NCBI GenBank assembly: GCA_944381325.1
Contig: CALWKS010000003.1
Coordinates: forward strand, 1-64,000
Direction of reading: 5' to 3'
From: an uncultured Christensenellaceae bacterium
GTDB lineage: Bacteria; Bacillota; Clostridia; Christensenellales; UBA3700
DNA: 64,000 nucleotides
In this document: in pieces, positions 1 to 64,000 of the stretch
Numbering within the stretch: the stretch's first letter is position 1
How the letters are laid out: every line of letters starts with the position of its first letter
Made by a program: the position numbers and the translations under genes
The notes under the pieces: generated by a model
What the model was told of the DNA's origin: nothing
The model's database searches: none
The model's input: the letters and a program-made list of their open reading frames with translations, nothing else

Positions 1-152
1 AGATCTTCGACAGCGAGAAAGGCAAAAAGTTACTGAAAGATTGGAACTTGCCCGAAACGCTGCGCGGGGTGGGCGCGATTGCACTCGGCTATCCCGCAAC
101 GGATCTTCCCAAGGCGACCGCAAGAAAAGCCGATTATATCGTAAAAATATGA
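1..152 (+). CDS. Nitroreductase family protein, C-terminal fragment
   Basis: The window opens inside this gene; 49 codons in frame 3 remain before a TGA at 150-152. The visible residues include GVGAIALGYPA followed by a Lys/Arg-rich end (ARKADYIVKI), which is the usual C-terminus of FMN-dependent nitroreductase-family oxidoreductases, where the Gly-Tyr-Pro segment lies near the flavin. The family reduces nitro-aromatics or quinones with NAD(P)H. The catalytic N-terminal part is outside the window, so substrate and exact family cannot be judged. The stop overlaps an ATG at 149, but the next gene more likely starts at 170. Confidence 0.7.
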   Translation, partial: IFDSEKGKKLLKDWNLPETLRGVGAIALGYPATDLPKATARKADYIVKI

Positions 153-169
153 CATCGGGAGAATATTCC

Positions 170-1531
170 ATGGATCAGACATTCATGAAAGAAAAGCCGG
201 TTTTGCCGCTTGTTTTGAAAATGGCTCTGCCGATGGTCATATCCATGCTCGTCAATTCGCTGTATAATATCATCGACAGTTTTTTCGTCGCGCAAGTCAG
301 CGAAGACGCCATGACGGCCATATCCATCGTCTATCCCCTTCAGAATCTCGCGAACGCCATAGGTGTAGGGTTCGGCGTCGGAATAAATGCGGCAGTCGCC
401 TACTATCTCGGAGCGAATAACGGAAAGGCGGCAAACCGTTCGGCAACGCTGGGCATTATTCTCAGCGCCCTACACGGCATCGTGCTTGCCGGGATATGCG
501 TGCTTTTGATACGCCCGTTCATATCCATGTTCACCGACAGCGAGCAAATAATTGCATACGGTCTCGACTATTTCTATGTCGTCATTGCGTTTGCCCCCGT
601 GCTGACTATCGGCATGGCGTTCGAAAAAGTATTGCAGGCGACGGGAAAAATGAAGACGACGATGTTCTGCATGGCGATAGGCGCCGTCGCCAATATCATA
701 CTCGATCCGATATTTATTTCCGGGCTCGGAGCCGTTCCCGCAATGGGCGTGTTCGGGGCAGCGCTCGCCACGGGGATAGGACAGACGCTCTCGCTTATCA
801 GCTATATTGCCGTATTCCTGCTTGCAAAGATACCCGTGCGCCTGCGGTTGGAGCGCCGCGGAGAAGAAAAAATATGCCGCAAACTTTATTATGTGGGTAT
901 CCCCGCCTCCTTAAATCTGGCACTGCCATCATTTATGATAACGGTACTCAACGCCATACTTGCGGCTTTTGCCGAAGTATATGTTCTTATACTCGGCATC
1001 TATTACAAATTGCAGACGTTTATCTATTTTACTATCAGCGGCATCGTACAGGGGATCAGGCCGCTTATGAGCTATAATCTCGGCGCGGAACGAAAAGACA
1101 GGGTCATCAGCATATTCAAAGTAACATTGTTGCTCAGCCTGGGCGTAATGGTAATAGGCACGATCCTCTGTCTTGCGATTCCCAAGCAGCTGATGGACAT
1201 ATTTACCGATACTCCGCAAACGGTGGAACAGGGAGCGATCGCCCTGCGCATCATAAGCGCCGGATTTATTGTTTCGGCAATCTCCGTCGTAATAAGCGGA
1301 ACATTCGAGGCGCTTGGCAAAGGCATGCCGTCTTTGATCATATCTCTGCTTCGGTATATCGCCATTCTCCCCATAGCGTTTCTTATGTCTTATCTGTTTC
1401 AGGCCGTCGGCGTATGGCATTCATTCTGGATTACAGAATTGATATCCGCCATCGTCTCGTGTGTGCTGTTTTGGTTTTGTTTTGCTAAGAGGTCGCTGAG
1501 CAATATTAAGCAAAATATGAAATCTTCCTGA
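170..1531 (+). CDS. MATE family efflux transporter
   Basis: A 453-residue polytopic membrane protein with two MatE halves. The first half has the typical MVISMLVNSLYNIIDSFFVA segment in TM1, the second a matching NLALPSF...ILGIYYKLQTF region. Length is normal for the family, which exports cationic drugs or metabolites in exchange for Na+ or H+. I chose ATG 170 because GGGAG lies 8 nt upstream; ATG 149 would overlap the nitroreductase stop but has no clear ribosome site. It is probably co-transcribed with the nitroreductase. The substrate is unknown. It is intact, unlike the second MATE gene at 3935-5404. Confidence 0.9.
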   Translation: MDQTFMKEKPVLPLVLKMALPMVISMLVNSLYNIIDSFFVAQVSEDAMTAISIVYPLQNLANAIGVGFGVGINAAVAYYLGANNGKAANRSATLGIILSALHGIVLAGICVLLIRPFISMFTDSEQIIAYGLDYFYVVIAFAPVLTIGMAFEKVLQATGKMKTTMFCMAIGAVANIILDPIFISGLGAVPAMGVFGAALATGIGQTLSLISYIAVFLLAKIPVRLRLERRGEEKICRKLYYVGIPASLNLALPSFMITVLNAILAAFAEVYVLILGIYYKLQTFIYFTISGIVQGIRPLMSYNLGAERKDRVISIFKVTLLLSLGVMVIGTILCLAIPKQLMDIFTDTPQTVEQGAIALRIISAGFIVSAISVVISGTFEALGKGMPSLIISLLRYIAILPIAFLMSYLFQAVGVWHSFWITELISAIVSCVLFWFCFAKRSLSNIKQNMKSS

Positions 1532-1621
1532 CAACCGTTAGCAAAATTGACACATAATACAGAGTTTATCATATCGTCGTACACACTACCTAAAGAAATT
1601 TTGAAAACTGTCCATAAAATT

Positions 1622-3141
1622 ATGTCACAGTTATCTACGCAAGATACTCGTCGGACGCACAGACCGAGCAATCTATCGAAGGTCAGCTCAGAGTGTGTAA
1701 CGAGTATGCAAAAAAGAACAATTATCTGATCGTCGATACCTATATCGACAGAGCCGTTACGGGCACGACCGACAACAGGGTCGCCTTTCAGAAGATGATC
1801 AAAGACAGCTATAAAAAGCAATGGAGCGTGGTTATAGTTTACAAACTTGACCGGTTCTCCAGAAACAAGTACGAATCCGTAGTCCATAAGAAAACGCTTA
1901 AAGACAACGGAGTCAAACTCATATCCGCTATGGAGAATATCCCCGACTCTCCCGAAGGCACGCTTATGGAAGCGTTACTTGAAGGCTTCAACCAGTATTA
2001 CTCGGAAGAACTCGCGCAGAAAGTCAACCGAGGTATCCGCGAAAGCTGGCTCAAAGGTAACACTACCGGCGGAATTCTGCCCTTCGGTTACGACAGAGTC
2101 GACAAAAAACTCTATATCAACGAATACGAAGCCACCGCGCTGCGCCGCATATTCACAATGTACTCGCAGGGGTACAGAGCGCAGACCATAGCGAACGAAC
2201 TCGAAAAAGAAGGCGTCAGGCGCAAAAACGGCGATTTGCTCGACGCGAAAGCGATATACCGTTTGTTGCACAACAGCAAATATACGGGAAAGGTCGTCCA
2301 CGACGGCGTTGAATACGACAACATATATCCGAGGATAATTTCAGACGAGCTGTGGTACAAGGTCAACAATATCAACGAAGAAAACTTAGTATCCCCGGGG
2401 CGTAAGAAAGAGATCTACGACTACATACTGTCGGGAAAACTTATGTGCGGAGTCTGCAAACACAAGATGAACGGCGACAGCGGAACGAGTAAGACCGGCG
2501 AAGTATACCATTATTATATCTGCCTTTCCAAACGCAAAAAGCGCCAGCACTGCACCGTTACGTCAGTAAACAAACAGTGGCTCGAAGACACCGTGATCAA
2601 CGCGACCGTCGAGATGTTGAAGAGCGAAGACAATATCCGTTACATAGCGACTTCCCTGTTCAACCTGTACAAGAAAGAGTCCGAGAACAATTCCGCTCTT
2701 AAGATTCTCGTAAAGCAACGCGAAGAGGCGTTAAAGGCCTCTAATAACATGATTAAGGCTATCGAACAGGGCATCATAACCGAACAGACGAAAACGCGCC
2801 TGAAAGAGCTGGAAACGACTATAAGCCGCCTTGACTTTGAAATAGACGCGGAGAAACAAAAAAATTATGCGTATCTGACTTACGAAGACATCGAGAATTA
2901 TCTAAAATCGCAATTGCTCAGCAATCCCGACGACATCGAAGTGCGCAGACTGCTGGTCAACACATTTATCCGGGAGATCCTCTATTATCCCGACAAGATA
3001 ATAATCACCTACAATTCAAACGAACACAGCGACACGGTGAAGCTCACCGAGGAGCATTCGGAAGAGATAGAAAAGCAGGCCGACAAAGCCTGCTCTTCTT
3101 ATAAAAGAAGTTCGGTAATGCGTTATTCTGCGGCACCATAA
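1622..3141 (+). pseudogene. Large serine recombinase with out-of-frame start
   Basis: From codon 1630 the reading frame gives VIYARYSSDAQTEQSIEGQ, the classic N-terminus of a large serine recombinase with the catalytic Ser in RYSS. It continues through YKLDRFSRN, a Recombinase domain (GGILPFGYD...), a zinc ribbon with CGVC and two later Cys, and a coiled coil before the C-terminus. This frame has TAA at 1615-1617 and no ATG, GTG or TTG before the ATG at 1693, which lies after the catalytic Ser. The only well placed ATG (1622) is one frame off, two codons before the motif, so one base appears lost near 1625-1629. No ribosome site is visible. The rest is intact, so inactivation looks recent, or this is a sequence error. 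No partner genes of an integrated element remain. Confidence 0.8.
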
Positions 3142-3146
3142 CAGAA

Positions 3147-3176
3147 AATACGAACCGTTTGGTTCGTATTTTTTTG
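3147..3176 (+). terminator. Terminator after the recombinase
   Basis: A perfect 10-bp stem AATACGAACC/GGTTCGTATT with a 4-nt loop is followed by a T run, a strong Rho-independent terminator directly behind the recombinase. The 180 bases beyond it (to 3358) hold only a small GAACG/CGTTC hairpin and no gene I can recognise. Confidence 0.9.
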
Positions 3177-3358
3177 TTGTCGTTACCCCGGATATGAAAA
3201 CGTGAACGAAGTAAACGTTCGCGGTGCTGTGCTATGCACCTTTTACCGCAAGATAAAGCCCTCTGAAGGTGCTCTCCCCTATCCTTACTCGTTTGTCCAA
3301 CAGCTTGTCTGTTCAGTTAAATTTATTTTTATTTTAAATCACTTACTCCAAGCTTGAC

Positions 3359-3920
3359 TTAATACAACGACTTTATTATCTCAACGCATTTCTCGATACC
3401 CAAAGTTCCGCTGTTGAGGCAGACGTCATAATTTTTTGCGTCTCCCCACTTTTTATCAGTATAAAATCTGTGATAAGCCGCGCGGCGTTTGTCTTTGTCT
3501 TTAATGCGTTGTTCTATAGATATGCCGTTTTCCCCGTAAACGTTGATAATGCGCTCTGCGCGGAAATTTTTATCGGCGTTGATAAATAGCTTTATCCCTC
3601 AGAACGTAATCTGCGCATCTGCCGACGATAATGCAAGGTCCTTTTTGCGCCAACTCCGTGATTATTTTGCATTGCGTCTGCCAGATTATATCTTCGTTGT
3701 TGGGCGCGTAAGCTCTGTTAGAAAATAAGGACAGGAATTTCCCCTTTGAATTTTCACCTGCGTCGCGCACATAGTCCTGACTGAAGCCGCTTTCGATGGC
3801 TATTTTTTCAATGAGTTCGCTGTCATAACAAGGGATGCCCAGATCTTTTGCAACCGTTTTGCCTATCGTCCGTCCGCCGCTGCCGAATTCTCTGCTTATG
3901 GTAATCACTCTGTTTTTCAT
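3359..3920 (-). pseudogene. Cytidylate kinase-like protein, frameshifted
   Basis: The N-terminal part (MKNRVITISREFGSGGRTIG, a P-loop-like start, then IIVGRCADYVLRD) is typical of the cytidylate-kinase-like family common in Clostridia, which is about 190-200 residues long. The first frame ends early at 3570. The next frame continues the family pattern without interruption: LFINADKNFRAERII, IKDKDKRRAAYHRFYT, then DVCLNSGTLGIEKCVEII, with stop at 3359-3361. The frame change is near 3585-3592, and the spacing RD-KLFINAD looks a few codons short, so a small deletion with frameshift is likely. A good GGAGG precedes the ATG at 3920. It follows the MATE gene after 14 bp and was probably in its operon. 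True function is unknown; the fold predicts nucleotide phosphorylation. Confidence 0.85.
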
Positions 3921-3934
3921 AATTATCGCCTCCT

Positions 3935-5404
3935 TTATTCGACTTTATCTTCACAATCTTTATTGACGTTTTCGTCTGCATATGTTTTGCTGTCAGACGT
4001 ATTTACAGCCGCACACTCGTTGAGATGAAGTTTTTCATTGTGTTTTAACTTTGCTATCTCGTAAAGTATCATTGAAAGCGAAAGAACAAACGCAAGTCCG
4101 TCAGCGACAGGTCCTGACCAGAGCACTCCTTCAACTCCCATATATATAGGCAGGATTACCGCAAAAGGTATAAGGAATACGATCTGTCTCGAAAGCGTGA
4201 TAACCGCTGATTTGACGGGTTTGCCTACAGCCTGGAAATATATTGCCGCAACCGTCTGGAAGCCGTTGAGCGGACAAAGCATAAGGAATATTCTGAAGCA
4301 CTTTACAGCAAACTCATTGTACAGTCCTTCTTCCGCTCCGAAAAGCGATACGAGCGCCATAGGTGCGAACTGGAATATAAAGAATGCAATTATAGCTACC
4401 ACTTCTGCAGCGCCTATTGCAATAAAAAACGCTTTCTTTACCCTCGCCTTGTTTTTGCATCCGTAATTATAACCTATTACCGGCTGAGCGCCAATCGCAA
4501 TGCCGACCAGAATTGACAGCATTATCTGATTGACTTTCATAACTATACCCATTGCCGTAATGGGAATTTCAGCACCGTATTGGGACTGAGCGCCGTAATT
4601 CTTAAGCAGGTTGTTGAAAAGCACCATAACGATAGTTATTGCGATCTGAGTAATAAAACTGCTTACTCCGAGACTGAGTATATTGCCGCATATTTTACCG
4701 TTGAGCTTAAAATCCTCTTTGCCGAGTTTTATCGTCTTGAATCTGAATACGTAAACGAGAGACACTATGAACGATGCGACCTGTCCCATGACAGTCTCGA
4801 TCGCAGCGCCGGTTACCCCCCACTTGAACACAAGTATAAACAATGCGTCGAAAGCAATATTGATCACCGCTCCCAGCACCATTGAAAACATAGCGTATTT
4901 AGGGCTGCCGTCAACTCTTATCATCGCGTTGATAGCCATTGAAATCATAGTAAACGGCAAACCTATTGCGATTATCCAACCGTAATCCTGAGCATAAGGC
5001 AACAGAGCGTCAGTCGCGCCGAACAGCTTCAGAATGGGATTGAACAAAGCAAGTAAAACCGCCATTACGAGAATACCGGCGACGGTAACCATAACGATCG
5101 CGTTGCCCACGCCTTTCCTTACGCTTTCTTTATCTCCTTCTCCGAGCTTAAGACTGAAGAATGCCGCCGCGCCGTCTCCTACAAGAACAGCCAGAGCAAG
5201 CGCGATGATAGTTATCGGAAAAACGACGTTTGTCGCGCCGTTGCCGAGATAGCCCACTCCCCAGCCTATGAAAATCTGGTCTACAATATTGTAAAGCGCA
5301 TTTACGACAAGCGATATCACGCATGGCACGGAAAACTTAAAAATGAGTTTTCCTACAGGTTGAGTTGCAAAAATGCTTTACTTTTCATTTAAACTTTCTT
5401 CCAT
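3935..5404 (-). pseudogene. MATE efflux transporter with in-frame stop at codon 9
   Basis: A second MATE exporter, 489 codons. AGGAG lies 6 nt before an ATG at 5404, but codon 9 (5380-5378) is TAA. In the same frame the sequence then continues with a normal family N-terminus (SIFATQPVGKLIFKFSVPCV, then NALYNIVDQIFIG) and runs open for 480 codons. A single base change can explain it. The longest intact reading would start at a GTG at 5329 in the middle of TM1 without a ribosome site, so a functional protein is unlikely. It lies downstream of marR with operators between them, which suggests drug- or metabolite-inducible export before inactivation. Confidence 0.85.
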
Positions 5405-5426
5405 TTCTTTCTCCTTTTTATATATC

Positions 5427-5464
5427 AGGTAACAAGTTACTTGTTCATAGGTAACAGGTTACCT
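5427..5464. promoter_or_regulatory. Two tandem MarR-type operators before the MATE gene
   Basis: Two 16-bp inverted repeats, AGGTAACAAGTTACTT (5427-5442) and AGGTAACAGGTTACCT (5449-5464), have 7-bp arms and 2-bp centres. The centres are 22 bp apart, about two helical turns, so two dimers would bind the same DNA face. A third copy precedes marR. Binding by the neighbouring MarR is inference. Confidence 0.8.
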
Positions 5465-5513
5465 ATATGCTTTATAATAAGCAGCGCAAGTCGCGCCGCT
5501 TTATTCCATATAA

Positions 5514-5966
5514 TTAATTGAAAATTTTATCTGAATCTATATCTTTTAAAATCAAAGAAACGAGAGTTTGAAAACTTTCTTTCTGCCCTTCGCTGAGGTC
5601 TTTGCAAAGCTCATCGAAAACCTCTTTGTCGTGAGATAAGATAACTTTGTGAATACCCCTTGATTTTTCAGTGCACATAACGTTTTTATATCTTCTGTCA
5701 AGCGACGAAGCAACGCATTTTACAAAACCTTTGCTCTCCAGTTTCTGCAAAAGCTTAGTCATTGCGGGATGAGTAACGTGTTCAAGCTTTTCAAGGTCGT
5801 TCTGATGAATTTCACCTTTGCCCTTTTCTTCAAGACGGCTTACAGATCCGAGGACTCTGAGTTGCACTGACGTTAGCCCCATCGCAGCTGCTTTTTCGTC
5901 AAGTTTTTTTCTGAAAGCTCTGTTGAGTATTGCGATTTTAAGCCCGCTCGGCATTGAGTCTGACAT
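5514..5966 (-). CDS. MarR family transcriptional regulator
   Basis: 150 residues with a winged helix-turn-helix: the recognition region is HQNDLEKLEHVTHPAMTKLLQKLESKG and the wing is SLDRRYKNVMCTEKSRG. This is the normal size and pattern for MarR/SlyA regulators, which bind palindromes as dimers and release them on binding small molecules. Start ATG 5966 has AGGGG just upstream. It stands ahead of the MATE and cytidylate-kinase-like genes in the same direction. Operators with one shared consensus lie before both marR and the MATE gene, so it likely represses itself and the exporter. The regulator is intact although its target is broken. Confidence 0.9.
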   Translation of the reverse strand: MSDSMPSGLKIAILNRAFRKKLDEKAAAMGLTSVQLRVLGSVSRLEEKGKGEIHQNDLEKLEHVTHPAMTKLLQKLESKGFVKCVASSLDRRYKNVMCTEKSRGIHKVILSHDKEVFDELCKDLSEGQKESFQTLVSLILKDIDSDKIFN

Positions 5967-5982
5967 GATTATTTCCCCTTAT

Positions 5983-6028
5983 AAGTAACCTATTACTTAA
6001 TATACTCTTTTATTATTGCCTGTGTCAA
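5983..6028 (-). promoter_or_regulatory. marR promoter with MarR-type operator
   Basis: A -35 TTGACA (6028-6023) and -10 TATATT (6004-5999) with an 18-bp spacer face marR. Directly after the -10, covering the likely start point, is AAGTAACCTATTACTT (5983-5998), which matches the operators before the MATE gene. This fits autorepression. Confidence 0.75.
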
Positions 6029-6128
6029 GCGCAGAAAAAGGATTGATTATATTATTCTGTTAAACTAGATTAATTTTAATGTTTTTTCTGTATTATTCTC
6101 TGTTTGATATACAAAACGCATCAATCGT

Positions 6129-6157
6129 TTGACTGAAAGCAAAAGCGATTTTATAAT
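6129..6157 (+). promoter_or_regulatory. Promoter of the pyridoxal kinase gene
   Basis: TTGACT (6129-6134), 17-bp spacer, TATAAT (6152-6157). The transcript would begin about 25 nt before the ATG at 6191, which has AGGAG upstream. Confidence 0.8.
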
Positions 6158-6190
6158 ATTATCAACAGCTTTGACAAAGGAGTTGAACTT

Positions 6191-7030
6191 ATGTCCAAAG
6201 AAAAAATATTGACAGTACAGGATATATCCTGCGTAGGACAGTGCTCTCTCACCGTTGCGCTTCCCGTTATTTCTGCCTGCGGAATAGAAACCTGCGTTCT
6301 TCCTACGGCTGTACTCAGCACACATACCGCATTTAAAGCAGGCTGGACTTTCAGAGACCTGACCTGCGATATAGAGCCGATTTCTGAGCATTGGAGCAAA
6401 GAAAACATTACCTTCAAAGCGATATACACCGGATATCTGGGCAGCCGCGAACAGGTAGATCTGATACTGAAGCTGATCGAAAGACACCTTGAAAAAGGCG
6501 GTGCGGCGATAGTAGATCCTGCGATGGCAGACGGCGGAAAACTGTATGCAGGCTTCCCTGCCGACTTCCCCGATGATATGGCAAGGCTTTGCGCAAAAGC
6601 GGATATAATTCTTCCCAACATAACCGAAGCCTCCCTTATGACAGACAGCGAATTCAAGTCAGAATACGACGAAGAATACATATTAAATCTGCTTTCAAAA
6701 CTTGCTAAACTCGGCTGCAAGAAAATAGTTCTCACCGGCGTATCTTTTGACCCGAACAAACTGGGCGTTGCCGTATACGACTGCGCAAGCGGAAATACCC
6801 AATACTATTTCAACGACAAACTTCCGCGTATGTCTCACGGCACAGGAGACGTTTACGCATCTGCATTCGTAGGCGCATACATGAACGGCAAAAGCGTTTA
6901 TGACAGCGCGGCTCTTGCGGCTGACTTCACCGTAAGAACGATAATGGCGACGATGGACGACAACGACCATTGGTACGGCGTAAAGTTTGAAAAAGAACTG
7001 GGGTATCTGATAGACAGACTAAAAAAATAA
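6191..7030 (+). CDS. pdxK: Pyridoxal/pyridoxine kinase
   Basis: A 279-residue ribokinase-fold kinase that phosphorylates B6 vitamers with ATP to supply pyridoxal phosphate (salvage pathway, cytoplasm). Family marks are the N-terminal VQDISCVGQCSLTVALPVISACG, the PTAVLSTHT segment, YTGYLGS, and the anion-hole/catalytic motif GTGD at residues 217-220 with Asp220 as base. Length matches PdxK/PdxY enzymes of Firmicutes. The gene is monocistronic: its own promoter lies upstream, a strong terminator follows, and the downstream genes are convergent. Whether pyridoxal or pyridoxine (or HMP) is preferred cannot be read from the sequence. Confidence 0.88.
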   Translation: MSKEKILTVQDISCVGQCSLTVALPVISACGIETCVLPTAVLSTHTAFKAGWTFRDLTCDIEPISEHWSKENITFKAIYTGYLGSREQVDLILKLIERHLEKGGAAIVDPAMADGGKLYAGFPADFPDDMARLCAKADIILPNITEASLMTDSEFKSEYDEEYILNLLSKLAKLGCKKIVLTGVSFDPNKLGVAVYDCASGNTQYYFNDKLPRMSHGTGDVYASAFVGAYMNGKSVYDSAALAADFTVRTIMATMDDNDHWYGVKFEKELGYLIDRLKK

Positions 7031-7050
7031 TATTGTCAACATTAAAAAAC

Positions 7051-7075
7051 AAGACGGGATTATCCCGTCTTTTTT
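7051..7075. terminator. Bidirectional terminator between pdxK and alkD
   Basis: A 9-bp stem AAGACGGGA/TCCCGTCTT with loop TTA is flanked by A residues on the left and a T run on the right, so it can end pdxK (+) and the convergent alkD transcript (-). Confidence 0.88.
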
Positions 7076-7096
7076 CATGCCCGTGTTGATTATTGT

Positions 7097-7783
7097 TTAT
7101 TCTTCCTTAGCAAGCATTGCCGCTTCTCTCTTCCTTTCAGACTGAACGCGGAAGCTGTCTCTCATTTTTCCTGCGGCAATCCTCTTAACAGTCTGAGATA
7201 TATCTACCGTTTTCATAAGCTCAATTCCCGCACCTTCGCTGTGGCTTTCGACCGTACAGATAAGCCAGCCTACAGCCATATCTATGTAATAATCTTTTGC
7301 AGTTACGCCGTTTATCGTCTCTCTTATTGCATCGAGGTGCTCTCTGTCCGCAAAATTGCCCAGAATAACCACGAGTCCGATCCTTGCAAGCCAGATATCC
7401 GGACTTGTTGCAAAAGCGCGCATATCGTCAAACAGTCTCGCGTCCTTGCATTTTAAAGTAGAACACGTAATGTCGCAGACTGCCCAGTCGTCTACCAGTG
7501 AAGCAAATCGCCTGAGCCTTTCGATCTTCTTTTCATACGGCTCTTTTACGCTTGCAGACACTATTCCTATAAGCATAGCGTGCTCATAATAAACGACAGG
7601 ACGAACGGCAAGAAACTCCCGCCATTCGTCCGATTTTATTATCTCTTTTGCCATAGCTCGCAATACAGGAACTCTTACTCCTATGCGCTCATACGCCGTC
7701 TTTGTAAGTCCGCCGTGAAATTCCTTGTATTTCAGGTCCTGCTTGCTGAACAGAAGCTCTTTTATTTTGTCAGAGTTCCACAT
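7097..7783 (-). CDS. DNA alkylation repair protein, AlkD-like
   Basis: 228 residues, all helical HEAT-like repeats. Characteristic stretches are YERIGVRVPVLRAMAKEI, LVDDWAVCDITCSTL and SPDIWLARIGLVVILGNF, with the conserved Trp/Asp residues that line the DNA groove in AlkD glycosylases. AlkD excises N3- and N7-alkylpurines without base flipping. The ATG at 7783 lies one base after the stop of the upstream lipoprotein gene, so the two are surely co-transcribed and probably translationally coupled; the functional link is unclear. The terminator at 7051-7075 ends the unit. Confidence 0.88.
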   Translation of the reverse strand: MWNSDKIKELLFSKQDLKYKEFHGGLTKTAYERIGVRVPVLRAMAKEIIKSDEWREFLAVRPVVYYEHAMLIGIVSASVKEPYEKKIERLRRFASLVDDWAVCDITCSTLKCKDARLFDDMRAFATSPDIWLARIGLVVILGNFADREHLDAIRETINGVTAKDYYIDMAVGWLICTVESHSEGAGIELMKTVDISQTVKRIAAGKMRDSFRVQSERKREAAMLAKEE

Positions 7784-7784
7784 C

Positions 7785-10154
7785 TCAGTACAGATCCTTT
7801 ATATGCCTGTCGCCGCAATAATAATCAATGGTGTCTTCTGTCTGCTCTGTTCTGTCAGACGCGGATTCAGATGTCGTCAGGAAAAGATACTCGTGCGTAA
7901 ATACTTCTTTATTGCCTGTCGACCTTCTGTTGCTCCATGTGCTGTCAACGATATACCACTTCTCGTTTATCAAAACCTTATTCCACGCATGAGCTCCGCC
8001 GCTTGCAATACCGTTGACTTTAAGAGCCGTTATGCCCTCAATGCCGCAAAGCACTACAAAGGTCTTTGCAATGCCGTTGCAGACAGCCACTCCGTTTTCA
8101 AGCACACCTTCGAGATAAAAACAATCGTAGGAATAGAACTTGTTGTATAAGCTGCTTTCCGGTTTTATCCCGTCCATTTCATTCACGATATTATAATCGT
8201 AAATTACGTTTTTGCCGAGCCAGTCGTAAATTGCATGCACCTTTTCGTAATCCGTCATGGAATCGTCTATATAAGTACGGCATACGTCTTTAGCGAGATT
8301 ATAGAGCTTTTCGGCAACGCTTCCCGCTACAGGCAACGGTCTGTATCCTGCTTCTATTGCAAAGAACAGCTGATCGCTTGTCTTCACTTCTATTCCTTCG
8401 CGTTCGTTTATCTTGAAGTCTTCAAAATCGTCTGCTCTTGAAGAGCGGCTGAGATGAAAAACGTTGGAAGAGGATTCTGTATAACTCGTTTCGCTGTCAT
8501 AAAGAGCTTCGTTTTTTGACGTCATCGACAGACCTATCCTGTAAGCTCCGTCCGACAATTTCACCACCGCATAATCGTATTTTATAGATTCTTTATATTT
8601 CGTGCACGATTCATAGAACAGCTCCATAGCTTCAGAAGCATCCCTGACGCCCATAACGGGATCGAGATATACGTCCATATACGACATAGTCTTACTGCCG
8701 GAAGACGTGTTGAAAGACTTCGTATCCAGCTCGTAATTATAAAGGATCATATAAAACGCGAGGATGTCCATTTCCTCTTCGCTGTCAATGTATCTGTTGT
8801 AAGTTTTTCCAAGATAGGTAAATCCTTCCGACTTGTCAAGATAAGTTGTAAGTCCTTCAAAGCCGTTCACGAATGCGACGGTCGAACTTGTCGCAGGCGT
8901 CTCGACGTCGTTTACATAACTTTTAACGCAGGCTGAACAAGACGCGCCGATATCTACAATACCCTGAAGATCAAAAGAATTGCCGTTGAAGCGTTCAGGG
9001 GTTTCTTCGCTTGAGTACACGATGCCGTTTACTACGACCTCGTATCTGTCAACGGGATAATCGACGTCCCACGTAAGTTTAAGCTGAGGATAATTGTCGT
9101 CAAACTCGTAGGCGAGGTTGTAGCACATTATGCTCGACGAATAAACGAACAGATAAAAGTCAAGTATGCCTTTTGTCGTGAAAATCTCTGCTCTGTGCAA
9201 TCCGTAGCCGAGATTCTTGAGATAGTTTTCTTTGAATCTGATCTGATTTATGCTTGCAGAATAATTTGTCGTACTGTTGGAAAGTCTCTTTCCGTCCATA
9301 CTGACGGCAAGAGTGCTTGCGGCAGAACCGTAGTTTACCGTAAGTCCTTCGCTTGCTTCAGATGAATTCTTGCAGAAAACGTAAGCGCCGTAAGACGGAA
9401 CGTCTATTTCAGCAGGAATATCTGTTACCGCGCAAAGCGTAACGTAAAAATCAAACGTATCGCCATTTTGCGTTACTGCAGTAAATTTTGTATCAGTACC
9501 CTCCTGTACTCCGCTGAATAAAGCGTAGTCCAGCACAACGGCATTGTTTAAAGCGTCGTAAGACCAGCCTGAAGTTATCTTTTTATTTACCGAATACAGA
9601 GAGACGACCTTATCGGTGTTTGCTGTAAGAGCCACAGATATTCCGCCGTAAGACAGAGCGGAAATGTAATTGAATTTTCTCGTTGCGCCTACGGGAAGAT
9701 TCATATCGGGAACGCCTGACGGAATAACGTCTTCTCCGCTGGGATTTACCGGATCGCCGCCGCTGCCTTCTCCGCCCGGAACTGTTACGTCTTCCTGCGT
9801 ATTCTTCTTTTCAACGCGGATATAAGCTTCTTCAGACGATTTCAGGAACTTGCCAGTTGCTACGGCATAAACGCCTATCCAGTATATACCGTCCTGAGAA
9901 AGCGCATAACTTGTAGACTGAACGACAATTCCTTCGCCGATCTTTTCTCCCATTACACCGTCATTATCAGCGTAAACGGTAACTATATATCCGCTTGCCA
10001 TGCTGATATCAGACCAGGAAACCACCCCGCTATCATAACTGAGCGTGGGTTTTTTAAGCGTAAATCCCAATCCGGAGCACGCGCCGAGAATGAACGGCAG
10101 AACCGTAACAAACAAGAGAAGGATTGAGATAAATACAATGCTACGCTTTTTCAT
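7785..10154 (-). CDS. Transglutaminase-like domain lipoprotein
   Basis: 789 residues. A lipoprotein signal peptide (MKKRSIV...LPFILGAC) predicts anchoring to the outer face of the membrane. Beta-rich, Ig/fibronectin-like regions follow, separated by a Gly/Ser/Pro/Glu linker. The C-terminal domain has the transglutaminase-like/cysteine-protease triad: Cys692 in AVCNG, His722 in AHAW and Asp737 in DSTW. Such domains in Firmicutes cut or modify wall or surface peptides; the substrate here is unknown. I chose the ATG at 10154 because the -10 box ends at 10161, so the transcript should begin about at this ATG, and the ATG at 10160 would lie upstream of the start point. There is no ribosome site, so the mRNA is probably leaderless. 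Confidence 0.8.
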   Translation of the reverse strand: MKKRSIVFISILLLFVTVLPFILGACSGLGFTLKKPTLSYDSGVVSWSDISMASGYIVTVYADNDGVMGEKIGEGIVVQSTSYALSQDGIYWIGVYAVATGKFLKSSEEAYIRVEKKNTQEDVTVPGGEGSGGDPVNPSGEDVIPSGVPDMNLPVGATRKFNYISALSYGGISVALTANTDKVVSLYSVNKKITSGWSYDALNNAVVLDYALFSGVQEGTDTKFTAVTQNGDTFDFYVTLCAVTDIPAEIDVPSYGAYVFCKNSSEASEGLTVNYGSAASTLAVSMDGKRLSNSTTNYSASINQIRFKENYLKNLGYGLHRAEIFTTKGILDFYLFVYSSSIMCYNLAYEFDDNYPQLKLTWDVDYPVDRYEVVVNGIVYSSEETPERFNGNSFDLQGIVDIGASCSACVKSYVNDVETPATSSTVAFVNGFEGLTTYLDKSEGFTYLGKTYNRYIDSEEEMDILAFYMILYNYELDTKSFNTSSGSKTMSYMDVYLDPVMGVRDASEAMELFYESCTKYKESIKYDYAVVKLSDGAYRIGLSMTSKNEALYDSETSYTESSSNVFHLSRSSRADDFEDFKINEREGIEVKTSDQLFFAIEAGYRPLPVAGSVAEKLYNLAKDVCRTYIDDSMTDYEKVHAIYDWLGKNVIYDYNIVNEMDGIKPESSLYNKFYSYDCFYLEGVLENGVAVCNGIAKTFVVLCGIEGITALKVNGIASGGAHAWNKVLINEKWYIVDSTWSNRRSTGNKEVFTHEYLFLTTSESASDRTEQTEDTIDYYCGDRHIKDLY

Positions 10155-10160
10155 ACGCAT

Positions 10161-10189
10161 ATTATAACATATGCACGTTATTTTTTCAA
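10161..10189 (-). promoter_or_regulatory. Promoter giving a probable leaderless mRNA
   Basis: TTGAAA (10189-10184), 17-bp spacer, TATAAT (10166-10161). The -10 ends 6 bp before the ATG at 10154, the usual distance to a start point. No Shine-Dalgarno sequence can fit between them. Confidence 0.75.
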
Positions 10190-10224
10190 CAACCTGAAAA
10201 CATTACCTATTTAGTATTACTCTA

Positions 10225-10254
10225 TAAAAAACGCGCCGCCTGAAAGCGACGCGT
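10225..10254 (-). terminator. Terminator of the antiporter gene
   Basis: Read on the minus strand, a 9-bp GC-rich stem ACGCGTCGC/GCGGCGCGT with one wobble pair and a 6-nt loop is followed by six T residues, 20 bp after the antiporter stop. Confidence 0.85.
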
Positions 10255-10273
10255 GATATTGTTGATATGTCGT

Positions 10274-11671
10274 TTATTTGTTTTTGTCGTCGGACGAATC
10301 CGTATCGTTGCTTTCCGCACTTCCGTTCAACTGTTCAAGCTGTGCGTCGTTCGTCTCAGAGCTTATTGTCTCTTCGCACATAGGCATATCTTTTTCAAGT
10401 TTTTCCTTGATGATATTTGCCGCAACAGGCGAAGCAGGCGTTACGTAACTGCCGTCATCCTCAACCGCGTCAGGGAACTTCTTGAACGTAAGTTTAAGGA
10501 ATATAGGCGTTAGCAACGAAGAGACGATTACCAGCAGTATTACCGCAGGAAGATATGACGGGGACATAATTCCCTCTTCGATACCTTTCTGAGCGACGAT
10601 AAGACAAACCTCTCCTCTTACCATCATACCTAGACCGACCTCAACGCTTTCGTGGGGCTTATATCTGCAGATAAGTCCGCCTGTAGCACAACCTACAAGT
10701 TTTGCCGCCATGCCGCATATTATGAATGCTATACTGAACAGAATTATCGTCCAGCTGAAATTGTCAACAAGCGCGCTGTAATCAAGACCTATACCTATAT
10801 TTGCAAAGAATATCGGGCTGAACAACATATATGCGCTCATATCGATACGGCGTTCAACATATTCAGTCTGCTTCATATTGGACATCATCATACCTGCGAC
10901 AAACGCACCTGTAATCGAAGCGACGCCGAAAAGCTCTTCTGAGAACCATGCAAACAGGAATGCCGTTGCGAGGCCGAATATCGAAAGTCTGCGCGTATGC
11001 GGGAACTTCTTGCTCAGATATTTGAATATGAAATGTATCGCTATACCGAACGCGATCGCAAGGATAAAGAACAGCACGACGTTGATAAGAACCTGAATGC
11101 CTGAAGCAACCTTCGTGGGATCACCGAACAGATCTACAAGTTTATATCCCCATGTCTTCTGATCAACGCTTCCCGTAGCGAACGCAAGGATAACTATTCC
11201 TATAATATCGTCAAGTACCGCAGCCGTAACTATGCTTGCGCCTACCTTGCCGTGAATCTTTCCTATTTCCTTCAGAACCGCAACCGTTATACCGACAGAC
11301 GTAGCGGTAAGAATAACGCCGAAGAAGAATCTTTCTTTGAGCGAAATATCAGGAATAATCCACGATACACCGAATCCGACCGCAAGAGGAACGATAACGC
11401 CAAGGCTTGTGATAAGCAACGAAGCCGCACCGTTTTTCTTGAGTTCTTTGAAGTTTGTTTCCATTCCTGCCGTGAACATTATCATAACGACGCCTATTTC
11501 TGCAAAAGGCTTGAGTTCAGACTTATCTTCGATAATAGGCAGAACGCCGATGATAATACCTGCAATAAGAGCTCCGACGACCTGAGGCAAGCCCAACTTG
11601 CGCATCAGAATGCCGAGCACCTTTGTAAGCAACAGGATCAATGCCAGGTGTAAGAAAATATTGTAATCCAT
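10274..11671 (-). CDS. CPA2-type cation:proton antiporter (Kef/NapA-like)
   Basis: 465 residues with about 12-13 membrane segments, beginning MDYNIFLHLALILLLTKVLG and GLPQVVGALIAGIIIGVLP, the standard start of Na+(K+)/H+ exchangers of the CPA2 family. TAAVLDDIIGIVILA carries the conserved Asp-Asp of the ion-binding site. The roughly 70-residue hydrophilic C-terminal tail is acidic and has no TrkA-N domain, so this is an exchanger without the usual KefC regulatory domain. It likely serves pH or Na+/K+ balance. GGGAGG lies before the ATG; it has its own consensus promoter and terminator and is therefore monocistronic. Confidence 0.9.
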   Translation of the reverse strand: MDYNIFLHLALILLLTKVLGILMRKLGLPQVVGALIAGIIIGVLPIIEDKSELKPFAEIGVVMIMFTAGMETNFKELKKNGAASLLITSLGVIVPLAVGFGVSWIIPDISLKERFFFGVILTATSVGITVAVLKEIGKIHGKVGASIVTAAVLDDIIGIVILAFATGSVDQKTWGYKLVDLFGDPTKVASGIQVLINVVLFFILAIAFGIAIHFIFKYLSKKFPHTRRLSIFGLATAFLFAWFSEELFGVASITGAFVAGMMMSNMKQTEYVERRIDMSAYMLFSPIFFANIGIGLDYSALVDNFSWTIILFSIAFIICGMAAKLVGCATGGLICRYKPHESVEVGLGMMVRGEVCLIVAQKGIEEGIMSPSYLPAVILLVIVSSLLTPIFLKLTFKKFPDAVEDDGSYVTPASPVAANIIKEKLEKDMPMCEETISSETNDAQLEQLNGSAESNDTDSSDDKNK

Positions 11672-11707
11672 AAATGCACCTCCCGTTTCACCTTTTCAAC
11701 TTTATCC

Positions 11708-11736
11708 ATTATATTACCCGACACTTTGTTTGTCAA
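11708..11736 (-). promoter_or_regulatory. Consensus promoter of the antiporter gene
   Basis: Perfect TTGACA (11736-11731) and TATAAT (11713-11708) with a 17-bp spacer, 36 bp upstream of the ATG at 11671. Confidence 0.88.
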
Positions 11737-11843
11737 CAATAGAAAACGTAAAATTTGCTTGCTAGGGTTTACTGGGCCGATATTAAAACTATAATTTATC
11801 TCCGCTTGCAAATTTCCATTACTATCGCCGACGCTTGCGAAAC

Positions 11844-11874
11844 GCAAAAAAATACGGCAGCAAAGCTACCGTAT
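11844..11874 (-). terminator. Terminator of the PC4-like gene
   Basis: On the minus strand a 10-bp stem ATACGGTAGC/GCTGCCGTAT with one mismatch and a TTT loop is followed by seven T residues, 50 bp after the stop of the gene at 11925. Confidence 0.85.
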
Positions 11875-11924
11875 AGTTTTATATACCGTTTAAAAGTCAG
11901 TTATGAATCCGAAAAATCTTGATG

Positions 11925-12152
11925 TTACTCAGCGAGAATTTCGTCGAGAAGAGCTTTAAGATTGACGATTTCCTCTTTTGAAAGAGTTACGCCCTTGCCC
12001 ATTTTCTCACCGTCGGGAGACCACTCTCTGATATCGTATTTGGGCTCTTTCTGATTCCAGCTGATCAGCTTGATTTCCTTCTTCCAACCTTTGCTGGATT
12101 CTGAGAGACTGCCATAGGTCTTTACTACTTCATAATCGAATTCTTTTGCCAT
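11925..12152 (-). CDS. YdbC-like PC4-family ssDNA-binding protein
   Basis: 75 residues matching the bacterial PC4/YdbC family throughout: GSLSESSKGWKKEIKLISWN, then PKYDIREWSPDGEKMGKGVTL. The family has the fold of the eukaryotic coactivator PC4 and binds single-stranded DNA as a dimer through the curved beta sheet; roles in transcription or repair are proposed. The start is ATG 12152, with GGAGG 8 nt upstream; a longer reading from 12176 has no ribosome site. Own promoter and terminator make it a single-gene unit. Confidence 0.88.
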   Translation of the reverse strand: MAKEFDYEVVKTYGSLSESSKGWKKEIKLISWNQKEPKYDIREWSPDGEKMGKGVTLSKEEIVNLKALLDEILAE

Positions 12153-12193
12153 AAAACGTATTCCTCCATTTGCCACCGCAACATTATATTTGT

Positions 12194-12222
12194 ATTATAG
12201 CATATCTTTGTCTGCTTTTCAA
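12194..12222 (-). promoter_or_regulatory. Promoter of the PC4-like gene
   Basis: TTGAAA (12222-12217), 17-bp spacer, TATAAT (12199-12194). This is the only good promoter in the AT-rich 12153-12336 gap. Confidence 0.82.
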
Positions 12223-12336
12223 TAGTAAAAAATAAAATATTTATAAATTTTATTAAAATCAATTAATATTATAAATAAATATTTTATTGTATTACGCGCG
12301 CGTACATAATTATATATTATAGGAGCGCATTTCGTT

Positions 12337-15300
12337 TTACTCTTCCGAGTTTTCCTTCTTGTCTATAGGTCTTATGGTGAACTCATACTGAAGCCTGGTC
12401 TGTTTTTTGCCCAGTCTGTACTCTGCTCTCGTATCTGGTCCGCAGCTGTTTGAACCTACGCCTCTGACAAAATGATCTATATGCACGCATGTCGTGCCGC
12501 CGTATTTGATCTCCTGTCTGTGAGTCGCTCCGATAAGTCCTTCGGGATTGAACGGTACTGCGTTGAAGTTGAACGCAGCGCCCTGAGCGGTAAATCTGAG
12601 ACCCGTTCCGTTTTCGTCAAACACTTCAGCCCATCTCGTTTCAGAACGGTTGCCTGAAGCCTGCGGTCTGATATAAGGCTCTGCCATTCTGCCCACGTCT
12701 GAAGTGTAGATCCCCAGCAGTGCATGCGCTTTGAAATCGCTGTAATTTTCGCGCTCTCCCATGCCGTAATAACGCACGCCGTCATAGCACGAAGGCATCT
12801 CTATGCACACGCCGAACTTGGGCAGGTCGACATAGTGTTTTAATTCAAGCAGAAGTTTTACGTCAAGCGTATTGTCTGAGCACACCGTATACTGTATCGT
12901 GTAAGCAAATTTCTTCACGCCCTTCAGCATAACGTCGTAATGGCACGCAACAACGACCTTTCCGCTCTTTTTCTCGCTGTCAAAACCGTTGAAAACGCAT
13001 TCTGCCTTGTCAAGTCCCATAGCTTTCCATTGTTTGTCGACATACATATAGTTGTCGATAGGACTGTCGTAAAGAGAGAGGCTAAAGCCTTTGTTTTTTG
13101 CGTTCTGATTGAGATATTCAACGCCGTCAACTTCATACCCAGTAAGTCTTCCGCTCTTCTTATCGATCGTAACGCTTGCGTTGTTGGTAGCAATAGAGAT
13201 CATCGTTGCGTTTTCGATATACGCGACTTCTCCCGCACCGCTGACAACGCTTCTGCCCACGCTCTGACACATTATGATCTGCTCTTTCGCAACAACCTTG
13301 CCCGTTGACTTGTCTTTATATATAAAGTTGATAAAACAGTCTTTGGTCATATCTATGCTCTTGTGTTTGAGGACTACTTCCGCCTTTTCCTGCGGAGGAA
13401 TAACGCACCTGATCTCTCCCGTCTCTCCGACAATGCCGTTGACTACGTATTCCCAGCTTATATTCAGCCATGAGGAATCTCTGAAATAATCCGTGTTGAA
13501 AAGCACGTATCTGTTGGTCGAAATATACGACGCACGCACGGGGCGGTAAACAGCTTGCATACACTTTGCACCCGTGTGCGGCGTTCTGTTGGGGAAGAAA
13601 AGACCGTCTACGCAGAAATTGGAATCGTGAGCGTATTCTCCGTGATCGCCGCCGTAAGTATATGTTCCGTCAGCGTGTTTAACCGCATGATCCGCCCATT
13701 CCCAGATACAACCGCCTATAAGGCTTTCAGACTTATAGAAGCGTGTCCAGTAATCGTCCAGCGATCCCGGACCTACGCCCATAGCGTGAGCGTATTCGCA
13801 CTGAAAGAAAGGCTTTTTATAATATTTTTCAGGCAATTTGTTTTCAAGATATTTGTCGTAATTTTCGCTGAAAGTGTACATATGCGAAAGCACGTCGTAA
13901 GCCCAGCGCGGAGTCCTGCACGCTCCTTCGTAATGGATTGGCACTCTCGTATGCTTTTTTAGCTCAAGATAGCAATAGTCCTGATTTCTCCAGCCGCCTG
14001 CCTCGTTGCCGAGAGACCACATCGTAATGCACGGGTTGTTCTTGTCTCTCTCAAACATACGGATAACGCGGTCGTAATAATGCGATCTCCATTTCTGATC
14101 GTTGCTTATCCTGTTGGGACGTGAAATATAAGTCGCACCCGTGCCGTGAGTTTCTATATCCGCTTCGTCGATCACATACAGACCGAGATAGTTGGCAATT
14201 TTAAGAAAGACCGGATCGGGGGGATAATGAGAAGTGCGCACCGCGTTCACGTTGTACTCTTTCATAAGCACAGCGTCTTTTACGTAGTCGGCAATGCTGA
14301 CCGCGTATCCCTTTGTCTCATGCGTATCGTGATGATTAACGCCCTTTATCTTTATTGCAGCGCCGTTGAAACGAAATACGTTGCCGTCTACGATTACTTC
14401 TCTGAAGCCGACCTCCTGTCTTACGACCTGAATATCTTCTCCGCCGCTTCTCAGCGTGACGTAAAGGGTGTAAAGATTGGGTATCTCTGCAGACCAGAGC
14501 TCAGGTTTTTCTATATCCACGCTCCACTTTCCGTTTTCAGAACAACCTTCTGCAACGGTTTTTCCTTCGCGTTCAAGCAAAAAACGGGTCTCGCAATCTC
14601 CTTCTATATCGGCGTTGACCGTCAGCTTCCACGTCATGCCCGTTCTTAACGTTCTCACATCGAGATCGCGTATATACGCGCCGTTCATAGAGGTCAGATA
14701 GACGTCTCTGAATATACCGTTGTTGCGGAACATATCCTGACATTCTAGGTATGTGCCGTTGCACCATTTGTAAACAAGCACTATGACTTCGTTCATTCCG
14801 TCGAGAACGTAAGGCGTTACGTCAAATTCAGACGTATTGTGACTGCCTTCTCCGTACCCGACATACTGACCGTTCATATACACCTGAACGTTGGACGCTG
14901 CGCCCAAAAACGTGAGTATGTGTTTGTCTTTACGCTTTAGTTCAAAAGTCTTACGATACATTCCGACCGAATTGTAAACCTTGAAAGGACCGCCGTTTGC
15001 ATTTATCGGCATATTCTTTCCGATAACGGCTTCGTCCGCAGGGATGCGCGGAGGATGGCAGTCGAACTGATAGCGGATATTGACGTAATAAGGATTTTCA
15101 TACCCAGTAAACTGCCAGCATGAAGGAACTTTGACCTTGTCGGCATTCAGAAGATAGCTGTCGATTTTTTCAGGCATATCCGACACTCTCTTGTAATATA
15201 CAAAATCCCATTCCCCGCTCAGCACGGTAACAAGAGGCGAAGCGTAACGTTCTGTAAGATAATCGGTTTCGTCGCATTGTTTCCTGTTTTCAAAAGGAAT

Positions 15301-15381
15301 AAAATAACTCCTCGGTCTGAGTCTGTTGTCTTCAAATACTTTGAAATCGCTGTAATTATCGTGTCTGAACGTGTATAACAT
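12337..15381 (-). CDS. Beta-galactosidase, glycoside hydrolase family 2 (LacZ type)
   Basis: 1014 residues with the five-domain LacZ layout: sugar-binding jelly roll (SYFIPFEN...VPSCWQFTGYENPYYVNIRYQF), Ig-like domain, TIM barrel, second Ig-like domain and a C-terminal beta-sandwich. The acid/base is Glu460 in SLGNEAGG, the nucleophile Glu529 in QCEYAHAMG. It should hydrolyse beta-D-galactosides such as lactose or plant and host galactosides in the cytoplasm, as there is no signal peptide. The ATG at 15381 has GGGGAG at 6 nt; the longer reading from 15423 lacks one. It stands alone without a permease or regulator beside it, and galactose genes are not in the window. Exact glycoside preference cannot be told. 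Confidence 0.92.
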   Translation of the reverse strand: MLYTFRHDNYSDFKVFEDNRLRPRSYFIPFENRKQCDETDYLTERYASPLVTVLSGEWDFVYYKRVSDMPEKIDSYLLNADKVKVPSCWQFTGYENPYYVNIRYQFDCHPPRIPADEAVIGKNMPINANGGPFKVYNSVGMYRKTFELKRKDKHILTFLGAASNVQVYMNGQYVGYGEGSHNTSEFDVTPYVLDGMNEVIVLVYKWCNGTYLECQDMFRNNGIFRDVYLTSMNGAYIRDLDVRTLRTGMTWKLTVNADIEGDCETRFLLEREGKTVAEGCSENGKWSVDIEKPELWSAEIPNLYTLYVTLRSGGEDIQVVRQEVGFREVIVDGNVFRFNGAAIKIKGVNHHDTHETKGYAVSIADYVKDAVLMKEYNVNAVRTSHYPPDPVFLKIANYLGLYVIDEADIETHGTGATYISRPNRISNDQKWRSHYYDRVIRMFERDKNNPCITMWSLGNEAGGWRNQDYCYLELKKHTRVPIHYEGACRTPRWAYDVLSHMYTFSENYDKYLENKLPEKYYKKPFFQCEYAHAMGVGPGSLDDYWTRFYKSESLIGGCIWEWADHAVKHADGTYTYGGDHGEYAHDSNFCVDGLFFPNRTPHTGAKCMQAVYRPVRASYISTNRYVLFNTDYFRDSSWLNISWEYVVNGIVGETGEIRCVIPPQEKAEVVLKHKSIDMTKDCFINFIYKDKSTGKVVAKEQIIMCQSVGRSVVSGAGEVAYIENATMISIATNNASVTIDKKSGRLTGYEVDGVEYLNQNAKNKGFSLSLYDSPIDNYMYVDKQWKAMGLDKAECVFNGFDSEKKSGKVVVACHYDVMLKGVKKFAYTIQYTVCSDNTLDVKLLLELKHYVDLPKFGVCIEMPSCYDGVRYYGMGERENYSDFKAHALLGIYTSDVGRMAEPYIRPQASGNRSETRWAEVFDENGTGLRFTAQGAAFNFNAVPFNPEGLIGATHRQEIKYGGTTCVHIDHFVRGVGSNSCGPDTRAEYRLGKKQTRLQYEFTIRPIDKKENSEE

Positions 15382-15425
15382 AAGTGTCTCCCCGAAATAT
15401 TTTTGCGAAAGGCTCGCTTGCAAAT

Positions 15426-15454
15426 ATTATAACATTATAATTAAAATATAGCAA
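15426..15454 (-). promoter_or_regulatory. Promoter of the beta-galactosidase gene
   Basis: TTGCTA (15454-15449), 17-bp spacer, TATAAT (15431-15426), 45 bp before the ATG. No catabolite-repression (cre-like) palindrome was recognised. Confidence 0.8.
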
Positions 15455-15607
15455 TAGATACTTTTATTTTAGGCGTTAAGTTTTGCGACTTTTTCGTGTT
15501 GATTATTGCAGTTTGACTGTTCTCTTTTTTTAAATGAAGTCTATATAATGCGATTTAAGATTTTTCGCAACAGTTTAAGTCTTTTAACAAACACGAAAAG
15601 GTCATTT

Positions 15608-15985
15608 TTATCTGACATAAGTGGAAAAAGGAAAGAGCGATACTTTTGCGACCTTGAGCCATTGAACGCTGAGCGGCGCCGTGATAAGCACTACCGCAGA
15701 CGTCAGTGCCCCTATCACAGCAACTGTGCCCAGTACAGCGCCGAAAGTCATCGCCCAAAGTGTATCCGCAAGAGGCCTGTCAAACACGGCAACAGCCTGC
15801 TTGCCGAAAGGCTTGAAAACGAATATTCCTATTTTGATGCACTTTACCCCCCACGTAAGTCCGACGACAGAAACTATTAGCACTATCCCCAAAGCGAACC
15901 ATATCAAAGACAGCGCAAAGCCGCCGAAGATTTTCCAGTATGCGTTGCCTGCTATTCTGTAAATTTTCTTAAGTGCCCATTTCAT
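15608..15985 (-). CDS. YccF domain-containing membrane protein
   Basis: 125 residues with two YccF-type repeats. Each is a hydrophobic pair followed by a Pro-containing end: KIFGGFALSLIWFALGIVLI...GLTWGVKCIKIGIFVFKPFGK, and a second copy (LWAMTFGAVLGTVAVIGALTSAVVLITAPLSVQWLKVAKVSLFPF). The family is an inner-membrane protein of unknown function. I prefer the ATG at 15985 over a longer reading from 16045 because the latter adds a Ser/Arg stretch foreign to the family; no strong ribosome site is visible for either. Confidence 0.75.
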   Translation of the reverse strand: MKWALKKIYRIAGNAYWKIFGGFALSLIWFALGIVLIVSVVGLTWGVKCIKIGIFVFKPFGKQAVAVFDRPLADTLWAMTFGAVLGTVAVIGALTSAVVLITAPLSVQWLKVAKVSLFPFSTYVR

Positions 15986-16185
15986 ATAAAAATTATGTGC
16001 AACACGCAAAAATATATAAAGCGATCGCCTTCTGGAACTGCTCAAAAAGAATAACCGCCTCTCGCCGCCGTTTTAAGCCGTTAAAGCACAACGGCTTCAG
16101 ATCCGACCCGACTTCCGCATTGACGGTAAAAAATCCTTCAGCAACCTGATTTGATCGTTATAGCGCTTCTCTGTCCTTCATCAAA

Positions 16186-16212
16186 TAAAAAAACCGCTCA
16201 TAAAACGAGCGG
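16186..16212 (-). terminator. Terminator of the pfl operon
   Basis: On the minus strand stem CCGCTC/GAGCGG with an ATAAAA-type loop is followed by seven T residues, just after the C_GCAxxG gene. A separate hairpin, AAGCCGTT/AACGGCTT (16075-16097), lies beyond it without a clear T run. Confidence 0.85.
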
Positions 16213-16227
16213 CGCGGTCTTTACCTT

Positions 16228-16698
16228 TTATTCTTTTATTATACCCCGATCAACCAGATGGTCGTGAAGAAGCCCTGTGCTGTCCACTACGAATTTAGCG
16301 CAAGGACGCACCTTGTAATACTCGTCGTCTCTCACCTGAGGTACGTAACCTTTTGTAAGATTTTTAACGTTTTTCAGAAGTTCTCTGCAAATATCCGTTC
16401 CGTTGATCGCCTTGAATTTTTCGTCAAGTTCAGATATCTCTTTATAAACATCTGTCTTATCGGCTGCAATCGTATCGCACTTGTCGTGCAAAAGGCCGCA
16501 TACAAAGCCGTACGAGCTGACTGCTCCGCACAGATTTCTCGTTCTTCCGAAACCAGCGCCGAATCCGAGAGTAACCTTTTCAAGAATTTCTTTATCCAGC
16601 GGGAGCACATCTGAAAAAGCCAGAACGACTGACTGACAACAGTTGTAACCCTTTTTAAAATTCTCGTAAGCAAGTTGTTTTCTCTCGTCTTTAGTCAT
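16228..16698 (-). CDS. C_GCAxxG_C_C family redox protein
   Basis: 156 residues with the family's cysteine pattern: NCCQSV near residue 20, GRTRNLCGAVSSYGFVCGLL in the middle (the C-GA-x-x-G-x-x-C block) and KVRPCAKFV near the end. These small proteins probably bind an Fe-S cluster or undergo redox change and are common in anaerobes; the reaction is not known. Its ATG overlaps the pflA stop by 4 nt (ATGA), so it is translated by coupling with pflA, which hints at a role in maturation or electron supply for the glycyl-radical system. Confidence 0.85.
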   Translation of the reverse strand: MTKDERKQLAYENFKKGYNCCQSVVLAFSDVLPLDKEILEKVTLGFGAGFGRTRNLCGAVSSYGFVCGLLHDKCDTIAADKTDVYKEISELDEKFKAINGTDICRELLKNVKNLTKGYVPQVRDDEYYKVRPCAKFVVDSTGLLHDHLVDRGIIKE

Positions 16699-17429
16699 TT
16701 TATAAGCTCCTTTGAATCAAGATATGCCTGCAACTCGTCAAGTCTTTTTCTTTCAAGCGCGGGCGTGCCTTTAAGCGGATTGTTTATTCCCAGCTTTTCG
16801 TATTTTGAAAATCCCATGGTATGAAAAGCGAGAAGCTGATATCTCTTTACGCATTTATAGCCCCTCACTATCTCGGCGTATTTGTCGATATATTCTTCCT
16901 TATCGTTTATTCCCGGCACTATAACTGTTCTTATCCACACGGGCACGCGTTTTTCTTCACAGTAATTCAATGTGTCGAGGACAGGTGAAATGCTTCCGCC
17001 GCAATATCTTTTATAGTTCTCATCGTCCCAGAATTTCAAATCGAGAATAACGGCTTCAGCGCCGCGGAGCGCCGCCTTCACGTCTTCCGTCAGAGGCACA
17101 CCCCCCGACGTATCCAGCACAACTCCTATGCCGTCTTTTTTCAGTCTTTTTTCAAATGCCGCTACGAACGCACTCTGAACAAGCACTTCTCCGCCGCTTA
17201 TGGTAACGCCGCCGTCCTTGCCGAAATACGGCTTATAGCGCACGACTTTTTTTGCAAGCTCTTCAACTGTATAGCGCTGCCCTTCTCCGCTCCACGTGTC
17301 GGGATTGTGGCAATAAACGCATCTGAACGGACAACCGACGAAAAATATCCCGTATCTTATGCCTTTGCCGTCAAGCGTGGCTAAGCTTTCAAAAGAATGG
17401 ATATTCGCCGTCGGTTGCGATTTAATCAT
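16695..17429 (-). CDS. pflA: Pyruvate formate-lyase activating enzyme
   Basis: 244 residues, radical-SAM protein with the CxxxCxxC cluster motif (Cys33, Cys37, Cys40; GCPFRCVYCHNPDTW), then GGVTISGGEVLVQ, the SAM-binding GGE region. It installs the glycyl radical on PflB by generating a 5'-deoxyadenosyl radical. Length is normal for PflA without extra ferredoxin domains. It lies 21 bp downstream of pflB in the same transcript and overlaps the next gene by 4 nt. Confidence 0.95.
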   Translation of the reverse strand: MIKSQPTANIHSFESLATLDGKGIRYGIFFVGCPFRCVYCHNPDTWSGEGQRYTVEELAKKVVRYKPYFGKDGGVTISGGEVLVQSAFVAAFEKRLKKDGIGVVLDTSGGVPLTEDVKAALRGAEAVILDLKFWDDENYKRYCGGSISPVLDTLNYCEEKRVPVWIRTVIVPGINDKEEYIDKYAEIVRGYKCVKRYQLLAFHTMGFSKYEKLGINNPLKGTPALERKRLDELQAYLDSKELIK

Positions 17430-17450
17430 ATTGATTACCTTTTCTGATTA

Positions 17451-19676
17451 TCAGAATTTCTCGTGGAAGGTACGGTTGATAACTTCCTGCTGCTGATTCT
17501 TGTTCAGTTTGTTGAAGTTTACAGCATAGCCGCTTACTCTGATCGTAAGATTGGGATAGAGCGCGGGGTTGTTCATTGCGTCGATAAGTTTCTGTCTGTG
17601 CAGAACGTTTACGTTGAGGTGATGAGCATCCTGAATAAAGTAACCGTCAAGCATTGTGGTAAGCTTCTTTATTCTGTCCTGTTCGTTTTCACCGAGGGTA
17701 TCGGGAGTGATAGAGAAGGTATTGGAAATACCGTCCTGGCAGCAACCGTAATTGAGCTTTGCTACCGAGTTAAGGCTTGCAAGAGCGCCTTCGCAATCTC
17801 TGCCGTGCATCGGATTCGCACCCGGAGCAAACGGCTCTCCGCGCTTTCTTCCGTCAGGAGTTGAGCCCGTCTTCTTGCCGTAAACGACGTTGGACGTGAT
17901 CGTCAGTATAGAAAGCGTATGCTTTGCTCCTCTGTAAGTGGGAGTCTTGACGAGTTCTTTATAGAAGCTCTCGACTATCCACTGAGCGATCTTGTCTACT
18001 CTGTCGTCGTCGTTGCCGTACTTGGGGAAATCGCCCTCTGTTACGAAATCCGTGATGAGACCGCGCTCGTCTTTGACAGCCTTTACCTTTGCGTATTTGA
18101 TAGCGCTGAGGCTGTCTGCAAGAACGCTGAGTCCGCAGATACCGAAAGCCATAAGTCTTTCGACGTTGGTATCGTGCAAGCTCATCATAAGTCTTTCGTA
18201 AGCGTATTTATCGTGCATATAGTGAATGATGTTGAGCGTATTGACGTACAGCTTAGCCATCCACTTCATATATTTCTTATAAGCCTTGAGCACCTGCTCG
18301 TAGTCGAGAACGCCTTCGTCGAACACCTTTCCTTCAGGAGCTACCTGGATGCCGTAAATCTCGTCCTTACCGCCGTTGAGCGCCATGAGCAAAACTTTTG
18401 CAAGGTTGCATCTTGCACCGAAGAACTGCATCTGCTTGCCCACTTTCATTGCTGAAACGCAGCAAGCGATAGCGTAATCGTCGCCGAAAGTCGGGCGCAT
18501 AACGTCGTCGTTTTCGTACTGAATAGAGTCGGTGTCGATAGAGACTTTAGCGCAGAAGTCCTTAAAGCCCTGGGGCAGATTCTGAGACCACAGTACGGTG
18601 ATATTGGGCTCAGCGCTGCTGCCGAGGTTGTAAAGAGTTTGAAGTATGCGGAAGCAGTTCTTTGTAACCATAGGTCTGCCGTCCTCGCACATACCGCCTT
18701 CTGAAGTCGTGACCCATGTGGGGTCTCCGGCAAACAGGTCGTTGTATTCAGGCGTACGCAGATGTCTTACAAGTCTGAGTTTGAGAACGAGGTCGTCTAT
18801 AAGCTCCTGAGCGCCCTGTTCAGTAAGAGTGCCGTTCTTAAGATCTCTTTCGATATAAATATCGAGGAAGGTTGAAATTCTGCCGATAGAGTTAGCCGCG
18901 CCGTTCTGTTCCTTTACCGCGCCGAGATAACCGAAGTAAAGCCACTGCACAGCTTCTTTAGCGTTTGCCGCAGGCTTTGAAATATCGTAGCCGTACTGAG
19001 CCGCCATTTGCTTGAGAGCTTCCATAAACTCGAGCTGTTTCTGAACGTCTTCCATAAGCTGGATATTTTCAGCGCTCATATCGTTTTTGCCCAGTTCTCT
19101 CTTGTCTGCCTTCTTGCACTCGATAAGATAATCCATACCGTAGAGAGCAATTCTGCGGTAGTCGCCAATGATTCTGCCTCTTGCGTAAGCATCGGGAAGA
19201 CCGGTAATAACGCCTACGTGTCTTGCCGCTCTCATCTCGTCGGTGTAAACGCGGAACACGCCGTCGTTGTGCGTGGTGCGGTATCTGAATTCAGACTTGA
19301 TTTTATCTGACATCTTATAGCCGTACGCGTCGCACGCTTTTTCACACATTCTCTTTCCTGCAAAAGGATTGATCGCGCGCTTAAGCGGAGCGTCAGTCTG
19401 AAGACCAACGATAATATCCTTTTCTTTGTCGATATATCCGGGTGCGAAAGAAAGGATCGACGCAACGTTTTCGGTGTCTACGTCAAGGACGCCTTTTTCC
19501 GCTTCCTTTACCAGAAGATCGTCAACCTTAGCCTTGAGCTGAGAAGTTCTCTCTGTAGGTCCGCTGAGGAATGACTTGTCGCCCGTGTAAGGCGTATAGT
19601 TTCTGACGATAAAATCTCTTACGTCAATTTTCTTGCACCAGTTTCCCTTCTTGAAACCCTGCCATTCGTTGTTCAT
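17451..19676 (-). CDS. pflB: Formate C-acetyltransferase (pyruvate formate-lyase)
   Basis: 741 residues. It converts pyruvate and CoA to acetyl-CoA and formate in anaerobic fermentation and also feeds formate into one-carbon metabolism. The two catalytic cysteines are Cys405-Cys406 (ACCVSAM) and the glycyl-radical residue is Gly716 in RVSGYAVNF, 26 residues from the C-terminus. The start ATG 19676 has AGGAG at 7 nt; the in-frame extension further upstream is the leader RNA, not protein. The leader carries a ZTP riboswitch, so synthesis should respond to ZTP/ZMP, the signal of 10-formyl-tetrahydrofolate shortage. Transcribed with pflA and the C_GCAxxG gene. Confidence 0.96.
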
Positions 19677-19688
19677 AAATACTCCTTT

Positions 19689-19718
19689 GTCCCTTGAAAA
19701 TAAAAATACCGCCGGGAC
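19689..19718 (-). promoter_or_regulatory. Possible expression platform hairpin before pflB
   Basis: GTCCC (19718-19714) and GGGAC (19693-19689) can pair so that the 3' arm ends directly before the AGGAG of pflB. There is no T run, so a translational switch is more likely than a terminator. The pairing is short and the assignment is inference. Confidence 0.4.
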
Positions 19719-19732
19719 GATTTTGTTGATTT

Positions 19733-19804
19733 TTGCCCAGACGGTCGACATAAACCGCTGTGCTCCACCATAGTAAACTATGTATATCCGTCAGTCGCAC
19801 AGCT
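19733..19804 (-). ncRNA. ZTP riboswitch (pfl motif) in the pflB leader
   Basis: Read 5' to 3' on the minus strand: P1 is GCTGTGC (19803-19797) pairing with GCACAGC (19763-19757). Inside it are the conserved GACTGACGG (19796-19788), P2 as CATAGT/ACTATG (19782-19769) and GTGGAGC on the 3' side. After a short linker comes TCGACCGTCTGGGCA, the 3' domain of the class. GACGG of the first part can pair with CCGTC of the 3' domain, the diagnostic pseudoknot, and GTC/GGC forms P3. Compared with the usual GGCG/CGCC, both strands of the pseudoknot have changed together. The class senses ZTP/ZMP and was first found upstream of pfl genes; its usual effect is to raise expression when folate one-carbon units are short. 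Confidence 0.9.
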
Positions 19805-19825
19805 ACCTCTTTATATTGCACTGTC

Positions 19826-19854
19826 ATTGTATCATAGGCAAAATTAAAAAGCAA
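19826..19854 (-). promoter_or_regulatory. Promoter of the pfl operon
   Basis: TTGCTT (19854-19849), 17-bp spacer, TACAAT (19831-19826). The start point near 19819 gives a leader of about 140 nt that contains the whole riboswitch. Confidence 0.75.
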
Positions 19855-19859
19855 CATTT

Positions 19860-20182
19860 TGTATATGCTAATTTCAGGAAAAACAAGATATTGTGTTTTT
19901 TCTTTTCTTCGCAAGAAGCTGCCGATATTATTATGTTTAAATCCGACCTTTTTCCGATGAAATACCGCAATTTTTTATAATTTGGAAATTATATTTTTAA
20001 ATATGTGCAATTTATGCTTATTCAGTTATGTTTTTAAGAATGAGTCCGCATTTGCAAGTCTTTGCTCAAAAAAAACAACTGATACACACAAGCGTATTAA
20101 TTGCAATTATACTTTTATGCGCATAATTATCCGTCAAAATCTTCCCTTCCTCTTACAACGGATTTGTTCTCTGAAAAAGCAT
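19860..20182. other. Intergenic region without recognisable gene
   Basis: About 320 bases of AT-rich sequence between the pfl promoter and the hup terminator. Open frames here are low-complexity and Cys/Phe/Ser-rich, lack ribosome sites and resemble no family. I see no RNA gene or repeat. Confidence 0.6.
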
Positions 20183-20216
20183 AAAAAAAGGAGAGCTTTC
20201 GCTCTCCGATTTTTTA
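20183..20216. terminator. Bidirectional terminator after hup
   Basis: Stem GGAGAGC/GCTCTCC with loop TTTC, seven A residues on the left and six T residues on the right. It ends the arg-hup transcript on the minus strand and could also stop plus-strand reads. Confidence 0.88.
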
Positions 20217-20227
20217 TCTTATTGATC

Positions 20228-20497
20228 TTACAGGCTGTCCTTCAGAGTCTTTCCTGCCTTGAAAGATACAGCTTTTGTTGCCGCGATCGTGATCTTCTCA
20301 CCGGTTGCGGGGTTGACGCCCTGTCTCTCAGCTCTCTCTTTAACTTCGAATTTGCCGAAACCTGCCAGAGCTACTTCTTCACCGTTCTGAAGTGCGTCAG
20401 CAACAGCTCCGAGTACGCCGTCAAGGCACTTACCTGCAACTTCTTTGGTTACATCGGCTTTTTCTGCGACAGCAGCAATCAATTCACTTTTATTCAT
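20228..20497 (-). CDS. hup: HU family DNA-binding protein
   Basis: 89 residues of the classical HU/IHF fold: MNKSELIAAVAEKADVTKEV, GFGKFEVKERAERQGVNPATGEKI (the beta arm with its Asn-Pro intercalating tip) and a C-terminal KAVSFKAGKTLKDSL. It bends and compacts DNA as a dimer. The ATG at 20497 has GGAGG at 6 nt; a reading from 20524 is longer but has no ribosome site. A GGGCTTTAGCCC palindrome lies directly upstream of the ribosome site. It stands 36 bp after the GNAT gene, so part of its mRNA may come from the arg promoter. Confidence 0.95.
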   Translation of the reverse strand: MNKSELIAAVAEKADVTKEVAGKCLDGVLGAVADALQNGEEVALAGFGKFEVKERAERQGVNPATGEKITIAATKAVSFKAGKTLKDSL

Positions 20498-20533
20498 ACA
20501 TTTCCTCCTCGGGCTAAAGCCCACTTGTTTTAT

Positions 20534-21223
20534 TTAAGCCTTACGGCCTATTTCCGAAAAATATAACGTGTTTCCGTCAAGCTGAAATCCCTGCAAACCC
20601 TTTGCCAATGCGGCTTTCAACTCTCCTTCTTCCGATATTTCTATTTTATCATATATTTCGGGCTTTGAATAGTGAAAATTGAATTTTTTTAATAAATATA
20701 CAAATTTATAGCCATTAATTGGCTCAAATATGCCGCTCAGCAAGAATTTTCTACCGAAAAAAGTGGCAATACTGCCTTTATTGAGGTAATAAACGACTCC
20801 GCAAAGATTGATTTTATGCTCGTCTGCATACTCTACAGCCTTTGACAACATATACGACGCGAGTCCTGCTCCGCGATAATCTTCTCTGACCATAAGTCCG
20901 CTGGCTTCATAGGCTTTTTCTACGTTTTCAGCGCCGCAAGTCGACTTGTTTATAACCTCTGCAAGCTGTTTTGCATAATTTTCGTCCCTGTCAACGGCAC
21001 AGGTTGCGATTATTTCTTCGCCGTCCAAAGCGCACATGAAATATCCGCTTTCCAGCACTGCCTTGAGTTCTTCCTCGGTATAAGGATAAAAGAATTCTAT
21101 CGTCTCAAGTGCGTTTCTGCATCCGTCAAGAAAAGCAAAGACCTTGCCGTAGTCGGAAAGCTCCGCACGGCAAAGTCTGAGATTTTCATATTTTTTATTT
21201 ACGATATCGGCAATATAACGCAT
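20534..21223 (-). CDS. GNAT family N-acetyltransferase at the end of the arg operon
   Basis: 229 residues. The acetyl-CoA-binding motif A is GLMVREDYRGAGLASYMLSKAVEYA (Arg-x-x-Gly-x-Gly type, residues about 105-130), followed by NKGSIATFFGRKFLLSG. The N- and C-terminal parts are not from a family I can name. It starts one base after the argF stop, so it is translated with the arginine genes. A role as a non-classical N-acetylglutamate synthase is possible, since argJ can recycle acetyl groups but the cycle needs priming, yet nothing in the sequence proves it. It may instead acetylate a ribosomal protein or small molecule. Confidence 0.7.
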   Translation of the reverse strand: MRYIADIVNKKYENLRLCRAELSDYGKVFAFLDGCRNALETIEFFYPYTEEELKAVLESGYFMCALDGEEIIATCAVDRDENYAKQLAEVINKSTCGAENVEKAYEASGLMVREDYRGAGLASYMLSKAVEYADEHKINLCGVVYYLNKGSIATFFGRKFLLSGIFEPINGYKFVYLLKKFNFHYSKPEIYDKIEISEEGELKAALAKGLQGFQLDGNTLYFSEIGRKA

Positions 21224-21224
21224 A

Positions 21225-22127
21225 TCAGCACATCAGTTTTACGAGCACCGCTTTCTGCGCGTGCAGTCTGTTTTCAGCCTCGTCGAAAATTTCAGGATGA
21301 GACTCGAAGACCTCTTCGCTTATCTCTTCTCCCCTGTGTGCAGGCAGACAATGCATTACCATAGCGTCGGGCTTGGCAAAAGACATGAGTTTTGAATCCA
21401 CGCAATATCCCTTGAATGCCTTCATTCTCTGCTCTTTTTCCTTTTCCTGTCCCATTGACGCCCATACGTCTGTGTAAACGACGTCGGCATCCTTAGCCGC
21501 GGCATATATATCGTCGGTAAGTTCAAACTTGTCGCCGTATTCTTTTGCAAAATCCAGCACCTGCTTATCGGGCGCATAATCTTTGGGACAACCGAGAGAT
21601 ACTTTCATGCCCATCTTAAGGCAACCGACGGCAAGCGAATTCGCCATATTGTTTCCGTCGCCGATGTAGCAGAACTTGAGAGAGTCGAAAGCTCCCTTAT
21701 ACTCTCTTATCGTCATAAGGTCGGCAAGCACCTGGCACGGATGAGCAAAGTCTGTAAGTCCGTTGATAATGGGTATAGAGCCGTATTTTGCCAGATCTTC
21801 GACTTCCTGCTGCGCGAAAGTTCTTATCATAATGCCGTCAAGATATCTCGAAAGCACGCGCGCTGTATCCTGAACGGGTTCTCCTCTGCCTATCTGAAGA
21901 TCGTTGGACGAAAGGAAAAGCGCCTGTCCGCCCAACTGATACATACCCGTTTCAAAAGACACTCTCGTTCTCGTAGAAGCTTTCTGGAATATCATACCAA
22001 GAGTCTTGCCCTCGAGATGCTTGTGGGGAATGTTGTGTTTCTGATTGAATTTGAGCTGATCAGCAAGATTGAGAATTGAAAAAATCTCTTCTTTCTGCAA
22101 ATCCAGCATTTTGAGTAAATGTTTCAT
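21225..22127 (-). CDS. argF: Ornithine carbamoyltransferase
   Basis: 300 residues. Carbamoyl phosphate plus ornithine gives citrulline. The carbamoyl-phosphate site is STRTR at residues 51-55, followed by SFETGMYQLGG; the ornithine loop is VMHCLPAHRGEEI near residue 260; DVWASMGQE is also typical. Its position in a complete biosynthetic arg operon argues for the anabolic rather than the catabolic (ArcB) enzyme. It follows argD after 9 bp. Confidence 0.95.
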   Translation of the reverse strand: MKHLLKMLDLQKEEIFSILNLADQLKFNQKHNIPHKHLEGKTLGMIFQKASTRTRVSFETGMYQLGGQALFLSSNDLQIGRGEPVQDTARVLSRYLDGIMIRTFAQQEVEDLAKYGSIPIINGLTDFAHPCQVLADLMTIREYKGAFDSLKFCYIGDGNNMANSLAVGCLKMGMKVSLGCPKDYAPDKQVLDFAKEYGDKFELTDDIYAAAKDADVVYTDVWASMGQEKEKEQRMKAFKGYCVDSKLMSFAKPDAMVMHCLPAHRGEEISEEVFESHPEIFDEAENRLHAQKAVLVKLMC

Positions 22128-22136
22128 AAATCTCCT

Positions 22137-23300
22137 TTATTCGGCGAGGATCTCAAGCAGTATATCCAACGCCTCGTCCAGTTGTTTCTCTGTTATCGTC
22201 AGCGGAGGAAGAAGTCTTATCTTATCCTTCGCCGTAAGCATGAGTACTCCGCGCTCGATGCCTTTCTTTACTACGTCTGCAGACTTTTTATCAACAGGTT
22301 TTATTCCTATCATAAGTCCTGCGCCGCTTACGCTATCGACGCCCTTAGCGCCCTCAAGCTTTGCTTTGACGAACTCTCCTTTTCTCTTTACGTCGTCAAG
22401 GAAAGCTTCGTCTATTCTTTCAAGCACCTTAAGCGCGCCTGCGCATACGATAGGATTGCCGCCGAAAGTGCTGCCGTGAGAAGAAAATCCCATCACGTTT
22501 TCCGCTTTTTCGTAGACAAGCACAGCGCCTATAGGAAGACCGCCTCCGAGCCCCTTTGCAAGTGTGGTGATATCGGGTTTTACACCGTAATTGCCGCTTG
22601 CAAGAAGACTTCCCGTTCTGCCTATACCCGTCTGCACTTCGTCCGCGATAAGCAAAACGTCTTTTTTATCGCAAAGAGCGCGCACAGCTTCGATATACTC
22701 TTTATCCTGAGCGATAACGCCGCCTTCACCCTGAATGAACTCGACCATCACCGCACAGACGCTGTCGTCAAGACTCTCTTCAAGAGCTTTTATATTGCCG
22801 CTTTCAACATACTTAAATCCCTCTGTAAACGGGAAAAAGTAATTGTGAAACACGTCCTGTCCTGTTGCGGCAAGCGTGGTTATCGTTCTGCCGTGAAAGG
22901 AATTTTTCAGAGTTATCACGGTGCTTCTGCCGCTGCCGTATTTATCGAAAGAGTATTTTCTTGCGACTTTGATCGCGCCTTCGTTGGCTTCGGCTCCGCT
23001 GTTGGCAAAAAACACCTTTTTAGCTCCCGTACGTTCGCACAGCGTCTTTGCCAGTTTAACGCAAGGCTCTGTATAATACAGGTTTGACGTATGACTGAGC
23101 GTATGCGCCTGTTCCGAAACGGCGTCCGCCCACTCTCTGTCGCAGTAGCCAAGGCAATTTACGCCTACGCCGCTTGTAAGGTCTGTATAACGGTTTCCCT
23201 TTTCGTCGAAGCAATAACAACCCTCGCCCGCAGTTATCAGCAGGTCGTAGCGATTGTAAGTGCCCATCACGTATTTTTTGTCAGTCTGTTTGATATCCAT
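22137..23300 (-). CDS. argD: Acetylornithine aminotransferase
   Basis: 387 residues, PLP-dependent class-III aminotransferase that converts N-acetylglutamate semialdehyde to N-acetylornithine with glutamate. Visible marks: NRYTDLTSGVGVNCLGY, FFANSGAEANEGAIKVARKY, NSFHGRTITTLAATG, LIADEVQTGIGRTG and TTLAKGLGGGLPIGA, whose Lys binds PLP. Four bases separate its start from the stop of argB. Confidence 0.95.
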   Translation of the reverse strand: MDIKQTDKKYVMGTYNRYDLLITAGEGCYCFDEKGNRYTDLTSGVGVNCLGYCDREWADAVSEQAHTLSHTSNLYYTEPCVKLAKTLCERTGAKKVFFANSGAEANEGAIKVARKYSFDKYGSGRSTVITLKNSFHGRTITTLAATGQDVFHNYFFPFTEGFKYVESGNIKALEESLDDSVCAVMVEFIQGEGGVIAQDKEYIEAVRALCDKKDVLLIADEVQTGIGRTGSLLASGNYGVKPDITTLAKGLGGGLPIGAVLVYEKAENVMGFSSHGSTFGGNPIVCAGALKVLERIDEAFLDDVKRKGEFVKAKLEGAKGVDSVSGAGLMIGIKPVDKKSADVVKKGIERGVLMLTAKDKIRLLPPLTITEKQLDEALDILLEILAE

Positions 23301-23304
23301 AGTC

Positions 23305-24162
23305 TTATTTGAAAAGCGTGCCGACGCCTTCGCTTGTCAGCATATCTATAAGTATAGCGTGCGGAATTCTGCCGTCTATGATGATAGATTGTTTAACTCC
23401 GCGCCTTACGGCTTCAACGCAACAATCCACCTTGGGGATCATTCCTCCGCCTATAATGCCTTTCTTTTTAAGAGAAGGCACGTCGCTTACGTTGACTTCG
23501 CTTATAAGCGTGTTTTCGTCGTTCTTATCCATCAGAAGACCTCTTATATCAGTCATGAGAATGAGGTTTTCCGCCTTGAGTGCCGCCGCGATCCTTGCCG
23601 CCGCAGTATCTGCATTCACGTTGTATATATTGCCTTCTGCGTCTGAAGACACACTGGCGACCACGGGGATGTATCCGTTGTCGAGCGCGTCGAGCACAGG
23701 CTGAGGATTTACGTCGGTAATCTCTCCGACAAATCCGAGGTCATGCTCTGATTTTGCCTTGTTGCACACGAACATATTGCCGTCGATACCGCAGAAACCG
23801 AGAGCCTTGCCGCCATGACGAGTAAGCATACCCACCAGATTTTTATTGATTTTTCCCGCAAGCACCATCTGTACGATCTCGGCAGTTTCTTCGTCAGTAT
23901 AACGCAGTCCGCCTATGAACTTGCTCTCCTTTCCGACGCGCTTGAGCATATCGCTTATCTCAGGTCCGCCGCCGTGTACCAACACGACTTTTACGCCTAT
24001 AAGAGAAAGCATTACGATATCGCGCATTACCGCGTTTTTGAGTTCTTCGTTCAGCATAGCGTTGCCGCCGTATTTGACTACGACGATTTTGTCGTAATAC
24101 TTCTGTATATACGGCATCGCGTCGCTGAGTATCTGAGCTTTTGTCGAAATATCCATATTCAC
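23305..24162 (-). CDS. argB: Acetylglutamate kinase
   Basis: 285 residues of the amino-acid-kinase family: VVKYGGNAM near residue 29, VVLVHGGGPEISDML (substrate loop), GLRYTDEETAEIVQMVLAGKINK, and IPKVDCCVEAVRRGVKQSIIIDGRIPHAIL at the C-terminus. It phosphorylates N-acetylglutamate. It lacks the N-terminal helix that arginine-inhibited hexameric forms use, so feedback by arginine may not act here; that is an inference from length. Three bases separate it from argJ. Confidence 0.95.
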   Translation of the reverse strand: MNMDISTKAQILSDAMPYIQKYYDKIVVVKYGGNAMLNEELKNAVMRDIVMLSLIGVKVVLVHGGGPEISDMLKRVGKESKFIGGLRYTDEETAEIVQMVLAGKINKNLVGMLTRHGGKALGFCGIDGNMFVCNKAKSEHDLGFVGEITDVNPQPVLDALDNGYIPVVASVSSDAEGNIYNVNADTAAARIAAALKAENLILMTDIRGLLMDKNDENTLISEVNVSDVPSLKKKGIIGGGMIPKVDCCVEAVRRGVKQSIIIDGRIPHAILIDMLTSEGVGTLFK

Positions 24163-24165
24163 ACC

Positions 24166-25383
24166 TCAGGTTCTGTAATCCGCGTTTATCTTTACGTAAT
24201 CGTAAGTAAGGTCGCAGCCCCACGCTAGCGCTTCGGCATCGCCGTCGTTGCAGTTGACGAGTATCTGTATCTCGTCTTCGAGAAGTATCTCTTTTGCCTT
24301 TTCTTCGCTGAACTCAACGCCGTTGCCGTTTCTGCAAACAGCGATGACTCCCTTTGAAGAAGCGAGATCAACGTCAATTTTCGTAATGTCGAATTCAGCC
24401 TCGGCATAACCTATCGCGCAGAGAATTCTTCCCCAGTTCGCGTCCGCAGCGAATATCGCCGCCTTAAGCAGACTGCTGCAGATAACGCTCTTTGCGATTA
24501 TTTTCGCACTAGCCTTGTCCTTTGCGCCGTATACTTTGCATTCCATAAGTCTCGTCGCGCCTTCGCCGTCTTTTGCTATCGCGCGGGAAACCTTTGTCAT
24601 CACATACTTGAGAGCATCGCAGAACGCGTTGTAATCTTCTCCTTCGGTCTTTTCTATAACTGCGTTGCCGGCAGTGCCGTTTGCAATCACGGACACCATA
24701 TCGTTGGTGGAAGTGTCTCCATCGATGCTGACCATGTTGAGAGTGTCCTGAATAACGTCGTAAAGCGCGCTGTGAAGCACTTCGGGAAGGACAGCCGCGT
24801 CTGTCGTAAGGAAACACAGAAGCGTAGCCATATTGGGATGTATCATACCGCTTCCCTTTGCTATCGCGCCGATTCTGCAAACCTTGCCACCGAGGACGAA
24901 TTCAACGGCAAATTCCTTCTTTACCGTGTCTGTCGTCATTATAGCTTCAGCCGCATTGTCAGAGCCGTCGTAAGACAAACCCTTAACAAGCGCGCTCATT
25001 CCGCTTTCGATAGGCTCGATAGGCAGGATCTGACCTATGACGCCTGTAGACGCTACGATCACGTCTTTTGCGTTTACGCCGGTATATTCTGCCGCAAGTT
25101 CACACATTCTCGCCGCCTTAAGCTCTCCGTCTGCGTTGCAGGTGTTTGCGTTGCCGCTGTTGCAGATGACAGCCTGCGCATATCCGTCTGCGATATTGCT
25201 TCTGGTAACCGCGATAGGAGCGCCTTTGACCTTGTTCGTCGTATAGACTGCCGCCGCCGCGCCCTTTACGTCGCTTACTATGAGCGCTAAGTCGCGCTTG
25301 CTCTTGTTCTTTCTGATGCCGCAATGCACGCCGCTTGCTTTAAATCCCTTGGGCGCGCAGATGCCTCCGAGTACGTCTTTCAT
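24166..25383 (-). CDS. argJ: Glutamate N-acetyltransferase (ArgJ)
   Basis: 405 residues. It transfers the acetyl group from N-acetylornithine to glutamate, making the acetylated pathway cyclic; some forms also use acetyl-CoA. The self-cleavage site is GMIHPNMATLLCF, with the Thr as new N-terminal nucleophile, and the N-terminal PKGFKASGVHCGIRK and C-terminal NADYRT match the family. No argA is in the operon, so either ArgJ is bifunctional or acetylglutamate is primed elsewhere. argC precedes it by one base. Confidence 0.94.
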   Translation of the reverse strand: MKDVLGGICAPKGFKASGVHCGIRKNKSKRDLALIVSDVKGAAAAVYTTNKVKGAPIAVTRSNIADGYAQAVICNSGNANTCNADGELKAARMCELAAEYTGVNAKDVIVASTGVIGQILPIEPIESGMSALVKGLSYDGSDNAAEAIMTTDTVKKEFAVEFVLGGKVCRIGAIAKGSGMIHPNMATLLCFLTTDAAVLPEVLHSALYDVIQDTLNMVSIDGDTSTNDMVSVIANGTAGNAVIEKTEGEDYNAFCDALKYVMTKVSRAIAKDGEGATRLMECKVYGAKDKASAKIIAKSVICSSLLKAAIFAADANWGRILCAIGYAEAEFDITKIDVDLASSKGVIAVCRNGNGVEFSEEKAKEILLEDEIQILVNCNDGDAEALAWGCDLTYDYVKINADYRT

Positions 25384-25384
25384 A

Positions 25385-26419
25385 TCAAAACGCGGGCGGA
25401 ATGAAGTCCAGACCGCAATCCTCCTTAAGTGAGAACATTATGTTCATATTCTGTATTGCCTGACCTGCCGCGCCTTTGACCATATTGTCAATTGCGGACA
25501 CTATAATTGCCCTGCCTGTATGCTCGTCTGCATGGACAGAAATGTCGCAGTAATTGCTGAATTTCACGTCCCTGAGATTAGCCGCTTTGCCGAGAGGGAG
25601 AACGCGTACGAATTTTTCGCGCGCGTAAAAGTCTGAGTACAGCTTGTGCAGTTCTTCCGCGCCGACTACAGACGAAAGAGACGCGTAGATAGTAGAGATA
25701 ATTCCTCTGTTTACGGGCAGAAGGTGCGGCACGAAAGTTACGTTGACCTTTTTGTCTGCAAGTTTTGACAGAGTCTGCTCTATTTCAGGCGTATGTCTGT
25801 GCGCCGCAACTTTGTAAGGCGAAAATGCCTCGTTGCAATTTGGATAATGCGTATTGTCCGCAAGACCTCTGCCTGCGCCCGTAACGCCTGACTTGCTGTC
25901 AATGACGATTCCGTCGTCCTTGACAAGTCCGCTCTTCATAAGCGGAGCAAGCCCCAGAGCTATGCTTGTGGGATAGCAACCGGGATTTCCTATGACGGGC
26001 TGACCTTTATACTCTGCACGCATGAGTTCTGGAATAAGATAAACGCTCTTTTCATGCAAATCCTTTTCCTCGTAAGTCTTGCCGTACCATTTTGTATATT
26101 CTTCAGCACTGTCAAGCCTGAAGTCTGCGCCGAGGTCTATGAGTTTCACGCCTTTTTCAACGCATTTTTTTGCCAGTTTTTCGCTGAGTCCGTGAGGCAA
26201 TGAAGCGAAAATAATGTCGCATTTGTCTATAAGCGCGTCCTCTGACTCAAGCGTATCGTCGCAGATTTTATAAAGATTGGGATAAACTTCGCTTATGCTC
26301 TTGCCTTCATAGCTGACCGAGCTTATACCAGCAACGGTAACTTCTGGATGAGACTGCAACAGTCTTACCAGTTCAACTCCCGCATATCCCGTAGCACCAA
26401 CAATTCCTGCCTTGATCAT
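25385..26419 (-). CDS. argC: N-acetyl-gamma-glutamyl-phosphate reductase
   Basis: 344 residues. NADPH-binding GIVGATGYAGVELVRLLQSHP opens the protein; the catalytic Cys is in IGNPGCYPTS; VTGAGRG and HRHTPEIEQ belong to the active site. It reduces acetylglutamyl phosphate to the semialdehyde. The ATG overlaps the argH stop by 4 nt (ATGA), so translation is coupled. Confidence 0.95.
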   Translation of the reverse strand: MIKAGIVGATGYAGVELVRLLQSHPEVTVAGISSVSYEGKSISEVYPNLYKICDDTLESEDALIDKCDIIFASLPHGLSEKLAKKCVEKGVKLIDLGADFRLDSAEEYTKWYGKTYEEKDLHEKSVYLIPELMRAEYKGQPVIGNPGCYPTSIALGLAPLMKSGLVKDDGIVIDSKSGVTGAGRGLADNTHYPNCNEAFSPYKVAAHRHTPEIEQTLSKLADKKVNVTFVPHLLPVNRGIISTIYASLSSVVGAEELHKLYSDFYAREKFVRVLPLGKAANLRDVKFSNYCDISVHADEHTGRAIIVSAIDNMVKGAAGQAIQNMNIMFSLKEDCGLDFIPPAF

Positions 26420-27804
26420 TCTTTCTCCTCTTTAAGAACGGTATTTTTTATAAGTTCGATGTGTTTCTTTACCGCTTCGGGCGCAGGTCCGCCCGTTACG
26501 CAACGCCCCTTTACGCAGGTATTGAGGTCGATCGCCTGATACACGTCTTCTTCAAACACGTCGCATATTTTTTTATACTCGGCAATATCCAGTTTGTCAA
26601 GCGTTGTATCTTTTTCAACGCATATTCCGACAAGCGTGCCTACTATCTTGTAAGCGTCGCGGAAAGCGAGCCCTTTCTTTACCAAATAGTCAGCGCAGTC
26701 GGTAGCGTTTATAAAGCCCTTTTCGCCCGCTTTTTTCATATTTTCCTTGTTGACGGTCATGGTGTCGAGCATAGGCTTTATCGTCGAAAGACACAGCTTT
26801 ATTGTGTCTACGCTGTCAAATATAGCCTCTTTGTCCTCCTGCATATCCTTGTTGTAAGCAAGAGGCAGACCTTTCATCATTGTGAGAAGCGCCGACAGAT
26901 TGCCGTTTACGCGTCCCGTTTTGCCGCGGATAAGCTCGCAAATATCGGGGTTTTTCTTCTGAGGCATAATGCTTGAACCAGTCGCGTATGCGTCGTCGAG
27001 TTCTATAAACTTGAATTCCCAACTGCTCCATAGCACTATTTCTTCAGAAAGTCTGGACAAATGCATCATGCAGATTGCAATCGCGTTTGCAAGCTCGATA
27101 ACGTAATCGCGGTCGCTCACTCCGTCCAGGCTGTTGTACATAGGATTGTCAAACCCGAGATGTTTTGCCGTAAACTCTCTGTCGATAGGATAAGTGGTTG
27201 TGGCAAGAGCGCCTGAGCCCAGAGGGCATTCGTTCATAAGCGAAAAGCAGTTGAACATTCTGACCATATCGCGCTTAAACATCTCAACGTATGCCATAAG
27301 ATGATGCGCAAACGTTATCGGTTGAGCTCTCTGCAGATGAGTATATCCCGGCATAACCGTTTCAAGGTTTTCTTCAGCCTTGTTCACGAGAGTTCTGATA
27401 AGCGCCTTTATCATACCGACGATGCAGTCGATCTGCCCTCTCATATACATTCTGAGATCAAGCGCAACCTGATCGTTTCTCGAACGCGCGGTATGCAGTC
27501 TTTTGCCCACCTCTCCCAGTCTCTCTGTAAGCACGGATTCAATAAACATGTGTATGTCTTCCGCGGTGGGGTCAAACGCAAGTTTTCCGCTCTCTATTTC
27601 TTCATAGATAGCGGAAAGCTCTTTTCCTATCAGGCGGCTGTCTTTTTCTGAGATTATGCCTTTTTTGCCCAGCATAGTCGCATGGATTATGCTGCCCGAT
27701 ATGTCTTCTTTGTACATACGGCTGTCAAAGGAAATCGAGCTGTTGAAGTCATTGACTTTTTCGTCGAGATCCTTTGAAAACCTTCCTTGCCACATTTTTG
27801 CCAT
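26416..27804 (-). CDS. argH: Argininosuccinate lyase
   Basis: 462 residues of the fumarase/aspartase superfamily. The signature GSSIMPQKKNP is present with its flexible catalytic loop, and the N-terminal MWQGRFSKDLDEKVNDFNSS and TARSRNDQVALDLRMY are diagnostic. It cleaves argininosuccinate to arginine and fumarate. The ATG shares one base with the argG stop. Confidence 0.96.
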   Translation of the reverse strand: MAKMWQGRFSKDLDEKVNDFNSSISFDSRMYKEDISGSIIHATMLGKKGIISEKDSRLIGKELSAIYEEIESGKLAFDPTAEDIHMFIESVLTERLGEVGKRLHTARSRNDQVALDLRMYMRGQIDCIVGMIKALIRTLVNKAEENLETVMPGYTHLQRAQPITFAHHLMAYVEMFKRDMVRMFNCFSLMNECPLGSGALATTTYPIDREFTAKHLGFDNPMYNSLDGVSDRDYVIELANAIAICMMHLSRLSEEIVLWSSWEFKFIELDDAYATGSSIMPQKKNPDICELIRGKTGRVNGNLSALLTMMKGLPLAYNKDMQEDKEAIFDSVDTIKLCLSTIKPMLDTMTVNKENMKKAGEKGFINATDCADYLVKKGLAFRDAYKIVGTLVGICVEKDTTLDKLDIAEYKKICDVFEEDVYQAIDLNTCVKGRCVTGGPAPEAVKKHIELIKNTVLKEEKE

Positions 27805-29018
27805 TATTTTTTCTTAGCCTTCATAAGAGCGTTGACTTTGATGGGCAGTCCGAACAGATTGATAAATCCCGCGCTGTCCTTCTGGTCGTAGCAATCGTCC
27901 TCAGCAAACGTAGCTATATCCTCGTCATACAGAGAGTACGGACTGGTAACGCCTGCGTTGATGATGTTGCCTTTGTAGAGTTTGAGTTTTACTTCACCGG
28001 TAACGGTTTCCTGCGTGCTGTCGACAAACGCGCTGAGCGCCTCGCGCAGCGGAGTGAACCACTGACCGTTGTAAACGAGATCCGCAAACTTTACCGCAAC
28101 GTGCTGTTTAAAGTGCGCTGTCTCTTTATCGAGGCACAACGTCTCGAGCACTTCGTGAGCGTGATAAAGGATCGTACCGCCGGGGGTCTCGTAAACGCCG
28201 CGCGACTTCATGCCCACAAGTCTGTTCTCGACGATATCCGCAATGCCTATTCCGTTTTCGCCGCCGACCTTGTTGAGATAAGCAACAATATCGCTGCCCT
28301 TCATCTTCTTGCCGTCGATGGATACGGGAACGCCCTTTTCGAAGCCGATTGTTACGTAAGTCGCTTTATCGGGAGCTTTTTCAGGGCTTACGCCAAGCTC
28401 GAGGATTTTATCATAGTCGGGCTCGTTTGCCGGATTTTCAAGGTCGAGACCTTCGTGCGACAAATGCCATATGTTCTTGTCCTTGCTGTAGTTGGTCTCT
28501 CTGCTGATAGCGAGAGGAACGTTGTGCGCTTCTGCATAATCTATCTCTTCGTCACGCGATTTGATATTCCATATACGCCAGGGAGCGATTATCTTCATAT
28601 TGGGAGCGAACGCCTTGATCGTCAGCTCGAATCTTACCTGGTCGTTGCCTTTGCCCGTACAACCGTGGCAGATAGCGTCAGCGCCTTCCTTAAGCGCGAT
28701 TTCAACGATTCTCTTTGCGATGATGGGGCGCGCGAAACTTGTACCGAGAAGATATTTGTTCTCATAAACTGCGCCTGCCTTCAGCGTGGGGAAAATGTAA
28801 TCGTCAACAAATTCGTCAGTAAGATCTTCAATGTAAAGCTTGCTTGCGCCGGTCTTCTTTGCCTTTTCTTCCAAGCCTTTGAGCTCAGCGCCCTGACCTA
28901 CGTTGCCTGCCACTGCGATGACCTCGCATCCGTCATAATTTTCCTTGAGCCAAGGAATGATTATCGAGGTATCGAGACCTCCTGAATATGCCAATACGAC
29001 TTTTTTGATCTTGTCCAT
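27804..29018 (-). CDS. argG: Argininosuccinate synthase
   Basis: 404 residues. The P-loop-like ATP site [15 protein letters not shown] starts the protein; [32 protein letters not shown] and [15 protein letters not shown] follow. It joins citrulline and aspartate with ATP. First gene of the eight-gene operon argG-H-C-J-B-D-F-GNAT, with GAGAGG before the ATG. Confidence 0.96.
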
Positions 29019-29047
29019 AAATACACCTCTCGTGCTTTGTTGTATTT

Positions 29048-29100
29048 ATATTATATCAATTTGATTTCTATTGCAAGCATTTTAACATAATTATTCACAA
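29048..29100 (-). promoter_or_regulatory. arg operon promoter with adjacent ARG-box-like site
   Basis: On the minus strand an extended -10 TGATATAAT (29058-29050) follows TTGCAA (29076-29071); the spacer is 15 bp to TATAAT or 17 bp to TAATAT. Upstream of the -35, TTGTGAATAATTATG (29100-29086) resembles one ARG box with its TGAAT half and AT centre. Confidence 0.6.
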
Positions 29101-29165
29101 TTTTTTATAAAAATTTATTATCGCACTATTGTTTACTTTGAATATTCGTGTTAAATTGTATTTTT

Positions 29166-29200
29166 ATGCATTTATTCGTGAATATATTCATGTTATGCAT
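29166..29200. promoter_or_regulatory. Distal ARG-box-like palindrome
   Basis: TGAATATATTCA (29179-29190) is a perfect 12-bp palindrome and sits between ATGCA (29166-29170) and TGCAT (29196-29200). TGAAT/ATTCA halves are the core of ArgR/AhrC boxes, but the spacing is 2 bp shorter than consensus. A further TTGAATATTCG lies near 29138. Together they suggest cooperative ArgR binding upstream of argG. Confidence 0.5.
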
Positions 29201-29309
29201 CTTATGCCAGAATTTTATCTGACACATGCAATACTGACACAAAATTCAAAATAAAAGTCATAAATCAAAATCCCTTGCCTCAACCGCAAAGGAATCTGAC
29301 TGTTTCCTT

Positions 29310-30485
29310 TTATTCATCAAGTATTTCTGTCATTGTCGCATCTGAAATAAGGAAGCCTTTTCCTGCGAGCGAAAACTCTCTGCCTACGTATTCTCTGAGC
29401 TGAGCCGCAGTCATAGACACGTTGGGCGTGCATCCTGAAAGATTGCCCTTCTTTCCTTCAATGAACGTAGTGAGTATGTAGTCTCTGGATATCACGTGTA
29501 TATCTCCTACCTTGCCGTAAGCGTTTATAAGCGCATCCTGAATAACGTATACTGTGTTGTTTTTTATTTTTTCAGTTATCTGCGTCTGGACAGCCTTGTC
29601 TTTAACGGGGAACATTCCTGCATAAGCATTGTAAGTCATAGTGCTCATTGCGCCGTTGAAATCGATGACCGCGCCCTTTAAATTGAGATATTCAAACGCG
29701 TCGGCAGCCTTAAGCGCAGTAGGAGTCGGAGAAACTGTCTCTTCCAGCATATCCATTTCACCTGAGACCTCTGTACCAGGCATATAAGGATCTGCAAGAG
29801 AAATCCTGTCAGGCAGTATATTCGTATTTGTAATGATGCCTTCGTCTGCGAGTTTATAAAGCGTATAAGCCGCCGCGGTGACTACTTGTCCGCCGAACGA
29901 GTGCCCCACTAAGATAACGTCCTGATCTCCTGCGTTTTTCATGACCGCATTCATCGATCTCACGAATTCACCTGCGAAACTTCTGCCGTCAAGAGCCTTT
30001 ACTGCCGCATAGTAATTGGAATCTTTATCGCTGATAGAATCAGCCAACTTTACCACCCAGATCTCGTTTTGCAGATTTTCAAGTTCATGCGCATAATCAT
30101 ACCAGTCCCAGAAAGCTACGTTGTATCCGAGCTCTTTGAGCTCTTTCGCATAATTGTAATTGTCTGAAGCGCCTCCTGTCTTGCTGATAGTCTTAGAAAG
30201 CGTTGCAAACTCTTCTCTCTCTTCAGAGCTGAGCTTCCAGCCGTGAGAATAAATTAGCGTAGGCTTGGACGGATCGTAGTATTCAGTAGGCATATTCTCC
30301 TGCGAGATCATAGTGTCGTCAGTCTCTCCGCTGTCGCCGTACCAATAAAGTCCGTACAGAGTGTCTGAGCGGAGCGACATATCCACCTGCCTTCCTTCAT
30401 TTTTCAAATCGTCGCAAGCTGTAAAAGCACAAATTGCAGCAGTCAGAATAACGATGCAAATAAATACAGCAAAAAACTTTTTCAT
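29310..30485 (-). CDS. Alpha/beta-hydrolase (lipase-like) lipoprotein
   Basis: 391 residues. A lipoprotein signal ends at Cys24 (ICAFTAC). Then comes an alpha/beta-hydrolase domain of the pancreatic-lipase-like type: oxyanion loop TLIYSHGW at about residue 76, nucleophile elbow GHSFGG with Ser196, Asp in SLADPYMPG near residue 232 and a candidate His in GDIHVISRDY near 342. It should hydrolyse esters outside the cell membrane. The substrate is not evident. It has its own promoter and no operon partner. Confidence 0.82.
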   Translation of the reverse strand: MKKFFAVFICIVILTAAICAFTACDDLKNEGRQVDMSLRSDTLYGLYWYGDSGETDDTMISQENMPTEYYDPSKPTLIYSHGWKLSSEEREEFATLSKTISKTGGASDNYNYAKELKELGYNVAFWDWYDYAHELENLQNEIWVVKLADSISDKDSNYYAAVKALDGRSFAGEFVRSMNAVMKNAGDQDVILVGHSFGGQVVTAAAYTLYKLADEGIITNTNILPDRISLADPYMPGTEVSGEMDMLEETVSPTPTALKAADAFEYLNLKGAVIDFNGAMSTMTYNAYAGMFPVKDKAVQTQITEKIKNNTVYVIQDALINAYGKVGDIHVISRDYILTTFIEGKKGNLSGCTPNVSMTAAQLREYVGREFSLAGKGFLISDATMTEILDE

Positions 30486-30511
30486 AACACCCTCCGCATA
30501 AATTTAATTAT

Positions 30512-30540
30512 ATTATAATTAATTTATCAAATTCAGTCAA
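30512..30540 (-). promoter_or_regulatory. Promoter of the lipase-like lipoprotein gene
   Basis: TTGACT (30540-30535), 17-bp spacer, TATAAT (30517-30512), 27 bp before the ATG, which has GGAGGG upstream. Confidence 0.82.
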
Positions 30541-30819
30541 TTATGCTGAATAAATTATCCTTTATCCGCAAAAGAAATAACAAATATTTTGGTGTTTCAG
30601 TCGCCATTAAATAACAGTTCTCAGACACACAATAAAATGCGTTTTTTATGAGATACGACACACCGTCCCTGTTGCCACACTAATTGATATTATCAGGCGT
30701 ATTTCTTCCATTGTCATACTTTTCGCTGTTTCTGCATTCAGCGAATCTTGCTATGCTTTTACAATTTCTTTAAACGTGATAAAGCCTGTATTCAACAATT
30801 TCAATTGCCCCACATAATA
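30541..30819. other. Intergenic region, no gene seen
   Basis: About 280 bases between the lipase-like gene promoter and the terminator of the next gene upstream. I found no ORF with a ribosome site, no repeat and no structured RNA. Confidence 0.6.
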
Positions 30820-30855
30820 AAAAAGCGGAACAGCCTTTCGACTGTTCCGCTTTAT
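30820..30855 (-). terminator. Terminator of the large lipoprotein gene
   Basis: A 12-bp perfect stem AAAGCGGAACAG/CTGTTCCGCTTT with an 8-nt loop, followed on the minus strand by T residues, 20 bp after the stop at 30876. Confidence 0.88.
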
Positions 30856-30875
30856 TCATATGTTTGTCAAGAGAA

Positions 30876-33836
30876 TTACTTAACGTTGCATTTTGTTGCC
30901 CACGGACCGCCCTTAGCACAGTTCTCGCAGACGATCACTTTGTTTACGCTTGCGATATCATTTGCGGTAGAAGTCGTGTCACCGATGTTTACGCTTACGT
31001 TAGCAAGGTCAAACTTGATGGTAACCTTGACCGTTGTGATATCTTCAGCAGCGCCGTTATCGGTAAGCGTACCGCTGTTTACTGCGGAGATAGCAGCTAC
31101 GTCAAAGTCGACGAATGCAGCCAGACCGTATGAGTAAACGTCTACATTGCCCGTGAACTTGCTGTTTGCGATAGTTCCGTTGTTTACAGCAGCGATACCT
31201 GCAACCGCATAATCCTTACCGGTATAAGCCTCGAGAGCTACGTCAACGTTGCCTGCGAATACTACGTTGTCGATAGTACCGTTGTTGACAGCTATGAAGC
31301 CTGCCTTTTCACCTGCGAAGGATTTTACCGTGTAATTCTTGATCGCTTTTCCGTTGCCCTGCAGCGTGCCGTTGAATACGCTGATCGGAGCGATTTCAGC
31401 GCCCTTCATATCGATGTCATCGGTAATGGTGATTACCGCGCCGTCGAAAGAAGCGTTGCTGCTTATCATATCAAGGATCTGATCTGCGGTGAATACGTTG
31501 TAGTTGTTAGCACCGTTAGCAAACTGGTTCCAAGCAACAGTACCTTCTACGTCAAGATTGAGGACGAGAGACTTGCCGCCTACGCTCATTTCGATCTTAT
31601 TTATACCGTTGTCGAGCAGGAGCAGTTCTTTTACAGGTACGGAAACAGTAGCCTTTGTTTCAGTTCTGTCGATTTCGCTGATAGTTACGTCATCACTGGT
31701 AACAGTGGTTTCAGCATTTGCAAAGCCGTTGTAGTTGATACCGAATTCAAGCGTTGCGCCTGCATTGGTATAGCTTGCCTTGTTGAATACAATTGTGTCG
31801 TTGTCAAGAATAGGATCAGCAAGAGAGAATCTGTAAGCAACGTCGACCTTAAGGTCAGTGTTTGCAGCATAAGTAGCGGTAACGGTCGTCGGCTCGATAT
31901 CCTTGGTAACTCTGATCACATAGTTTTCGATAGCGAGATCCTTTCCTGCGCTTTCGAAGATAAATTCTTCAGCTGAAGCAGCTTCGGTATATCTGGTCTT
32001 GGTGACAAGATCGTACATTTCCTTGTAGTAGATAGCAGGAATGTTGGTGTTGATAGCGCTGAGCGTGTAGCTCTGAACTTCAGCGCCTACGCCGAGTACG
32101 AGATATCTGTTGCCTGCTTCGTAACCCTTGATTTCTCCGTCGACGATGTCAACCTTATCTGCAAGGTTAAGGAGGCTGCCTATCTTAAGACCGTAAGAAA
32201 GGTTGATGTCATAATAGAAACCGCCCTCGAAATAAACGCCGCCTACGAAATAATCGTCAGCTTCGTCGATGAGGTTGGAAGATTCGCCGTAACCGTAGAG
32301 TCTGTTGTAGTTGCCTATTTCAGCTTCAATGCCTACGCCGAGTACACCTGCGAGAACGTCAAAACTGAGATCCTGTCTGAGACCGACTTTGAGTTCTGCC
32401 TGACCGCCGAGGTCTACCGTTACTTTGTCGAAGCCGTTTTCGTCAAGCTCCTGAGCGTATGCCTGAATGCCGTCAGCCTTTGTGTACATAACACCGACTT
32501 CGTAGTCGAGCTGAGCGTGAGCTTCTGCATTGATGTCGCCTGCAACGCTGAATCTGAACATAAGGTCTGCGTTATAGGTGATTGAAGCTACACCGTTTGC
32601 GATGGGAACAGTCCACTTGAACAGCGGGATAGCGGTTGCATCGTCTCTGCTGTCGTTAGCAAGTTCAACGAGCTTATCCATAAGTTCAGGAACGTTTACC
32701 GCGCCGGTATAACCGCCGTCAGCTCCGAGAGATACGGTGGTAGTAATATCGTTTCTTACAATAGCGTTGAGTGAGAATTCCTCAGCAACGGTAGCCTTGT
32801 TGATGTCAGCGCTTGCTTCAACTTCCATCACGTTGTGAACGGTGATGACGAGGTCGCTTGAAGCATAACCTTCAACGGTAACAACATTGGGAACCGTGAT
32901 TGTGATATCAACAACAACCTTTCCGTTTTCAAAAGTAGGAACTGAAATATCGAATTCAGGCTTTGAACCGAACACGGAGAAGATGCTCATAGCGAGTTCG
33001 CTGTTGTCGAGAGCCTTCTTGCCGTTCATATAATCGAAGTCAACGTTGCTGTCTTCGGTCATTTTGCTGGTAGCGCTGTATTCGAATTCTTCAAAAAGTT
33101 CAGAAAGTTCAGGCTTTACATATTCAATATAATATACGCCGTTGGTAGCGGGTTCAGCCTTAACGACCTTATAAGCAGCCTGAGAGCCGTCAGCATTTTC
33201 TACGAGATATATCGTGCCGGCAGTCATTGCGCTTGCAGCATTCGTCTGCAGGTTCATAGTGCCGGTGGTTACGCCGTAACCGTCAGTGCTTTCACTGCCC
33301 TGGTTGACTACTGCAGCCGCGCTGTAAGTAAGGAAACCTGAATTGAGTTTTACGTTGTTGGCAGAATTGCCGATATCGAAAGTAATAACCGAAACGCCTT
33401 CGTATTTTACGAAAGTAGCGCCGTTTGAAAGAGTGATCTTGTAAACTCTGCCCTTTTCGTAACCGCCGTCAGGAGCCCATACTGTGAAAACACCGTTGTT
33501 TTCTTTGATATCGACCGCAACTTTACCGCCTGTCGCGTTGGTAACGGAAATATCTGATGCGCTGTCAGCTTTTACGTCAAAGGATATGTAAGCGTCTGCA
33601 TCGAAAATAGCGTAGCTTGTACCTCCCTGAGAAGTGCCGCCGTTGCCGCCTTCGGTCCAACCGCCTCCGCCTGCGTTGTTTCCTCCGTTTTCGCCTTCGT
33701 CTCCGCCGGGCTGAGTTACGTCGCCGCCGTTGTTATCAGGGGTATTCACCTTATCCTGACAACCGACTACGGTAACTGCGAGCATAGCAAATACGAGAAC
33801 AAGTGCGAGCAGAATAAGGAATCTGTTCTTTCTCAT
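30876..33836 (-). CDS. Large surface lipoprotein with GLUG-like repeats
   Basis: 986 residues. The signal peptide ends in a lipobox (VTVVGC), followed by a Gly/Asn/Glu-rich linker of about 50 residues that would span the wall. Beta-rich domains fill the middle. Near the C-terminus are GLUG-like repeats of the form AGFIAVNNGTIDNVVFAGNV, AGIAAVNNGTIANSKFTGNV and AAISAVNSGTLTDNG, typical of beta-helical surface proteins. The last residues are unusual: CENCAKGGPWATKC, a Cys-x2-Cys and a later Cys that may bind metal or form disulfides. The ATG at 33836 has GGAGG at 7 nt. Function unknown; adhesion or glycan binding is possible. It is monocistronic. Confidence 0.78.
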   Translation of the reverse strand: MRKNRFLILLALVLVFAMLAVTVVGCQDKVNTPDNNGGDVTQPGGDEGENGGNNAGGGGWTEGGNGGTSQGGTSYAIFDADAYISFDVKADSASDISVTNATGGKVAVDIKENNGVFTVWAPDGGYEKGRVYKITLSNGATFVKYEGVSVITFDIGNSANNVKLNSGFLTYSAAAVVNQGSESTDGYGVTTGTMNLQTNAASAMTAGTIYLVENADGSQAAYKVVKAEPATNGVYYIEYVKPELSELFEEFEYSATSKMTEDSNVDFDYMNGKKALDNSELAMSIFSVFGSKPEFDISVPTFENGKVVVDITITVPNVVTVEGYASSDLVITVHNVMEVEASADINKATVAEEFSLNAIVRNDITTTVSLGADGGYTGAVNVPELMDKLVELANDSRDDATAIPLFKWTVPIANGVASITYNADLMFRFSVAGDINAEAHAQLDYEVGVMYTKADGIQAYAQELDENGFDKVTVDLGGQAELKVGLRQDLSFDVLAGVLGVGIEAEIGNYNRLYGYGESSNLIDEADDYFVGGVYFEGGFYYDINLSYGLKIGSLLNLADKVDIVDGEIKGYEAGNRYLVLGVGAEVQSYTLSAINTNIPAIYYKEMYDLVTKTRYTEAASAEEFIFESAGKDLAIENYVIRVTKDIEPTTVTATYAANTDLKVDVAYRFSLADPILDNDTIVFNKASYTNAGATLEFGINYNGFANAETTVTSDDVTISEIDRTETKATVSVPVKELLLLDNGINKIEMSVGGKSLVLNLDVEGTVAWNQFANGANNYNVFTADQILDMISSNASFDGAVITITDDIDMKGAEIAPISVFNGTLQGNGKAIKNYTVKSFAGEKAGFIAVNNGTIDNVVFAGNVDVALEAYTGKDYAVAGIAAVNNGTIANSKFTGNVDVYSYGLAAFVDFDVAAISAVNSGTLTDNGAAEDITTVKVTIKFDLANVSVNIGDTTSTANDIASVNKVIVCENCAKGGPWATKCNVK

Positions 33837-33897
33837 AACCAAACCTCCACAATTCCATATATTCGAGGGGGCGCAATCTGCTCCCTATATTAATAAG

Positions 33898-33926
33898 ATT
33901 TTAGCACTATAATTAATAATTTTCAA
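33898..33926 (-). promoter_or_regulatory. Promoter of the large lipoprotein gene
   Basis: TTGAAA (33926-33921), 17-bp spacer, TAAAAT (33903-33898). Confidence 0.75.
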
Positions 33927-33969
33927 GACTTAAAAAGAACTTAAACGTAAAATTTTTGTAAAATTAATT

Positions 33970-35271
33970 TTACCTTAAGCTTTTAAGCACGCTTTCAAGA
34001 TGCTTTGCAAGCGTTTTTGCCTTGCTTTCGCTCTTGCATTCGACCATTATTCTGATTTTCGGTTCTGTGCCTGACGCACGCAGAAGAACTCTGCCCTGAC
34101 CTGCCAGCTGTTCATAAACCTTGCCCACCTCGTGAGTTACAGCCTCGCTGTTTATAATTCTGAGTTTGTCAGAAACGGGCACGTTTATATTGACCTGAGC
34201 ATATCCCTTCGCATCATCCAGCTGAGACAACGTTTTGCCTGAATCCACGATGATCTGAGCTATCACAAGAGATGCCAGGATTCCGTCACCCGTAGTCGTA
34301 TACTTGCCAAGAATTATATGTCCCGACTGCTCTGCGCCGAGGGGAGAACCGTCCTTAAGCATCTGCTCCAGAACGTATTTGTCGCCTATGTCCGCTCTTA
34401 CCAGCTTTATTCCTTTATTTTCAAGCGCTTCCTGAACGCCCATGTTGGTATGGTGCGTACCCACGACAGAGCCAGTGTCGAGAATTCCCTTCTTCTTTGC
34501 GTCGCAAGCAAGGATATACAGAAGATGATCGCCGTCCACAACGCTGCCGTTTTCATCAACGGCAATAAGTCTGTCCGCATCGCCGTCATAAGCAAAACCG
34601 ACGTCAAAGCCGCCGTCCTTCACCTTTGAGGAGAGATTGGACGCATAAAGCGCGCCTACGTTTTCGTTTATATCTATGCCTGCCGCAGACGTATTTATTA
34701 CAACCACGCCTGCCCCTGCCTGTTCAAAAACGCTCTTAGCCACTCTGCCCGCCGCGCCGTTGGAACAGTCCACAAGCACTCTGAGACCGTTAAGTCCGTG
34801 TATCTGCGACACAAGGAATTTAGCGTAATCCGCGGCAGAATCGTGCATAAACATATATTTGCCCGTAGCGATAGCCTTTACCACATGAGGCTGAGCCATT
34901 TTTGTTTCAAGTTCTCTTTCTCTCTTGTCTCCGAGCTTGTAGCCCTCGGAATCGAAAACCTTAATGCCGTTATACTCGGCAGGATTGTGCGACGCGCTTA
35001 TAACAACGCCGTAATCAGCCTTGTAAAAACGCGTAAGGTAAGCTATGCCTGCCGTCGGCATTACTCCTACGTCGAGCACGTCTCCGCCGCCCTGCATAAC
35101 GCCCGTCGCCACAGCATGCAGGAGCATATCTCCCGAAACTCGTGTATCCATACCGATAAGCACGCGGCAGTTCTTTTTACAACTTGCCAAAGCGTTGCCC
35201 ACGCTCTGCGCAAGCTGACAAGTGAGTTCTACGTTTGCTACGCCTCTTATACCGTCAGTTCCGAAATACAT
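33970..35271 (-). CDS. glmM: Phosphoglucosamine mutase
   Basis: 433 residues. It converts glucosamine-6-phosphate to glucosamine-1-phosphate for peptidoglycan precursor synthesis. The phospho-serine loop is ISASHNPAEYNG with Ser94, the metal loop DGDADRLIAVDE, and the phosphate-binding C-terminal loop RASGTEPKIRIMVE. The N-terminal FGTDGIRG is diagnostic for GlmM as against phosphomannomutase. It lies 10 bp after a stand-alone GlmU acetyltransferase gene, so two consecutive steps of the pathway sit together. Confidence 0.94.
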   Translation of the reverse strand: MYFGTDGIRGVANVELTCQLAQSVGNALASCKKNCRVLIGMDTRVSGDMLLHAVATGVMQGGGDVLDVGVMPTAGIAYLTRFYKADYGVVISASHNPAEYNGIKVFDSEGYKLGDKRERELETKMAQPHVVKAIATGKYMFMHDSAADYAKFLVSQIHGLNGLRVLVDCSNGAAGRVAKSVFEQAGAGVVVINTSAAGIDINENVGALYASNLSSKVKDGGFDVGFAYDGDADRLIAVDENGSVVDGDHLLYILACDAKKKGILDTGSVVGTHHTNMGVQEALENKGIKLVRADIGDKYVLEQMLKDGSPLGAEQSGHIILGKYTTTGDGILASLVIAQIIVDSGKTLSQLDDAKGYAQVNINVPVSDKLRIINSEAVTHEVGKVYEQLAGQGRVLLRASGTEPKIRIMVECKSESKAKTLAKHLESVLKSLR

Positions 35272-35281
35272 AAGCCACCTC

Positions 35282-35890
35282 TCAGAATCTGCCCTTGCCT
35301 GCGCCGTCTTTGACGACCTGGCGTGCTCTGCCGACTACGAGAGAGTCCTTGGGAGTGCTTTCTGTAATCGTCGTACCAGCGGCGATATAGCTGCCGTCTG
35401 CAATATCCACAGGTGCTATCACGTTGCAGTTGCTGCCGATGAAACAATTGTCTCCCACTGTGGTATGATGCTTTTTCTTTCCGTCGTAATTGACGAACAC
35501 AACGCCGCAACCGACGTTGCACTTCTTGCCGAGTTCACAGTCTCCGACATAAGTCAGATGAGCGACTTTCGTGCCGTCGCCTATCGTTGCGTTCTTTACT
35601 TCCACGAAGTCTCCCACACGACATTCCTTGCCGATATTCGCGCCCTTTCTGAGATAAGCGAAAGGTCCTACCGTTGTGCCGTCTTCAATGACCGCGCCTT
35701 CCATTACGCTGGCGGTGATCTTTACGTTTCCGCCGATTTTGCAGCTGTCGATTATGCAATTTGGCATAATCACTGTGTTCTCCCCGATGACGGTATCTCC
35801 CAGAATTGTATTGTTGGGATAGATAACGGCGCTTTCCGCTATCTTTGCATCGGGAGAAATGTAAGTTGTCTTTTCGTCAATAAGTTTCAT
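35282..35890 (-). CDS. Stand-alone GlmU-type acetyltransferase domain (hexapeptide repeat)
   Basis: 202 residues, a left-handed beta helix of hexapeptide repeats. It aligns with the C-terminal half of GlmU: GPFAYLRKGANIG, VGDFVEVKNATIGDGTKVAHLTYVGD with the catalytic His111, NYDGKKKHHTTVGD, FIGSNCNVIAPV and IAAGTTIT. It should transfer acetyl from acetyl-CoA to glucosamine-1-phosphate. The N-terminal pyrophosphorylase domain is absent and is not encoded next to it. A separate UDP-GlcNAc pyrophosphorylase elsewhere in the genome would be required. GGAGGG precedes the ATG. Confidence 0.85.
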   Translation of the reverse strand: MKLIDEKTTYISPDAKIAESAVIYPNNTILGDTVIGENTVIMPNCIIDSCKIGGNVKITASVMEGAVIEDGTTVGPFAYLRKGANIGKECRVGDFVEVKNATIGDGTKVAHLTYVGDCELGKKCNVGCGVVFVNYDGKKKHHTTVGDNCFIGSNCNVIAPVDIADGSYIAAGTTITESTPKDSLVVGRARQVVKDGAGKGRF

Positions 35891-35901
35891 TTTTCCCTCC
35901 G

Positions 35902-36063
35902 AAAACGGCTTTCTTTATCATTTTATGCCGTTTTACACGTGATGTTTCTTTTATTTACAGTTTTGCGTTCTTTGATACCTCGGCACGTACAAACTCAGCA
36001 AAACGGTAAAAATAAAAGATCAGTTTACCCTTTGACTATAGCACGGCAGGACATATCCTGCAA
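35902..36063 (-). promoter_or_regulatory. Promoter and long structured leader of the glmU-like/glmM operon
   Basis: TTGCAG (36063-36058), 17-bp spacer, TATAGT (36040-36035). The leader would be about 140 nt. It can form GTTTTGC/GCAAAAC in its middle and an 8-bp hairpin AAAACGGC/GCCGTTTT (35934-35927 with 35909-35902) directly before the ribosome site. It does not match the glmS ribozyme or any riboswitch class I recognise. Confidence 0.55.
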
Positions 36064-36114
36064 CAAATCAGTGTGAAAAATAAGTTTGCAAACGTTTAAA
36101 AAACAATCATATAT

Positions 36115-36148
36115 TTTTAAAGCGAGGCTAAACTGCCCCGCTTTAAAA
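36115..36148. terminator. Probable terminator between the ectodomain-protein gene and the glmM operon
   Basis: A hairpin TTTTAAAGC/GCTTTAAAA with further GG/CC pairs and a small loop lies about 65 bp after the stop at 36212. The T run is weak. The rest of 35891-36211 holds the leader described above and no gene. Confidence 0.55.
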
Positions 36149-36211
36149 CACGATTTTATATCCGTTTATCATTGCCGATAAAAATCAGTAAATCATTTGA
36201 TTTTCAATCTG

Positions 36212-37918
36212 TCAACTATCTGAATCAGCAGAGTTTAACGCGCTTTCCCCGTTCTTTTTCCCCTTGTCAGTCTCGTCTTCAGAGTTATTTTCATGACACG
36301 TTTTTTTAACGTACAGAAGTTTTACAGCCACCGCTTCAATTACTGCCGCAAGCGCAAATAACACAGCCGTTATCGCGATCACAGCCCCTGCTCCGTCAGC
36401 CATCGCAACAGACAACAGCGGAACAACGAGCGCAAGCCCGAGCGCTACCGAGGACACAAATCCCGTGCCGGCTGCTCTTTGAGTGTTCTTCTTTCTTTCT
36501 TCAGGATCTTCTTCTGCAGAATTTCTTCTGCGCGCCCCGACACTTGCCACAGCTATTATCGACGCTATACCGGCAATACCGAGCAACGGAGTAACAATGC
36601 TCAAAATGATCAGCATTGTCATCATAAGGTAAGAATTGGGCACTTTTTCAGGAGTCTCGCTTTCACTTACGTTGAAAGAAAGTTCTCCGTCAGGGAGCGA
36701 ATCAAAGCTTAGCTTATATCCCGTTTCAGTCTTTTCAAATCCCTTTTCTTCAGCGCCGAGAATAAAGTAAGGCGTGTTCACCTCGATATCCAGCGTTCCG
36801 AAGTCAGCCCAGTCTTTTGCAGGAGAAAGCAGATAATTGTAATTGTATACGGGAGGATTGAAACTGCGGTCTATCGCAGGGAAAAGCGGCGCAGTCACCG
36901 TGTTGACCACCTTTGCCCCTGCAGGGATATTCAGATCATATTCATACCAGTACATTACGCAATCAGGTACAAAATACTGAGACAACGCAAACGGGTCGCG
37001 CGAGATCAAACCGTCGTTCTCTGACAAAAAGTCTACGATTATATTATACCAGTCGATCTTTGCGCTTTCGCGTTCGTCTTCAAAAGGATAACTTTCAGCC
37101 GCCGCTTCTTCAAGAGTGCGCGTGGTTATAGAAATCTCTTTTATATCGCAGCTGATTTCTTTTCCCTCATACTCGGCGCGGTAAGCGAAAGACGGCGCTT
37201 CTCCAGCATAGACAACGCAGAAACTGAAAGAGATGCTGTTTCTCACAGAATTGCCGTATTCGATATTATCGCCTTTATCTGAATAATAATTGAATCCGCC
37301 CAGAATTTTAACGTCATTTCTCTTATTCATTTCAAGACAAACAGTATAATTCTCATGAGACGCTCCGCTCGGCTTTACAGTGTATTCCGCAACCTTAACG
37401 TCGCCGTTGATCCAGCCTGAAGAAATTTTCTCGTCTCTCAGTCTCGCCGTCGCCTCTTCGGTAATAAATCCGTCGCTCCACCTGTTATTCGTGTAAGTGT
37501 ATCTGACTTTCTTATCAACGTCTTCTCCGTCGACGGTAACCGAATATTTCGACTTTAGATATTTCTCGCTTCCGAAATAATCAGGCACTGCACCGAAAGG
37601 AAACGCCAGCCTTACGTTCACGTCGTAATCGGCAGGGTTTTCAAACTCGTACGTCGCGCTCACTTTCGCGTCGTATTCTTCGATCTCGTCGGCGTCGTCC
37701 TCGCTGTAATATTCTTTGGGAAAATGCGGAATATCAAAGACAAGCTTTTCAGAATTCACCACTACGGGACAATCTTCCCCCAATATAAGCGCCCCCGAAG
37801 AACTTATTCCGTGCCAATGCATCTGCGCAGAATTGGCGGAAACAACCGGCGTAAAACTGACAACGGCAGTCAAAGCCGCGATAAGCAACGCAAGAACGAG
37901 AATTCTGCATTTTTTCAT
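36212..37918 (-). CDS. Membrane-anchored ectodomain protein A (uncharacterised)
   Basis: 568 residues: signal peptide (MKKCRILVLALLIAALTAVVSF), an extracellular part of about 410 residues that is beta-rich and acidic, then four hydrophobic segments near the C-terminus and a charged cytoplasmic tail. I do not recognise the family. The next gene upstream encodes a divergent paralogue: both share a VFDI...FP start, a DWYNIIV-x-FL block near residue 290, an NTPY segment near 375 and the same topology. GGAGG lies before the ATG. The pair is 52 bp apart and likely one operon. A sensor or wall-associated role is only a guess. Confidence 0.75.
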   Translation of the reverse strand: MKKCRILVLALLIAALTAVVSFTPVVSANSAQMHWHGISSSGALILGEDCPVVVNSEKLVFDIPHFPKEYYSEDDADEIEEYDAKVSATYEFENPADYDVNVRLAFPFGAVPDYFGSEKYLKSKYSVTVDGEDVDKKVRYTYTNNRWSDGFITEEATARLRDEKISSGWINGDVKVAEYTVKPSGASHENYTVCLEMNKRNDVKILGGFNYYSDKGDNIEYGNSVRNSISFSFCVVYAGEAPSFAYRAEYEGKEISCDIKEISITTRTLEEAAAESYPFEDERESAKIDWYNIIVDFLSENDGLISRDPFALSQYFVPDCVMYWYEYDLNIPAGAKVVNTVTAPLFPAIDRSFNPPVYNYNYLLSPAKDWADFGTLDIEVNTPYFILGAEEKGFEKTETGYKLSFDSLPDGELSFNVSESETPEKVPNSYLMMTMLIILSIVTPLLGIAGIASIIAVASVGARRRNSAEEDPEERKKNTQRAAGTGFVSSVALGLALVVPLLSVAMADGAGAVIAITAVLFALAAVIEAVAVKLLYVKKTCHENNSEDETDKGKKNGESALNSADSDS

Positions 37919-37970
37919 AACCCTGTCCTCCTTTATCGTCTTATTCGTTCTTATAAATTTTTTTATCGTC

Positions 37971-39602
37971 TCAGACGTTATTCTCGCCAGAAGTTTTGTT
38001 TTCAGCCGCTTTCATCTTTACGAAAGAAAAACAAGCTATGACGGTTACAGCTGCCGAAATCAGTGCCGACACTGTAAGAACCGTTACTTTGACGGCATAC
38101 TCCGCGTAATATAAAGACGAATAATACATCGCCGCCAAAAACGCTGCCGCTGCCGTCAGCAGACAGATGACAACCGTAAATATTGCCCTGGCTGTCTCTC
38201 TTGAAAAAGTTTTCCCTCTTGCGCCTTCTTTTCTCTTTCTGATCAGATACACGCAGGCAAAAGCAACTACTGTCAAGGCTTCAGAAGCCCATATGACGTG
38301 CATGGATATGAACGTTATCTCTTCAATGTTCGGACGCGCATTTCCGTAAAAAACCCTTGCGGGATTCTCATCTTCGGACAAAGAGAATTTAAAAGCGGAA
38401 TTGTTCTCTTGTGCGGCATATCCGTACTCTGTTTTCTTATATATCGGATTGCCAGACAGATAATACGGAGTATTTATCTCAACATCTATCCGGTATTCTC
38501 CCGATTCTTCTGCCGCGACGTTGTCGTTGTATGTATAACGTAATACCGCAGGCCGGTAGTTCTCGTCTATATCGGGAAAGATCGGAGAAATCTGAACGCA
38601 CTCTGTTTCCTTCCCCGCTTTGGCTATAAAATCATATTCTTTTATCAGCGCTATGCAACTGAGTGAAAATTCAGCGGCATTTGTGAAAGGATTGAGTTTT
38701 TCGTCTCCGCTGTTATCTCCGAGAAATCCTACGATAATATTGTACCAGTCTGTGCGGACAACTTCTGAATCGCCGAGCTGACACGTCCTGTCAGCATAAT
38801 CGGAAAGAGTCGTTACTATCCTGTCCGTTTCTTTGATGTAGCAACTCACCGCGGATCCGTCCTTTTCGACATTTATATCTATTCCTGCACCGGACTGAGA
38901 ACCCACGCTGAAAAACCTTATCTCGTCTCCGTTGCGCGCGGGTATGCGGTAAGCGACAAGATTTCCGCTGTCGATAAACTTTTCACCGTCTGCGAAAAAT
39001 CTTTCTTCTTCACCTATTGCCGCTCTCACTATGACTTCATAACCGTCTTCAGGTCCGTTTTCAACCGTGACTGCATATTCGGTAACGTATGCATTCTCTT
39101 CACCGAAAATATAGCTGCTTCTTTCGTCTTTAAGAGAAGAAACTTTTTTCTTTGCGCATCTGTCCTCCTCTTCGAAGACATTGCAGTAAACGTAACGGTT
39201 TATGCCCTCGCAAACCTCTCCGTTCATCTTGAGAACGTATCTGTCGTTAAATCGGCTGAACTTTCCTCCAAGTCTTCCGCAAAGCATTGCCATTCTCAGG
39301 TTTATATCTTTATCCGTATCGTTTTTATATAGCGAGGTCGACGTAACGCATTGACAGTAGTCATCAACGTTTTCACCGTTATACTGACTGTAAGATGTCG
39401 GAAAACCGTCTATATCGAATACGACCTTGCGACAAACGAGCGTAATGCCCGTATCGTCATTCTGACTGATCAGTCCGTTGATTTCTCTTCCTCTTTCAGT
39501 ATATTCAGGCTGAGGCTCAGTCGCAAATGCGGCGCTTACTGAAAAAGCCGCAACAGCAATAACAAGAAGAACGACTGAAACCGATACGATAAATCTTCTC
39601 AT
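37971..39602 (-). CDS. Membrane-anchored ectodomain protein B (paralogue of A)
   Basis: 543 residues: signal peptide (MRRFIVSVSVVLLVIAVAAF), extracellular region, then three to four hydrophobic segments at the C-terminus. It shares short blocks with protein A: VVFDIDGFPTSY, DWYNIIVGFLGDN, EINTPYYLSG and a final hydrophobic cluster; overall similarity is low. It has several extra cysteines in the ectodomain that A lacks. The ATG at 39602 follows GAGAGGG; a GTG two codons earlier is possible but worse placed. Function unknown. Confidence 0.75.
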   Translation of the reverse strand: MRRFIVSVSVVLLVIAVAAFSVSAAFATEPQPEYTERGREINGLISQNDDTGITLVCRKVVFDIDGFPTSYSQYNGENVDDYCQCVTSTSLYKNDTDKDINLRMAMLCGRLGGKFSRFNDRYVLKMNGEVCEGINRYVYCNVFEEEDRCAKKKVSSLKDERSSYIFGEENAYVTEYAVTVENGPEDGYEVIVRAAIGEEERFFADGEKFIDSGNLVAYRIPARNGDEIRFFSVGSQSGAGIDINVEKDGSAVSCYIKETDRIVTTLSDYADRTCQLGDSEVVRTDWYNIIVGFLGDNSGDEKLNPFTNAAEFSLSCIALIKEYDFIAKAGKETECVQISPIFPDIDENYRPAVLRYTYNDNVAAEESGEYRIDVEINTPYYLSGNPIYKKTEYGYAAQENNSAFKFSLSEDENPARVFYGNARPNIEEITFISMHVIWASEALTVVAFACVYLIRKRKEGARGKTFSRETARAIFTVVICLLTAAAAFLAAMYYSSLYYAEYAVKVTVLTVSALISAAVTVIACFSFVKMKAAENKTSGENNV

Positions 39603-39721
39603 ACGCACCCTCTCTGCCTAATATACTACGCAAAATCGATTTTTTTCGGAATTTTACTCAATTGTTGATTAAATTATAACATAAAGTCGTTTTTTATTCA
39701 ATCCCCCGCATTTTTCATCTG

Positions 39722-39750
39722 TTGCAATTTGTCTAAAAGCGCGGTATAAT
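39722..39750 (+). promoter_or_regulatory. Promoter of the flavin reductase gene
   Basis: TTGCAA (39722-39727), 17-bp spacer, TATAAT (39745-39750). The start near 39757 leaves only the GGAGG ribosome site and a short leader before the ATG. Confidence 0.85.
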
Positions 39751-39770
39751 TGCTCTCGGAGGTAAAAAAC

Positions 39771-40262
39771 ATGATCAATGAAGATATAACCAAAGACGAC
39801 GTATTCTCTCTCATCGGCGAAAGATGGATGCTTGTTGCGGCTTGCGACGAAAGCGGAAAAACCAACGCAATGACTGCTTCATGGGGCGGAATGGGAGTGC
39901 TGTGGGGCAAAAAAGTAGTATTCGTATTCATACGTCCTCAGAGATATACAAAAAAATTCGTGGATTCGGCTGAAAAGTTTTCTCTCTCTTTCTTTGACGA
40001 ATCTTACAAGAAGATGCTGGGATACATGGGCAAAGTATCGGGAAAAGACGAGGATAAAATAGCAAAGAGCGGACTTACTCTAGATATCAAGGACGGCGCG
40101 CCCGTATTCAAAGAATCTTCCATTACGCTTATTTGCAGAAAGCTGTACCGTCAGACGCTGAAAGAAGACTGCTTTATCGATAAAAGCAATATAGAAAAGT
40201 GGTATCCTCAGAAAGACTATCACGACGTTTACGTCGCGGAAATAGTTGAAGAAATTCGCTGA
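39771..40262 (+). CDS. Flavin reductase-like FMN-binding protein
   Basis: 163 residues of the flavin-reductase/FMN-binding split-barrel family: MLVAACDESGKTNAMTASWGGMGVLWGKKVVFVFIRPQRYT, the usual FMN-binding stretch. Such small proteins in anaerobes reduce flavins or act in oxygen and radical defence. ATG 39771 has GGAGG at 8 nt; an in-frame ATG at 39750 would fall within the -10 box. Single-gene unit between its promoter and a shared terminator. Confidence 0.85.
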   Translation: MINEDITKDDVFSLIGERWMLVAACDESGKTNAMTASWGGMGVLWGKKVVFVFIRPQRYTKKFVDSAEKFSLSFFDESYKKMLGYMGKVSGKDEDKIAKSGLTLDIKDGAPVFKESSITLICRKLYRQTLKEDCFIDKSNIEKWYPQKDYHDVYVAEIVEEIR

Positions 40263-40286
40263 AAATATTTAAATTCATAAAAACAA

Positions 40287-40315
40287 AAAACGACGGAAAT
40301 TCCGTCGTTTTTCTT
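40287..40315. terminator. Bidirectional terminator, flavin reductase / aroG
   Basis: Stem AACGACGGA/TCCGTCGTT with a 3-nt loop, A residues on the left and T residues on the right, placed between two convergent genes. Confidence 0.88.
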
Positions 40316-40342
40316 TATCTTTTTTAATTCAACCGTGTTCCC

Positions 40343-41371
40343 TCACATCTTGTCCGCAACGCTGAGAAGAAGGTCTCTCGTCTTTTCCCAGCCGAGGCAG
40401 GGGTCAGTGATCGACTTGCCGTATTCGTCTCCCCCGGGCTGCTGAGCGCCGTCCTGTATGTAGCTTTCGATAAGGAAGCCTTTTACCAGTGAACGTATCT
40501 TTTCGCAGTGTCTTATATTGTCCACGACTTCTTTGACTATTCTTATCTGCTCGAGATAATTCTTTCCGCTGTTTGAGTGGTTGGTATCCACGATGACCGC
40601 GGGATTTTTGAGATTCTGTGCAAGATACATATCGTGGAAACGGATAAGATCTTCATAGTGGTAATTGGGGATATTGTTGCCGTAAACGTCAACGCTTCCG
40701 CGAAGTATCGCATGAGCATAAGGATTGCCCTCTGTCCTTACCTGACAGGTGCGGTATTTGAATTCGTTGGGGATCTGCGCCGCGTATATCGAATTGAGCG
40801 TTACGGGCATGCTTCCGTTCATCGGATTTTTTACCCCTACGGGAATGTCAACGCCGCTGGCTACGAGTCTGTGCTGCTGATTTTCTGAAGAACGCGCGCC
40901 GACAGCTACGTATGTCAGAAGGTCGTCGAGATATACGTGATTTTCAGGATAAAGCATCTCGTCCGCCGCAGAAAGTCCGCTCTCGGAAATTGCTCTCAGA
41001 TGCATCTTTCTCAGCGCGATGATGCCTGCCTGTATGTCTGTTTCGTTCCTGTGCGGATCGGGATTGTGCATTATGCCCTTATACCCCTCGCCTTTAGTGC
41101 GCGGCTTGTTGGTGTATATTCTGGGCACGATAAAGATCTTTTCCTTTATCTCGTCAGACAGTTTAGCAAGGCGTGAAACATAATCGCATACCGCCGTTTC
41201 ATTGTCGGCAGAACAAGGTCCGACGACCACGAGCAGACGCTTGTCTCTTCCTGCGATAATATCCATGACCGTCTTATCGCGCGCCTCTTTTATCGCGGTC
41301 ATCTCAGCGCTTACGGGCACTAAAGCTTTGAGTTCTTCTGAACTCATAATGGTCTTTATCTTCTTGAACAT
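40343..41371 (-). CDS. 3-deoxy-7-phosphoheptulonate (DAHP) synthase, class I
   Basis: 342 residues, AroG/F/H type. First step of the shikimate pathway: phosphoenolpyruvate plus erythrose-4-phosphate. VVVGPCSADN near residue 50, PRIYTNKPRTKGEGYKGIMHNPDP, YAVGARSSENQQHR-like segment and VDTNHSNSGK with the metal-binding His are all present. The ATG shares its A with the copA stop (TGATG), and its ribosome site (GAGGTGG) lies inside copA, so the two are coupled. Which amino acid inhibits it is not readable. Confidence 0.93.
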   Translation of the reverse strand: MFKKIKTIMSSEELKALVPVSAEMTAIKEARDKTVMDIIAGRDKRLLVVVGPCSADNETAVCDYVSRLAKLSDEIKEKIFIVPRIYTNKPRTKGEGYKGIMHNPDPHRNETDIQAGIIALRKMHLRAISESGLSAADEMLYPENHVYLDDLLTYVAVGARSSENQQHRLVASGVDIPVGVKNPMNGSMPVTLNSIYAAQIPNEFKYRTCQVRTEGNPYAHAILRGSVDVYGNNIPNYHYEDLIRFHDMYLAQNLKNPAVIVDTNHSNSGKNYLEQIRIVKEVVDNIRHCEKIRSLVKGFLIESYIQDGAQQPGGDEYGKSITDPCLGWEKTRDLLLSVADKM

Positions 41372-43881
41372 CAGTCTACCACCTCGTAATCCTGAGCCTT
41401 TATTGCGTCCTTTATCGCCTGAAGGCTTACTTTGCTTTCGTCGTATTCAACGTTTACGCTGCCGTTTGCGACGCTTGCCTGACAGCTCTTTACACCGTCA
41501 AGAGCAAGCACTGCTTTATTCACTCTCGCTTCGCAGTGAGCACACATCATTCCGTTTACTTTGATCTCGCTTTTCATAACGTTATCCTTCTTAAGCGGAC
41601 AGCCTGCCGTGCAGACCTCGCTTTGTTGTTCTTTTTCGTCTATTATCACACATTTCTGTGCGTTTTTCAAGCGTTTGGGTTTAAAATAAGTCAGTCTCAG
41701 CGCATTGAGCACCACGCATACAGAAGAACAGCTCATCGCAAGTCCCGCGATCATAGGACTGAGCAACACTCCGCCGAGCGCATATACCACGCCGCAGGCA
41801 AAAGGTATGCCCAGAACGTTGTATATAAACGCCCAGAAAAGGTTTTCTTTCACGTTTCTCAGCGTTGCTCTGCCCAGCTCTATAGCGTCTGCGACTGCGC
41901 GGACGTCTCCGCCCACAAGCACCACGTCTGCGCTTTCTATCGCAACGTCGCTTCCCTCGCCTACGGCTATGCCCACCTGCGCTTCCGTCAGTGCGGGAGC
42001 GTCGTTTATTCCGTCCCCGACCATCGCAACGTATGCGCCGCTTTCTTTGAGCTGTTTTATCTTGTCCGCCTTTCCTTCAGGAAGAACCTCGCTCACGACC
42101 TCGTCTATGCCAACCTGCTTTGCGATATAAGCCGCGGCTTTCGCGTTGTCGCCCGTCAGCATGACCGTCTTTACGCCCAGCTTCTTAAGCGCTTCGACCG
42201 CCTCAGCCGCATTCTGCTTCACGCCGTCAGCAAGCGCGATGCAACCGAGAGCTTTGCCGCCTTCAGCAACCGCGATAACGCTGCTTCCGCTGTCGTAACA
42301 TTCGTCAAGATATTTCTGAATAGGCGTTATATCCACGCCGTTTTGTGTAAGAAGCGCGCTCTTGCCGCAAAGCACCTTCTTTCCTTCAACCGTTGCAGAA
42401 AGGCCGAAACCGCTCAGATTCTCGACTCCTTCAGCCGCCGTAACCGCAACGCCTTTTTCTTTTGCGTGATCCGTCACTGCTTTTGCAAGCGGATGCGCGC
42501 TCGAACTCTCCAGCGAAGCGCATAGGGCAAGAAGTCCGTTCTCGTCGCCGTCGACAGCGTAAACTCTGACCACACGAGGAACGCCTTCGGTAATAGTGCC
42601 CGTCTTGTCGAACACGACTGTGTTTACGTGCGCGGTCTGTTCAAGAGCTTCTGCATTCTTGAACAGCACTCCCATCTTAGCCCCGTTGCCGCTGCCCGTG
42701 ATTATCGCCGTCGGAGTTGCGAGTCCGAGAGCACAAGGGCAGGCTATCGTAAGTACGGATACGAATATTTTAATGACAAAAGCTGAATCCTTGCCGACAA
42801 TCGCCCAGATAACGCTTGCAATGACGGCGATAGCCATAACTGCGGGTACAAACACTTTTGAAACCTTATCTGCAAGTTTTGCGATAGGCGCGCGCGAATT
42901 CTGCGCGTTTTCCACAAGCGTGATTATCTTTGACAGCATTGTATCCGCGCCTACTCCCGTAGCCTTGAATTCTACAACGCCGTTGCCGTTTATAGTGCCG
43001 CCAATAACGTTGTCCCCGACTGTTTTGTCTACAGGCAGGCTCTCTCCCGTAATCATGCTCTCCTGTATAGCCGACGAGCCTTTTATTATTATGCCGTCGC
43101 AACAGAAGCTCTCCCCTGCCGCAACGCGTACCACGTCGCCTGCTACAACCTCGGACGACGACACCTGCACGAATGCGCCGTCTCTCAGCACGGTAGCGTA
43201 ATCGGGTGCAAGCCTCGTCAGTTCTTCTATCGCCTTCCCCGTCTTTTTGAGCGCGCGGTTTTCAAGATATTTGCCCAGAGAGATAAGTGCGAGGATCACA
43301 GCTGCTGATTCGAAATAAAGCTGATGCGCCGCATGTGCGTCTCCGCCGCAGATAAGCACAAACCCGTATACGCTGTAAACAAATGCCGCCGTTGTGCTCA
43401 CCGCGACAAGGGAATCCATATTGGGGTCGAGCCTGAAAAGATTGCGGTAACCTCTGAAATATATCTTGTAGCTGAGCGCCATAACCGGCACGCACAATAT
43501 TATCTGAACAAGCGAGTATACGAATGGATTGCCCTCGGGCGATATAGCCGAAGGATAAGGCACTCCCAGCATGGGAAGCATAGACCATAAAAGCAACGCG
43601 GCGCCCAGCACTACTCTCAGCAAGGTGAAGACGAACTCTTTGTCTGCCTTTGGCTTCTCCTCCGTCTTTTTCTCAAAACGCGCTTTATATCCTGCCTTTG
43701 CAACTGCGGCGGCAAGATCGTCCTCCGTGAGTTTTTTATCGTCGTATTCCACGACGGCTTTACCGCTGGCAAAGTTTACGTCGGCGCGCTTGACCCCGTC
43801 AAGAGCAAGCAGTGCTTTCTTGCAGGTCCCGCTGCACACGACGCAACTCATGCCGTCAATATTGAATATAACGTTTTTCAT
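41371..43881 (-). CDS. copA: Copper-exporting P1B-type ATPase with N- and C-terminal HMA domains
   Basis: 836 residues. N-terminal HMA domain with MSCVVC (Cys13, Cys16); membrane segments; TGESLPVD; the copper-site CPC in TIACPCALGLATP; the phosphorylation motif DKTGTITEG; the HP motif in SSAHPLAKA; and GDGINDAPAL. After the last membrane segment comes a linker with CTAGCPLKK and then a complete second HMA domain of 68 residues (769-836) with GMMCAHC, like a fused CopZ chaperone. ATP-driven export of Cu(I) is the expected role. A -10/-35 pair lies upstream and aroG overlaps downstream. Confidence 0.92.
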   Translation of the reverse strand: MKNVIFNIDGMSCVVCSGTCKKALLALDGVKRADVNFASGKAVVEYDDKKLTEDDLAAAVAKAGYKARFEKKTEEKPKADKEFVFTLLRVVLGAALLLWSMLPMLGVPYPSAISPEGNPFVYSLVQIILCVPVMALSYKIYFRGYRNLFRLDPNMDSLVAVSTTAAFVYSVYGFVLICGGDAHAAHQLYFESAAVILALISLGKYLENRALKKTGKAIEELTRLAPDYATVLRDGAFVQVSSSEVVAGDVVRVAAGESFCCDGIIIKGSSAIQESMITGESLPVDKTVGDNVIGGTINGNGVVEFKATGVGADTMLSKIITLVENAQNSRAPIAKLADKVSKVFVPAVMAIAVIASVIWAIVGKDSAFVIKIFVSVLTIACPCALGLATPTAIITGSGNGAKMGVLFKNAEALEQTAHVNTVVFDKTGTITEGVPRVVRVYAVDGDENGLLALCASLESSSAHPLAKAVTDHAKEKGVAVTAAEGVENLSGFGLSATVEGKKVLCGKSALLTQNGVDITPIQKYLDECYDSGSSVIAVAEGGKALGCIALADGVKQNAAEAVEALKKLGVKTVMLTGDNAKAAAYIAKQVGIDEVVSEVLPEGKADKIKQLKESGAYVAMVGDGINDAPALTEAQVGIAVGEGSDVAIESADVVLVGGDVRAVADAIELGRATLRNVKENLFWAFIYNVLGIPFACGVVYALGGVLLSPMIAGLAMSCSSVCVVLNALRLTYFKPKRLKNAQKCVIIDEKEQQSEVCTAGCPLKKDNVMKSEIKVNGMMCAHCEARVNKAVLALDGVKSCQASVANGSVNVEYDESKVSLQAIKDAIKAQDYEVVD
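41374..41577 (-). other. Possible internal start yielding free CopZ-like chaperone
   Basis: Within copA, ATG 41577 in frame begins MKSEIKVNGMMCAHC, exactly where a free CopZ would start. AGAAGGA (41591-41585) stands 7 nt before it, a proper ribosome site. Translation from here would give a 68-residue metallochaperone in addition to the full ATPase. That both products are made is inference. Confidence 0.5.
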
Positions 43882-43927
43882 TTCTTTCTCCTTCTGTCGA
43901 GATATACAATGCCTTTATTTAAATAAC

Positions 43928-43955
43928 ATTATATACCATTCATGCGCAAAATCAA
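43928..43955 (-). promoter_or_regulatory. Promoter of copA-aroG
   Basis: TTGATT (43955-43950), 16-bp spacer, TATAAT (43933-43928). A 10-bp palindrome ATAACGTTAT (43955-43964) touches the -35 and could be an operator; it does not match CopY or CsoR sites that I know. Confidence 0.65.
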
Positions 43956-43981
43956 TAACGTTATCCTTTGCTTACTCAGCT

Positions 43982-44011
43982 AAAAAAGAAGGAGCGCTTT
44001 CACGCTCCTTC
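43982..44011 (-). terminator. Terminator of the 16.5-kb uronate operon
   Basis: On the minus strand stem GAAGGAGCG/CGCTCCTTC with a 6-nt loop is followed by TTCTTTTTTA-type T-rich sequence, 24 bp after the last gene. Confidence 0.85.
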
Positions 44012-44034
44012 ATAACGTTTAAAGACACGTTAAA

Positions 44035-45270
44035 TCATTGAGGGAAACTGATTGCTGTTTCCGAATACTCAAAATCGGCAACTATATGAGAGTTGTAATA
44101 AACGTCGCCTTTAAGTTCGAGAGTAGAATCCGCCGCGCTCTTTTCAGTATAGTAAGGCTTTACGTATTCAGTGTAATAGTCTATCTGATCGAGTCTTGAC
44201 TTACTCTTGCTGTAGTTGTAAGTGTAACGGGTGATTTTCATTGCGCCGACGTTTTCCCAGTTGTAAACGATATCTTCTCCGAAGCCCGTCCAGTATTTTC
44301 CGTCAACGTTTTCAGACTTGTCTATGCGCAGATCGTCGCTCATAGAAAGAAGATTGTTCTCAAAAATCTCGCTTGCCTTAAGATTCCATGACTTTATGGT
44401 TTCAGGAAATTCAGCAATGAATTTATTCCATTCTTCAGTGCCGTATTCGGGAGCTACGATTTCGTCAAACTTTACGTCAGCCTGCTCTGCCAGCTTATAC
44501 GCGGTGATATACTGAGCCTGCATGACGTGTGTGTAAATCTTGTTGCCGTTGGTGAACGTATAGCAATCGTCTACAGGCATCTGTCCGTTGACGATACCGA
44601 CGATCTTTGACAGAACTTCGATGCCGTCGTACTGAGTGCCGTCCGCAACGCCGTTCTCTGCTCTGAGCACATATTCGTCCTTGTTTTCGATCGTCTCTTT
44701 CACAGCGAGCCATTTTCTGTCAGAGGGATTCTCGTTGAGTCCTTCTGTCAGGACAGCGGGATCTTCAAGCGCTTCTATAAACGAATCGTAATATTCTTCC
44801 CATATAGAAGGATAGGTCGTTACTTTAAGATAGAAGTCTTTGCTTCCGTTCTGCATATAGGTAACTTCGGTATAAGAGTCCATCCACGCGTTTGTCTGAA
44901 CGCCGAGATCGTCGATAGCCTTCTGCGCGTCTGTCTTAGTGCCGAAGATATTGTCGAAGATGTTGGGATCTTCTTTTCCTATAGATTCATAAAAAGCCTT
45001 GTATGCGTTTTCAAAGCTGTCCCATCCCTTCTCCTGCGCACTGCCTCTTACGAGAGCGGCATTGTAGTGCGTATTGAAGTTGAAGTTGACGGTAAAGTTT
45101 GCCTTGTAAAGATTTGCAAGAATATCGTCGTACTGCTCATTGAACTTTTCGATATCCTTCTGTATATCGGCGTAATAATCTTCCTCAGACTGAGAACAAC
45201 CGATAAACGCTGTGCAAAGCAGAACGGCAACAACTACTATTGCGAATATTGACAAAAATCTTTTTTTCAT
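44035..45270 (-). CDS. Lipoprotein of unknown function, last gene of the uronate operon
   Basis: 411 residues with a lipoprotein signal (MKKRFLSIFAIVVV...CTAFIGC), so it is exported and lipid-anchored. The mature part is rich in Tyr, Asn and charged residues, with long helical stretches, and shows no domain I recognise. It is not an obvious ABC solute-binding protein, and no ABC permease is present. AAGGAGG lies before the ATG inside the end of the transporter gene, 4 bp gap, so it is made together with the GPH symporter. It may bind the glycan or protect the transporter outside. Confidence 0.7.
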   Translation of the reverse strand: MKKRFLSIFAIVVVAVLLCTAFIGCSQSEEDYYADIQKDIEKFNEQYDDILANLYKANFTVNFNFNTHYNAALVRGSAQEKGWDSFENAYKAFYESIGKEDPNIFDNIFGTKTDAQKAIDDLGVQTNAWMDSYTEVTYMQNGSKDFYLKVTTYPSIWEEYYDSFIEALEDPAVLTEGLNENPSDRKWLAVKETIENKDEYVLRAENGVADGTQYDGIEVLSKIVGIVNGQMPVDDCYTFTNGNKIYTHVMQAQYITAYKLAEQADVKFDEIVAPEYGTEEWNKFIAEFPETIKSWNLKASEIFENNLLSMSDDLRIDKSENVDGKYWTGFGEDIVYNWENVGAMKITRYTYNYSKSKSRLDQIDYYTEYVKPYYTEKSAADSTLELKGDVYYNSHIVADFEYSETAISFPQ

Positions 45271-45274
45271 AGCG

Positions 45275-46861
45275 TTATTCCTCCTTCTGCTCGGGCTGAG
45301 AATTCGCTATTTCGTCAACGACCATATCGCTGATATAGCGTTCTGAGCCTGCCTCTCCGTCGAGAGAAGCGCCTTCTGCAGCCATTTTCGCTTCATATTC
45401 CTGCTTTCTCTTGTGAGCAAGTCTCGCTTCTATCTGAGCCATCTTCTTACCTGACAGGTTGTAGAACAGCATCGGAACGATAGAGATCAGGTTGGTTATA
45501 GCGGGAATTATCGTGAATATCATGAAAAGTCCCAGCTTTGTAAACTCTGTCTGAGCCGGCTTATGGTCGGTAAGGAATGAGAGCGGCTGTGAGAACAGGA
45601 AGAACGCAAGCAGCCATGAAAGGAAGTAATCCTTGAAACCTGAAGAGACCTTACTTCTAAGACTCATAAGCGAGAACGTGATGCCTTCGAGACGTTCGCC
45701 GCACTTGTCTTCCCAGTAGTCAAGCGTATCCGTTGCCATTAGGTGCGGAACGACGTTGAGAACGCCTACGGGGAGCATTGCAAAGAACATAAGAGCCGCA
45801 ATGAGTATCCAGTTGGTACCGCCGATGATATAAATGAAGAATATCACTGCAAGTGCCGCTGAATGCCATACCGTTGCAAAGATGAACAGCTTTTTGGAGT
45901 CCATCATTCTCTTAAGTTTGGGCGCGAACAACATACCTATCATCGAAGCTATCGCACCAGGCAGCGCGAAAGCTATCTGCAAAGAGCCGTTGCTGTAGAT
46001 ATACGCCACGACGTACATGATCGCCGCGCTTACGAGGTTTCTGAAGAACGTAAGCAGGTTGGACAATATCAGAAGCAGGAACGGTTTGTTCTTGAACAGA
46101 TATTTAAAGCCTTCGATAAGACTGGGCGTGGTCTCTGTAGGTTCACATCTCTCCTTGACTCTTATACCGCCGAGGACCATGAACAGAGGTCCGAGAATGC
46201 CGATAATGATCGCAACGATGAAATACGTATTAGCGTAATCGTCGTTGGTAAGAATAAGTCCAATAGAAATAAGCACCAGCGCAGACTGCTCACCGATAGA
46301 GCCGAGGATACGGCTTATGGAAATGATCTTCGAACGCTCGTCCATATTGGGGGACGCAACTGCAGGCATACCGTCAAGAGGAACGCCTACGATCGTACCC
46401 GTGATGTCATACATGATGTAAGTAACGTACATCCATACGATTTTGCCCACGCTGCTCCAGTTGGATATCGGCATGAACAGCAATATCGTAACTATCGCCC
46501 ACGGCACGGCACCGAATACGAGATATGGTCGCATTTTACCCCATCTTGTACGCGTTCTGTCAACGATAATACCCATAACGGGGTCGTTGAGACCGTCGAA
46601 AATCTTGGTGATAAGGAACATCGTACCTACAGCCGTAGGAGAAATTCCCATACACGCAGTGTAATAGAACAACAAATAACCCTGCACGAGACCGGTAACC
46701 GCACTGCTTGCGAATCTTGCAAGCGAGAACAGTATGTAATCTCTGGGCTTAAGGAATTTCTGATTGATGAGTTTTTGATCTTCAGCGCTCAGAACTTCCT
46801 CATCGGCGGGAGAACTTTGCGGAGCTCCTGCCTGATCGATGGTGTTTGTCGTGTCTTCCAC
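45275..46861 (-). CDS. GPH family sugar:cation symporter (MelB/XynB-like)
   Basis: 528 residues, twelve membrane segments. GPH family marks: FSLARFASSAVTGLVQGYLLFYYT in TM1, ITKIFDGLNDPVMGIIVDRTRTRWGKMRPYLVFGAVPW (cation-site Asp residues and the following loop). GPH carriers import melibiose, glucuronides, xylosides and oligosaccharides with Na+ or H+. The start is GTG 46861, with GGGAGG at 7 nt; an upstream TTG overlaps the ribosome site. The roughly 40-residue N-terminal extension is hydrophilic. Given its operon, a uronic acid or glucuronide-containing glycoside is the likely substrate. Confidence 0.88.
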   Translation of the reverse strand: MEDTTNTIDQAGAPQSSPADEEVLSAEDQKLINQKFLKPRDYILFSLARFASSAVTGLVQGYLLFYYTACMGISPTAVGTMFLITKIFDGLNDPVMGIIVDRTRTRWGKMRPYLVFGAVPWAIVTILLFMPISNWSSVGKIVWMYVTYIMYDITGTIVGVPLDGMPAVASPNMDERSKIISISRILGSIGEQSALVLISIGLILTNDDYANTYFIVAIIIGILGPLFMVLGGIRVKERCEPTETTPSLIEGFKYLFKNKPFLLLILSNLLTFFRNLVSAAIMYVVAYIYSNGSLQIAFALPGAIASMIGMLFAPKLKRMMDSKKLFIFATVWHSAALAVIFFIYIIGGTNWILIAALMFFAMLPVGVLNVVPHLMATDTLDYWEDKCGERLEGITFSLMSLRSKVSSGFKDYFLSWLLAFFLFSQPLSFLTDHKPAQTEFTKLGLFMIFTIIPAITNLISIVPMLFYNLSGKKMAQIEARLAHKRKQEYEAKMAAEGASLDGEAGSERYISDMVVDEIANSQPEQKEE

Positions 46862-46936
46862 CTCATAACCTCCCAAATTTATTTTGATTTTGACGCCTTA
46901 AAATATAGGCGTATTTGTCGTTTGTTTGCCCTCTTC

Positions 46937-48871
46937 TCACTTAACGCGCTTATTGCCGAGCTGTTTGCGGAAGAAGTTGCCGTCGTTGTACGAAAGTACG
47001 AACGCACCGGTGCTTGACCATGCCTGAAGTAACGAGCCCTGCGGATGTATCGGGCTGAAGAATTCAACGGGCGTATAGTTGCCCTGATCGAGATTGTATT
47101 CAAACCATCTTGTGAGCGGATATTTATAATCCATGCCGTACATGAGTTTTGCGTAAGCGTAAACGCATGACAGATACGGCCAGTCTCCGCCGTTGTGGTA
47201 ATAATACGGAAGTGAAGATTTCTGAACGATATCCTTTGTGTTCTTATAGAACGGATACACGCTGAGAGTGCCGAAGTCGCCTGCCCTCTGCTCTTTGTTG
47301 TTTTTTGACTCGAGCATTTTTTCCATATTCTTAAGCACGCGCTTTGATCTCTCTTCGTCGGCAATGCCGAAAAGTACGGCAACAACTGTGTCTATAGACA
47401 GGTTGTCCTCAGTGAAATCCTTGCTCTTATAGTTGACGTAATATCCCTTTTCTTCGTCCCACAAAAGGTCGTTTATGGCTTTCTTTACCTTGACGTACTT
47501 TGCGTAATACGGGTTGCCGTCAATGCCGCATGCGTCGCAGAGCTCGCTCATAGCGAAAAGCGCGCGTGCGTAAAGCGCTTCGTCGTAAGTAACGTAAGTG
47601 CTGCGGAACACGTTGTCGCACCAGTCGCGGCGGTTGTACTCTCCGCCCTTTACCAGAAGTCCCGTAGAGTCGGTCTCCTGCTCCAGTCTGTCGAGAACGA
47701 GTTTTGCCGCCTCTATTATCGTGCCGCAATCGCACTCTTCTTTAAGCACTGCGAGATCGCCCGTATGTACCACGTAGTCGTAGATCATTGCGACGAAGAA
47801 AGACGGAGAATCGTAATGGTTGCCCCAGTAATTCTTGAAATTGAACTTGACCGCGCTGGGGCATTCGCCCTTCTTGTTAATGCCGTTCGCAAGAGTAACG
47901 ATCTCGTTGCGGACAAGCGCCGGTCTTACGGGAAGCACCGAAAGCACAGTCCAGTAAGCGTCGCGGTAATACGTTCTCGCAGGGAACTGATATACGATAC
48001 CTGCAAGAAAACCCTTGAATCTGCCCAGCTCTTTATAGTTGGAAATACTGCAATTGAGCAGAGACTTGTAATAGGTCTCCATAAAGTCGTCGCCTTTTAC
48101 GCAATCGGGACAACCGAGGTCGTCTATATATTTCTGAGCTTCGTATGCGGCTTTGTCAAAATTGTTCAGCGCCTGCATAACGTCGCAGAAAGTAAAGTCG
48201 TTTCTCGTACCCGCGCTGACGACGTATCTGAACTTTCTGAGTTCGCCTGCGCGTAGTTTAGCGCCGTAAGAGAACTGATTGTGGAAACCTCTTTCGGCTT
48301 CTCCCGCCTGAGCACCCTCGCTTATGGCGTAGTCGATATAGAAATCGCCCAGCACGTCTCCGTGCAGTTTTGCGCTGTCCCCGACAAAAGTCAGACCGTT
48401 CTTCTTGCTCTTGATGAAGCCTGTGAGCACGGTGGCGATCGTCTTGGGGCTGAGTCTGTTGGCAAGAAGCTGCTGCACGTAGCTTTCGTAATTGATGCCG
48501 AAATTTATCGTGTTGTCAAACGTTATATCGCTTTTTGCCTCGACCGCAGTTTCGACATAAATCGCGTTGCTCTCGTTGTCGAGGAACTGAGTTATCGTCA
48601 TTCTGCACTTTTCGTGCTCGACTTTGGTCGTCTGCCTCTTTCCTTCCATTATAACGACTTTGTCTTCCATATAATCGAAAGGCACGCCGTCCACGGTATA
48701 AAGCGAATAGTAGTTTGTGAACACGGAAAACTTATTCATTACAGCATACTTCGATATGCCGCCCCTGCCGTCGAACTGAGCCGTGATACGGTTGTTGCTG
48801 ACGTCGTAAAGCGTCTTTTCGTGGAATTTGCCGGTAGTGATTATCTTTCCGCCTTTGAGTTTGTATTCCAT
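46937..48871 (-). CDS. Six-hairpin (alpha/alpha)6-barrel glycosidase-like protein
   Basis: 644 residues without signal peptide, so cytoplasmic. A beta-rich N-terminal domain of about 230 residues precedes an alpha/alpha barrel with YYRDAYWTVLSVLPVRPALVRNEI, the R-D-x-x-W type motif of six-hairpin glycosidases (as in GH63/GH37/GH78-like clans), NYWGNHYDSPSF, and later GGDWPYLSC and SPIHPQGSLLQAW. I cannot assign a CAZy family. Retained acidic residues near these motifs suggest an active inverting hydrolase. Between a Gfo/Idh gene and the symporter, it most likely splits the imported oligosaccharide. Confidence 0.7.
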   Translation of the reverse strand: MEYKLKGGKIITTGKFHEKTLYDVSNNRITAQFDGRGGISKYAVMNKFSVFTNYYSLYTVDGVPFDYMEDKVVIMEGKRQTTKVEHEKCRMTITQFLDNESNAIYVETAVEAKSDITFDNTINFGINYESYVQQLLANRLSPKTIATVLTGFIKSKKNGLTFVGDSAKLHGDVLGDFYIDYAISEGAQAGEAERGFHNQFSYGAKLRAGELRKFRYVVSAGTRNDFTFCDVMQALNNFDKAAYEAQKYIDDLGCPDCVKGDDFMETYYKSLLNCSISNYKELGRFKGFLAGIVYQFPARTYYRDAYWTVLSVLPVRPALVRNEIVTLANGINKKGECPSAVKFNFKNYWGNHYDSPSFFVAMIYDYVVHTGDLAVLKEECDCGTIIEAAKLVLDRLEQETDSTGLLVKGGEYNRRDWCDNVFRSTYVTYDEALYARALFAMSELCDACGIDGNPYYAKYVKVKKAINDLLWDEEKGYYVNYKSKDFTEDNLSIDTVVAVLFGIADEERSKRVLKNMEKMLESKNNKEQRAGDFGTLSVYPFYKNTKDIVQKSSLPYYYHNGGDWPYLSCVYAYAKLMYGMDYKYPLTRWFEYNLDQGNYTPVEFFSPIHPQGSLLQAWSSTGAFVLSYNDGNFFRKQLGNKRVK

Positions 48872-48892
48872 AATTTTTCCTTTATCTCAGGC

Positions 48893-50056
48893 TCACTTTA
48901 CGCCTGAATTCTTTTCTTCTTCTATTCTCTTGTCAAGTTCTTTGATATAGAGGTCCTCGTCGTAAGGATATACTACCTCTTTGCCCGTCCAAGCGGAAAG
49001 GTGTATCGCATTGGAGAATCCGAGGCCGTTCAGACCGTCTGCGTACGGAGCGACCAGCTTGTCCGCCTTGCCCAGCACTACTTCAGAGAAGTTGCGGATA
49101 ACGACGATATGCTGCTGCTCGATAATACCCTTAATGATGTCGATAAGACCCAGTTTATACTTTGAAACCTTGTTGGGTATCTTGCCCATAAACACTTTGT
49201 TCGTCTTTGAAAATTCGGGTTCGGGCACACTGTTTTCTGTAAACGTGAGCTTCATGCTTACGTCATTGCTTCCCTCGATCACTATCTTGCCGCCGTCGCC
49301 CGTGATCTCGAGTCTGTTTGTGCCGGGAGCGTCGTGAGTCGACGTGATGAATACGCCCGTAGCTCCGTTTTCGAATTCGCATACCGCGGTAACGTCGTTT
49401 TCAACGTTGATCTTTCTGCCCACAGTCTTGGCATTGCTCCATACCTTCTTTATCGGAGTGCCTGCAAGCCAGGTGAACAAGTCCAACTGATGGGGGTCCT
49501 GATTGATGAGAACGCCGCCGCCTTCGCCTGCCCATGTGCCTCTCCAGCCGCCCTGATCGTAGTATGCCTGAGGACGGTACCAGTTGGTGATTATCCAGAC
49601 GATGCGCTTGAGATTGCCCAGTCTTCCCGACTCGATGATCTCTTTAGCCTTCTTATATACTTTATTGGTACGCTGATTGTAAAGGAGACCGAACTTGAGC
49701 TCAGGCTTTGTTTTGCCGAACTCTGCCGCTTCTCTTACCGCCTTCGTGAACACGCCTGCAGGCTTGTCGCAAAGCACGTTGAGACCCGCCTTGAGCGCGT
49801 CTATGGCGATTGACGGGTGCGCGTAGTGAGGAGTGTCGATGATGACCGCGTCGATGAGTTTTGAGGCAAACATCTCTTTGTAATCGCTGAAGACTTTTAC
49901 GCCTGAAAGATTGGCTTCAGCCCACTTTCTGCGGTCCTCGGACACGTCGCATACTGCGACAAGACGACCGTTCTTGTCCATACCTTTTAAAAGTCTCTTT
50001 GCGTAGTTGCTGCCCTGTTTGCCGATACCTACGATACCGTATCTGACCTTTTCCAT
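48893..50056 (-). CDS. Gfo/Idh/MocA family oxidoreductase 1
   Basis: 387 residues. Rossmann start VRYGIVGIGKQGSNYAKRL, CDKPAG in place of the usual EKP, then GEGGGVLINQDPHQLDLFTWLAG with the catalytic-region His. It is a close paralogue of the product of 51030-52172: both carry the YNQR-x-N, W-x-R/T-x-W-x-GEGGG and INQ-x-x-HQLDL blocks. Such NAD(P)-dependent enzymes oxidise or reduce sugar hydroxyls, often at C3. Its ATG shares a base with the stop of the epimerase gene (TAATG). Confidence 0.88.
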   Translation of the reverse strand: MEKVRYGIVGIGKQGSNYAKRLLKGMDKNGRLVAVCDVSEDRRKWAEANLSGVKVFSDYKEMFASKLIDAVIIDTPHYAHPSIAIDALKAGLNVLCDKPAGVFTKAVREAAEFGKTKPELKFGLLYNQRTNKVYKKAKEIIESGRLGNLKRIVWIITNWYRPQAYYDQGGWRGTWAGEGGGVLINQDPHQLDLFTWLAGTPIKKVWSNAKTVGRKINVENDVTAVCEFENGATGVFITSTHDAPGTNRLEITGDGGKIVIEGSNDVSMKLTFTENSVPEPEFSKTNKVFMGKIPNKVSKYKLGLIDIIKGIIEQQHIVVIRNFSEVVLGKADKLVAPYADGLNGLGFSNAIHLSAWTGKEVVYPYDEDLYIKELDKRIEEEKNSGVK

Positions 50057-51003
50057 TATTTGTTCTCCTTTTCGACTTCGTCGATTATTTCCTTAAGACC
50101 TTTGTACTGCCAGGTGAAGATATCCTTTCTTGTTACGCTCTGCATGGGAGATATGCCCTTTGCCGCATTGATACGCTTGAACACTTTGTTCCACTTGCCC
50201 ACGTAAGGAAGCATCCATGTGAACCAGCCGAAGATATAGAACAGCTTCTTGTGATCAGCATACTTGCCCGTGTGCGGCTCGAGCGTCATAAATCCGTCGT
50301 ATTTGCGGTTTACGATTAGGTCTTTAATCATCTCTTTGTAATTGCCGAGACCGAGACCTACAGGCACTTCCACCTTTTCAGGTGAGCAGTCCTTTATATG
50401 ATAATACACAACGTAGTCCTTAAGCATCTCGTAAGCCTTGGGTACGTTTACTCCGCACTGGATAAAGTTGGACGCGTCGAACGCCAGCTGGAACTGCGGA
50501 TGATTGATTTCTTTGTAAAGCTGAAGGCATCTTTCAGGAGTGTCGCCGTATATTCTCTTCTCGTTTTCGTGAAGAAGAATAACGTCCGTGCCTTCGACTA
50601 CCTTGAGGAAGCCGCGCAGCTTTTTGACCACCTCGGGGAAATAAGCGTTGTAGTCGCCGCTTGCCTTAACTCTGAAAGAGAACATTCTTATGTACTTGCA
50701 GTCCATATCCTTGCAGATCTTGACAAGTTCTCTGAGTTTGTTCAGCTGAGACTCGTAAGCCTCGTCGTCGTAAAGTCCGATCTTTCCTATCGGAGAGCCG
50801 ATCGAGGAGAACTTTATGCCTGCATTGTCCAGACGCGGCTTGATCGTGCTTCTGAACTCCTGCTCTGTATAATTTGCTATATTCTTGCCGTCAACCACTC
50901 TGGGGCAGAGATAGCATTCGCCATACTCTTTTATAAGCTTTATCTGTTCGTCCAGATTTGAGCTGACTTCGTCGTAAAATCCTGAAATCTTTATGTTTGC
51001 CAT
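50056..51003 (-). CDS. Sugar phosphate isomerase/epimerase (xylose-isomerase-like TIM barrel)
   Basis: 315 residues of the AP-endonuclease-2/xylose-isomerase-like family: IKISGFYDEVSSNLDEQIKLIKE, IKFSSIGSPIGKI, VILLHENEKRIYGDTPER, LAFDASNFIQCGV, VVYYHIKDC and FMTLEPHTGKY, which provide Glu, Asp, His and Glu metal ligands in the usual order. These enzymes epimerise, isomerise or eliminate at carbons next to a keto group. It sits between two Gfo/Idh genes, a pairing known from glycoside breakdown through keto-sugars. Confidence 0.86.
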   Translation of the reverse strand: MANIKISGFYDEVSSNLDEQIKLIKEYGECYLCPRVVDGKNIANYTEQEFRSTIKPRLDNAGIKFSSIGSPIGKIGLYDDEAYESQLNKLRELVKICKDMDCKYIRMFSFRVKASGDYNAYFPEVVKKLRGFLKVVEGTDVILLHENEKRIYGDTPERCLQLYKEINHPQFQLAFDASNFIQCGVNVPKAYEMLKDYVVYYHIKDCSPEKVEVPVGLGLGNYKEMIKDLIVNRKYDGFMTLEPHTGKYADHKKLFYIFGWFTWMLPYVGKWNKVFKRINAAKGISPMQSVTRKDIFTWQYKGLKEIIDEVEKENK

Positions 51004-51029
51004 ATCGTTTTATATCCTCCTCACAGGCA

Positions 51030-52172
51030 TTACTTTATCTTTCTCTCGCCTTTTATCTTTTCTGCGAGCATGCTTTCGTATTCGTCGGGATCTACGGGCA
51101 CGTCCACTTCTTTGCCCTTCCAAGCCGACATGTTTATCGCGTTTATAAGATTGAGCGCATCTACGCCATCTTCTCCGCGAGCCCTCAGAAGAGAGGGATC
51201 TTTTTTCTCCACGGCAGAAGCAAAATCTCTCAGGATATTGCACTGCTGACCGTAAAGCGCGTCTGTAATATAATTGCACAGTCCGTAATAAACGGTTTTC
51301 TTTTTATACTTTTTATCTGCGCCGTTGCCGTAATCTCTCTTTGAACGGGCATTTACCTTCTTTTCGTCCATCTTGAGAAACTTGAACACAGCCTTATGCC
51401 TCGTTATCACCGCAGTACCCTTTGACCCTACTATGACCAATCTGTTCTCTCCCGGCAATTCGTGAGTCGAAGCTGTGAAAACGCAATCGAAATCCTTGTA
51501 GAGGAAAAGCGCCGTAACGTCGTTTTCAGTCGTGATGTCTCTTCCTGCCGTCTTGCATCTGGCAACTATTTTTTCAGGCATACCCAGCAGCCATTGTATC
51601 AGATCGAGCTGATGAACGCACTGATTTATAAGAGTGCCTCCGCCTTCTCCCGACCAGCTTGCGCGCCAGCCGCCCATATTGTAGTAAAACTGCGTTCTGT
51701 ACCAGTCCGTAACGGTAAAAGAAGCTCTCTGGATCTCTCCCAGCCTGCCGCTTTTTATAAGCTCTCTTGTCTTAGCGTACATTCTGTTGCTTCTCTGATT
51801 GTACATTATGGCAAAGACCGCTTCGGGGTGAGCTTTTGCCGTTTCGATCAACGAAAGCGCGTCTTTAACGGTAACCGTTATCGGCTTTTCGACCAGCACG
51901 CTTATTCCTTTTTTCAACGCCTTTTCAGCGATTGTGGAATGAGAATAATGCGGTGTCGCCACAACTACTGCGTCGGGCTTTGTCTCTGACAGCATCTTGT
52001 CATAATCCGCATATACGACAATGCCGCGGTGTTTGTCTCTGAAAGAAGCCAGAACTTTTTCGTCCGTATCGCATACTGCGACGAGTTTTGCATTGCTGAC
52101 CGCTCCTTTGCAGAAATTTTCCGCGTGTCTTCCGCCCATTCTGCCTATTCCGACTACGGCGACCCTGATCAT
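51030..52172 (-). CDS. Gfo/Idh/MocA family oxidoreductase 2
   Basis: 380 residues. IRVAVVGIGRMGGRHAENF binds NAD(P); VEKPI holds the catalytic-site Lys; GEGGGTLINQCVHQLDLIQWLLG has the conserved His. Paralogue of the gene at 48893-50056, probably by duplication around the epimerase gene. Its start overlaps the GDPD-like stop by 4 nt. Confidence 0.88.
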   Translation of the reverse strand: MIRVAVVGIGRMGGRHAENFCKGAVSNAKLVAVCDTDEKVLASFRDKHRGIVVYADYDKMLSETKPDAVVVATPHYSHSTIAEKALKKGISVLVEKPITVTVKDALSLIETAKAHPEAVFAIMYNQRSNRMYAKTRELIKSGRLGEIQRASFTVTDWYRTQFYYNMGGWRASWSGEGGGTLINQCVHQLDLIQWLLGMPEKIVARCKTAGRDITTENDVTALFLYKDFDCVFTASTHELPGENRLVIVGSKGTAVITRHKAVFKFLKMDEKKVNARSKRDYGNGADKKYKKKTVYYGLCNYITDALYGQQCNILRDFASAVEKKDPSLLRARGEDGVDALNLINAINMSAWKGKEVDVPVDPDEYESMLAEKIKGERKIK

Positions 52173-52822
52173 TTGCTCTCCTTTTCCGCATTGCGCGTCT
52201 CAAATCTTATCGTAGACGCGACTACGGGGTAATTTGTCGTTATGTTTGCAGGCTCCATAGGTACGAGCCTTTTGAGTTCTTTATAACTGTCTACGGTGAA
52301 TATGGACAGCTTTACTCCGTGCTCTTTGCACGCCGCGAGGAAAGAATCCGTCGCGTATATCTTGTTTACGTTAAGTCCCGCAAAGTGCGGATTTTTCGTA
52401 TCCTCGAGCACCTTTTTTATCTTGGGCACATTCTTTGCCGTATAGCACAGTCCTTTGATTCTGTTCACCCACGCTTCGCCTTCTGTCAGTTCTTTGCTGT
52501 CAGAAAGCCTGACCGAACCCGTAAATATCAGAAGGTCTGCAACAGCCATTTCTTTCGCAAGTTTTATAACGTCTGCGACAAGACCTCTGCCCTTCAGGTC
52601 GCAGTTTATCTTGACGTTGTTCTTTCTTGCAAAAGCAAAAGCCTCGGCAAGCGTGATTTTCTTTTTGTATGAGAACGGCGCAGGCAGATGGCTGAGATAC
52701 AGCAAGCCTCCGCGTCTGTGCACGTCGACTTCTATAGCGTCAGCTTTGAAAGTGCTTATGTTTTCAAAGTAGATTCTGGAATTGCGTCCCGTTCCGAGCG
52801 CTCCTCCGTGTGCCGTTATCAT
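52169..52822 (-). CDS. GDPD-like TIM-barrel phosphodiesterase homologue
   Basis: 217 residues. The GDPD fold is recognisable from ITAHGGALG at the N-terminus, the ENISTF Glu, IEVDVHRRG with the Glu-x-Asp metal pair, YLSH with the second catalytic His and the C-terminal TVDSYKELKRL-like strand. The family's AHRG is AHGG here: the His is kept but the Arg is missing, and the protein is shorter than usual (about 240-250). So it may not act on glycerophosphodiesters; in this operon a sugar-related phosphodiester or cyclic substrate is possible. It overlaps both neighbours by 4 nt. Confidence 0.75.
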   Translation of the reverse strand: MITAHGGALGTGRNSRIYFENISTFKADAIEVDVHRRGGLLYLSHLPAPFSYKKKITLAEAFAFARKNNVKINCDLKGRGLVADVIKLAKEMAVADLLIFTGSVRLSDSKELTEGEAWVNRIKGLCYTAKNVPKIKKVLEDTKNPHFAGLNVNKIYATDSFLAACKEHGVKLSIFTVDSYKELKRLVPMEPANITTNYPVVASTIRFETRNAEKESK

Positions 52823-53781
52823 CTCTCTCCTCCACTGTAGAACGCGCTTGTTACCGCAAGCAGCTGTTCCTCTCCTTTTCTCTCTCCGTATATCCCGACC
52901 GTGCAGTATCTTGCAAAAGTCGCCTTTGTCATTATCTTTTCGCCGAACCTGATCGGCACGGATCTCACTCCGTTTTCTGTGCGTATTTCAGCCCTCGTAA
53001 GCTCTTTAGCCTTGTCTGAGCGGTAATCGTCGACAGGTCTGCACGATATCTCTATCTCGCATTCTCCGGACGGGATCACGCTGCCTATCTGATATTCTTT
53101 TCCGCAACATACCGCCTTGCAATTTACTTCGACGCCCACCGTTACGTAAGTCGCGCCCTTTCTCAGACCTCTGATTATATCTTCTGCCTTCGCGCTGTCT
53201 GCGCCCACGTACGTGTACGCGTATGACGACGGAACGTCGTCGCGGTTGTGCCAGTCGTAACCGTAAACCGCTGTCATTCTTATACCCCTATTTAACAGAG
53301 AGTGCCACTGCTCAAGCTGCTGTCTTGCGGCAACGCCCTCGTTGGGGTAATAATGAGACCATATCTCGTAGTTGTCCGCGCCTGTCAGTTTTTCGATGTC
53401 GTAATCGCAATGACAGCCGCTGCATAGCGGATATCCCATACGCCTCGGGTGCGCTATCGCCACGATATCACCGAGACTCTGAGCGCGCGCGATTTTTTCA
53501 CTTACGTTCTGAGGAGTGATGTCTCTCCACAACACGTCGCTATTGCCGCCGATAACGGTAAAGTGTCCCCAGAAAGTCGTCCACTCTATCCCTCTCAGCA
53601 CGGTTACGCCAAGTCTTTCGCCTTCTTTTACAGCTCTTTCAACGCCTGCAACGGTGTTGTGGTCTGTCAGCGCTATCGCCGCATAACCGCATTCCGCCGC
53701 TCTTGCGACAAGCTCTTCAGGCGTCATCTTGCCGTCTGACATGGTCGTATGAGTATGCAGTTCGCACCTGAAATATCTCAT
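52819..53781 (-). CDS. PHP-domain metallohydrolase, CehA/McbA-like catalytic part
   Basis: 320 residues. CELHTHTTMSDGKMTPEEL carries the H-x-H and D motif of PHP domains; ALTDHNTVAG, AHPRR and DWHNRDDVP supply further metal ligands. After the PHP domain is a beta domain (GSVIPSGECEIEISCRPV) as in CehA/McbA-type metallohydrolases. Those proteins usually carry an N-terminal beta-sandwich; here it is encoded by the preceding gene. The ATG at 53781 (GAGGTGG upstream) overlaps that gene's stop by 4 nt. The reaction is likely hydrolysis of a phosphoester or other ester; the substrate is unknown. Confidence 0.85.
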   Translation of the reverse strand: MRYFRCELHTHTTMSDGKMTPEELVARAAECGYAAIALTDHNTVAGVERAVKEGERLGVTVLRGIEWTTFWGHFTVIGGNSDVLWRDITPQNVSEKIARAQSLGDIVAIAHPRRMGYPLCSGCHCDYDIEKLTGADNYEIWSHYYPNEGVAARQQLEQWHSLLNRGIRMTAVYGYDWHNRDDVPSSYAYTYVGADSAKAEDIIRGLRKGATYVTVGVEVNCKAVCCGKEYQIGSVIPSGECEIEISCRPVDDYRSDKAKELTRAEIRTENGVRSVPIRFGEKIMTKATFARYCTVGIYGERKGEEQLLAVTSAFYSGGER

Positions 53782-54230
53782 ACTTCCACCTCTATTTTCA
53801 GAGAAACGGTTATCGTATCCGTGATTATGCATGTTACGCTCACGGTAAACGTCCATTCCCCTTTCTTTATCTCGGTCGGATAAAATCCGCCGTCTGCGCT
53901 CTCCGCGCTTATAGTGAAATTCTGTACGTTATTGCCCCTGTGCGCCGTACCGACGACGCCGCACGGCGAATCGATCGAAAACGACAGGTGGTTGTCCAGC
54001 GGAAGGCAGGCGCGCATCTCGCCTTTGCTCATAAGAGGTTCTCCCGCCTGCTTCAACATGCTTTTTTCTATCAGGTCCAGCCCGTACTCTTCGTCATAAT
54101 TATACTTGGGATCGTAAGCGACGCTGACCAACATTTTTTTTGCGTCTTCGGGCACGTTAAAAGGAATTTTATAATGAGTGCTCTGATCCTTACGCGTAAG
54201 TATGTACTGTCCTTCAAGAATTGTCTGCAT
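53778..54230 (-). CDS. Beta-sandwich partner of the PHP protein (split CehA/McbA N-domain)
   Basis: 150 residues, all beta by appearance, no signal peptide. HYKIPFNVPEDAKKMLVSVAY opens it; it ends with FTISAESADGGFYPTEIKKGEWTFTVSV and a final strand pair. This matches the pattern of the N-terminal domain that precedes the PHP domain in CehA/McbA-like proteins (ISAE...GY-P..I..GEW). The next gene, overlapping by ATGA, encodes the PHP part, so the two probably assemble into one enzyme. Confidence 0.68.
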   Translation of the reverse strand: MQTILEGQYILTRKDQSTHYKIPFNVPEDAKKMLVSVAYDPKYNYDEEYGLDLIEKSMLKQAGEPLMSKGEMRACLPLDNHLSFSIDSPCGVVGTAHRGNNVQNFTISAESADGGFYPTEIKKGEWTFTVSVTCIITDTITVSLKIEVEV

Positions 54231-54233
54231 ATA

Positions 54234-55508
54234 TTATTCTATGTCCGGTATCTCCGTCATATCGACTTTTCTGCCGCCGTTCTTACGCGAAATCTCTGCC
54301 GCGGTTACGATGCGGTGGCTTTCAATGGTGTCTTTTATCCAGGTGTACTGCCACTTGGGGTCGAGTTTTCCTGCCAGCATATCCGCCGCAGATCGGGTAA
54401 TGCCCTGATCTCCGCCGTAATGTCCTTTTATTACAGGAATTATGTTGACTACTATCTTCTTGGGTTTCTTATCGAAGAGTTTAAGCCATATGACGCTTCC
54501 GCTGTCATCTGCGACAAGCTCTCCTTTAGTGCCTCTGATCTCTGTATGTCTGTGATCTTTTTCGTTGAAAGCGTTGGCGGTCATGACGATTTTTACGCCG
54601 TTTTCCATCTCCATATTAACGGTCTGACAGTCCACAACGTCGTTGTCGCAATTGAACACGCATCTTGACCACAGCTTTCCTCTTTCTCCGTTTTTAAGCT
54701 CTTCTATTACGTCCTTTTTCTTGCCCGTAGTGCAGAAAGCGTAAGTTCCCCACGGATATTTATTGCGTTTGAGACCTCTGCCCACATACTGATAGGTACA
54801 TTCGTAAATGCATTTGTCTCTGTGCGGACAGTCGAAGCAGTTCGCCGCCGCGCCCTTAGGAGCGTTGGCTTTTGTGAAAAAGCTGAGATCTCCGTAAGAA
54901 GACAAGCTCTTGCATTTCGAACCTGAAAACCAGTACAACAGGTCCATATCGTGGCAACATTTTGCAAGCAGCATCGGAGTGGTCTCTTCTTCTCTGCGCC
55001 AGTTGCCCCTGACGTAACTGTGACAGAAATGCCACCATGAAATATGCTCGTCATGCTTTATCAGCTTGATCTCGCCCAGCACTCCGCTGTCGATTATCTG
55101 CTTTATTCTGCGGTAGTAGTTGGCATATCTGAGAACGTGGCAGACAAGAACTTTAAGTCCTTTTTCTCTTGCCAGTTTTTCTATCTCGATACACTCTTTT
55201 ATATCGGGACTTACAGGCTTTTCGAGAAGCAGATTATAGCCCAGATTGAGCGCCTTGATCGCGTGCGCATAATGGTCGCGGTCCTGAGTGGCGATCACCA
55301 TAACGTCAGCGATCTTACCCTGAGCGAAGAACTTGTCCTCGTCGGTAAAACATTTGTCGTCAGGCACGTTCCACGCCTTTTTGACGTTGTCTATCTTAGC
55401 CTGATACTTATCGCAGACGCTTACTATCTTTACGCCGTCCAGCTTGTTGAGATGTCCGCCGTAGTTTTTGCCTCTGTTTCCGAGTCCCAATACAGCAACC
55501 GTACTCAT
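54234..55508 (-). CDS. Gfo/Idh/MocA family oxidoreductase 3 with Cys cluster
   Basis: 424 residues. VAVLGLGNRGKNYGGHL binds the cofactor, EKP at residues 96-98, KCCHDMDLLYWF with His186. It differs from the other two by an insertion holding Cys224, Cys227, Cys233 and Cys237 (NCFDCPHRDKCIYEC), with more Cys further on. Such clusters occur in some Gfo/Idh subfamilies and may bind metal. It is 20 bp after the uxuB-like gene and 3 bp before the beta-sandwich gene. Confidence 0.85.
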   Translation of the reverse strand: MSTVAVLGLGNRGKNYGGHLNKLDGVKIVSVCDKYQAKIDNVKKAWNVPDDKCFTDEDKFFAQGKIADVMVIATQDRDHYAHAIKALNLGYNLLLEKPVSPDIKECIEIEKLAREKGLKVLVCHVLRYANYYRRIKQIIDSGVLGEIKLIKHDEHISWWHFCHSYVRGNWRREEETTPMLLAKCCHDMDLLYWFSGSKCKSLSSYGDLSFFTKANAPKGAAANCFDCPHRDKCIYECTYQYVGRGLKRNKYPWGTYAFCTTGKKKDVIEELKNGERGKLWSRCVFNCDNDVVDCQTVNMEMENGVKIVMTANAFNEKDHRHTEIRGTKGELVADDSGSVIWLKLFDKKPKKIVVNIIPVIKGHYGGDQGITRSAADMLAGKLDPKWQYTWIKDTIESHRIVTAAEISRKNGGRKVDMTEIPDIE

Positions 55509-55528
55509 AATATCTTTATCTCCCTTTA

Positions 55529-56362
55529 TCAGACTCCTGAATATGCGGAGAAACCGCCGTCAACGGGGACTACGATACCCGTAACGAATCCCGCCTTTTC
55601 ATCGTCTGACAGCCACAGCATAGTGCCCATAAGTTCTTTTGCTTCGCCGAATCTTCCCATAGGCGTGCCTCTCAGGATCTTCTCTGCACGTGCAGACGGA
55701 GTGCCGTCGGGATTGAACAGAAGCGCTCTGTTCTGATTGGTTACGAAGAACCCGGGAGCGATGGCGTTTACTCTTATGCCTGCCTTTGCAAAGTGTACCG
55801 CAAGCCACTGGGTGAAGTTGCTTACAGCCGCCTTTGCGCCGCTGTATGCGGGAATTCTGGTAAGAGGTCTGAACGCGTTCATTGAAGAAACGTTAATTAT
55901 GTTGCCGCCTCTTTCAACCATATCCTTTGCAAAAACCTGAGTCGTCAGGAAGGTAGCGAGGAAGTTGAGTTTGAACACAAAATCAACTCCGTTGCCGTCC
56001 AGGTCGAAGAAACTCTTTACGTCGGGGTTTTCCACGTCAGCCATATCGAAGTAGTCGTTTGTGGTTGTACCCTTGGGGTTGTTGCCGCCCGCACCGTTTA
56101 TAAGCAGATCGCATTTGCCGAGATCCTTGTTTATCTCTACTCTTGCCTGCTCCATATTCTCCTTATCAAGGCAGTTGACCTTGTACGCCTTTGCAACGCC
56201 GCCGTTTGCGACGATGTCGTCAGCGACTTTCTGAGCCGCTTCGAGATTGAGGTCGAGCACAGCGATTTTAGCGCCGTATTTTGCGTATTCCTTTGCAAAC
56301 TCACTGCACAGAACTCCGCCTGCGCCGGTGATTACTACAACTTTGTCTTTATAAACAGACAT
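55529..56362 (-). CDS. uxuB: SDR family D-mannonate oxidoreductase (fructuronate reductase)
   Basis: 277 residues, short-chain dehydrogenase: VVVITGAGGVLCSEFAKEY (NAD site), LLINGAGGNNP, the Ser in NVSSMNAF and the Y-x-x-x-K in YSGAKAAVSNF. Sequence and length fit the SDR-type UxuB of Bacillus/Clostridia, unrelated to the long-chain UxuB of E. coli. It reduces D-fructuronate to D-mannonate. Placed 51 bp after uxuA and ahead of the Gfo/Idh gene. Confidence 0.88.
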   Translation of the reverse strand: MSVYKDKVVVITGAGGVLCSEFAKEYAKYGAKIAVLDLNLEAAQKVADDIVANGGVAKAYKVNCLDKENMEQARVEINKDLGKCDLLINGAGGNNPKGTTTNDYFDMADVENPDVKSFFDLDGNGVDFVFKLNFLATFLTTQVFAKDMVERGGNIINVSSMNAFRPLTRIPAYSGAKAAVSNFTQWLAVHFAKAGIRVNAIAPGFFVTNQNRALLFNPDGTPSARAEKILRGTPMGRFGEAKELMGTMLWLSDDEKAGFVTGIVVPVDGGFSAYSGV

Positions 56363-56413
56363 AACGTTTCTCCTTCCTTATATATTGATTATACTGAAAT
56401 TGCCTTGTTTGCC

Positions 56414-57463
56414 TTATTTTTTAGCATTCTTTTCAACGGCTTCGATAATACCCTGAAGATACATAGCGCCGAGAGCGCGGTCGTAAAGACCGTAACCGGC
56501 TCTGCCTGTCTCTCCCCATATCATCCTGCCGTGGTCGGGACGCACGTAACCGTCGAAACCGCCGTCGTAAAGAGCCTTGATTATCTCGTACATGTCAAGG
56601 CTTCCCTTTTCGCTGAGATGACCGCTTTCTTCAAAGCAATGATCGCCTGTGATCTTGATGTTGCGCAGGTGTACGAACGGCATTCTGCCCTTGCAGGTTT
56701 TTATCATGGATACGAGGTTGTTCATAGGATTGACGCCCAGAGATCCCGTGCACAGCGTTATGCCGTTGCTGGGGCTGTCGACGATAGACAAAAACCTCTT
56801 CAGATTCTTCTCGTCGATAATGACTCTGGGAAGACCGAATATTCCCCACGGCGGATCGTCGGGGTGAATAGCCATCTTTACGCCGCTCTCCTCCGCTACG
56901 GGAATTACCTCTTTGAGGAACACAGTCATGTTCTCCCACAGCTTTTCGTCGTCTATGTCCTTATATTGCTCAAGCAGTTCTTTGAGTCCTTCTCTCGTGT
57001 AGCTTGCGTCCCAACCGGGAAGTGAAAGTTCACTGGTAAGGGGGTTCATTGCAAGCACTGTTTCGTGGTCGTAAGCAAGCGCATTGGAGCCGTCGGGAAG
57101 TTCTTTTGCAAGATTGCTTCTCAGCCAGTCGAACACGGGCATGAAGTTGTAGCATATGCATTTGACGCCCGCCCTGCCCAGTCTTCTGACGTTTTCTTTA
57201 TAATTCTCTATAAGTCTTGCGGCATTGGCGTTGCCCAGCTTAATGTCTTCGTGAACGGGAACGCTCTCCACAACCTCGAAAGTAAGTCCTTTGTCATTGG
57301 CAAGTTTTTTAAGTCTTGCAATGCTCTCTTCAGACCATACCTCGCCTACGGGAGTGTCGTATATCGCAGATACCACGCCCTGAACGCAAGGGATCTGCCT
57401 GATATCGTCAAGCGTGACCTTGTCGTTTTCGCCGTACCATCTGAAAGTCATTCTGAATGCCAT
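56414..57463 (-). CDS. uxuA: Mannonate dehydratase
   Basis: 349 residues, TIM-barrel UxuA: MTFRWYGENDKVTLDDIRQIP at the start, the YNFMPVFDWLRSNL segment, AIHPDDPPWGIFGLPRVI, LCTGSLG and HLRNIK...FEESGH carry metal ligands. It dehydrates D-mannonate to 2-keto-3-deoxygluconate. Start ATG 57463 with GGAGG at 7 nt; it lies 2 bp after the uxaC stop. Confidence 0.95.
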   Translation of the reverse strand: MAFRMTFRWYGENDKVTLDDIRQIPCVQGVVSAIYDTPVGEVWSEESIARLKKLANDKGLTFEVVESVPVHEDIKLGNANAARLIENYKENVRRLGRAGVKCICYNFMPVFDWLRSNLAKELPDGSNALAYDHETVLAMNPLTSELSLPGWDASYTREGLKELLEQYKDIDDEKLWENMTVFLKEVIPVAEESGVKMAIHPDDPPWGIFGLPRVIIDEKNLKRFLSIVDSPSNGITLCTGSLGVNPMNNLVSMIKTCKGRMPFVHLRNIKITGDHCFEESGHLSEKGSLDMYEIIKALYDGGFDGYVRPDHGRMIWGETGRAGYGLYDRALGAMYLQGIIEAVEKNAKK

Positions 57464-57465
57464 AA

Positions 57466-58836
57466 TCAATCCTCCAAAAGTTTCTTTGCGTTGTAATAAC
57501 ACAACTTCTTTGCGACCTCGACGGGTGCGTCTCCGTCTCTTTCAGACGAATTGTCCGCAAGGAAATCGCAAAGACACTGTCTGTAATAGTCGTGTCTCGT
57601 ATACGACAGAAAACTTCTGCTGTCCGTCAGCATGCCCACCATCGAGCAGATATGTCCCAGTTCGCTCAGTCTGTCGAAAGTCTCTCTCATACCGCGCGCA
57701 TGATCGCAGAACCACCAGCTTACGCCGAGGTGTACTCCCCTGAACGCGCCTATCATAGTGATAAGCGTATAATACATTGACGGATTGAGAGTGTATATTA
57801 TCGTTTCAGGAAGTTTGCCTTCACTGTTCATCTTGTCGATTACGCGCGTAAGCGTAACCGTATCTATAGCGTCGCCCACGCAGTCGAAGCCGCTGTCCGC
57901 GCCGCACTTTGAGAACATATCGCTGTTTGAATTGCGTGTAACGGCAAGGTGCATCTGCATAGTTATTCCGCGCTTTTTGTACTCTCTCGCAAGATAAACG
58001 TAAAGATATCCTTTGAACGCGCTCGCCTCTGAATCGCTCACCTTTTCAGATGCGAGGATCTTTGCAAACGTTGCCGCCGCTTCATTCTCATCTGCAACCG
58101 CCTTCGGGAAGCCTGCGACGCCTATATCCGAGAATCTGCAACCGCGGCTTACGAAAAAGTCAAGTCTGTTTTCTACAGCCTTTCTGAAATCCGCAAGGTC
58201 TGAGATATTAATTCCGCTCGCATTTTCCAGTTTTGCGATATACGATTTGTAATCCTTCTTTTCGACAGATACCAGATTATCAGTTCTGAACGTAGGAGCG
58301 ACCTTTGCTTCGAGGACGCCTTCCTTTGCTATCCTGTCGTGCCATTCGAGGCTGTCGCAAGGGTCGTCTGTCGTTGCGATATACTCGACGTTCGCCATTT
58401 TGATAAGTTTTCTCGGAGATATCGCCTTTTCTTTTATCACGGCGTTTGCCTTTTCTCTTATCTCTTTCGCCGTGTCTTTATTCAGCGGCTCGGTGATGCC
58501 GAAGAAAAACATAAGTTCTGCCGCAACCCAGTCTTTTACGGGATTGCCGATAGCATAACCAACGGCTTCAGCGAATTTATCGAACTTTTCAGCCCAGGAA
58601 GCGTCTCCCGTGATATATCTTTCCTCAACGCCGTAGCCGCGCATAAGACGCCATTTATAATGATCTCCAGCAAGCCATATCTCGCCGATATCGCTGAACG
58701 GCTTGTCCTCGTATATTTCTTTGGGCGAAAGATGACAATGATAATCGATTATCGGCAGGTCCTTAACAGCCGCGTATATCTTCTCCGCACGCTCTGAACG
58801 GAGCATCTTTATCACGTTATCTCTGTACTCTACCAC
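57466..58836 (-). CDS. uxaC: Glucuronate isomerase (uronate isomerase)
   Basis: 456 residues. LPIIDYHCHLSPKEIYEDKPF (metal-binding H-x-H), WLAGDHYKWRLMRGYGV and NPVKDWVAAELMFFFGI are diagnostic. It isomerises D-glucuronate to D-fructuronate and also galacturonate to tagaturonate. The reading starts at GTG 58836 with GGAGG at 9 nt; an ATG ten codons later is the alternative. The start overlaps the end of kdgK by 20 nt. Confidence 0.95.
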   Translation of the reverse strand: MVEYRDNVIKMLRSERAEKIYAAVKDLPIIDYHCHLSPKEIYEDKPFSDIGEIWLAGDHYKWRLMRGYGVEERYITGDASWAEKFDKFAEAVGYAIGNPVKDWVAAELMFFFGITEPLNKDTAKEIREKANAVIKEKAISPRKLIKMANVEYIATTDDPCDSLEWHDRIAKEGVLEAKVAPTFRTDNLVSVEKKDYKSYIAKLENASGINISDLADFRKAVENRLDFFVSRGCRFSDIGVAGFPKAVADENEAAATFAKILASEKVSDSEASAFKGYLYVYLAREYKKRGITMQMHLAVTRNSNSDMFSKCGADSGFDCVGDAIDTVTLTRVIDKMNSEGKLPETIIYTLNPSMYYTLITMIGAFRGVHLGVSWWFCDHARGMRETFDRLSELGHICSMVGMLTDSRSFLSYTRHDYYRQCLCDFLADNSSERDGDAPVEVAKKLCYYNAKKLLED

Positions 58837-59839
58837 TGCCGTCGCCCTCCGCGAGTTTCTTTACTTCGGCAACCGAAACGACGTTGAAGTCGCCCTCGAC
58901 CGAATGTTTGAGACATGACGCCGCAACCGCAAATTCGAGCGCCGCCTGCTCTCCCATATTGTTCTTGAGTCCGTATATGAGACCTGCGCCGAAGCTGTCG
59001 CCGCCGCCGACTCTGTCAACAATGTCTATATCGTAATGCTTGCTCTGATAAACGGCGTTTCTCGCAACGTAAATGCCTGACCAGCCGTTGCGGCTTGCGC
59101 TGTAGCTTTCTCTAAGAGTGAAAGCTATTCCTTTGAGCGCGGGGAATTTTGAAAGCACCTTTGCTCCGAGCGCCGCATATCCGTCCTTATTCAGCTTTCC
59201 GACGCTTATGCTGCTGTTGTCCGCCTCTATTCCGAAAACATCCTTGCAGTCTTCTTCGTTGCTTATCAGCACGTCGACAGTCTTGACGAGTTCAGACATA
59301 ACTTTGTTCGCCTTATCCTTGCTCCACAGCTTCTTGCGGAAGTTGAGATCGCAAGAGACGGGAATGTTCTTTTTCTTCGCCGCCTTAAGAATGATATCGA
59401 GCACCTTTGCGGTCTTATCGGAAATAGCGGGAGTAATGCCCGTCCAATGCAGCCATTCAACACCCTCGAGAAGTTTGGCTTCGTCTACGTCTTCAGGCTC
59501 GATCTCGCTTATCGCGCTGTGCGTTCTGTCGTATATTACGTTGCTGGGGCGCTGCGAACAGCCCTTTTCACAGAAGTATATACCCATTCTTTCGCCGCCG
59601 CGGACGATCTTTTTAGTATCCACGCCGAATCTTCTCAGCTCGCCGATACACTTGTCTGCGATAGCGTTTTCAGGAAGCTTTGTAAAGAAAGCCACGTCTT
59701 CGCCGAATTGCGCCAGCGAAACCGCAACGTTGGCTTCTCCGCCGCCGTAGACCGCTTCGTAAGCTTCCGCCTGAGCGAATCTCTTATATCCGTACGGCTG
59801 AAGCCTGAGCATAATTTCTCCAATAGTCAAAATACTCAT
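58817..59839 (-). CDS. kdgK: 2-keto-3-deoxygluconate kinase
   Basis: 340 residues, PfkB family: LTIGEIMLRLQPYGYKRF, YGGGEANVAVSLAQFGEDV and the C-terminal GGGDSFGAGLIYG with the catalytic Asp. Phosphorylates KDG to KDPG. The pathway position is set by its neighbours kdgA and uxuA. It starts 12 bp after kdgA. Confidence 0.92.
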   Translation of the reverse strand: MSILTIGEIMLRLQPYGYKRFAQAEAYEAVYGGGEANVAVSLAQFGEDVAFFTKLPENAIADKCIGELRRFGVDTKKIVRGGERMGIYFCEKGCSQRPSNVIYDRTHSAISEIEPEDVDEAKLLEGVEWLHWTGITPAISDKTAKVLDIILKAAKKKNIPVSCDLNFRKKLWSKDKANKVMSELVKTVDVLISNEEDCKDVFGIEADNSSISVGKLNKDGYAALGAKVLSKFPALKGIAFTLRESYSASRNGWSGIYVARNAVYQSKHYDIDIVDRVGGGDSFGAGLIYGLKNNMGEQAALEFAVAASCLKHSVEGDFNVVSVAEVKKLAEGDGSGRVQR

Positions 59840-59851
59840 TATACGCCTCTC

Positions 59852-60493
59852 TTATCTCTTTATTTCAGCTACTTTTTTTACAAGTTCTCTCGCGGTTTTT
59901 TCAACCTCGTCGTAATCGCCTTTCTTTGCGCCTTTAGTTACGAAAGAGCCTGCGCCGACCGCAACCGCGCCCGCCTTGAACCAGTCTTCAACGTTGGCAA
60001 GACTTACGCCGCCCGTGGGCATGATCTGAAGCTGCGGCAAAGGTCCTTTGATTGCCTTAAGACCCGTGGGAGTAGCCACGTCGCCAGGGAACAGCTTTAC
60101 GAAGTTTGCGCCGATCTCGAGCGCTTTTACCGCCTCAGTCGGAGAGAACACGCCGGGAACTACCGCCACAGCGTAACGGTTGCACAGCCTTACCGTCTCC
60201 TCGCTGAAGCAAGGGCTGAAAATAAACTGCGCGCCCGCAAGTATTGCCGCTCTCGCCGTCTCGGGGTCAAGCACGCTGCCTGCGCCCACGACCATGTCCG
60301 TATCTTTATATTTATCGCACAGAGTCGATATTATACTGTCCGCGTGCGGAACGGTGAAAGTTACCTCGATAAACTTTATGCCGCCCCTGTAGCATGCCTC
60401 TGCCGTTTTTAAAGCCTGTTCAACAGAGTCGCCTCTTACGACGACTACCACGCCTTCCTTTTTGATACCGGCAAACACTTCGTTCTTGTCCAT
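59852..60493 (-). CDS. kdgA: KDPG (2-keto-3-deoxy-6-phosphogluconate) aldolase
   Basis: 213 residues. Class I aldolase with Schiff-base Lys133 in NFVKLFPGD and Glu43 in IEVTFTVP; GAGSVLDPETA, FSPCF and MPTGGVSLANV complete the active site. It splits KDPG to pyruvate and glyceraldehyde-3-phosphate. First gene of the operon, preceded by a 70-nt leader that can fold (GACGG...CCGTC and GGGC...GCCC pairs). Confidence 0.94.
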   Translation of the reverse strand: MDKNEVFAGIKKEGVVVVVRGDSVEQALKTAEACYRGGIKFIEVTFTVPHADSIISTLCDKYKDTDMVVGAGSVLDPETARAAILAGAQFIFSPCFSEETVRLCNRYAVAVVPGVFSPTEAVKALEIGANFVKLFPGDVATPTGLKAIKGPLPQLQIMPTGGVSLANVEDWFKAGAVAVGAGSFVTKGAKKGDYDEVEKTARELVKKVAEIKR

Positions 60494-60569
60494 TTAAATC
60501 TCCTCTGACGGCATGCGGGGCTTACGCTCTGCCATCCGTCCTGACGGGCACAATCCGCCCTTTGAATAT

Positions 60570-60598
60570 ATTATAAAATAATGGAGAAAATTTTTCAA
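60570..60598 (-). promoter_or_regulatory. Promoter of the uronate operon
   Basis: TTGAAA (60598-60593), 17-bp spacer, TATAAT (60575-60570), pointing to kdgA. The repeat at 60573-60592 fills the spacer. Confidence 0.82.
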
Positions 60599-60650
60599 GG
60601 CAAATTGCAATAAAATTATGGACAAAATAGGAGAAATAAGATAAAATAAT
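60573..60650. repeat. Direct repeats between kdgA and the AraC-type gene (candidate operators)
   Basis: ATAAAATAATGGAGAAAAT (from 60573) and ATAAAATTATGGACAAAAT (from 60610) differ at two positions and lie 37 bp apart; a shorter copy ATAAAATAAT is at 60641. AraC-type regulators commonly bind such direct repeats. One copy is within the kdgA promoter spacer, one just upstream of its -35. Confidence 0.6.
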
Positions 60651-60666
60651 AATCGGAGGTGGATTT

Positions 60667-61434
60667 ATGCCGATTATCAACTATATAGGAAAGAATATGA
60701 AGACCTTTCACGTTTCCCAGCACCAGCACGACTACTGGGAAATCATATACTGCACCAACGGAGACGGTACGATAACTTTCTTCGACGGAAGCGAAGCGAT
60801 CGAGTATACGCGCAACCAGGTGGTCATCATTCCGCCGCATACGCTGCATACCAACGACTCCAAGATGGGCTTCAAGAATATTTATCTGACGGTGGCGAAC
60901 TGGACGCCCTCTTTCAAAAAGGCTATACTGCTCAGCGACAATCCTCAGAAAGACATTTTCAACGTGCTTACGCTGTGCTACCGTTACTTCAACTCTGAAA
61001 TGCCCAACCAGGCAAATATAATACTGTCTTTCACCGAGCTTATCCTCAATATTATCTCAGGATTTGCAGGCAGCGACAACTGCTCTCAGCACGTAGAAAT
61101 GATAGCCAACAGCATCGTCGAAAATTTCTCTGATCCCAACTTCTCTCTCGACGACGTTTACGCTACTTTCCCGCTCAGCAAAGACTACATACGCAGACAG
61201 TTCATCAAAGAAAAGGGCATCTCTCCGCTTCAGTTCCTCAACGTAACGCGCATAGGATTTGCTCAGAAACTCCTGCTCAGCAAGAACATCAACAATTACA
61301 AGATTTACGAAATCGCCGAGATGTGCGGCTTCAGTGATCAGCTGTATTTTTCAAGAGTGTTCAAAAAGGTAACGGGCGTAAGCCCCAAGGAATACACCCA
61401 GATCCCCAGGACGGAAAAATACAACAGCGACTGA
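60667..61434 (+). CDS. AraC family transcriptional regulator
   Basis: 255 residues: an N-terminal cupin sensor domain (FHVSQHQHDYWEIIYCTNGDGT, VVIIPPHTLHTN) and a C-terminal AraC-type double helix-turn-helix (LSKDYIRRQFIKEKGISPLQFLNVTRI, then IAEMCGFSDQLYFSRVFKKVTGVSPKEY). GGAGG precedes the ATG. It is divergent from the uronate operon with repeats in between, so it very likely controls that operon in response to a pathway sugar, as an activator by analogy with its family. Confidence 0.9.
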   Translation: MPIINYIGKNMKTFHVSQHQHDYWEIIYCTNGDGTITFFDGSEAIEYTRNQVVIIPPHTLHTNDSKMGFKNIYLTVANWTPSFKKAILLSDNPQKDIFNVLTLCYRYFNSEMPNQANIILSFTELILNIISGFAGSDNCSQHVEMIANSIVENFSDPNFSLDDVYATFPLSKDYIRRQFIKEKGISPLQFLNVTRIGFAQKLLLSKNINNYKIYEIAEMCGFSDQLYFSRVFKKVTGVSPKEYTQIPRTEKYNSD

Positions 61435-61456
61435 TATCGGGATAACTCTCAGAATG

Positions 61457-61480
61457 CGGACGCTTTGGCGTCCGTTTTTT
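61457..61480 (+). terminator. Terminator of the AraC-type gene
   Basis: Stem CGGACGC/GCGTCCG, loop TTTG, followed by six T residues. Confidence 0.88.
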
Positions 61481-61638
61481 ATGCATTTTCCGTTCTCAGC
61501 CGGCAGCAAAACAAGGTTTTAAGCACAGTTTTAGCAATACAATATTATATGGATTTTATATACGCGTGCAAAATAGTCAGAAAATCTTTATTATTATCCT
61601 TATCGGGTGTATAATGAAGAAAACGACGGGAGGCTTTC

Positions 61639-62325
61639 ATGGTAATCGCAGGACTTCAGAAAACAACGCTTTTAGACTACCCGGGCAAGGTAGCCTGCAC
61701 CATATTCACGGCTGGATGCAACTTTAGCTGCCCTTTCTGCCAGAACTGGGAAATCATAACAGGAAAAGGCGAAGACATCTCGAAAGACAGCATTCTCGGC
61801 TTTCTTAAAAAACGCAAAGGCATTCTCGACGGAGTATGCGTTACAGGAGGAGAACCTCTCGTAAACGCCGATATAGAAGAATTCTTATCTGCCATTAAGG
61901 ACCTCGGGTATTCAGTAAAACTCGATACCAACGGCTCTTTCCCCGAAAAGCTTATTTCTCTTGCTCAAAAAAAACTTATCGATACGGTAGCTATGGACGT
62001 AAAGAACAGCCCTTCGCGCTATGCCGAAACCGCAGGCTCAGATACAGACATAAGCAAAATCGACGAAAGTATAAAGTTCCTGCTTTCGGACGCCGTGGAT
62101 TACGAACTGCGCACAACCGTAGTTGACGAACTTCACGACGAATCCTCCATGCTTGAACTTGCCGGGTGGATAAAAGGCGCTAAGCGGTATTACCTGCAGA
62201 ATTTCAAGGACAGTGAAAACGTCAGATTCGGAAATCTATCGCCCTGCTCTGACGAAAAACTCATCCGTTTTACTGAAATTATGCGCCCGTTTGTTCCGTC
62301 CGTAAAAATACGTGGCGAGAACTGA
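61639..62325 (+). CDS. nrdG: Anaerobic ribonucleotide reductase activating protein
   Basis: 228 residues, radical-SAM enzyme with Cys27, Cys31 and Cys34 (GCNFSCPFCQNW), preceded by the LQKTTLLDYPGKVACTIFTAG start typical of the longer NrdG type of Clostridia; CVTGGEPL is the SAM site. It generates the glycyl radical of NrdD. GGGAGG lies before the ATG, with a TATAAT near 61610 but only a weak -35. It stands upstream of nrdD, the reverse of the common nrdD-nrdG order, and is separated from it by a terminator. Confidence 0.88.
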   Translation: MVIAGLQKTTLLDYPGKVACTIFTAGCNFSCPFCQNWEIITGKGEDISKDSILGFLKKRKGILDGVCVTGGEPLVNADIEEFLSAIKDLGYSVKLDTNGSFPEKLISLAQKKLIDTVAMDVKNSPSRYAETAGSDTDISKIDESIKFLLSDAVDYELRTTVVDELHDESSMLELAGWIKGAKRYYLQNFKDSENVRFGNLSPCSDEKLIRFTEIMRPFVPSVKIRGEN

Positions 62326-62365
62326 GCGATTCTGAAAATACCGCAACATCTTGTATCGTCCTTCC

Positions 62366-62397
62366 TCCGCCCTTGTCTTTTCAGGGGCGGAATTTTT
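62366..62397 (+). terminator. Terminator between nrdG and nrdD
   Basis: Stem TCCGCCC/GGGCGGA with a 12-nt loop, then ATTTTT. It suggests that nrdG and nrdD are transcribed separately. Confidence 0.65.
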
Positions 62398-62497
62398 ACC
62401 CCCTTTTTATTACGTCAGACGCGGCGAAACCGCCTCAAAAGACCTTTTCGCGCTCTTTTTATCTACAATCGAAAAAATATACCCCAACGCAAGAAAA

Positions 62498-62568
62498 CCA
62501 CAATATATTGTATTCGGCCAAAAATATTGCAACAATATATTGACACACAACAACCGCAATGGTATAAT
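62498..62568 (+). promoter_or_regulatory. nrdD promoter with two NrdR boxes
   Basis: Box 1 CCACAATATATTGTAT (62498-62513) and box 2 CAACAATATATTGACA (62530-62545) match the NrdR consensus (ACACwATATATwGTGT type). Their centres are 32 bp apart, three helical turns, the spacing usual for NrdR. A perfect promoter TTGACA (62540-62545), 17-bp spacer, TATAAT (62563-62568) follows, and box 2 overlaps the -35. This predicts repression of nrdD by NrdR-dATP. Confidence 0.9.
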
Positions 62569-62612
62569 AATTCTTGCACACGGATAAATCCGCACAATAA
62601 GAAGGAGTAATT

Positions 62613-64000
62613 ATGTATCAGGTCATCAAGAGAGACGGCGCGGTTGCCGAATTCGACATCAAAAAGATTGCAGTGGCAATCACCAAAGCGTTCGAAGCAA
62701 AGGAAAAACAGTATCATCCCAGCATCATCGATATGCTTGCGCTCAAAGTTACAGCTGACTTCGAGCCCAAAATCAAGGACGGCAAAATCGCAGTCGAAGA
62801 CATTCAGGACAGCGTTGAGTCCGTACTCATACAGGCAGGCTACTCCGACGTTGCGAAGGCATACATTCTCTACAGACGTCAGAGAGAAAAGATCCGCAAC
62901 ATGAAGTCCACCATGCTCGACTACAAGTCTCTCGTTGACAGCTATGTGAAAGCTACCGACTGGCGTGTAAAGGAAAATTCCACCGTTACCTATTCCGTAG
63001 GCGGACTTATCCTTTCCAACAGCGGCGCTATCACCGCCAACTACTGGCTCAGCGAAATTTACGACGACGAAATCGCAGACGCGCACAGAAAGGCGGATAT
63101 TCACATACATGACCTCAGCATGCTCACCGGCTACTGCGCGGGCTGGTCTCTTAAACAGCTCATTCAGGAAGGACTCGGCGGCATTCCCGGCAAGATAACT
63201 TCCGCTCCCGCAAGCCACCTCGCCACTCTCTGCAACCAGATGGTCAACTTCCTCGGCATCATGCAGAACGAATGGGCAGGCGCGCAGGCATTCTCCTCTT
63301 TCGACACTTACCTTGCGCCTTTCGTAAAGATAGACAACCTTTCTTACAGCCAGGTCAAAAAGTGCATCGAATCCTTTATCTACGGCGTAAACACCCCGTC
63401 CCGCTGGGGTACTCAGGCTCCGTTCTCAAACATCACCCTTGACTGGGTAGTTCCCAAAGATCTTGCAGAACTGCCTGCGATCGTCGGCGGCAAGGAGCAG
63501 AATTTCAAATACAAGGACTGCCAGAAAGAAATGGATATGGTCAACAAGGCGTTTATCGAAGTTATGGTAGAAGGCGACGCCAACGGCAGAGGATTCCAGT
63601 ATCCTATACCGACGTATTCCATCACCCGCGATTTCGACTGGTCGGACACTGAAAACAACAGACTTCTCTTCGAGATGACTTCAAAATACGGCACGCCTTA
63701 TTTCTCCAACTATATCAACTCCGATATGGAGCCCAGCGATATAAGAAGTATGTGCTGCAGACTGCGTCTCGACCTCAGAGAACTCAGAAAGAAATCCGGC
63801 GGTTACTTCGGCAGCGGCGAGTCGACAGGTTCTGTAGGCGTAGTTACGATCAATATGCCGCGTATCGCGTACCAGTCTGAAAACGAGGAAGAGTTCTTCA
63901 AACGTCTCGACAGACTTATGGACATCTCCGCGCGTTCGCTCAAAATCAAGCGTACAGTCATAACCAAGCTGCTTGACGAGGGTCTCTATCCTTATACCAA
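62613..64000 (+). CDS. nrdD: Anaerobic ribonucleoside-triphosphate reductase, 5' part
   Basis: The first 462 codons; the gene runs off the window end. An N-terminal ATP-cone (MYQVIKRDGAVAEFDIKKIAVAI, about residues 1-90) provides allosteric control by ATP/dATP. The glycyl-radical reductase body follows: HIHDLSMLTGYCAGWSL, PSRWGTQAPFSNITLDW and MCCRLRLDL with an active-site Cys. It makes deoxynucleotides without oxygen using formate as reductant in most members, which links it to the PFL system in this window. The glycyl-radical end is outside. AAGGAG lies 6 nt before the ATG. Confidence 0.95.
   Translation, partial: MYQVIKRDGAVAEFDIKKIAVAITKAFEAKEKQYHPSIIDMLALKVTADFEPKIKDGKIAVEDIQDSVESVLIQAGYSDVAKAYILYRRQREKIRNMKSTMLDYKSLVDSYVKATDWRVKENSTVTYSVGGLILSNSGAITANYWLSEIYDDEIADAHRKADIHIHDLSMLTGYCAGWSLKQLIQEGLGGIPGKITSAPASHLATLCNQMVNFLGIMQNEWAGAQAFSSFDTYLAPFVKIDNLSYSQVKKCIESFIYGVNTPSRWGTQAPFSNITLDWVVPKDLAELPAIVGGKEQNFKYKDCQKEMDMVNKAFIEVMVEGDANGRGFQYPIPTYSITRDFDWSDTENNRLLFEMTSKYGTPYFSNYINSDMEPSDIRSMCCRLRLDLRELRKKSGGYFGSGESTGSVGVVTINMPRIAYQSENEEEFFKRLDRLMDISARSLKIKRTVITKLLDEGLYPYT

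Follow-up and report, generated by a model that had tools for sequence, protein, structure and literature searches.

The pflB leader examined here raises the question of which signals reach pyruvate formate-lyase in this bacterium, and whether they act on transcription or on translation. The gene lies in a 64-kb stretch of DNA, analysed at its full length of 64,000 nt and called the window below, and a sequence-only reading of it had proposed a ZTP riboswitch in the leader at 19733–19804. This was borne out by the covariance-model search which that reading had called for: the leader gave a full-length match (model positions 1–86, E = 1e-5) to the ZMP-ZTP family RF01750, and the proposed span covers all but a few bases of this element (Table 1). 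It is the sole gathering-level Rfam match found by cmscan within the window and a single copy in the whole genome of 1,985,578 bp; its 3′ end lies ∼50 nt before the pflB ATG, upstream of pflB-pflA. P1, P2, P3 and the J1/2-L3 pseudoknot are all present, and the score, the pairing architecture with its covariation, the one-carbon gene pflB downstream and a terminator platform place the element in this family, from which we infer that it would bind ZMP/ZTP. The pseudoknot GACGG/CCGTC had been taken as a departure from the usual strands; the strands exist and their pairs co-vary, but ACGG/CCGT is the common form in pfl leaders. Among 47 pfl-associated aptamers, of which 7 could not be read cleanly by a simple pattern, it occurred in 31, next to GCGG/CCGC (3), GTGG/CCAC (3), ACGA/TCGT (2) and GCGT/ACGC (1). 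The riboswitch was present in all 13 genomes of the window's genus and in 47 of 80 related pfl loci, and the proposed tie of formate production to a folate/purine alarm holds, with the riboswitch before pflB and with fhs and purH encoded in the genome. ZTP control of pfl is textbook knowledge, and the motif is named after pfl. The link of the pfl RNA motif to pfl, fhs and purH, and its competition with a terminator, were predicted from the outset (PMC2864571), and the riboswitch in the window is a typical representative of its class at a site where such switches are known.

Table 1. Positions of the features at the pflBA locus, with the NrdR boxes of the window's nrdD for reference
Feature	Position in window	Strand	Basis or remark
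pflA-like radical SAM activase	16695–17429	−	TIGR02493, 228.2 bits, slightly below cut-off 231.75
pflB, pyruvate formate-lyase, 741 aa	17451–19676	−	PF02901 + PF01228, TIGR01255
Shine-Dalgarno AAAGGAG of pflB	19682–19688	−	sequence
Intrinsic terminator overlapping P3 and pseudoknot strand	19697–19745	−	RNA fold, kept in genus
Terminator U tract	19697–19707	−	
Terminator 3′ arm	19708–19718	−	
Terminator 5′ arm	19735–19745	−	
ZTP/ZMP riboswitch aptamer (RF01750)	19728–19808	−	cmscan 52.7 bits versus gathering 39
Pseudoknot strand CCGTC in P3 loop, also within terminator 5′ arm	19740–19744	−	
Pseudoknot strand GACGG in J1/2	19788–19792	−	covariance-model match and sequence
Predicted pflB promoter: −35 TTGCTT (19849–19854), 17 bp, −10 TACAAT (19826–19831)	19826–19854	−	sequence
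Candidate NrdR box B, ATACAAAATGTTGCTT, degenerate, overlaps −35	19849–19864	−	32 bp from box A
Candidate NrdR box A, ACACAATATCTTGTTT	19881–19896	−	2 mismatches to ACACWATATATWGTGT
Reference NrdR box pair of window's nrdD: 62498–62513 and 62530–62545	62498–62545	.	offset 32

No PFL-like gene occurs in the genome besides the one served by this leader, and the product of this gene scored 1167.9 bits against TIGR01255 (cut-off 994.2). The predicted pflB promoter is conserved in the genus, as judged from the leader alignment, and was not picked up by a strict sigma-70 scan. Two further elements border the unit. A gene of the C_GCAxxG_C_C family (putative redox; window 16228–16698) shares a few bases with the end of pflA and appears to be co-transcribed with pflBA. 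A strong stem of terminator type, flanked on either side by T-runs (window 20190–20207), separates the HU gene from the pfl promoter region and would shield pflB from transcription of HU.

NrdR has been described as a repressor of ribonucleotide reductase genes. When the 13 leaders of the genus were aligned, a conserved palindrome was found upstream of the pflB promoter which matches the NrdR box ACACWATATATWGTGT. Box A lies at an alignable position in the genus and scored 12.2 bits with a matrix trained on nrdD promoters, a score equalled by 2 of 1000 shuffles; box B has about five mismatches to the consensus in the window's genome. Together the candidate boxes span 19849–19896, flanking and overlapping the predicted −35 element, and the pair scored 19.2 with the published consensus. 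Box A is a 16-bp palindrome, and the offset of 32 leaves a 16-bp spacer, which is among the allowed lengths of 14–17 or 24–27 bp; NrdR binds well at a spacer of 14–17 bp (PMC12051234). Moreover, the genome encodes NrdR (C1:266180-266617; TIGR00244, 190 bits) and carries the same boxes at its nrd genes; the nrdD promoter in the window has the same layout as that of pflB, the second box overlapping TTGACA.

We then consider how specific such pairs are. When all 1.99 Mb of the genome were scanned with the published consensus, only four pairs were returned at offsets of 31–33, all of them at 32, namely those at the window's nrdD, at the second nrdD, at pflB and at C3:326218 beside tRNA-Arg; the pflB pair is the weakest of the four, and 20 Markov-simulated genomes contained no pair scoring 19 or more. 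The strongest pair of the genome is the one beside the tRNA (CCACAATATGTTGTGA / CCACTATATATTGTGG, offset 32; L042:2719-2766, that is G000:C3:326218-326265), with a partial tRNA-Arg-like sequence on one side and an intact tRNA-Arg(CCT) on the other, and no nrd gene adjoins it. With a matrix built from the nrdD promoters of the genus only, a box was found in 13/13 pfl promoters of the genus, its score being equalled by 0–2 of 1000 shuffles, and a partner box at 32–33 bp was seen in 10 of these 13; the three other members have a strong box A whose 32-bp partner is unrecognisable.

At the level of the family, the pair could be followed upstream of pfl in three of six genera, in some cases together with the riboswitch and in others on its own. 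It was present in 6/6 genomes tested of genus g2 and 15/15 of g5, and in none of those tested of g3 (2), g4 (3) and g6 (4). In g5 genomes which have the riboswitch the boxes lie about 210 bp upstream of pfl, and in g5 genomes which lack it they lie about 77–100 bp upstream; therefore the operator is more constant than the riboswitch, and its position moves with the promoter. Across species genomes, a pair with a score of at least 14 was seen at 25 of 78 related pfl genes; 20 of these come from outside the window's genus (20 of ∼72 more distant relatives), and the riboswitch is also present in 16 of these 25 loci and absent in 9. Within 539 kb of pfl loci, 31 of the 34 pairs with such a score lie within 450 bp upstream of pfl (binomial 2e-33), where the comparative rows are related by descent, so that neither the counts nor this value come from independent events. 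An offset of 32 is the most frequent (13 loci), followed by 31 (8) and 34 (7), and most others occur 1–5 times. An artefact of neighbouring nrd genes was rejected, since nrdD is divergent beside pfl in only 1 of 80 loci (L079). In a phylum-wide draw of 56 pfl genes no pair was found (0/56), the best score being 11.0. That the leader holds a plain ZTP riboswitch only, with the upstream palindromes arising by chance or serving another factor, is unlikely: although the pairing of ZTP with pfl has already been described (PMC2864571, PMC7337938), AT-rich intergenic DNA may resemble AT-rich palindromes and the match of box B is weak, this explanation has to face the rarity of pairs in the genome and in its simulated counterparts, an offset of 32 conserved across genera despite differing positions and leaders, and the clean negative of the phylum-wide draw.

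Binding of the boxes by some other regulator with a similar palindrome, for example one of redox or fermentation that also acts at the nrd genes, appears very improbable, because the boxes fit the published NrdR consensus and have its unusual spacer of 16 bp, both nrdD genes carry the same boxes and NrdR is encoded, even if the assignment to NrdR is drawn from sequence and a strong pair is also found beside a tRNA gene. Hence we favour NrdR as the factor at these boxes, and it is likely that in this clade of gut Clostridia pfl belongs to the NrdR regulon, formate supply being co-regulated with class III ribonucleotide reductase by a dATP-sensing repressor; in many members the ZTP riboswitch would add a folate-derived input, giving direct feedback from both formate-using biosynthetic pathways.

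Which of the two nrdD genes would use this formate can be judged from their motifs. The sequence-only reading had pointed to the nrdD within the window (62613 onward, running off the window) as a formate user, which is doubtful: this gene matches PRK08270 and has an MCCR motif and a C-terminal glutaredoxin-like domain, and the MGC type lies outside the window. SCCR/MCCR enzymes have been assigned to a subclass that uses a protein reductant instead of formate, as shown for its Neisseria member (PMC4493059), and the nrdD in the window is probably not formate-driven. The second nrdD, 34 kb further on (C3:98381-100696), has an MGC finger loop and best matches the solved E. coli/T4-like enzymes, and it is plausible that this one is the formate user. 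An nrdG accompanies the second nrdD (C3:98.0–100.7 kb), and a gene for a NrdG2-type activase (TIGR02495, 214 bits; window 61639–62322) immediately precedes the NrdR boxes and the nrdD of the window. Among relatives, an MGC-type NrdD was found in nearly all genomes with an NrdR pair at pfl, and only the MCCR type was seen in g3 and most g6 genomes, which have no operator at pfl. A strict coupling of the two was rejected, as it is broken by g4 (formate-type NrdD, no pair at pfl), by one g6 genome (G041; MGC-type NrdD, no pair at pfl) and by G012 (NrdR pair at pfl, only the MCCR type seen). The correlation, though imperfect, is in keeping with the idea that NrdR may act on pfl to serve the formate-type NrdD.

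The leader itself was expected from the earlier reading to form no terminator and to act on translation, and neither expectation stood. An intrinsic terminator consisting of a 10-bp hairpin (ACCGUC-U-GGGC/GUCC-C-GGCGGU) and then AUUUUUAUUUU was found, in which ACCGUCUGGGC, which includes the loop strand CCGUC and the 3′ arm of P3, pairs with GUCCCGGCGGU. This segment alone folds at −13.8 kcal/mol (z about −2.3 against shuffles), and the hairpin is also seen when the whole leader is folded; the isolated whole leader folds no better than its shuffles. A simple terminator scan missed it because of a loop limit of 8 nt. The terminator is conserved in the window's genus, and in one subgroup its 3′ arm is changed to GCCGAGGCGGU with pairing to the fixed aptamer strand retained. 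In 42 of 47 related pfl leaders either the P3 3′ arm or the pseudoknot strand forms part of a terminator, by a criterion that accepts the P3 arm and replaced a stricter one (22/48). Because the terminator overlaps P3 and the pseudoknot strand, the riboswitch should be a transcriptional ON switch and not a translational one; in the Thermosinus ZMP switch the pseudoknot was shown experimentally to be the antiterminator (PMC7337938). Translational control through masking or exposure of the ribosome site is the least probable of the alternatives, for although three related leaders (L107, L116, L140) have no terminator and other types may exist, the U-tract terminator is placed over P3 and the pseudoknot strand here and across the genus, and the Shine-Dalgarno sequence lies outside both the aptamer and the terminator stem.

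Taken together, two-level control of pflBA, by a putative NrdR operator at the promoter and by the ZTP aptamer and terminator in the leader, appears highly probable; NrdR binding and repression are predicted from sequence, the genome-wide scan and comparative data, and the aptamer and terminator are shown by the covariance model and folding. With ample deoxynucleotides, dATP-loaded NrdR would sit on both boxes and block initiation at pflB and the two nrdD genes alike, repression of initiation at pflB arising from the proximal box, which covers the −35 element, and a drop in dATP would release pflB and nrdD together. When 10-formyl-THF is short, PurH would stall and Z nucleotides would rise, and these would stabilise the pseudoknot, block the terminator and so allow read-through into pflB. 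The formate made by PFL would then pass through Fhs into 10-formyl-THF and on to PurH, and would also supply the formate-type class III ribonucleotide reductase. NrdR, through dATP, would thus gate initiation and ZTP would gate elongation, and as formate feeds both Fhs/PurH and the formate-type NrdD, the two inputs would report on two formate-consuming pathways.

Other leaders in relatives were also inspected. The g2 pfl leaders (L317, L323, L329, L330, L337, L346, L071, L072) are about 190 nt long and gave no Rfam match even at E = 1, by which a degenerate ZTP or other known riboswitch was rejected; immediately ahead of a TATAAT-like element they carry a conserved palindrome resembling GTTGCAATTGCAAC, perhaps a second promoter with another operator. 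A similar TGCAAATGCAAC palindrome occurs further upstream of pfl, beyond the NrdR box, in a subgroup of the window's genus (L010, L013). In g6 a second type of ZTP riboswitch in the family precedes a purE-like gene (L016, L018, L025), and NrdR boxes are absent from the promoters tested. Near one ZTP-pfl leader a purine riboswitch lies on the opposite strand (L284:392-495) and apparently serves a divergent gene.

If the proposed model is true, the NrdR regulon reaches as far as the enzyme supplying the reductant for the formate-type NrdD, with an operator conserved independently of the riboswitch; central fermentation would then offer a concrete example of feedback by dATP, and the model predicts the NrdDs for which formate is the reductant in vivo. 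Searches with NrdR together with pfl names, formate or glycyl radical did not turn up a described link between NrdR and pfl; as RegPrecise and Rodionov & Gelfand 2005 were outside their scope, an earlier prediction is possible.

Compared with known systems, the candidate operator resembles those of nrd operons such as Listeria monocytogenes nrdDG, with two 16-bp palindromic boxes, a 16-bp spacer and overlap of the RNA polymerase site (PMC12051234), and differs from them in that the target is pyruvate formate-lyase and not ribonucleotide reductase and that box B is degenerate. A transcription factor likewise controls pflBA in Shewanella, where the regulator is PdhR and the signal is pyruvate (PMC5343134). 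The leader shares with the ZTP switches of Thermosinus carboxydivorans and Clostridium beijerinckii the aptamer architecture, the pseudoknot, a terminator competing with P3 and the pseudoknot, and the association with pfl (PMC2864571, PMC7337938), whereas the long 16-nt terminator loop and the putative NrdR operator at the promoter set the present locus apart from both.
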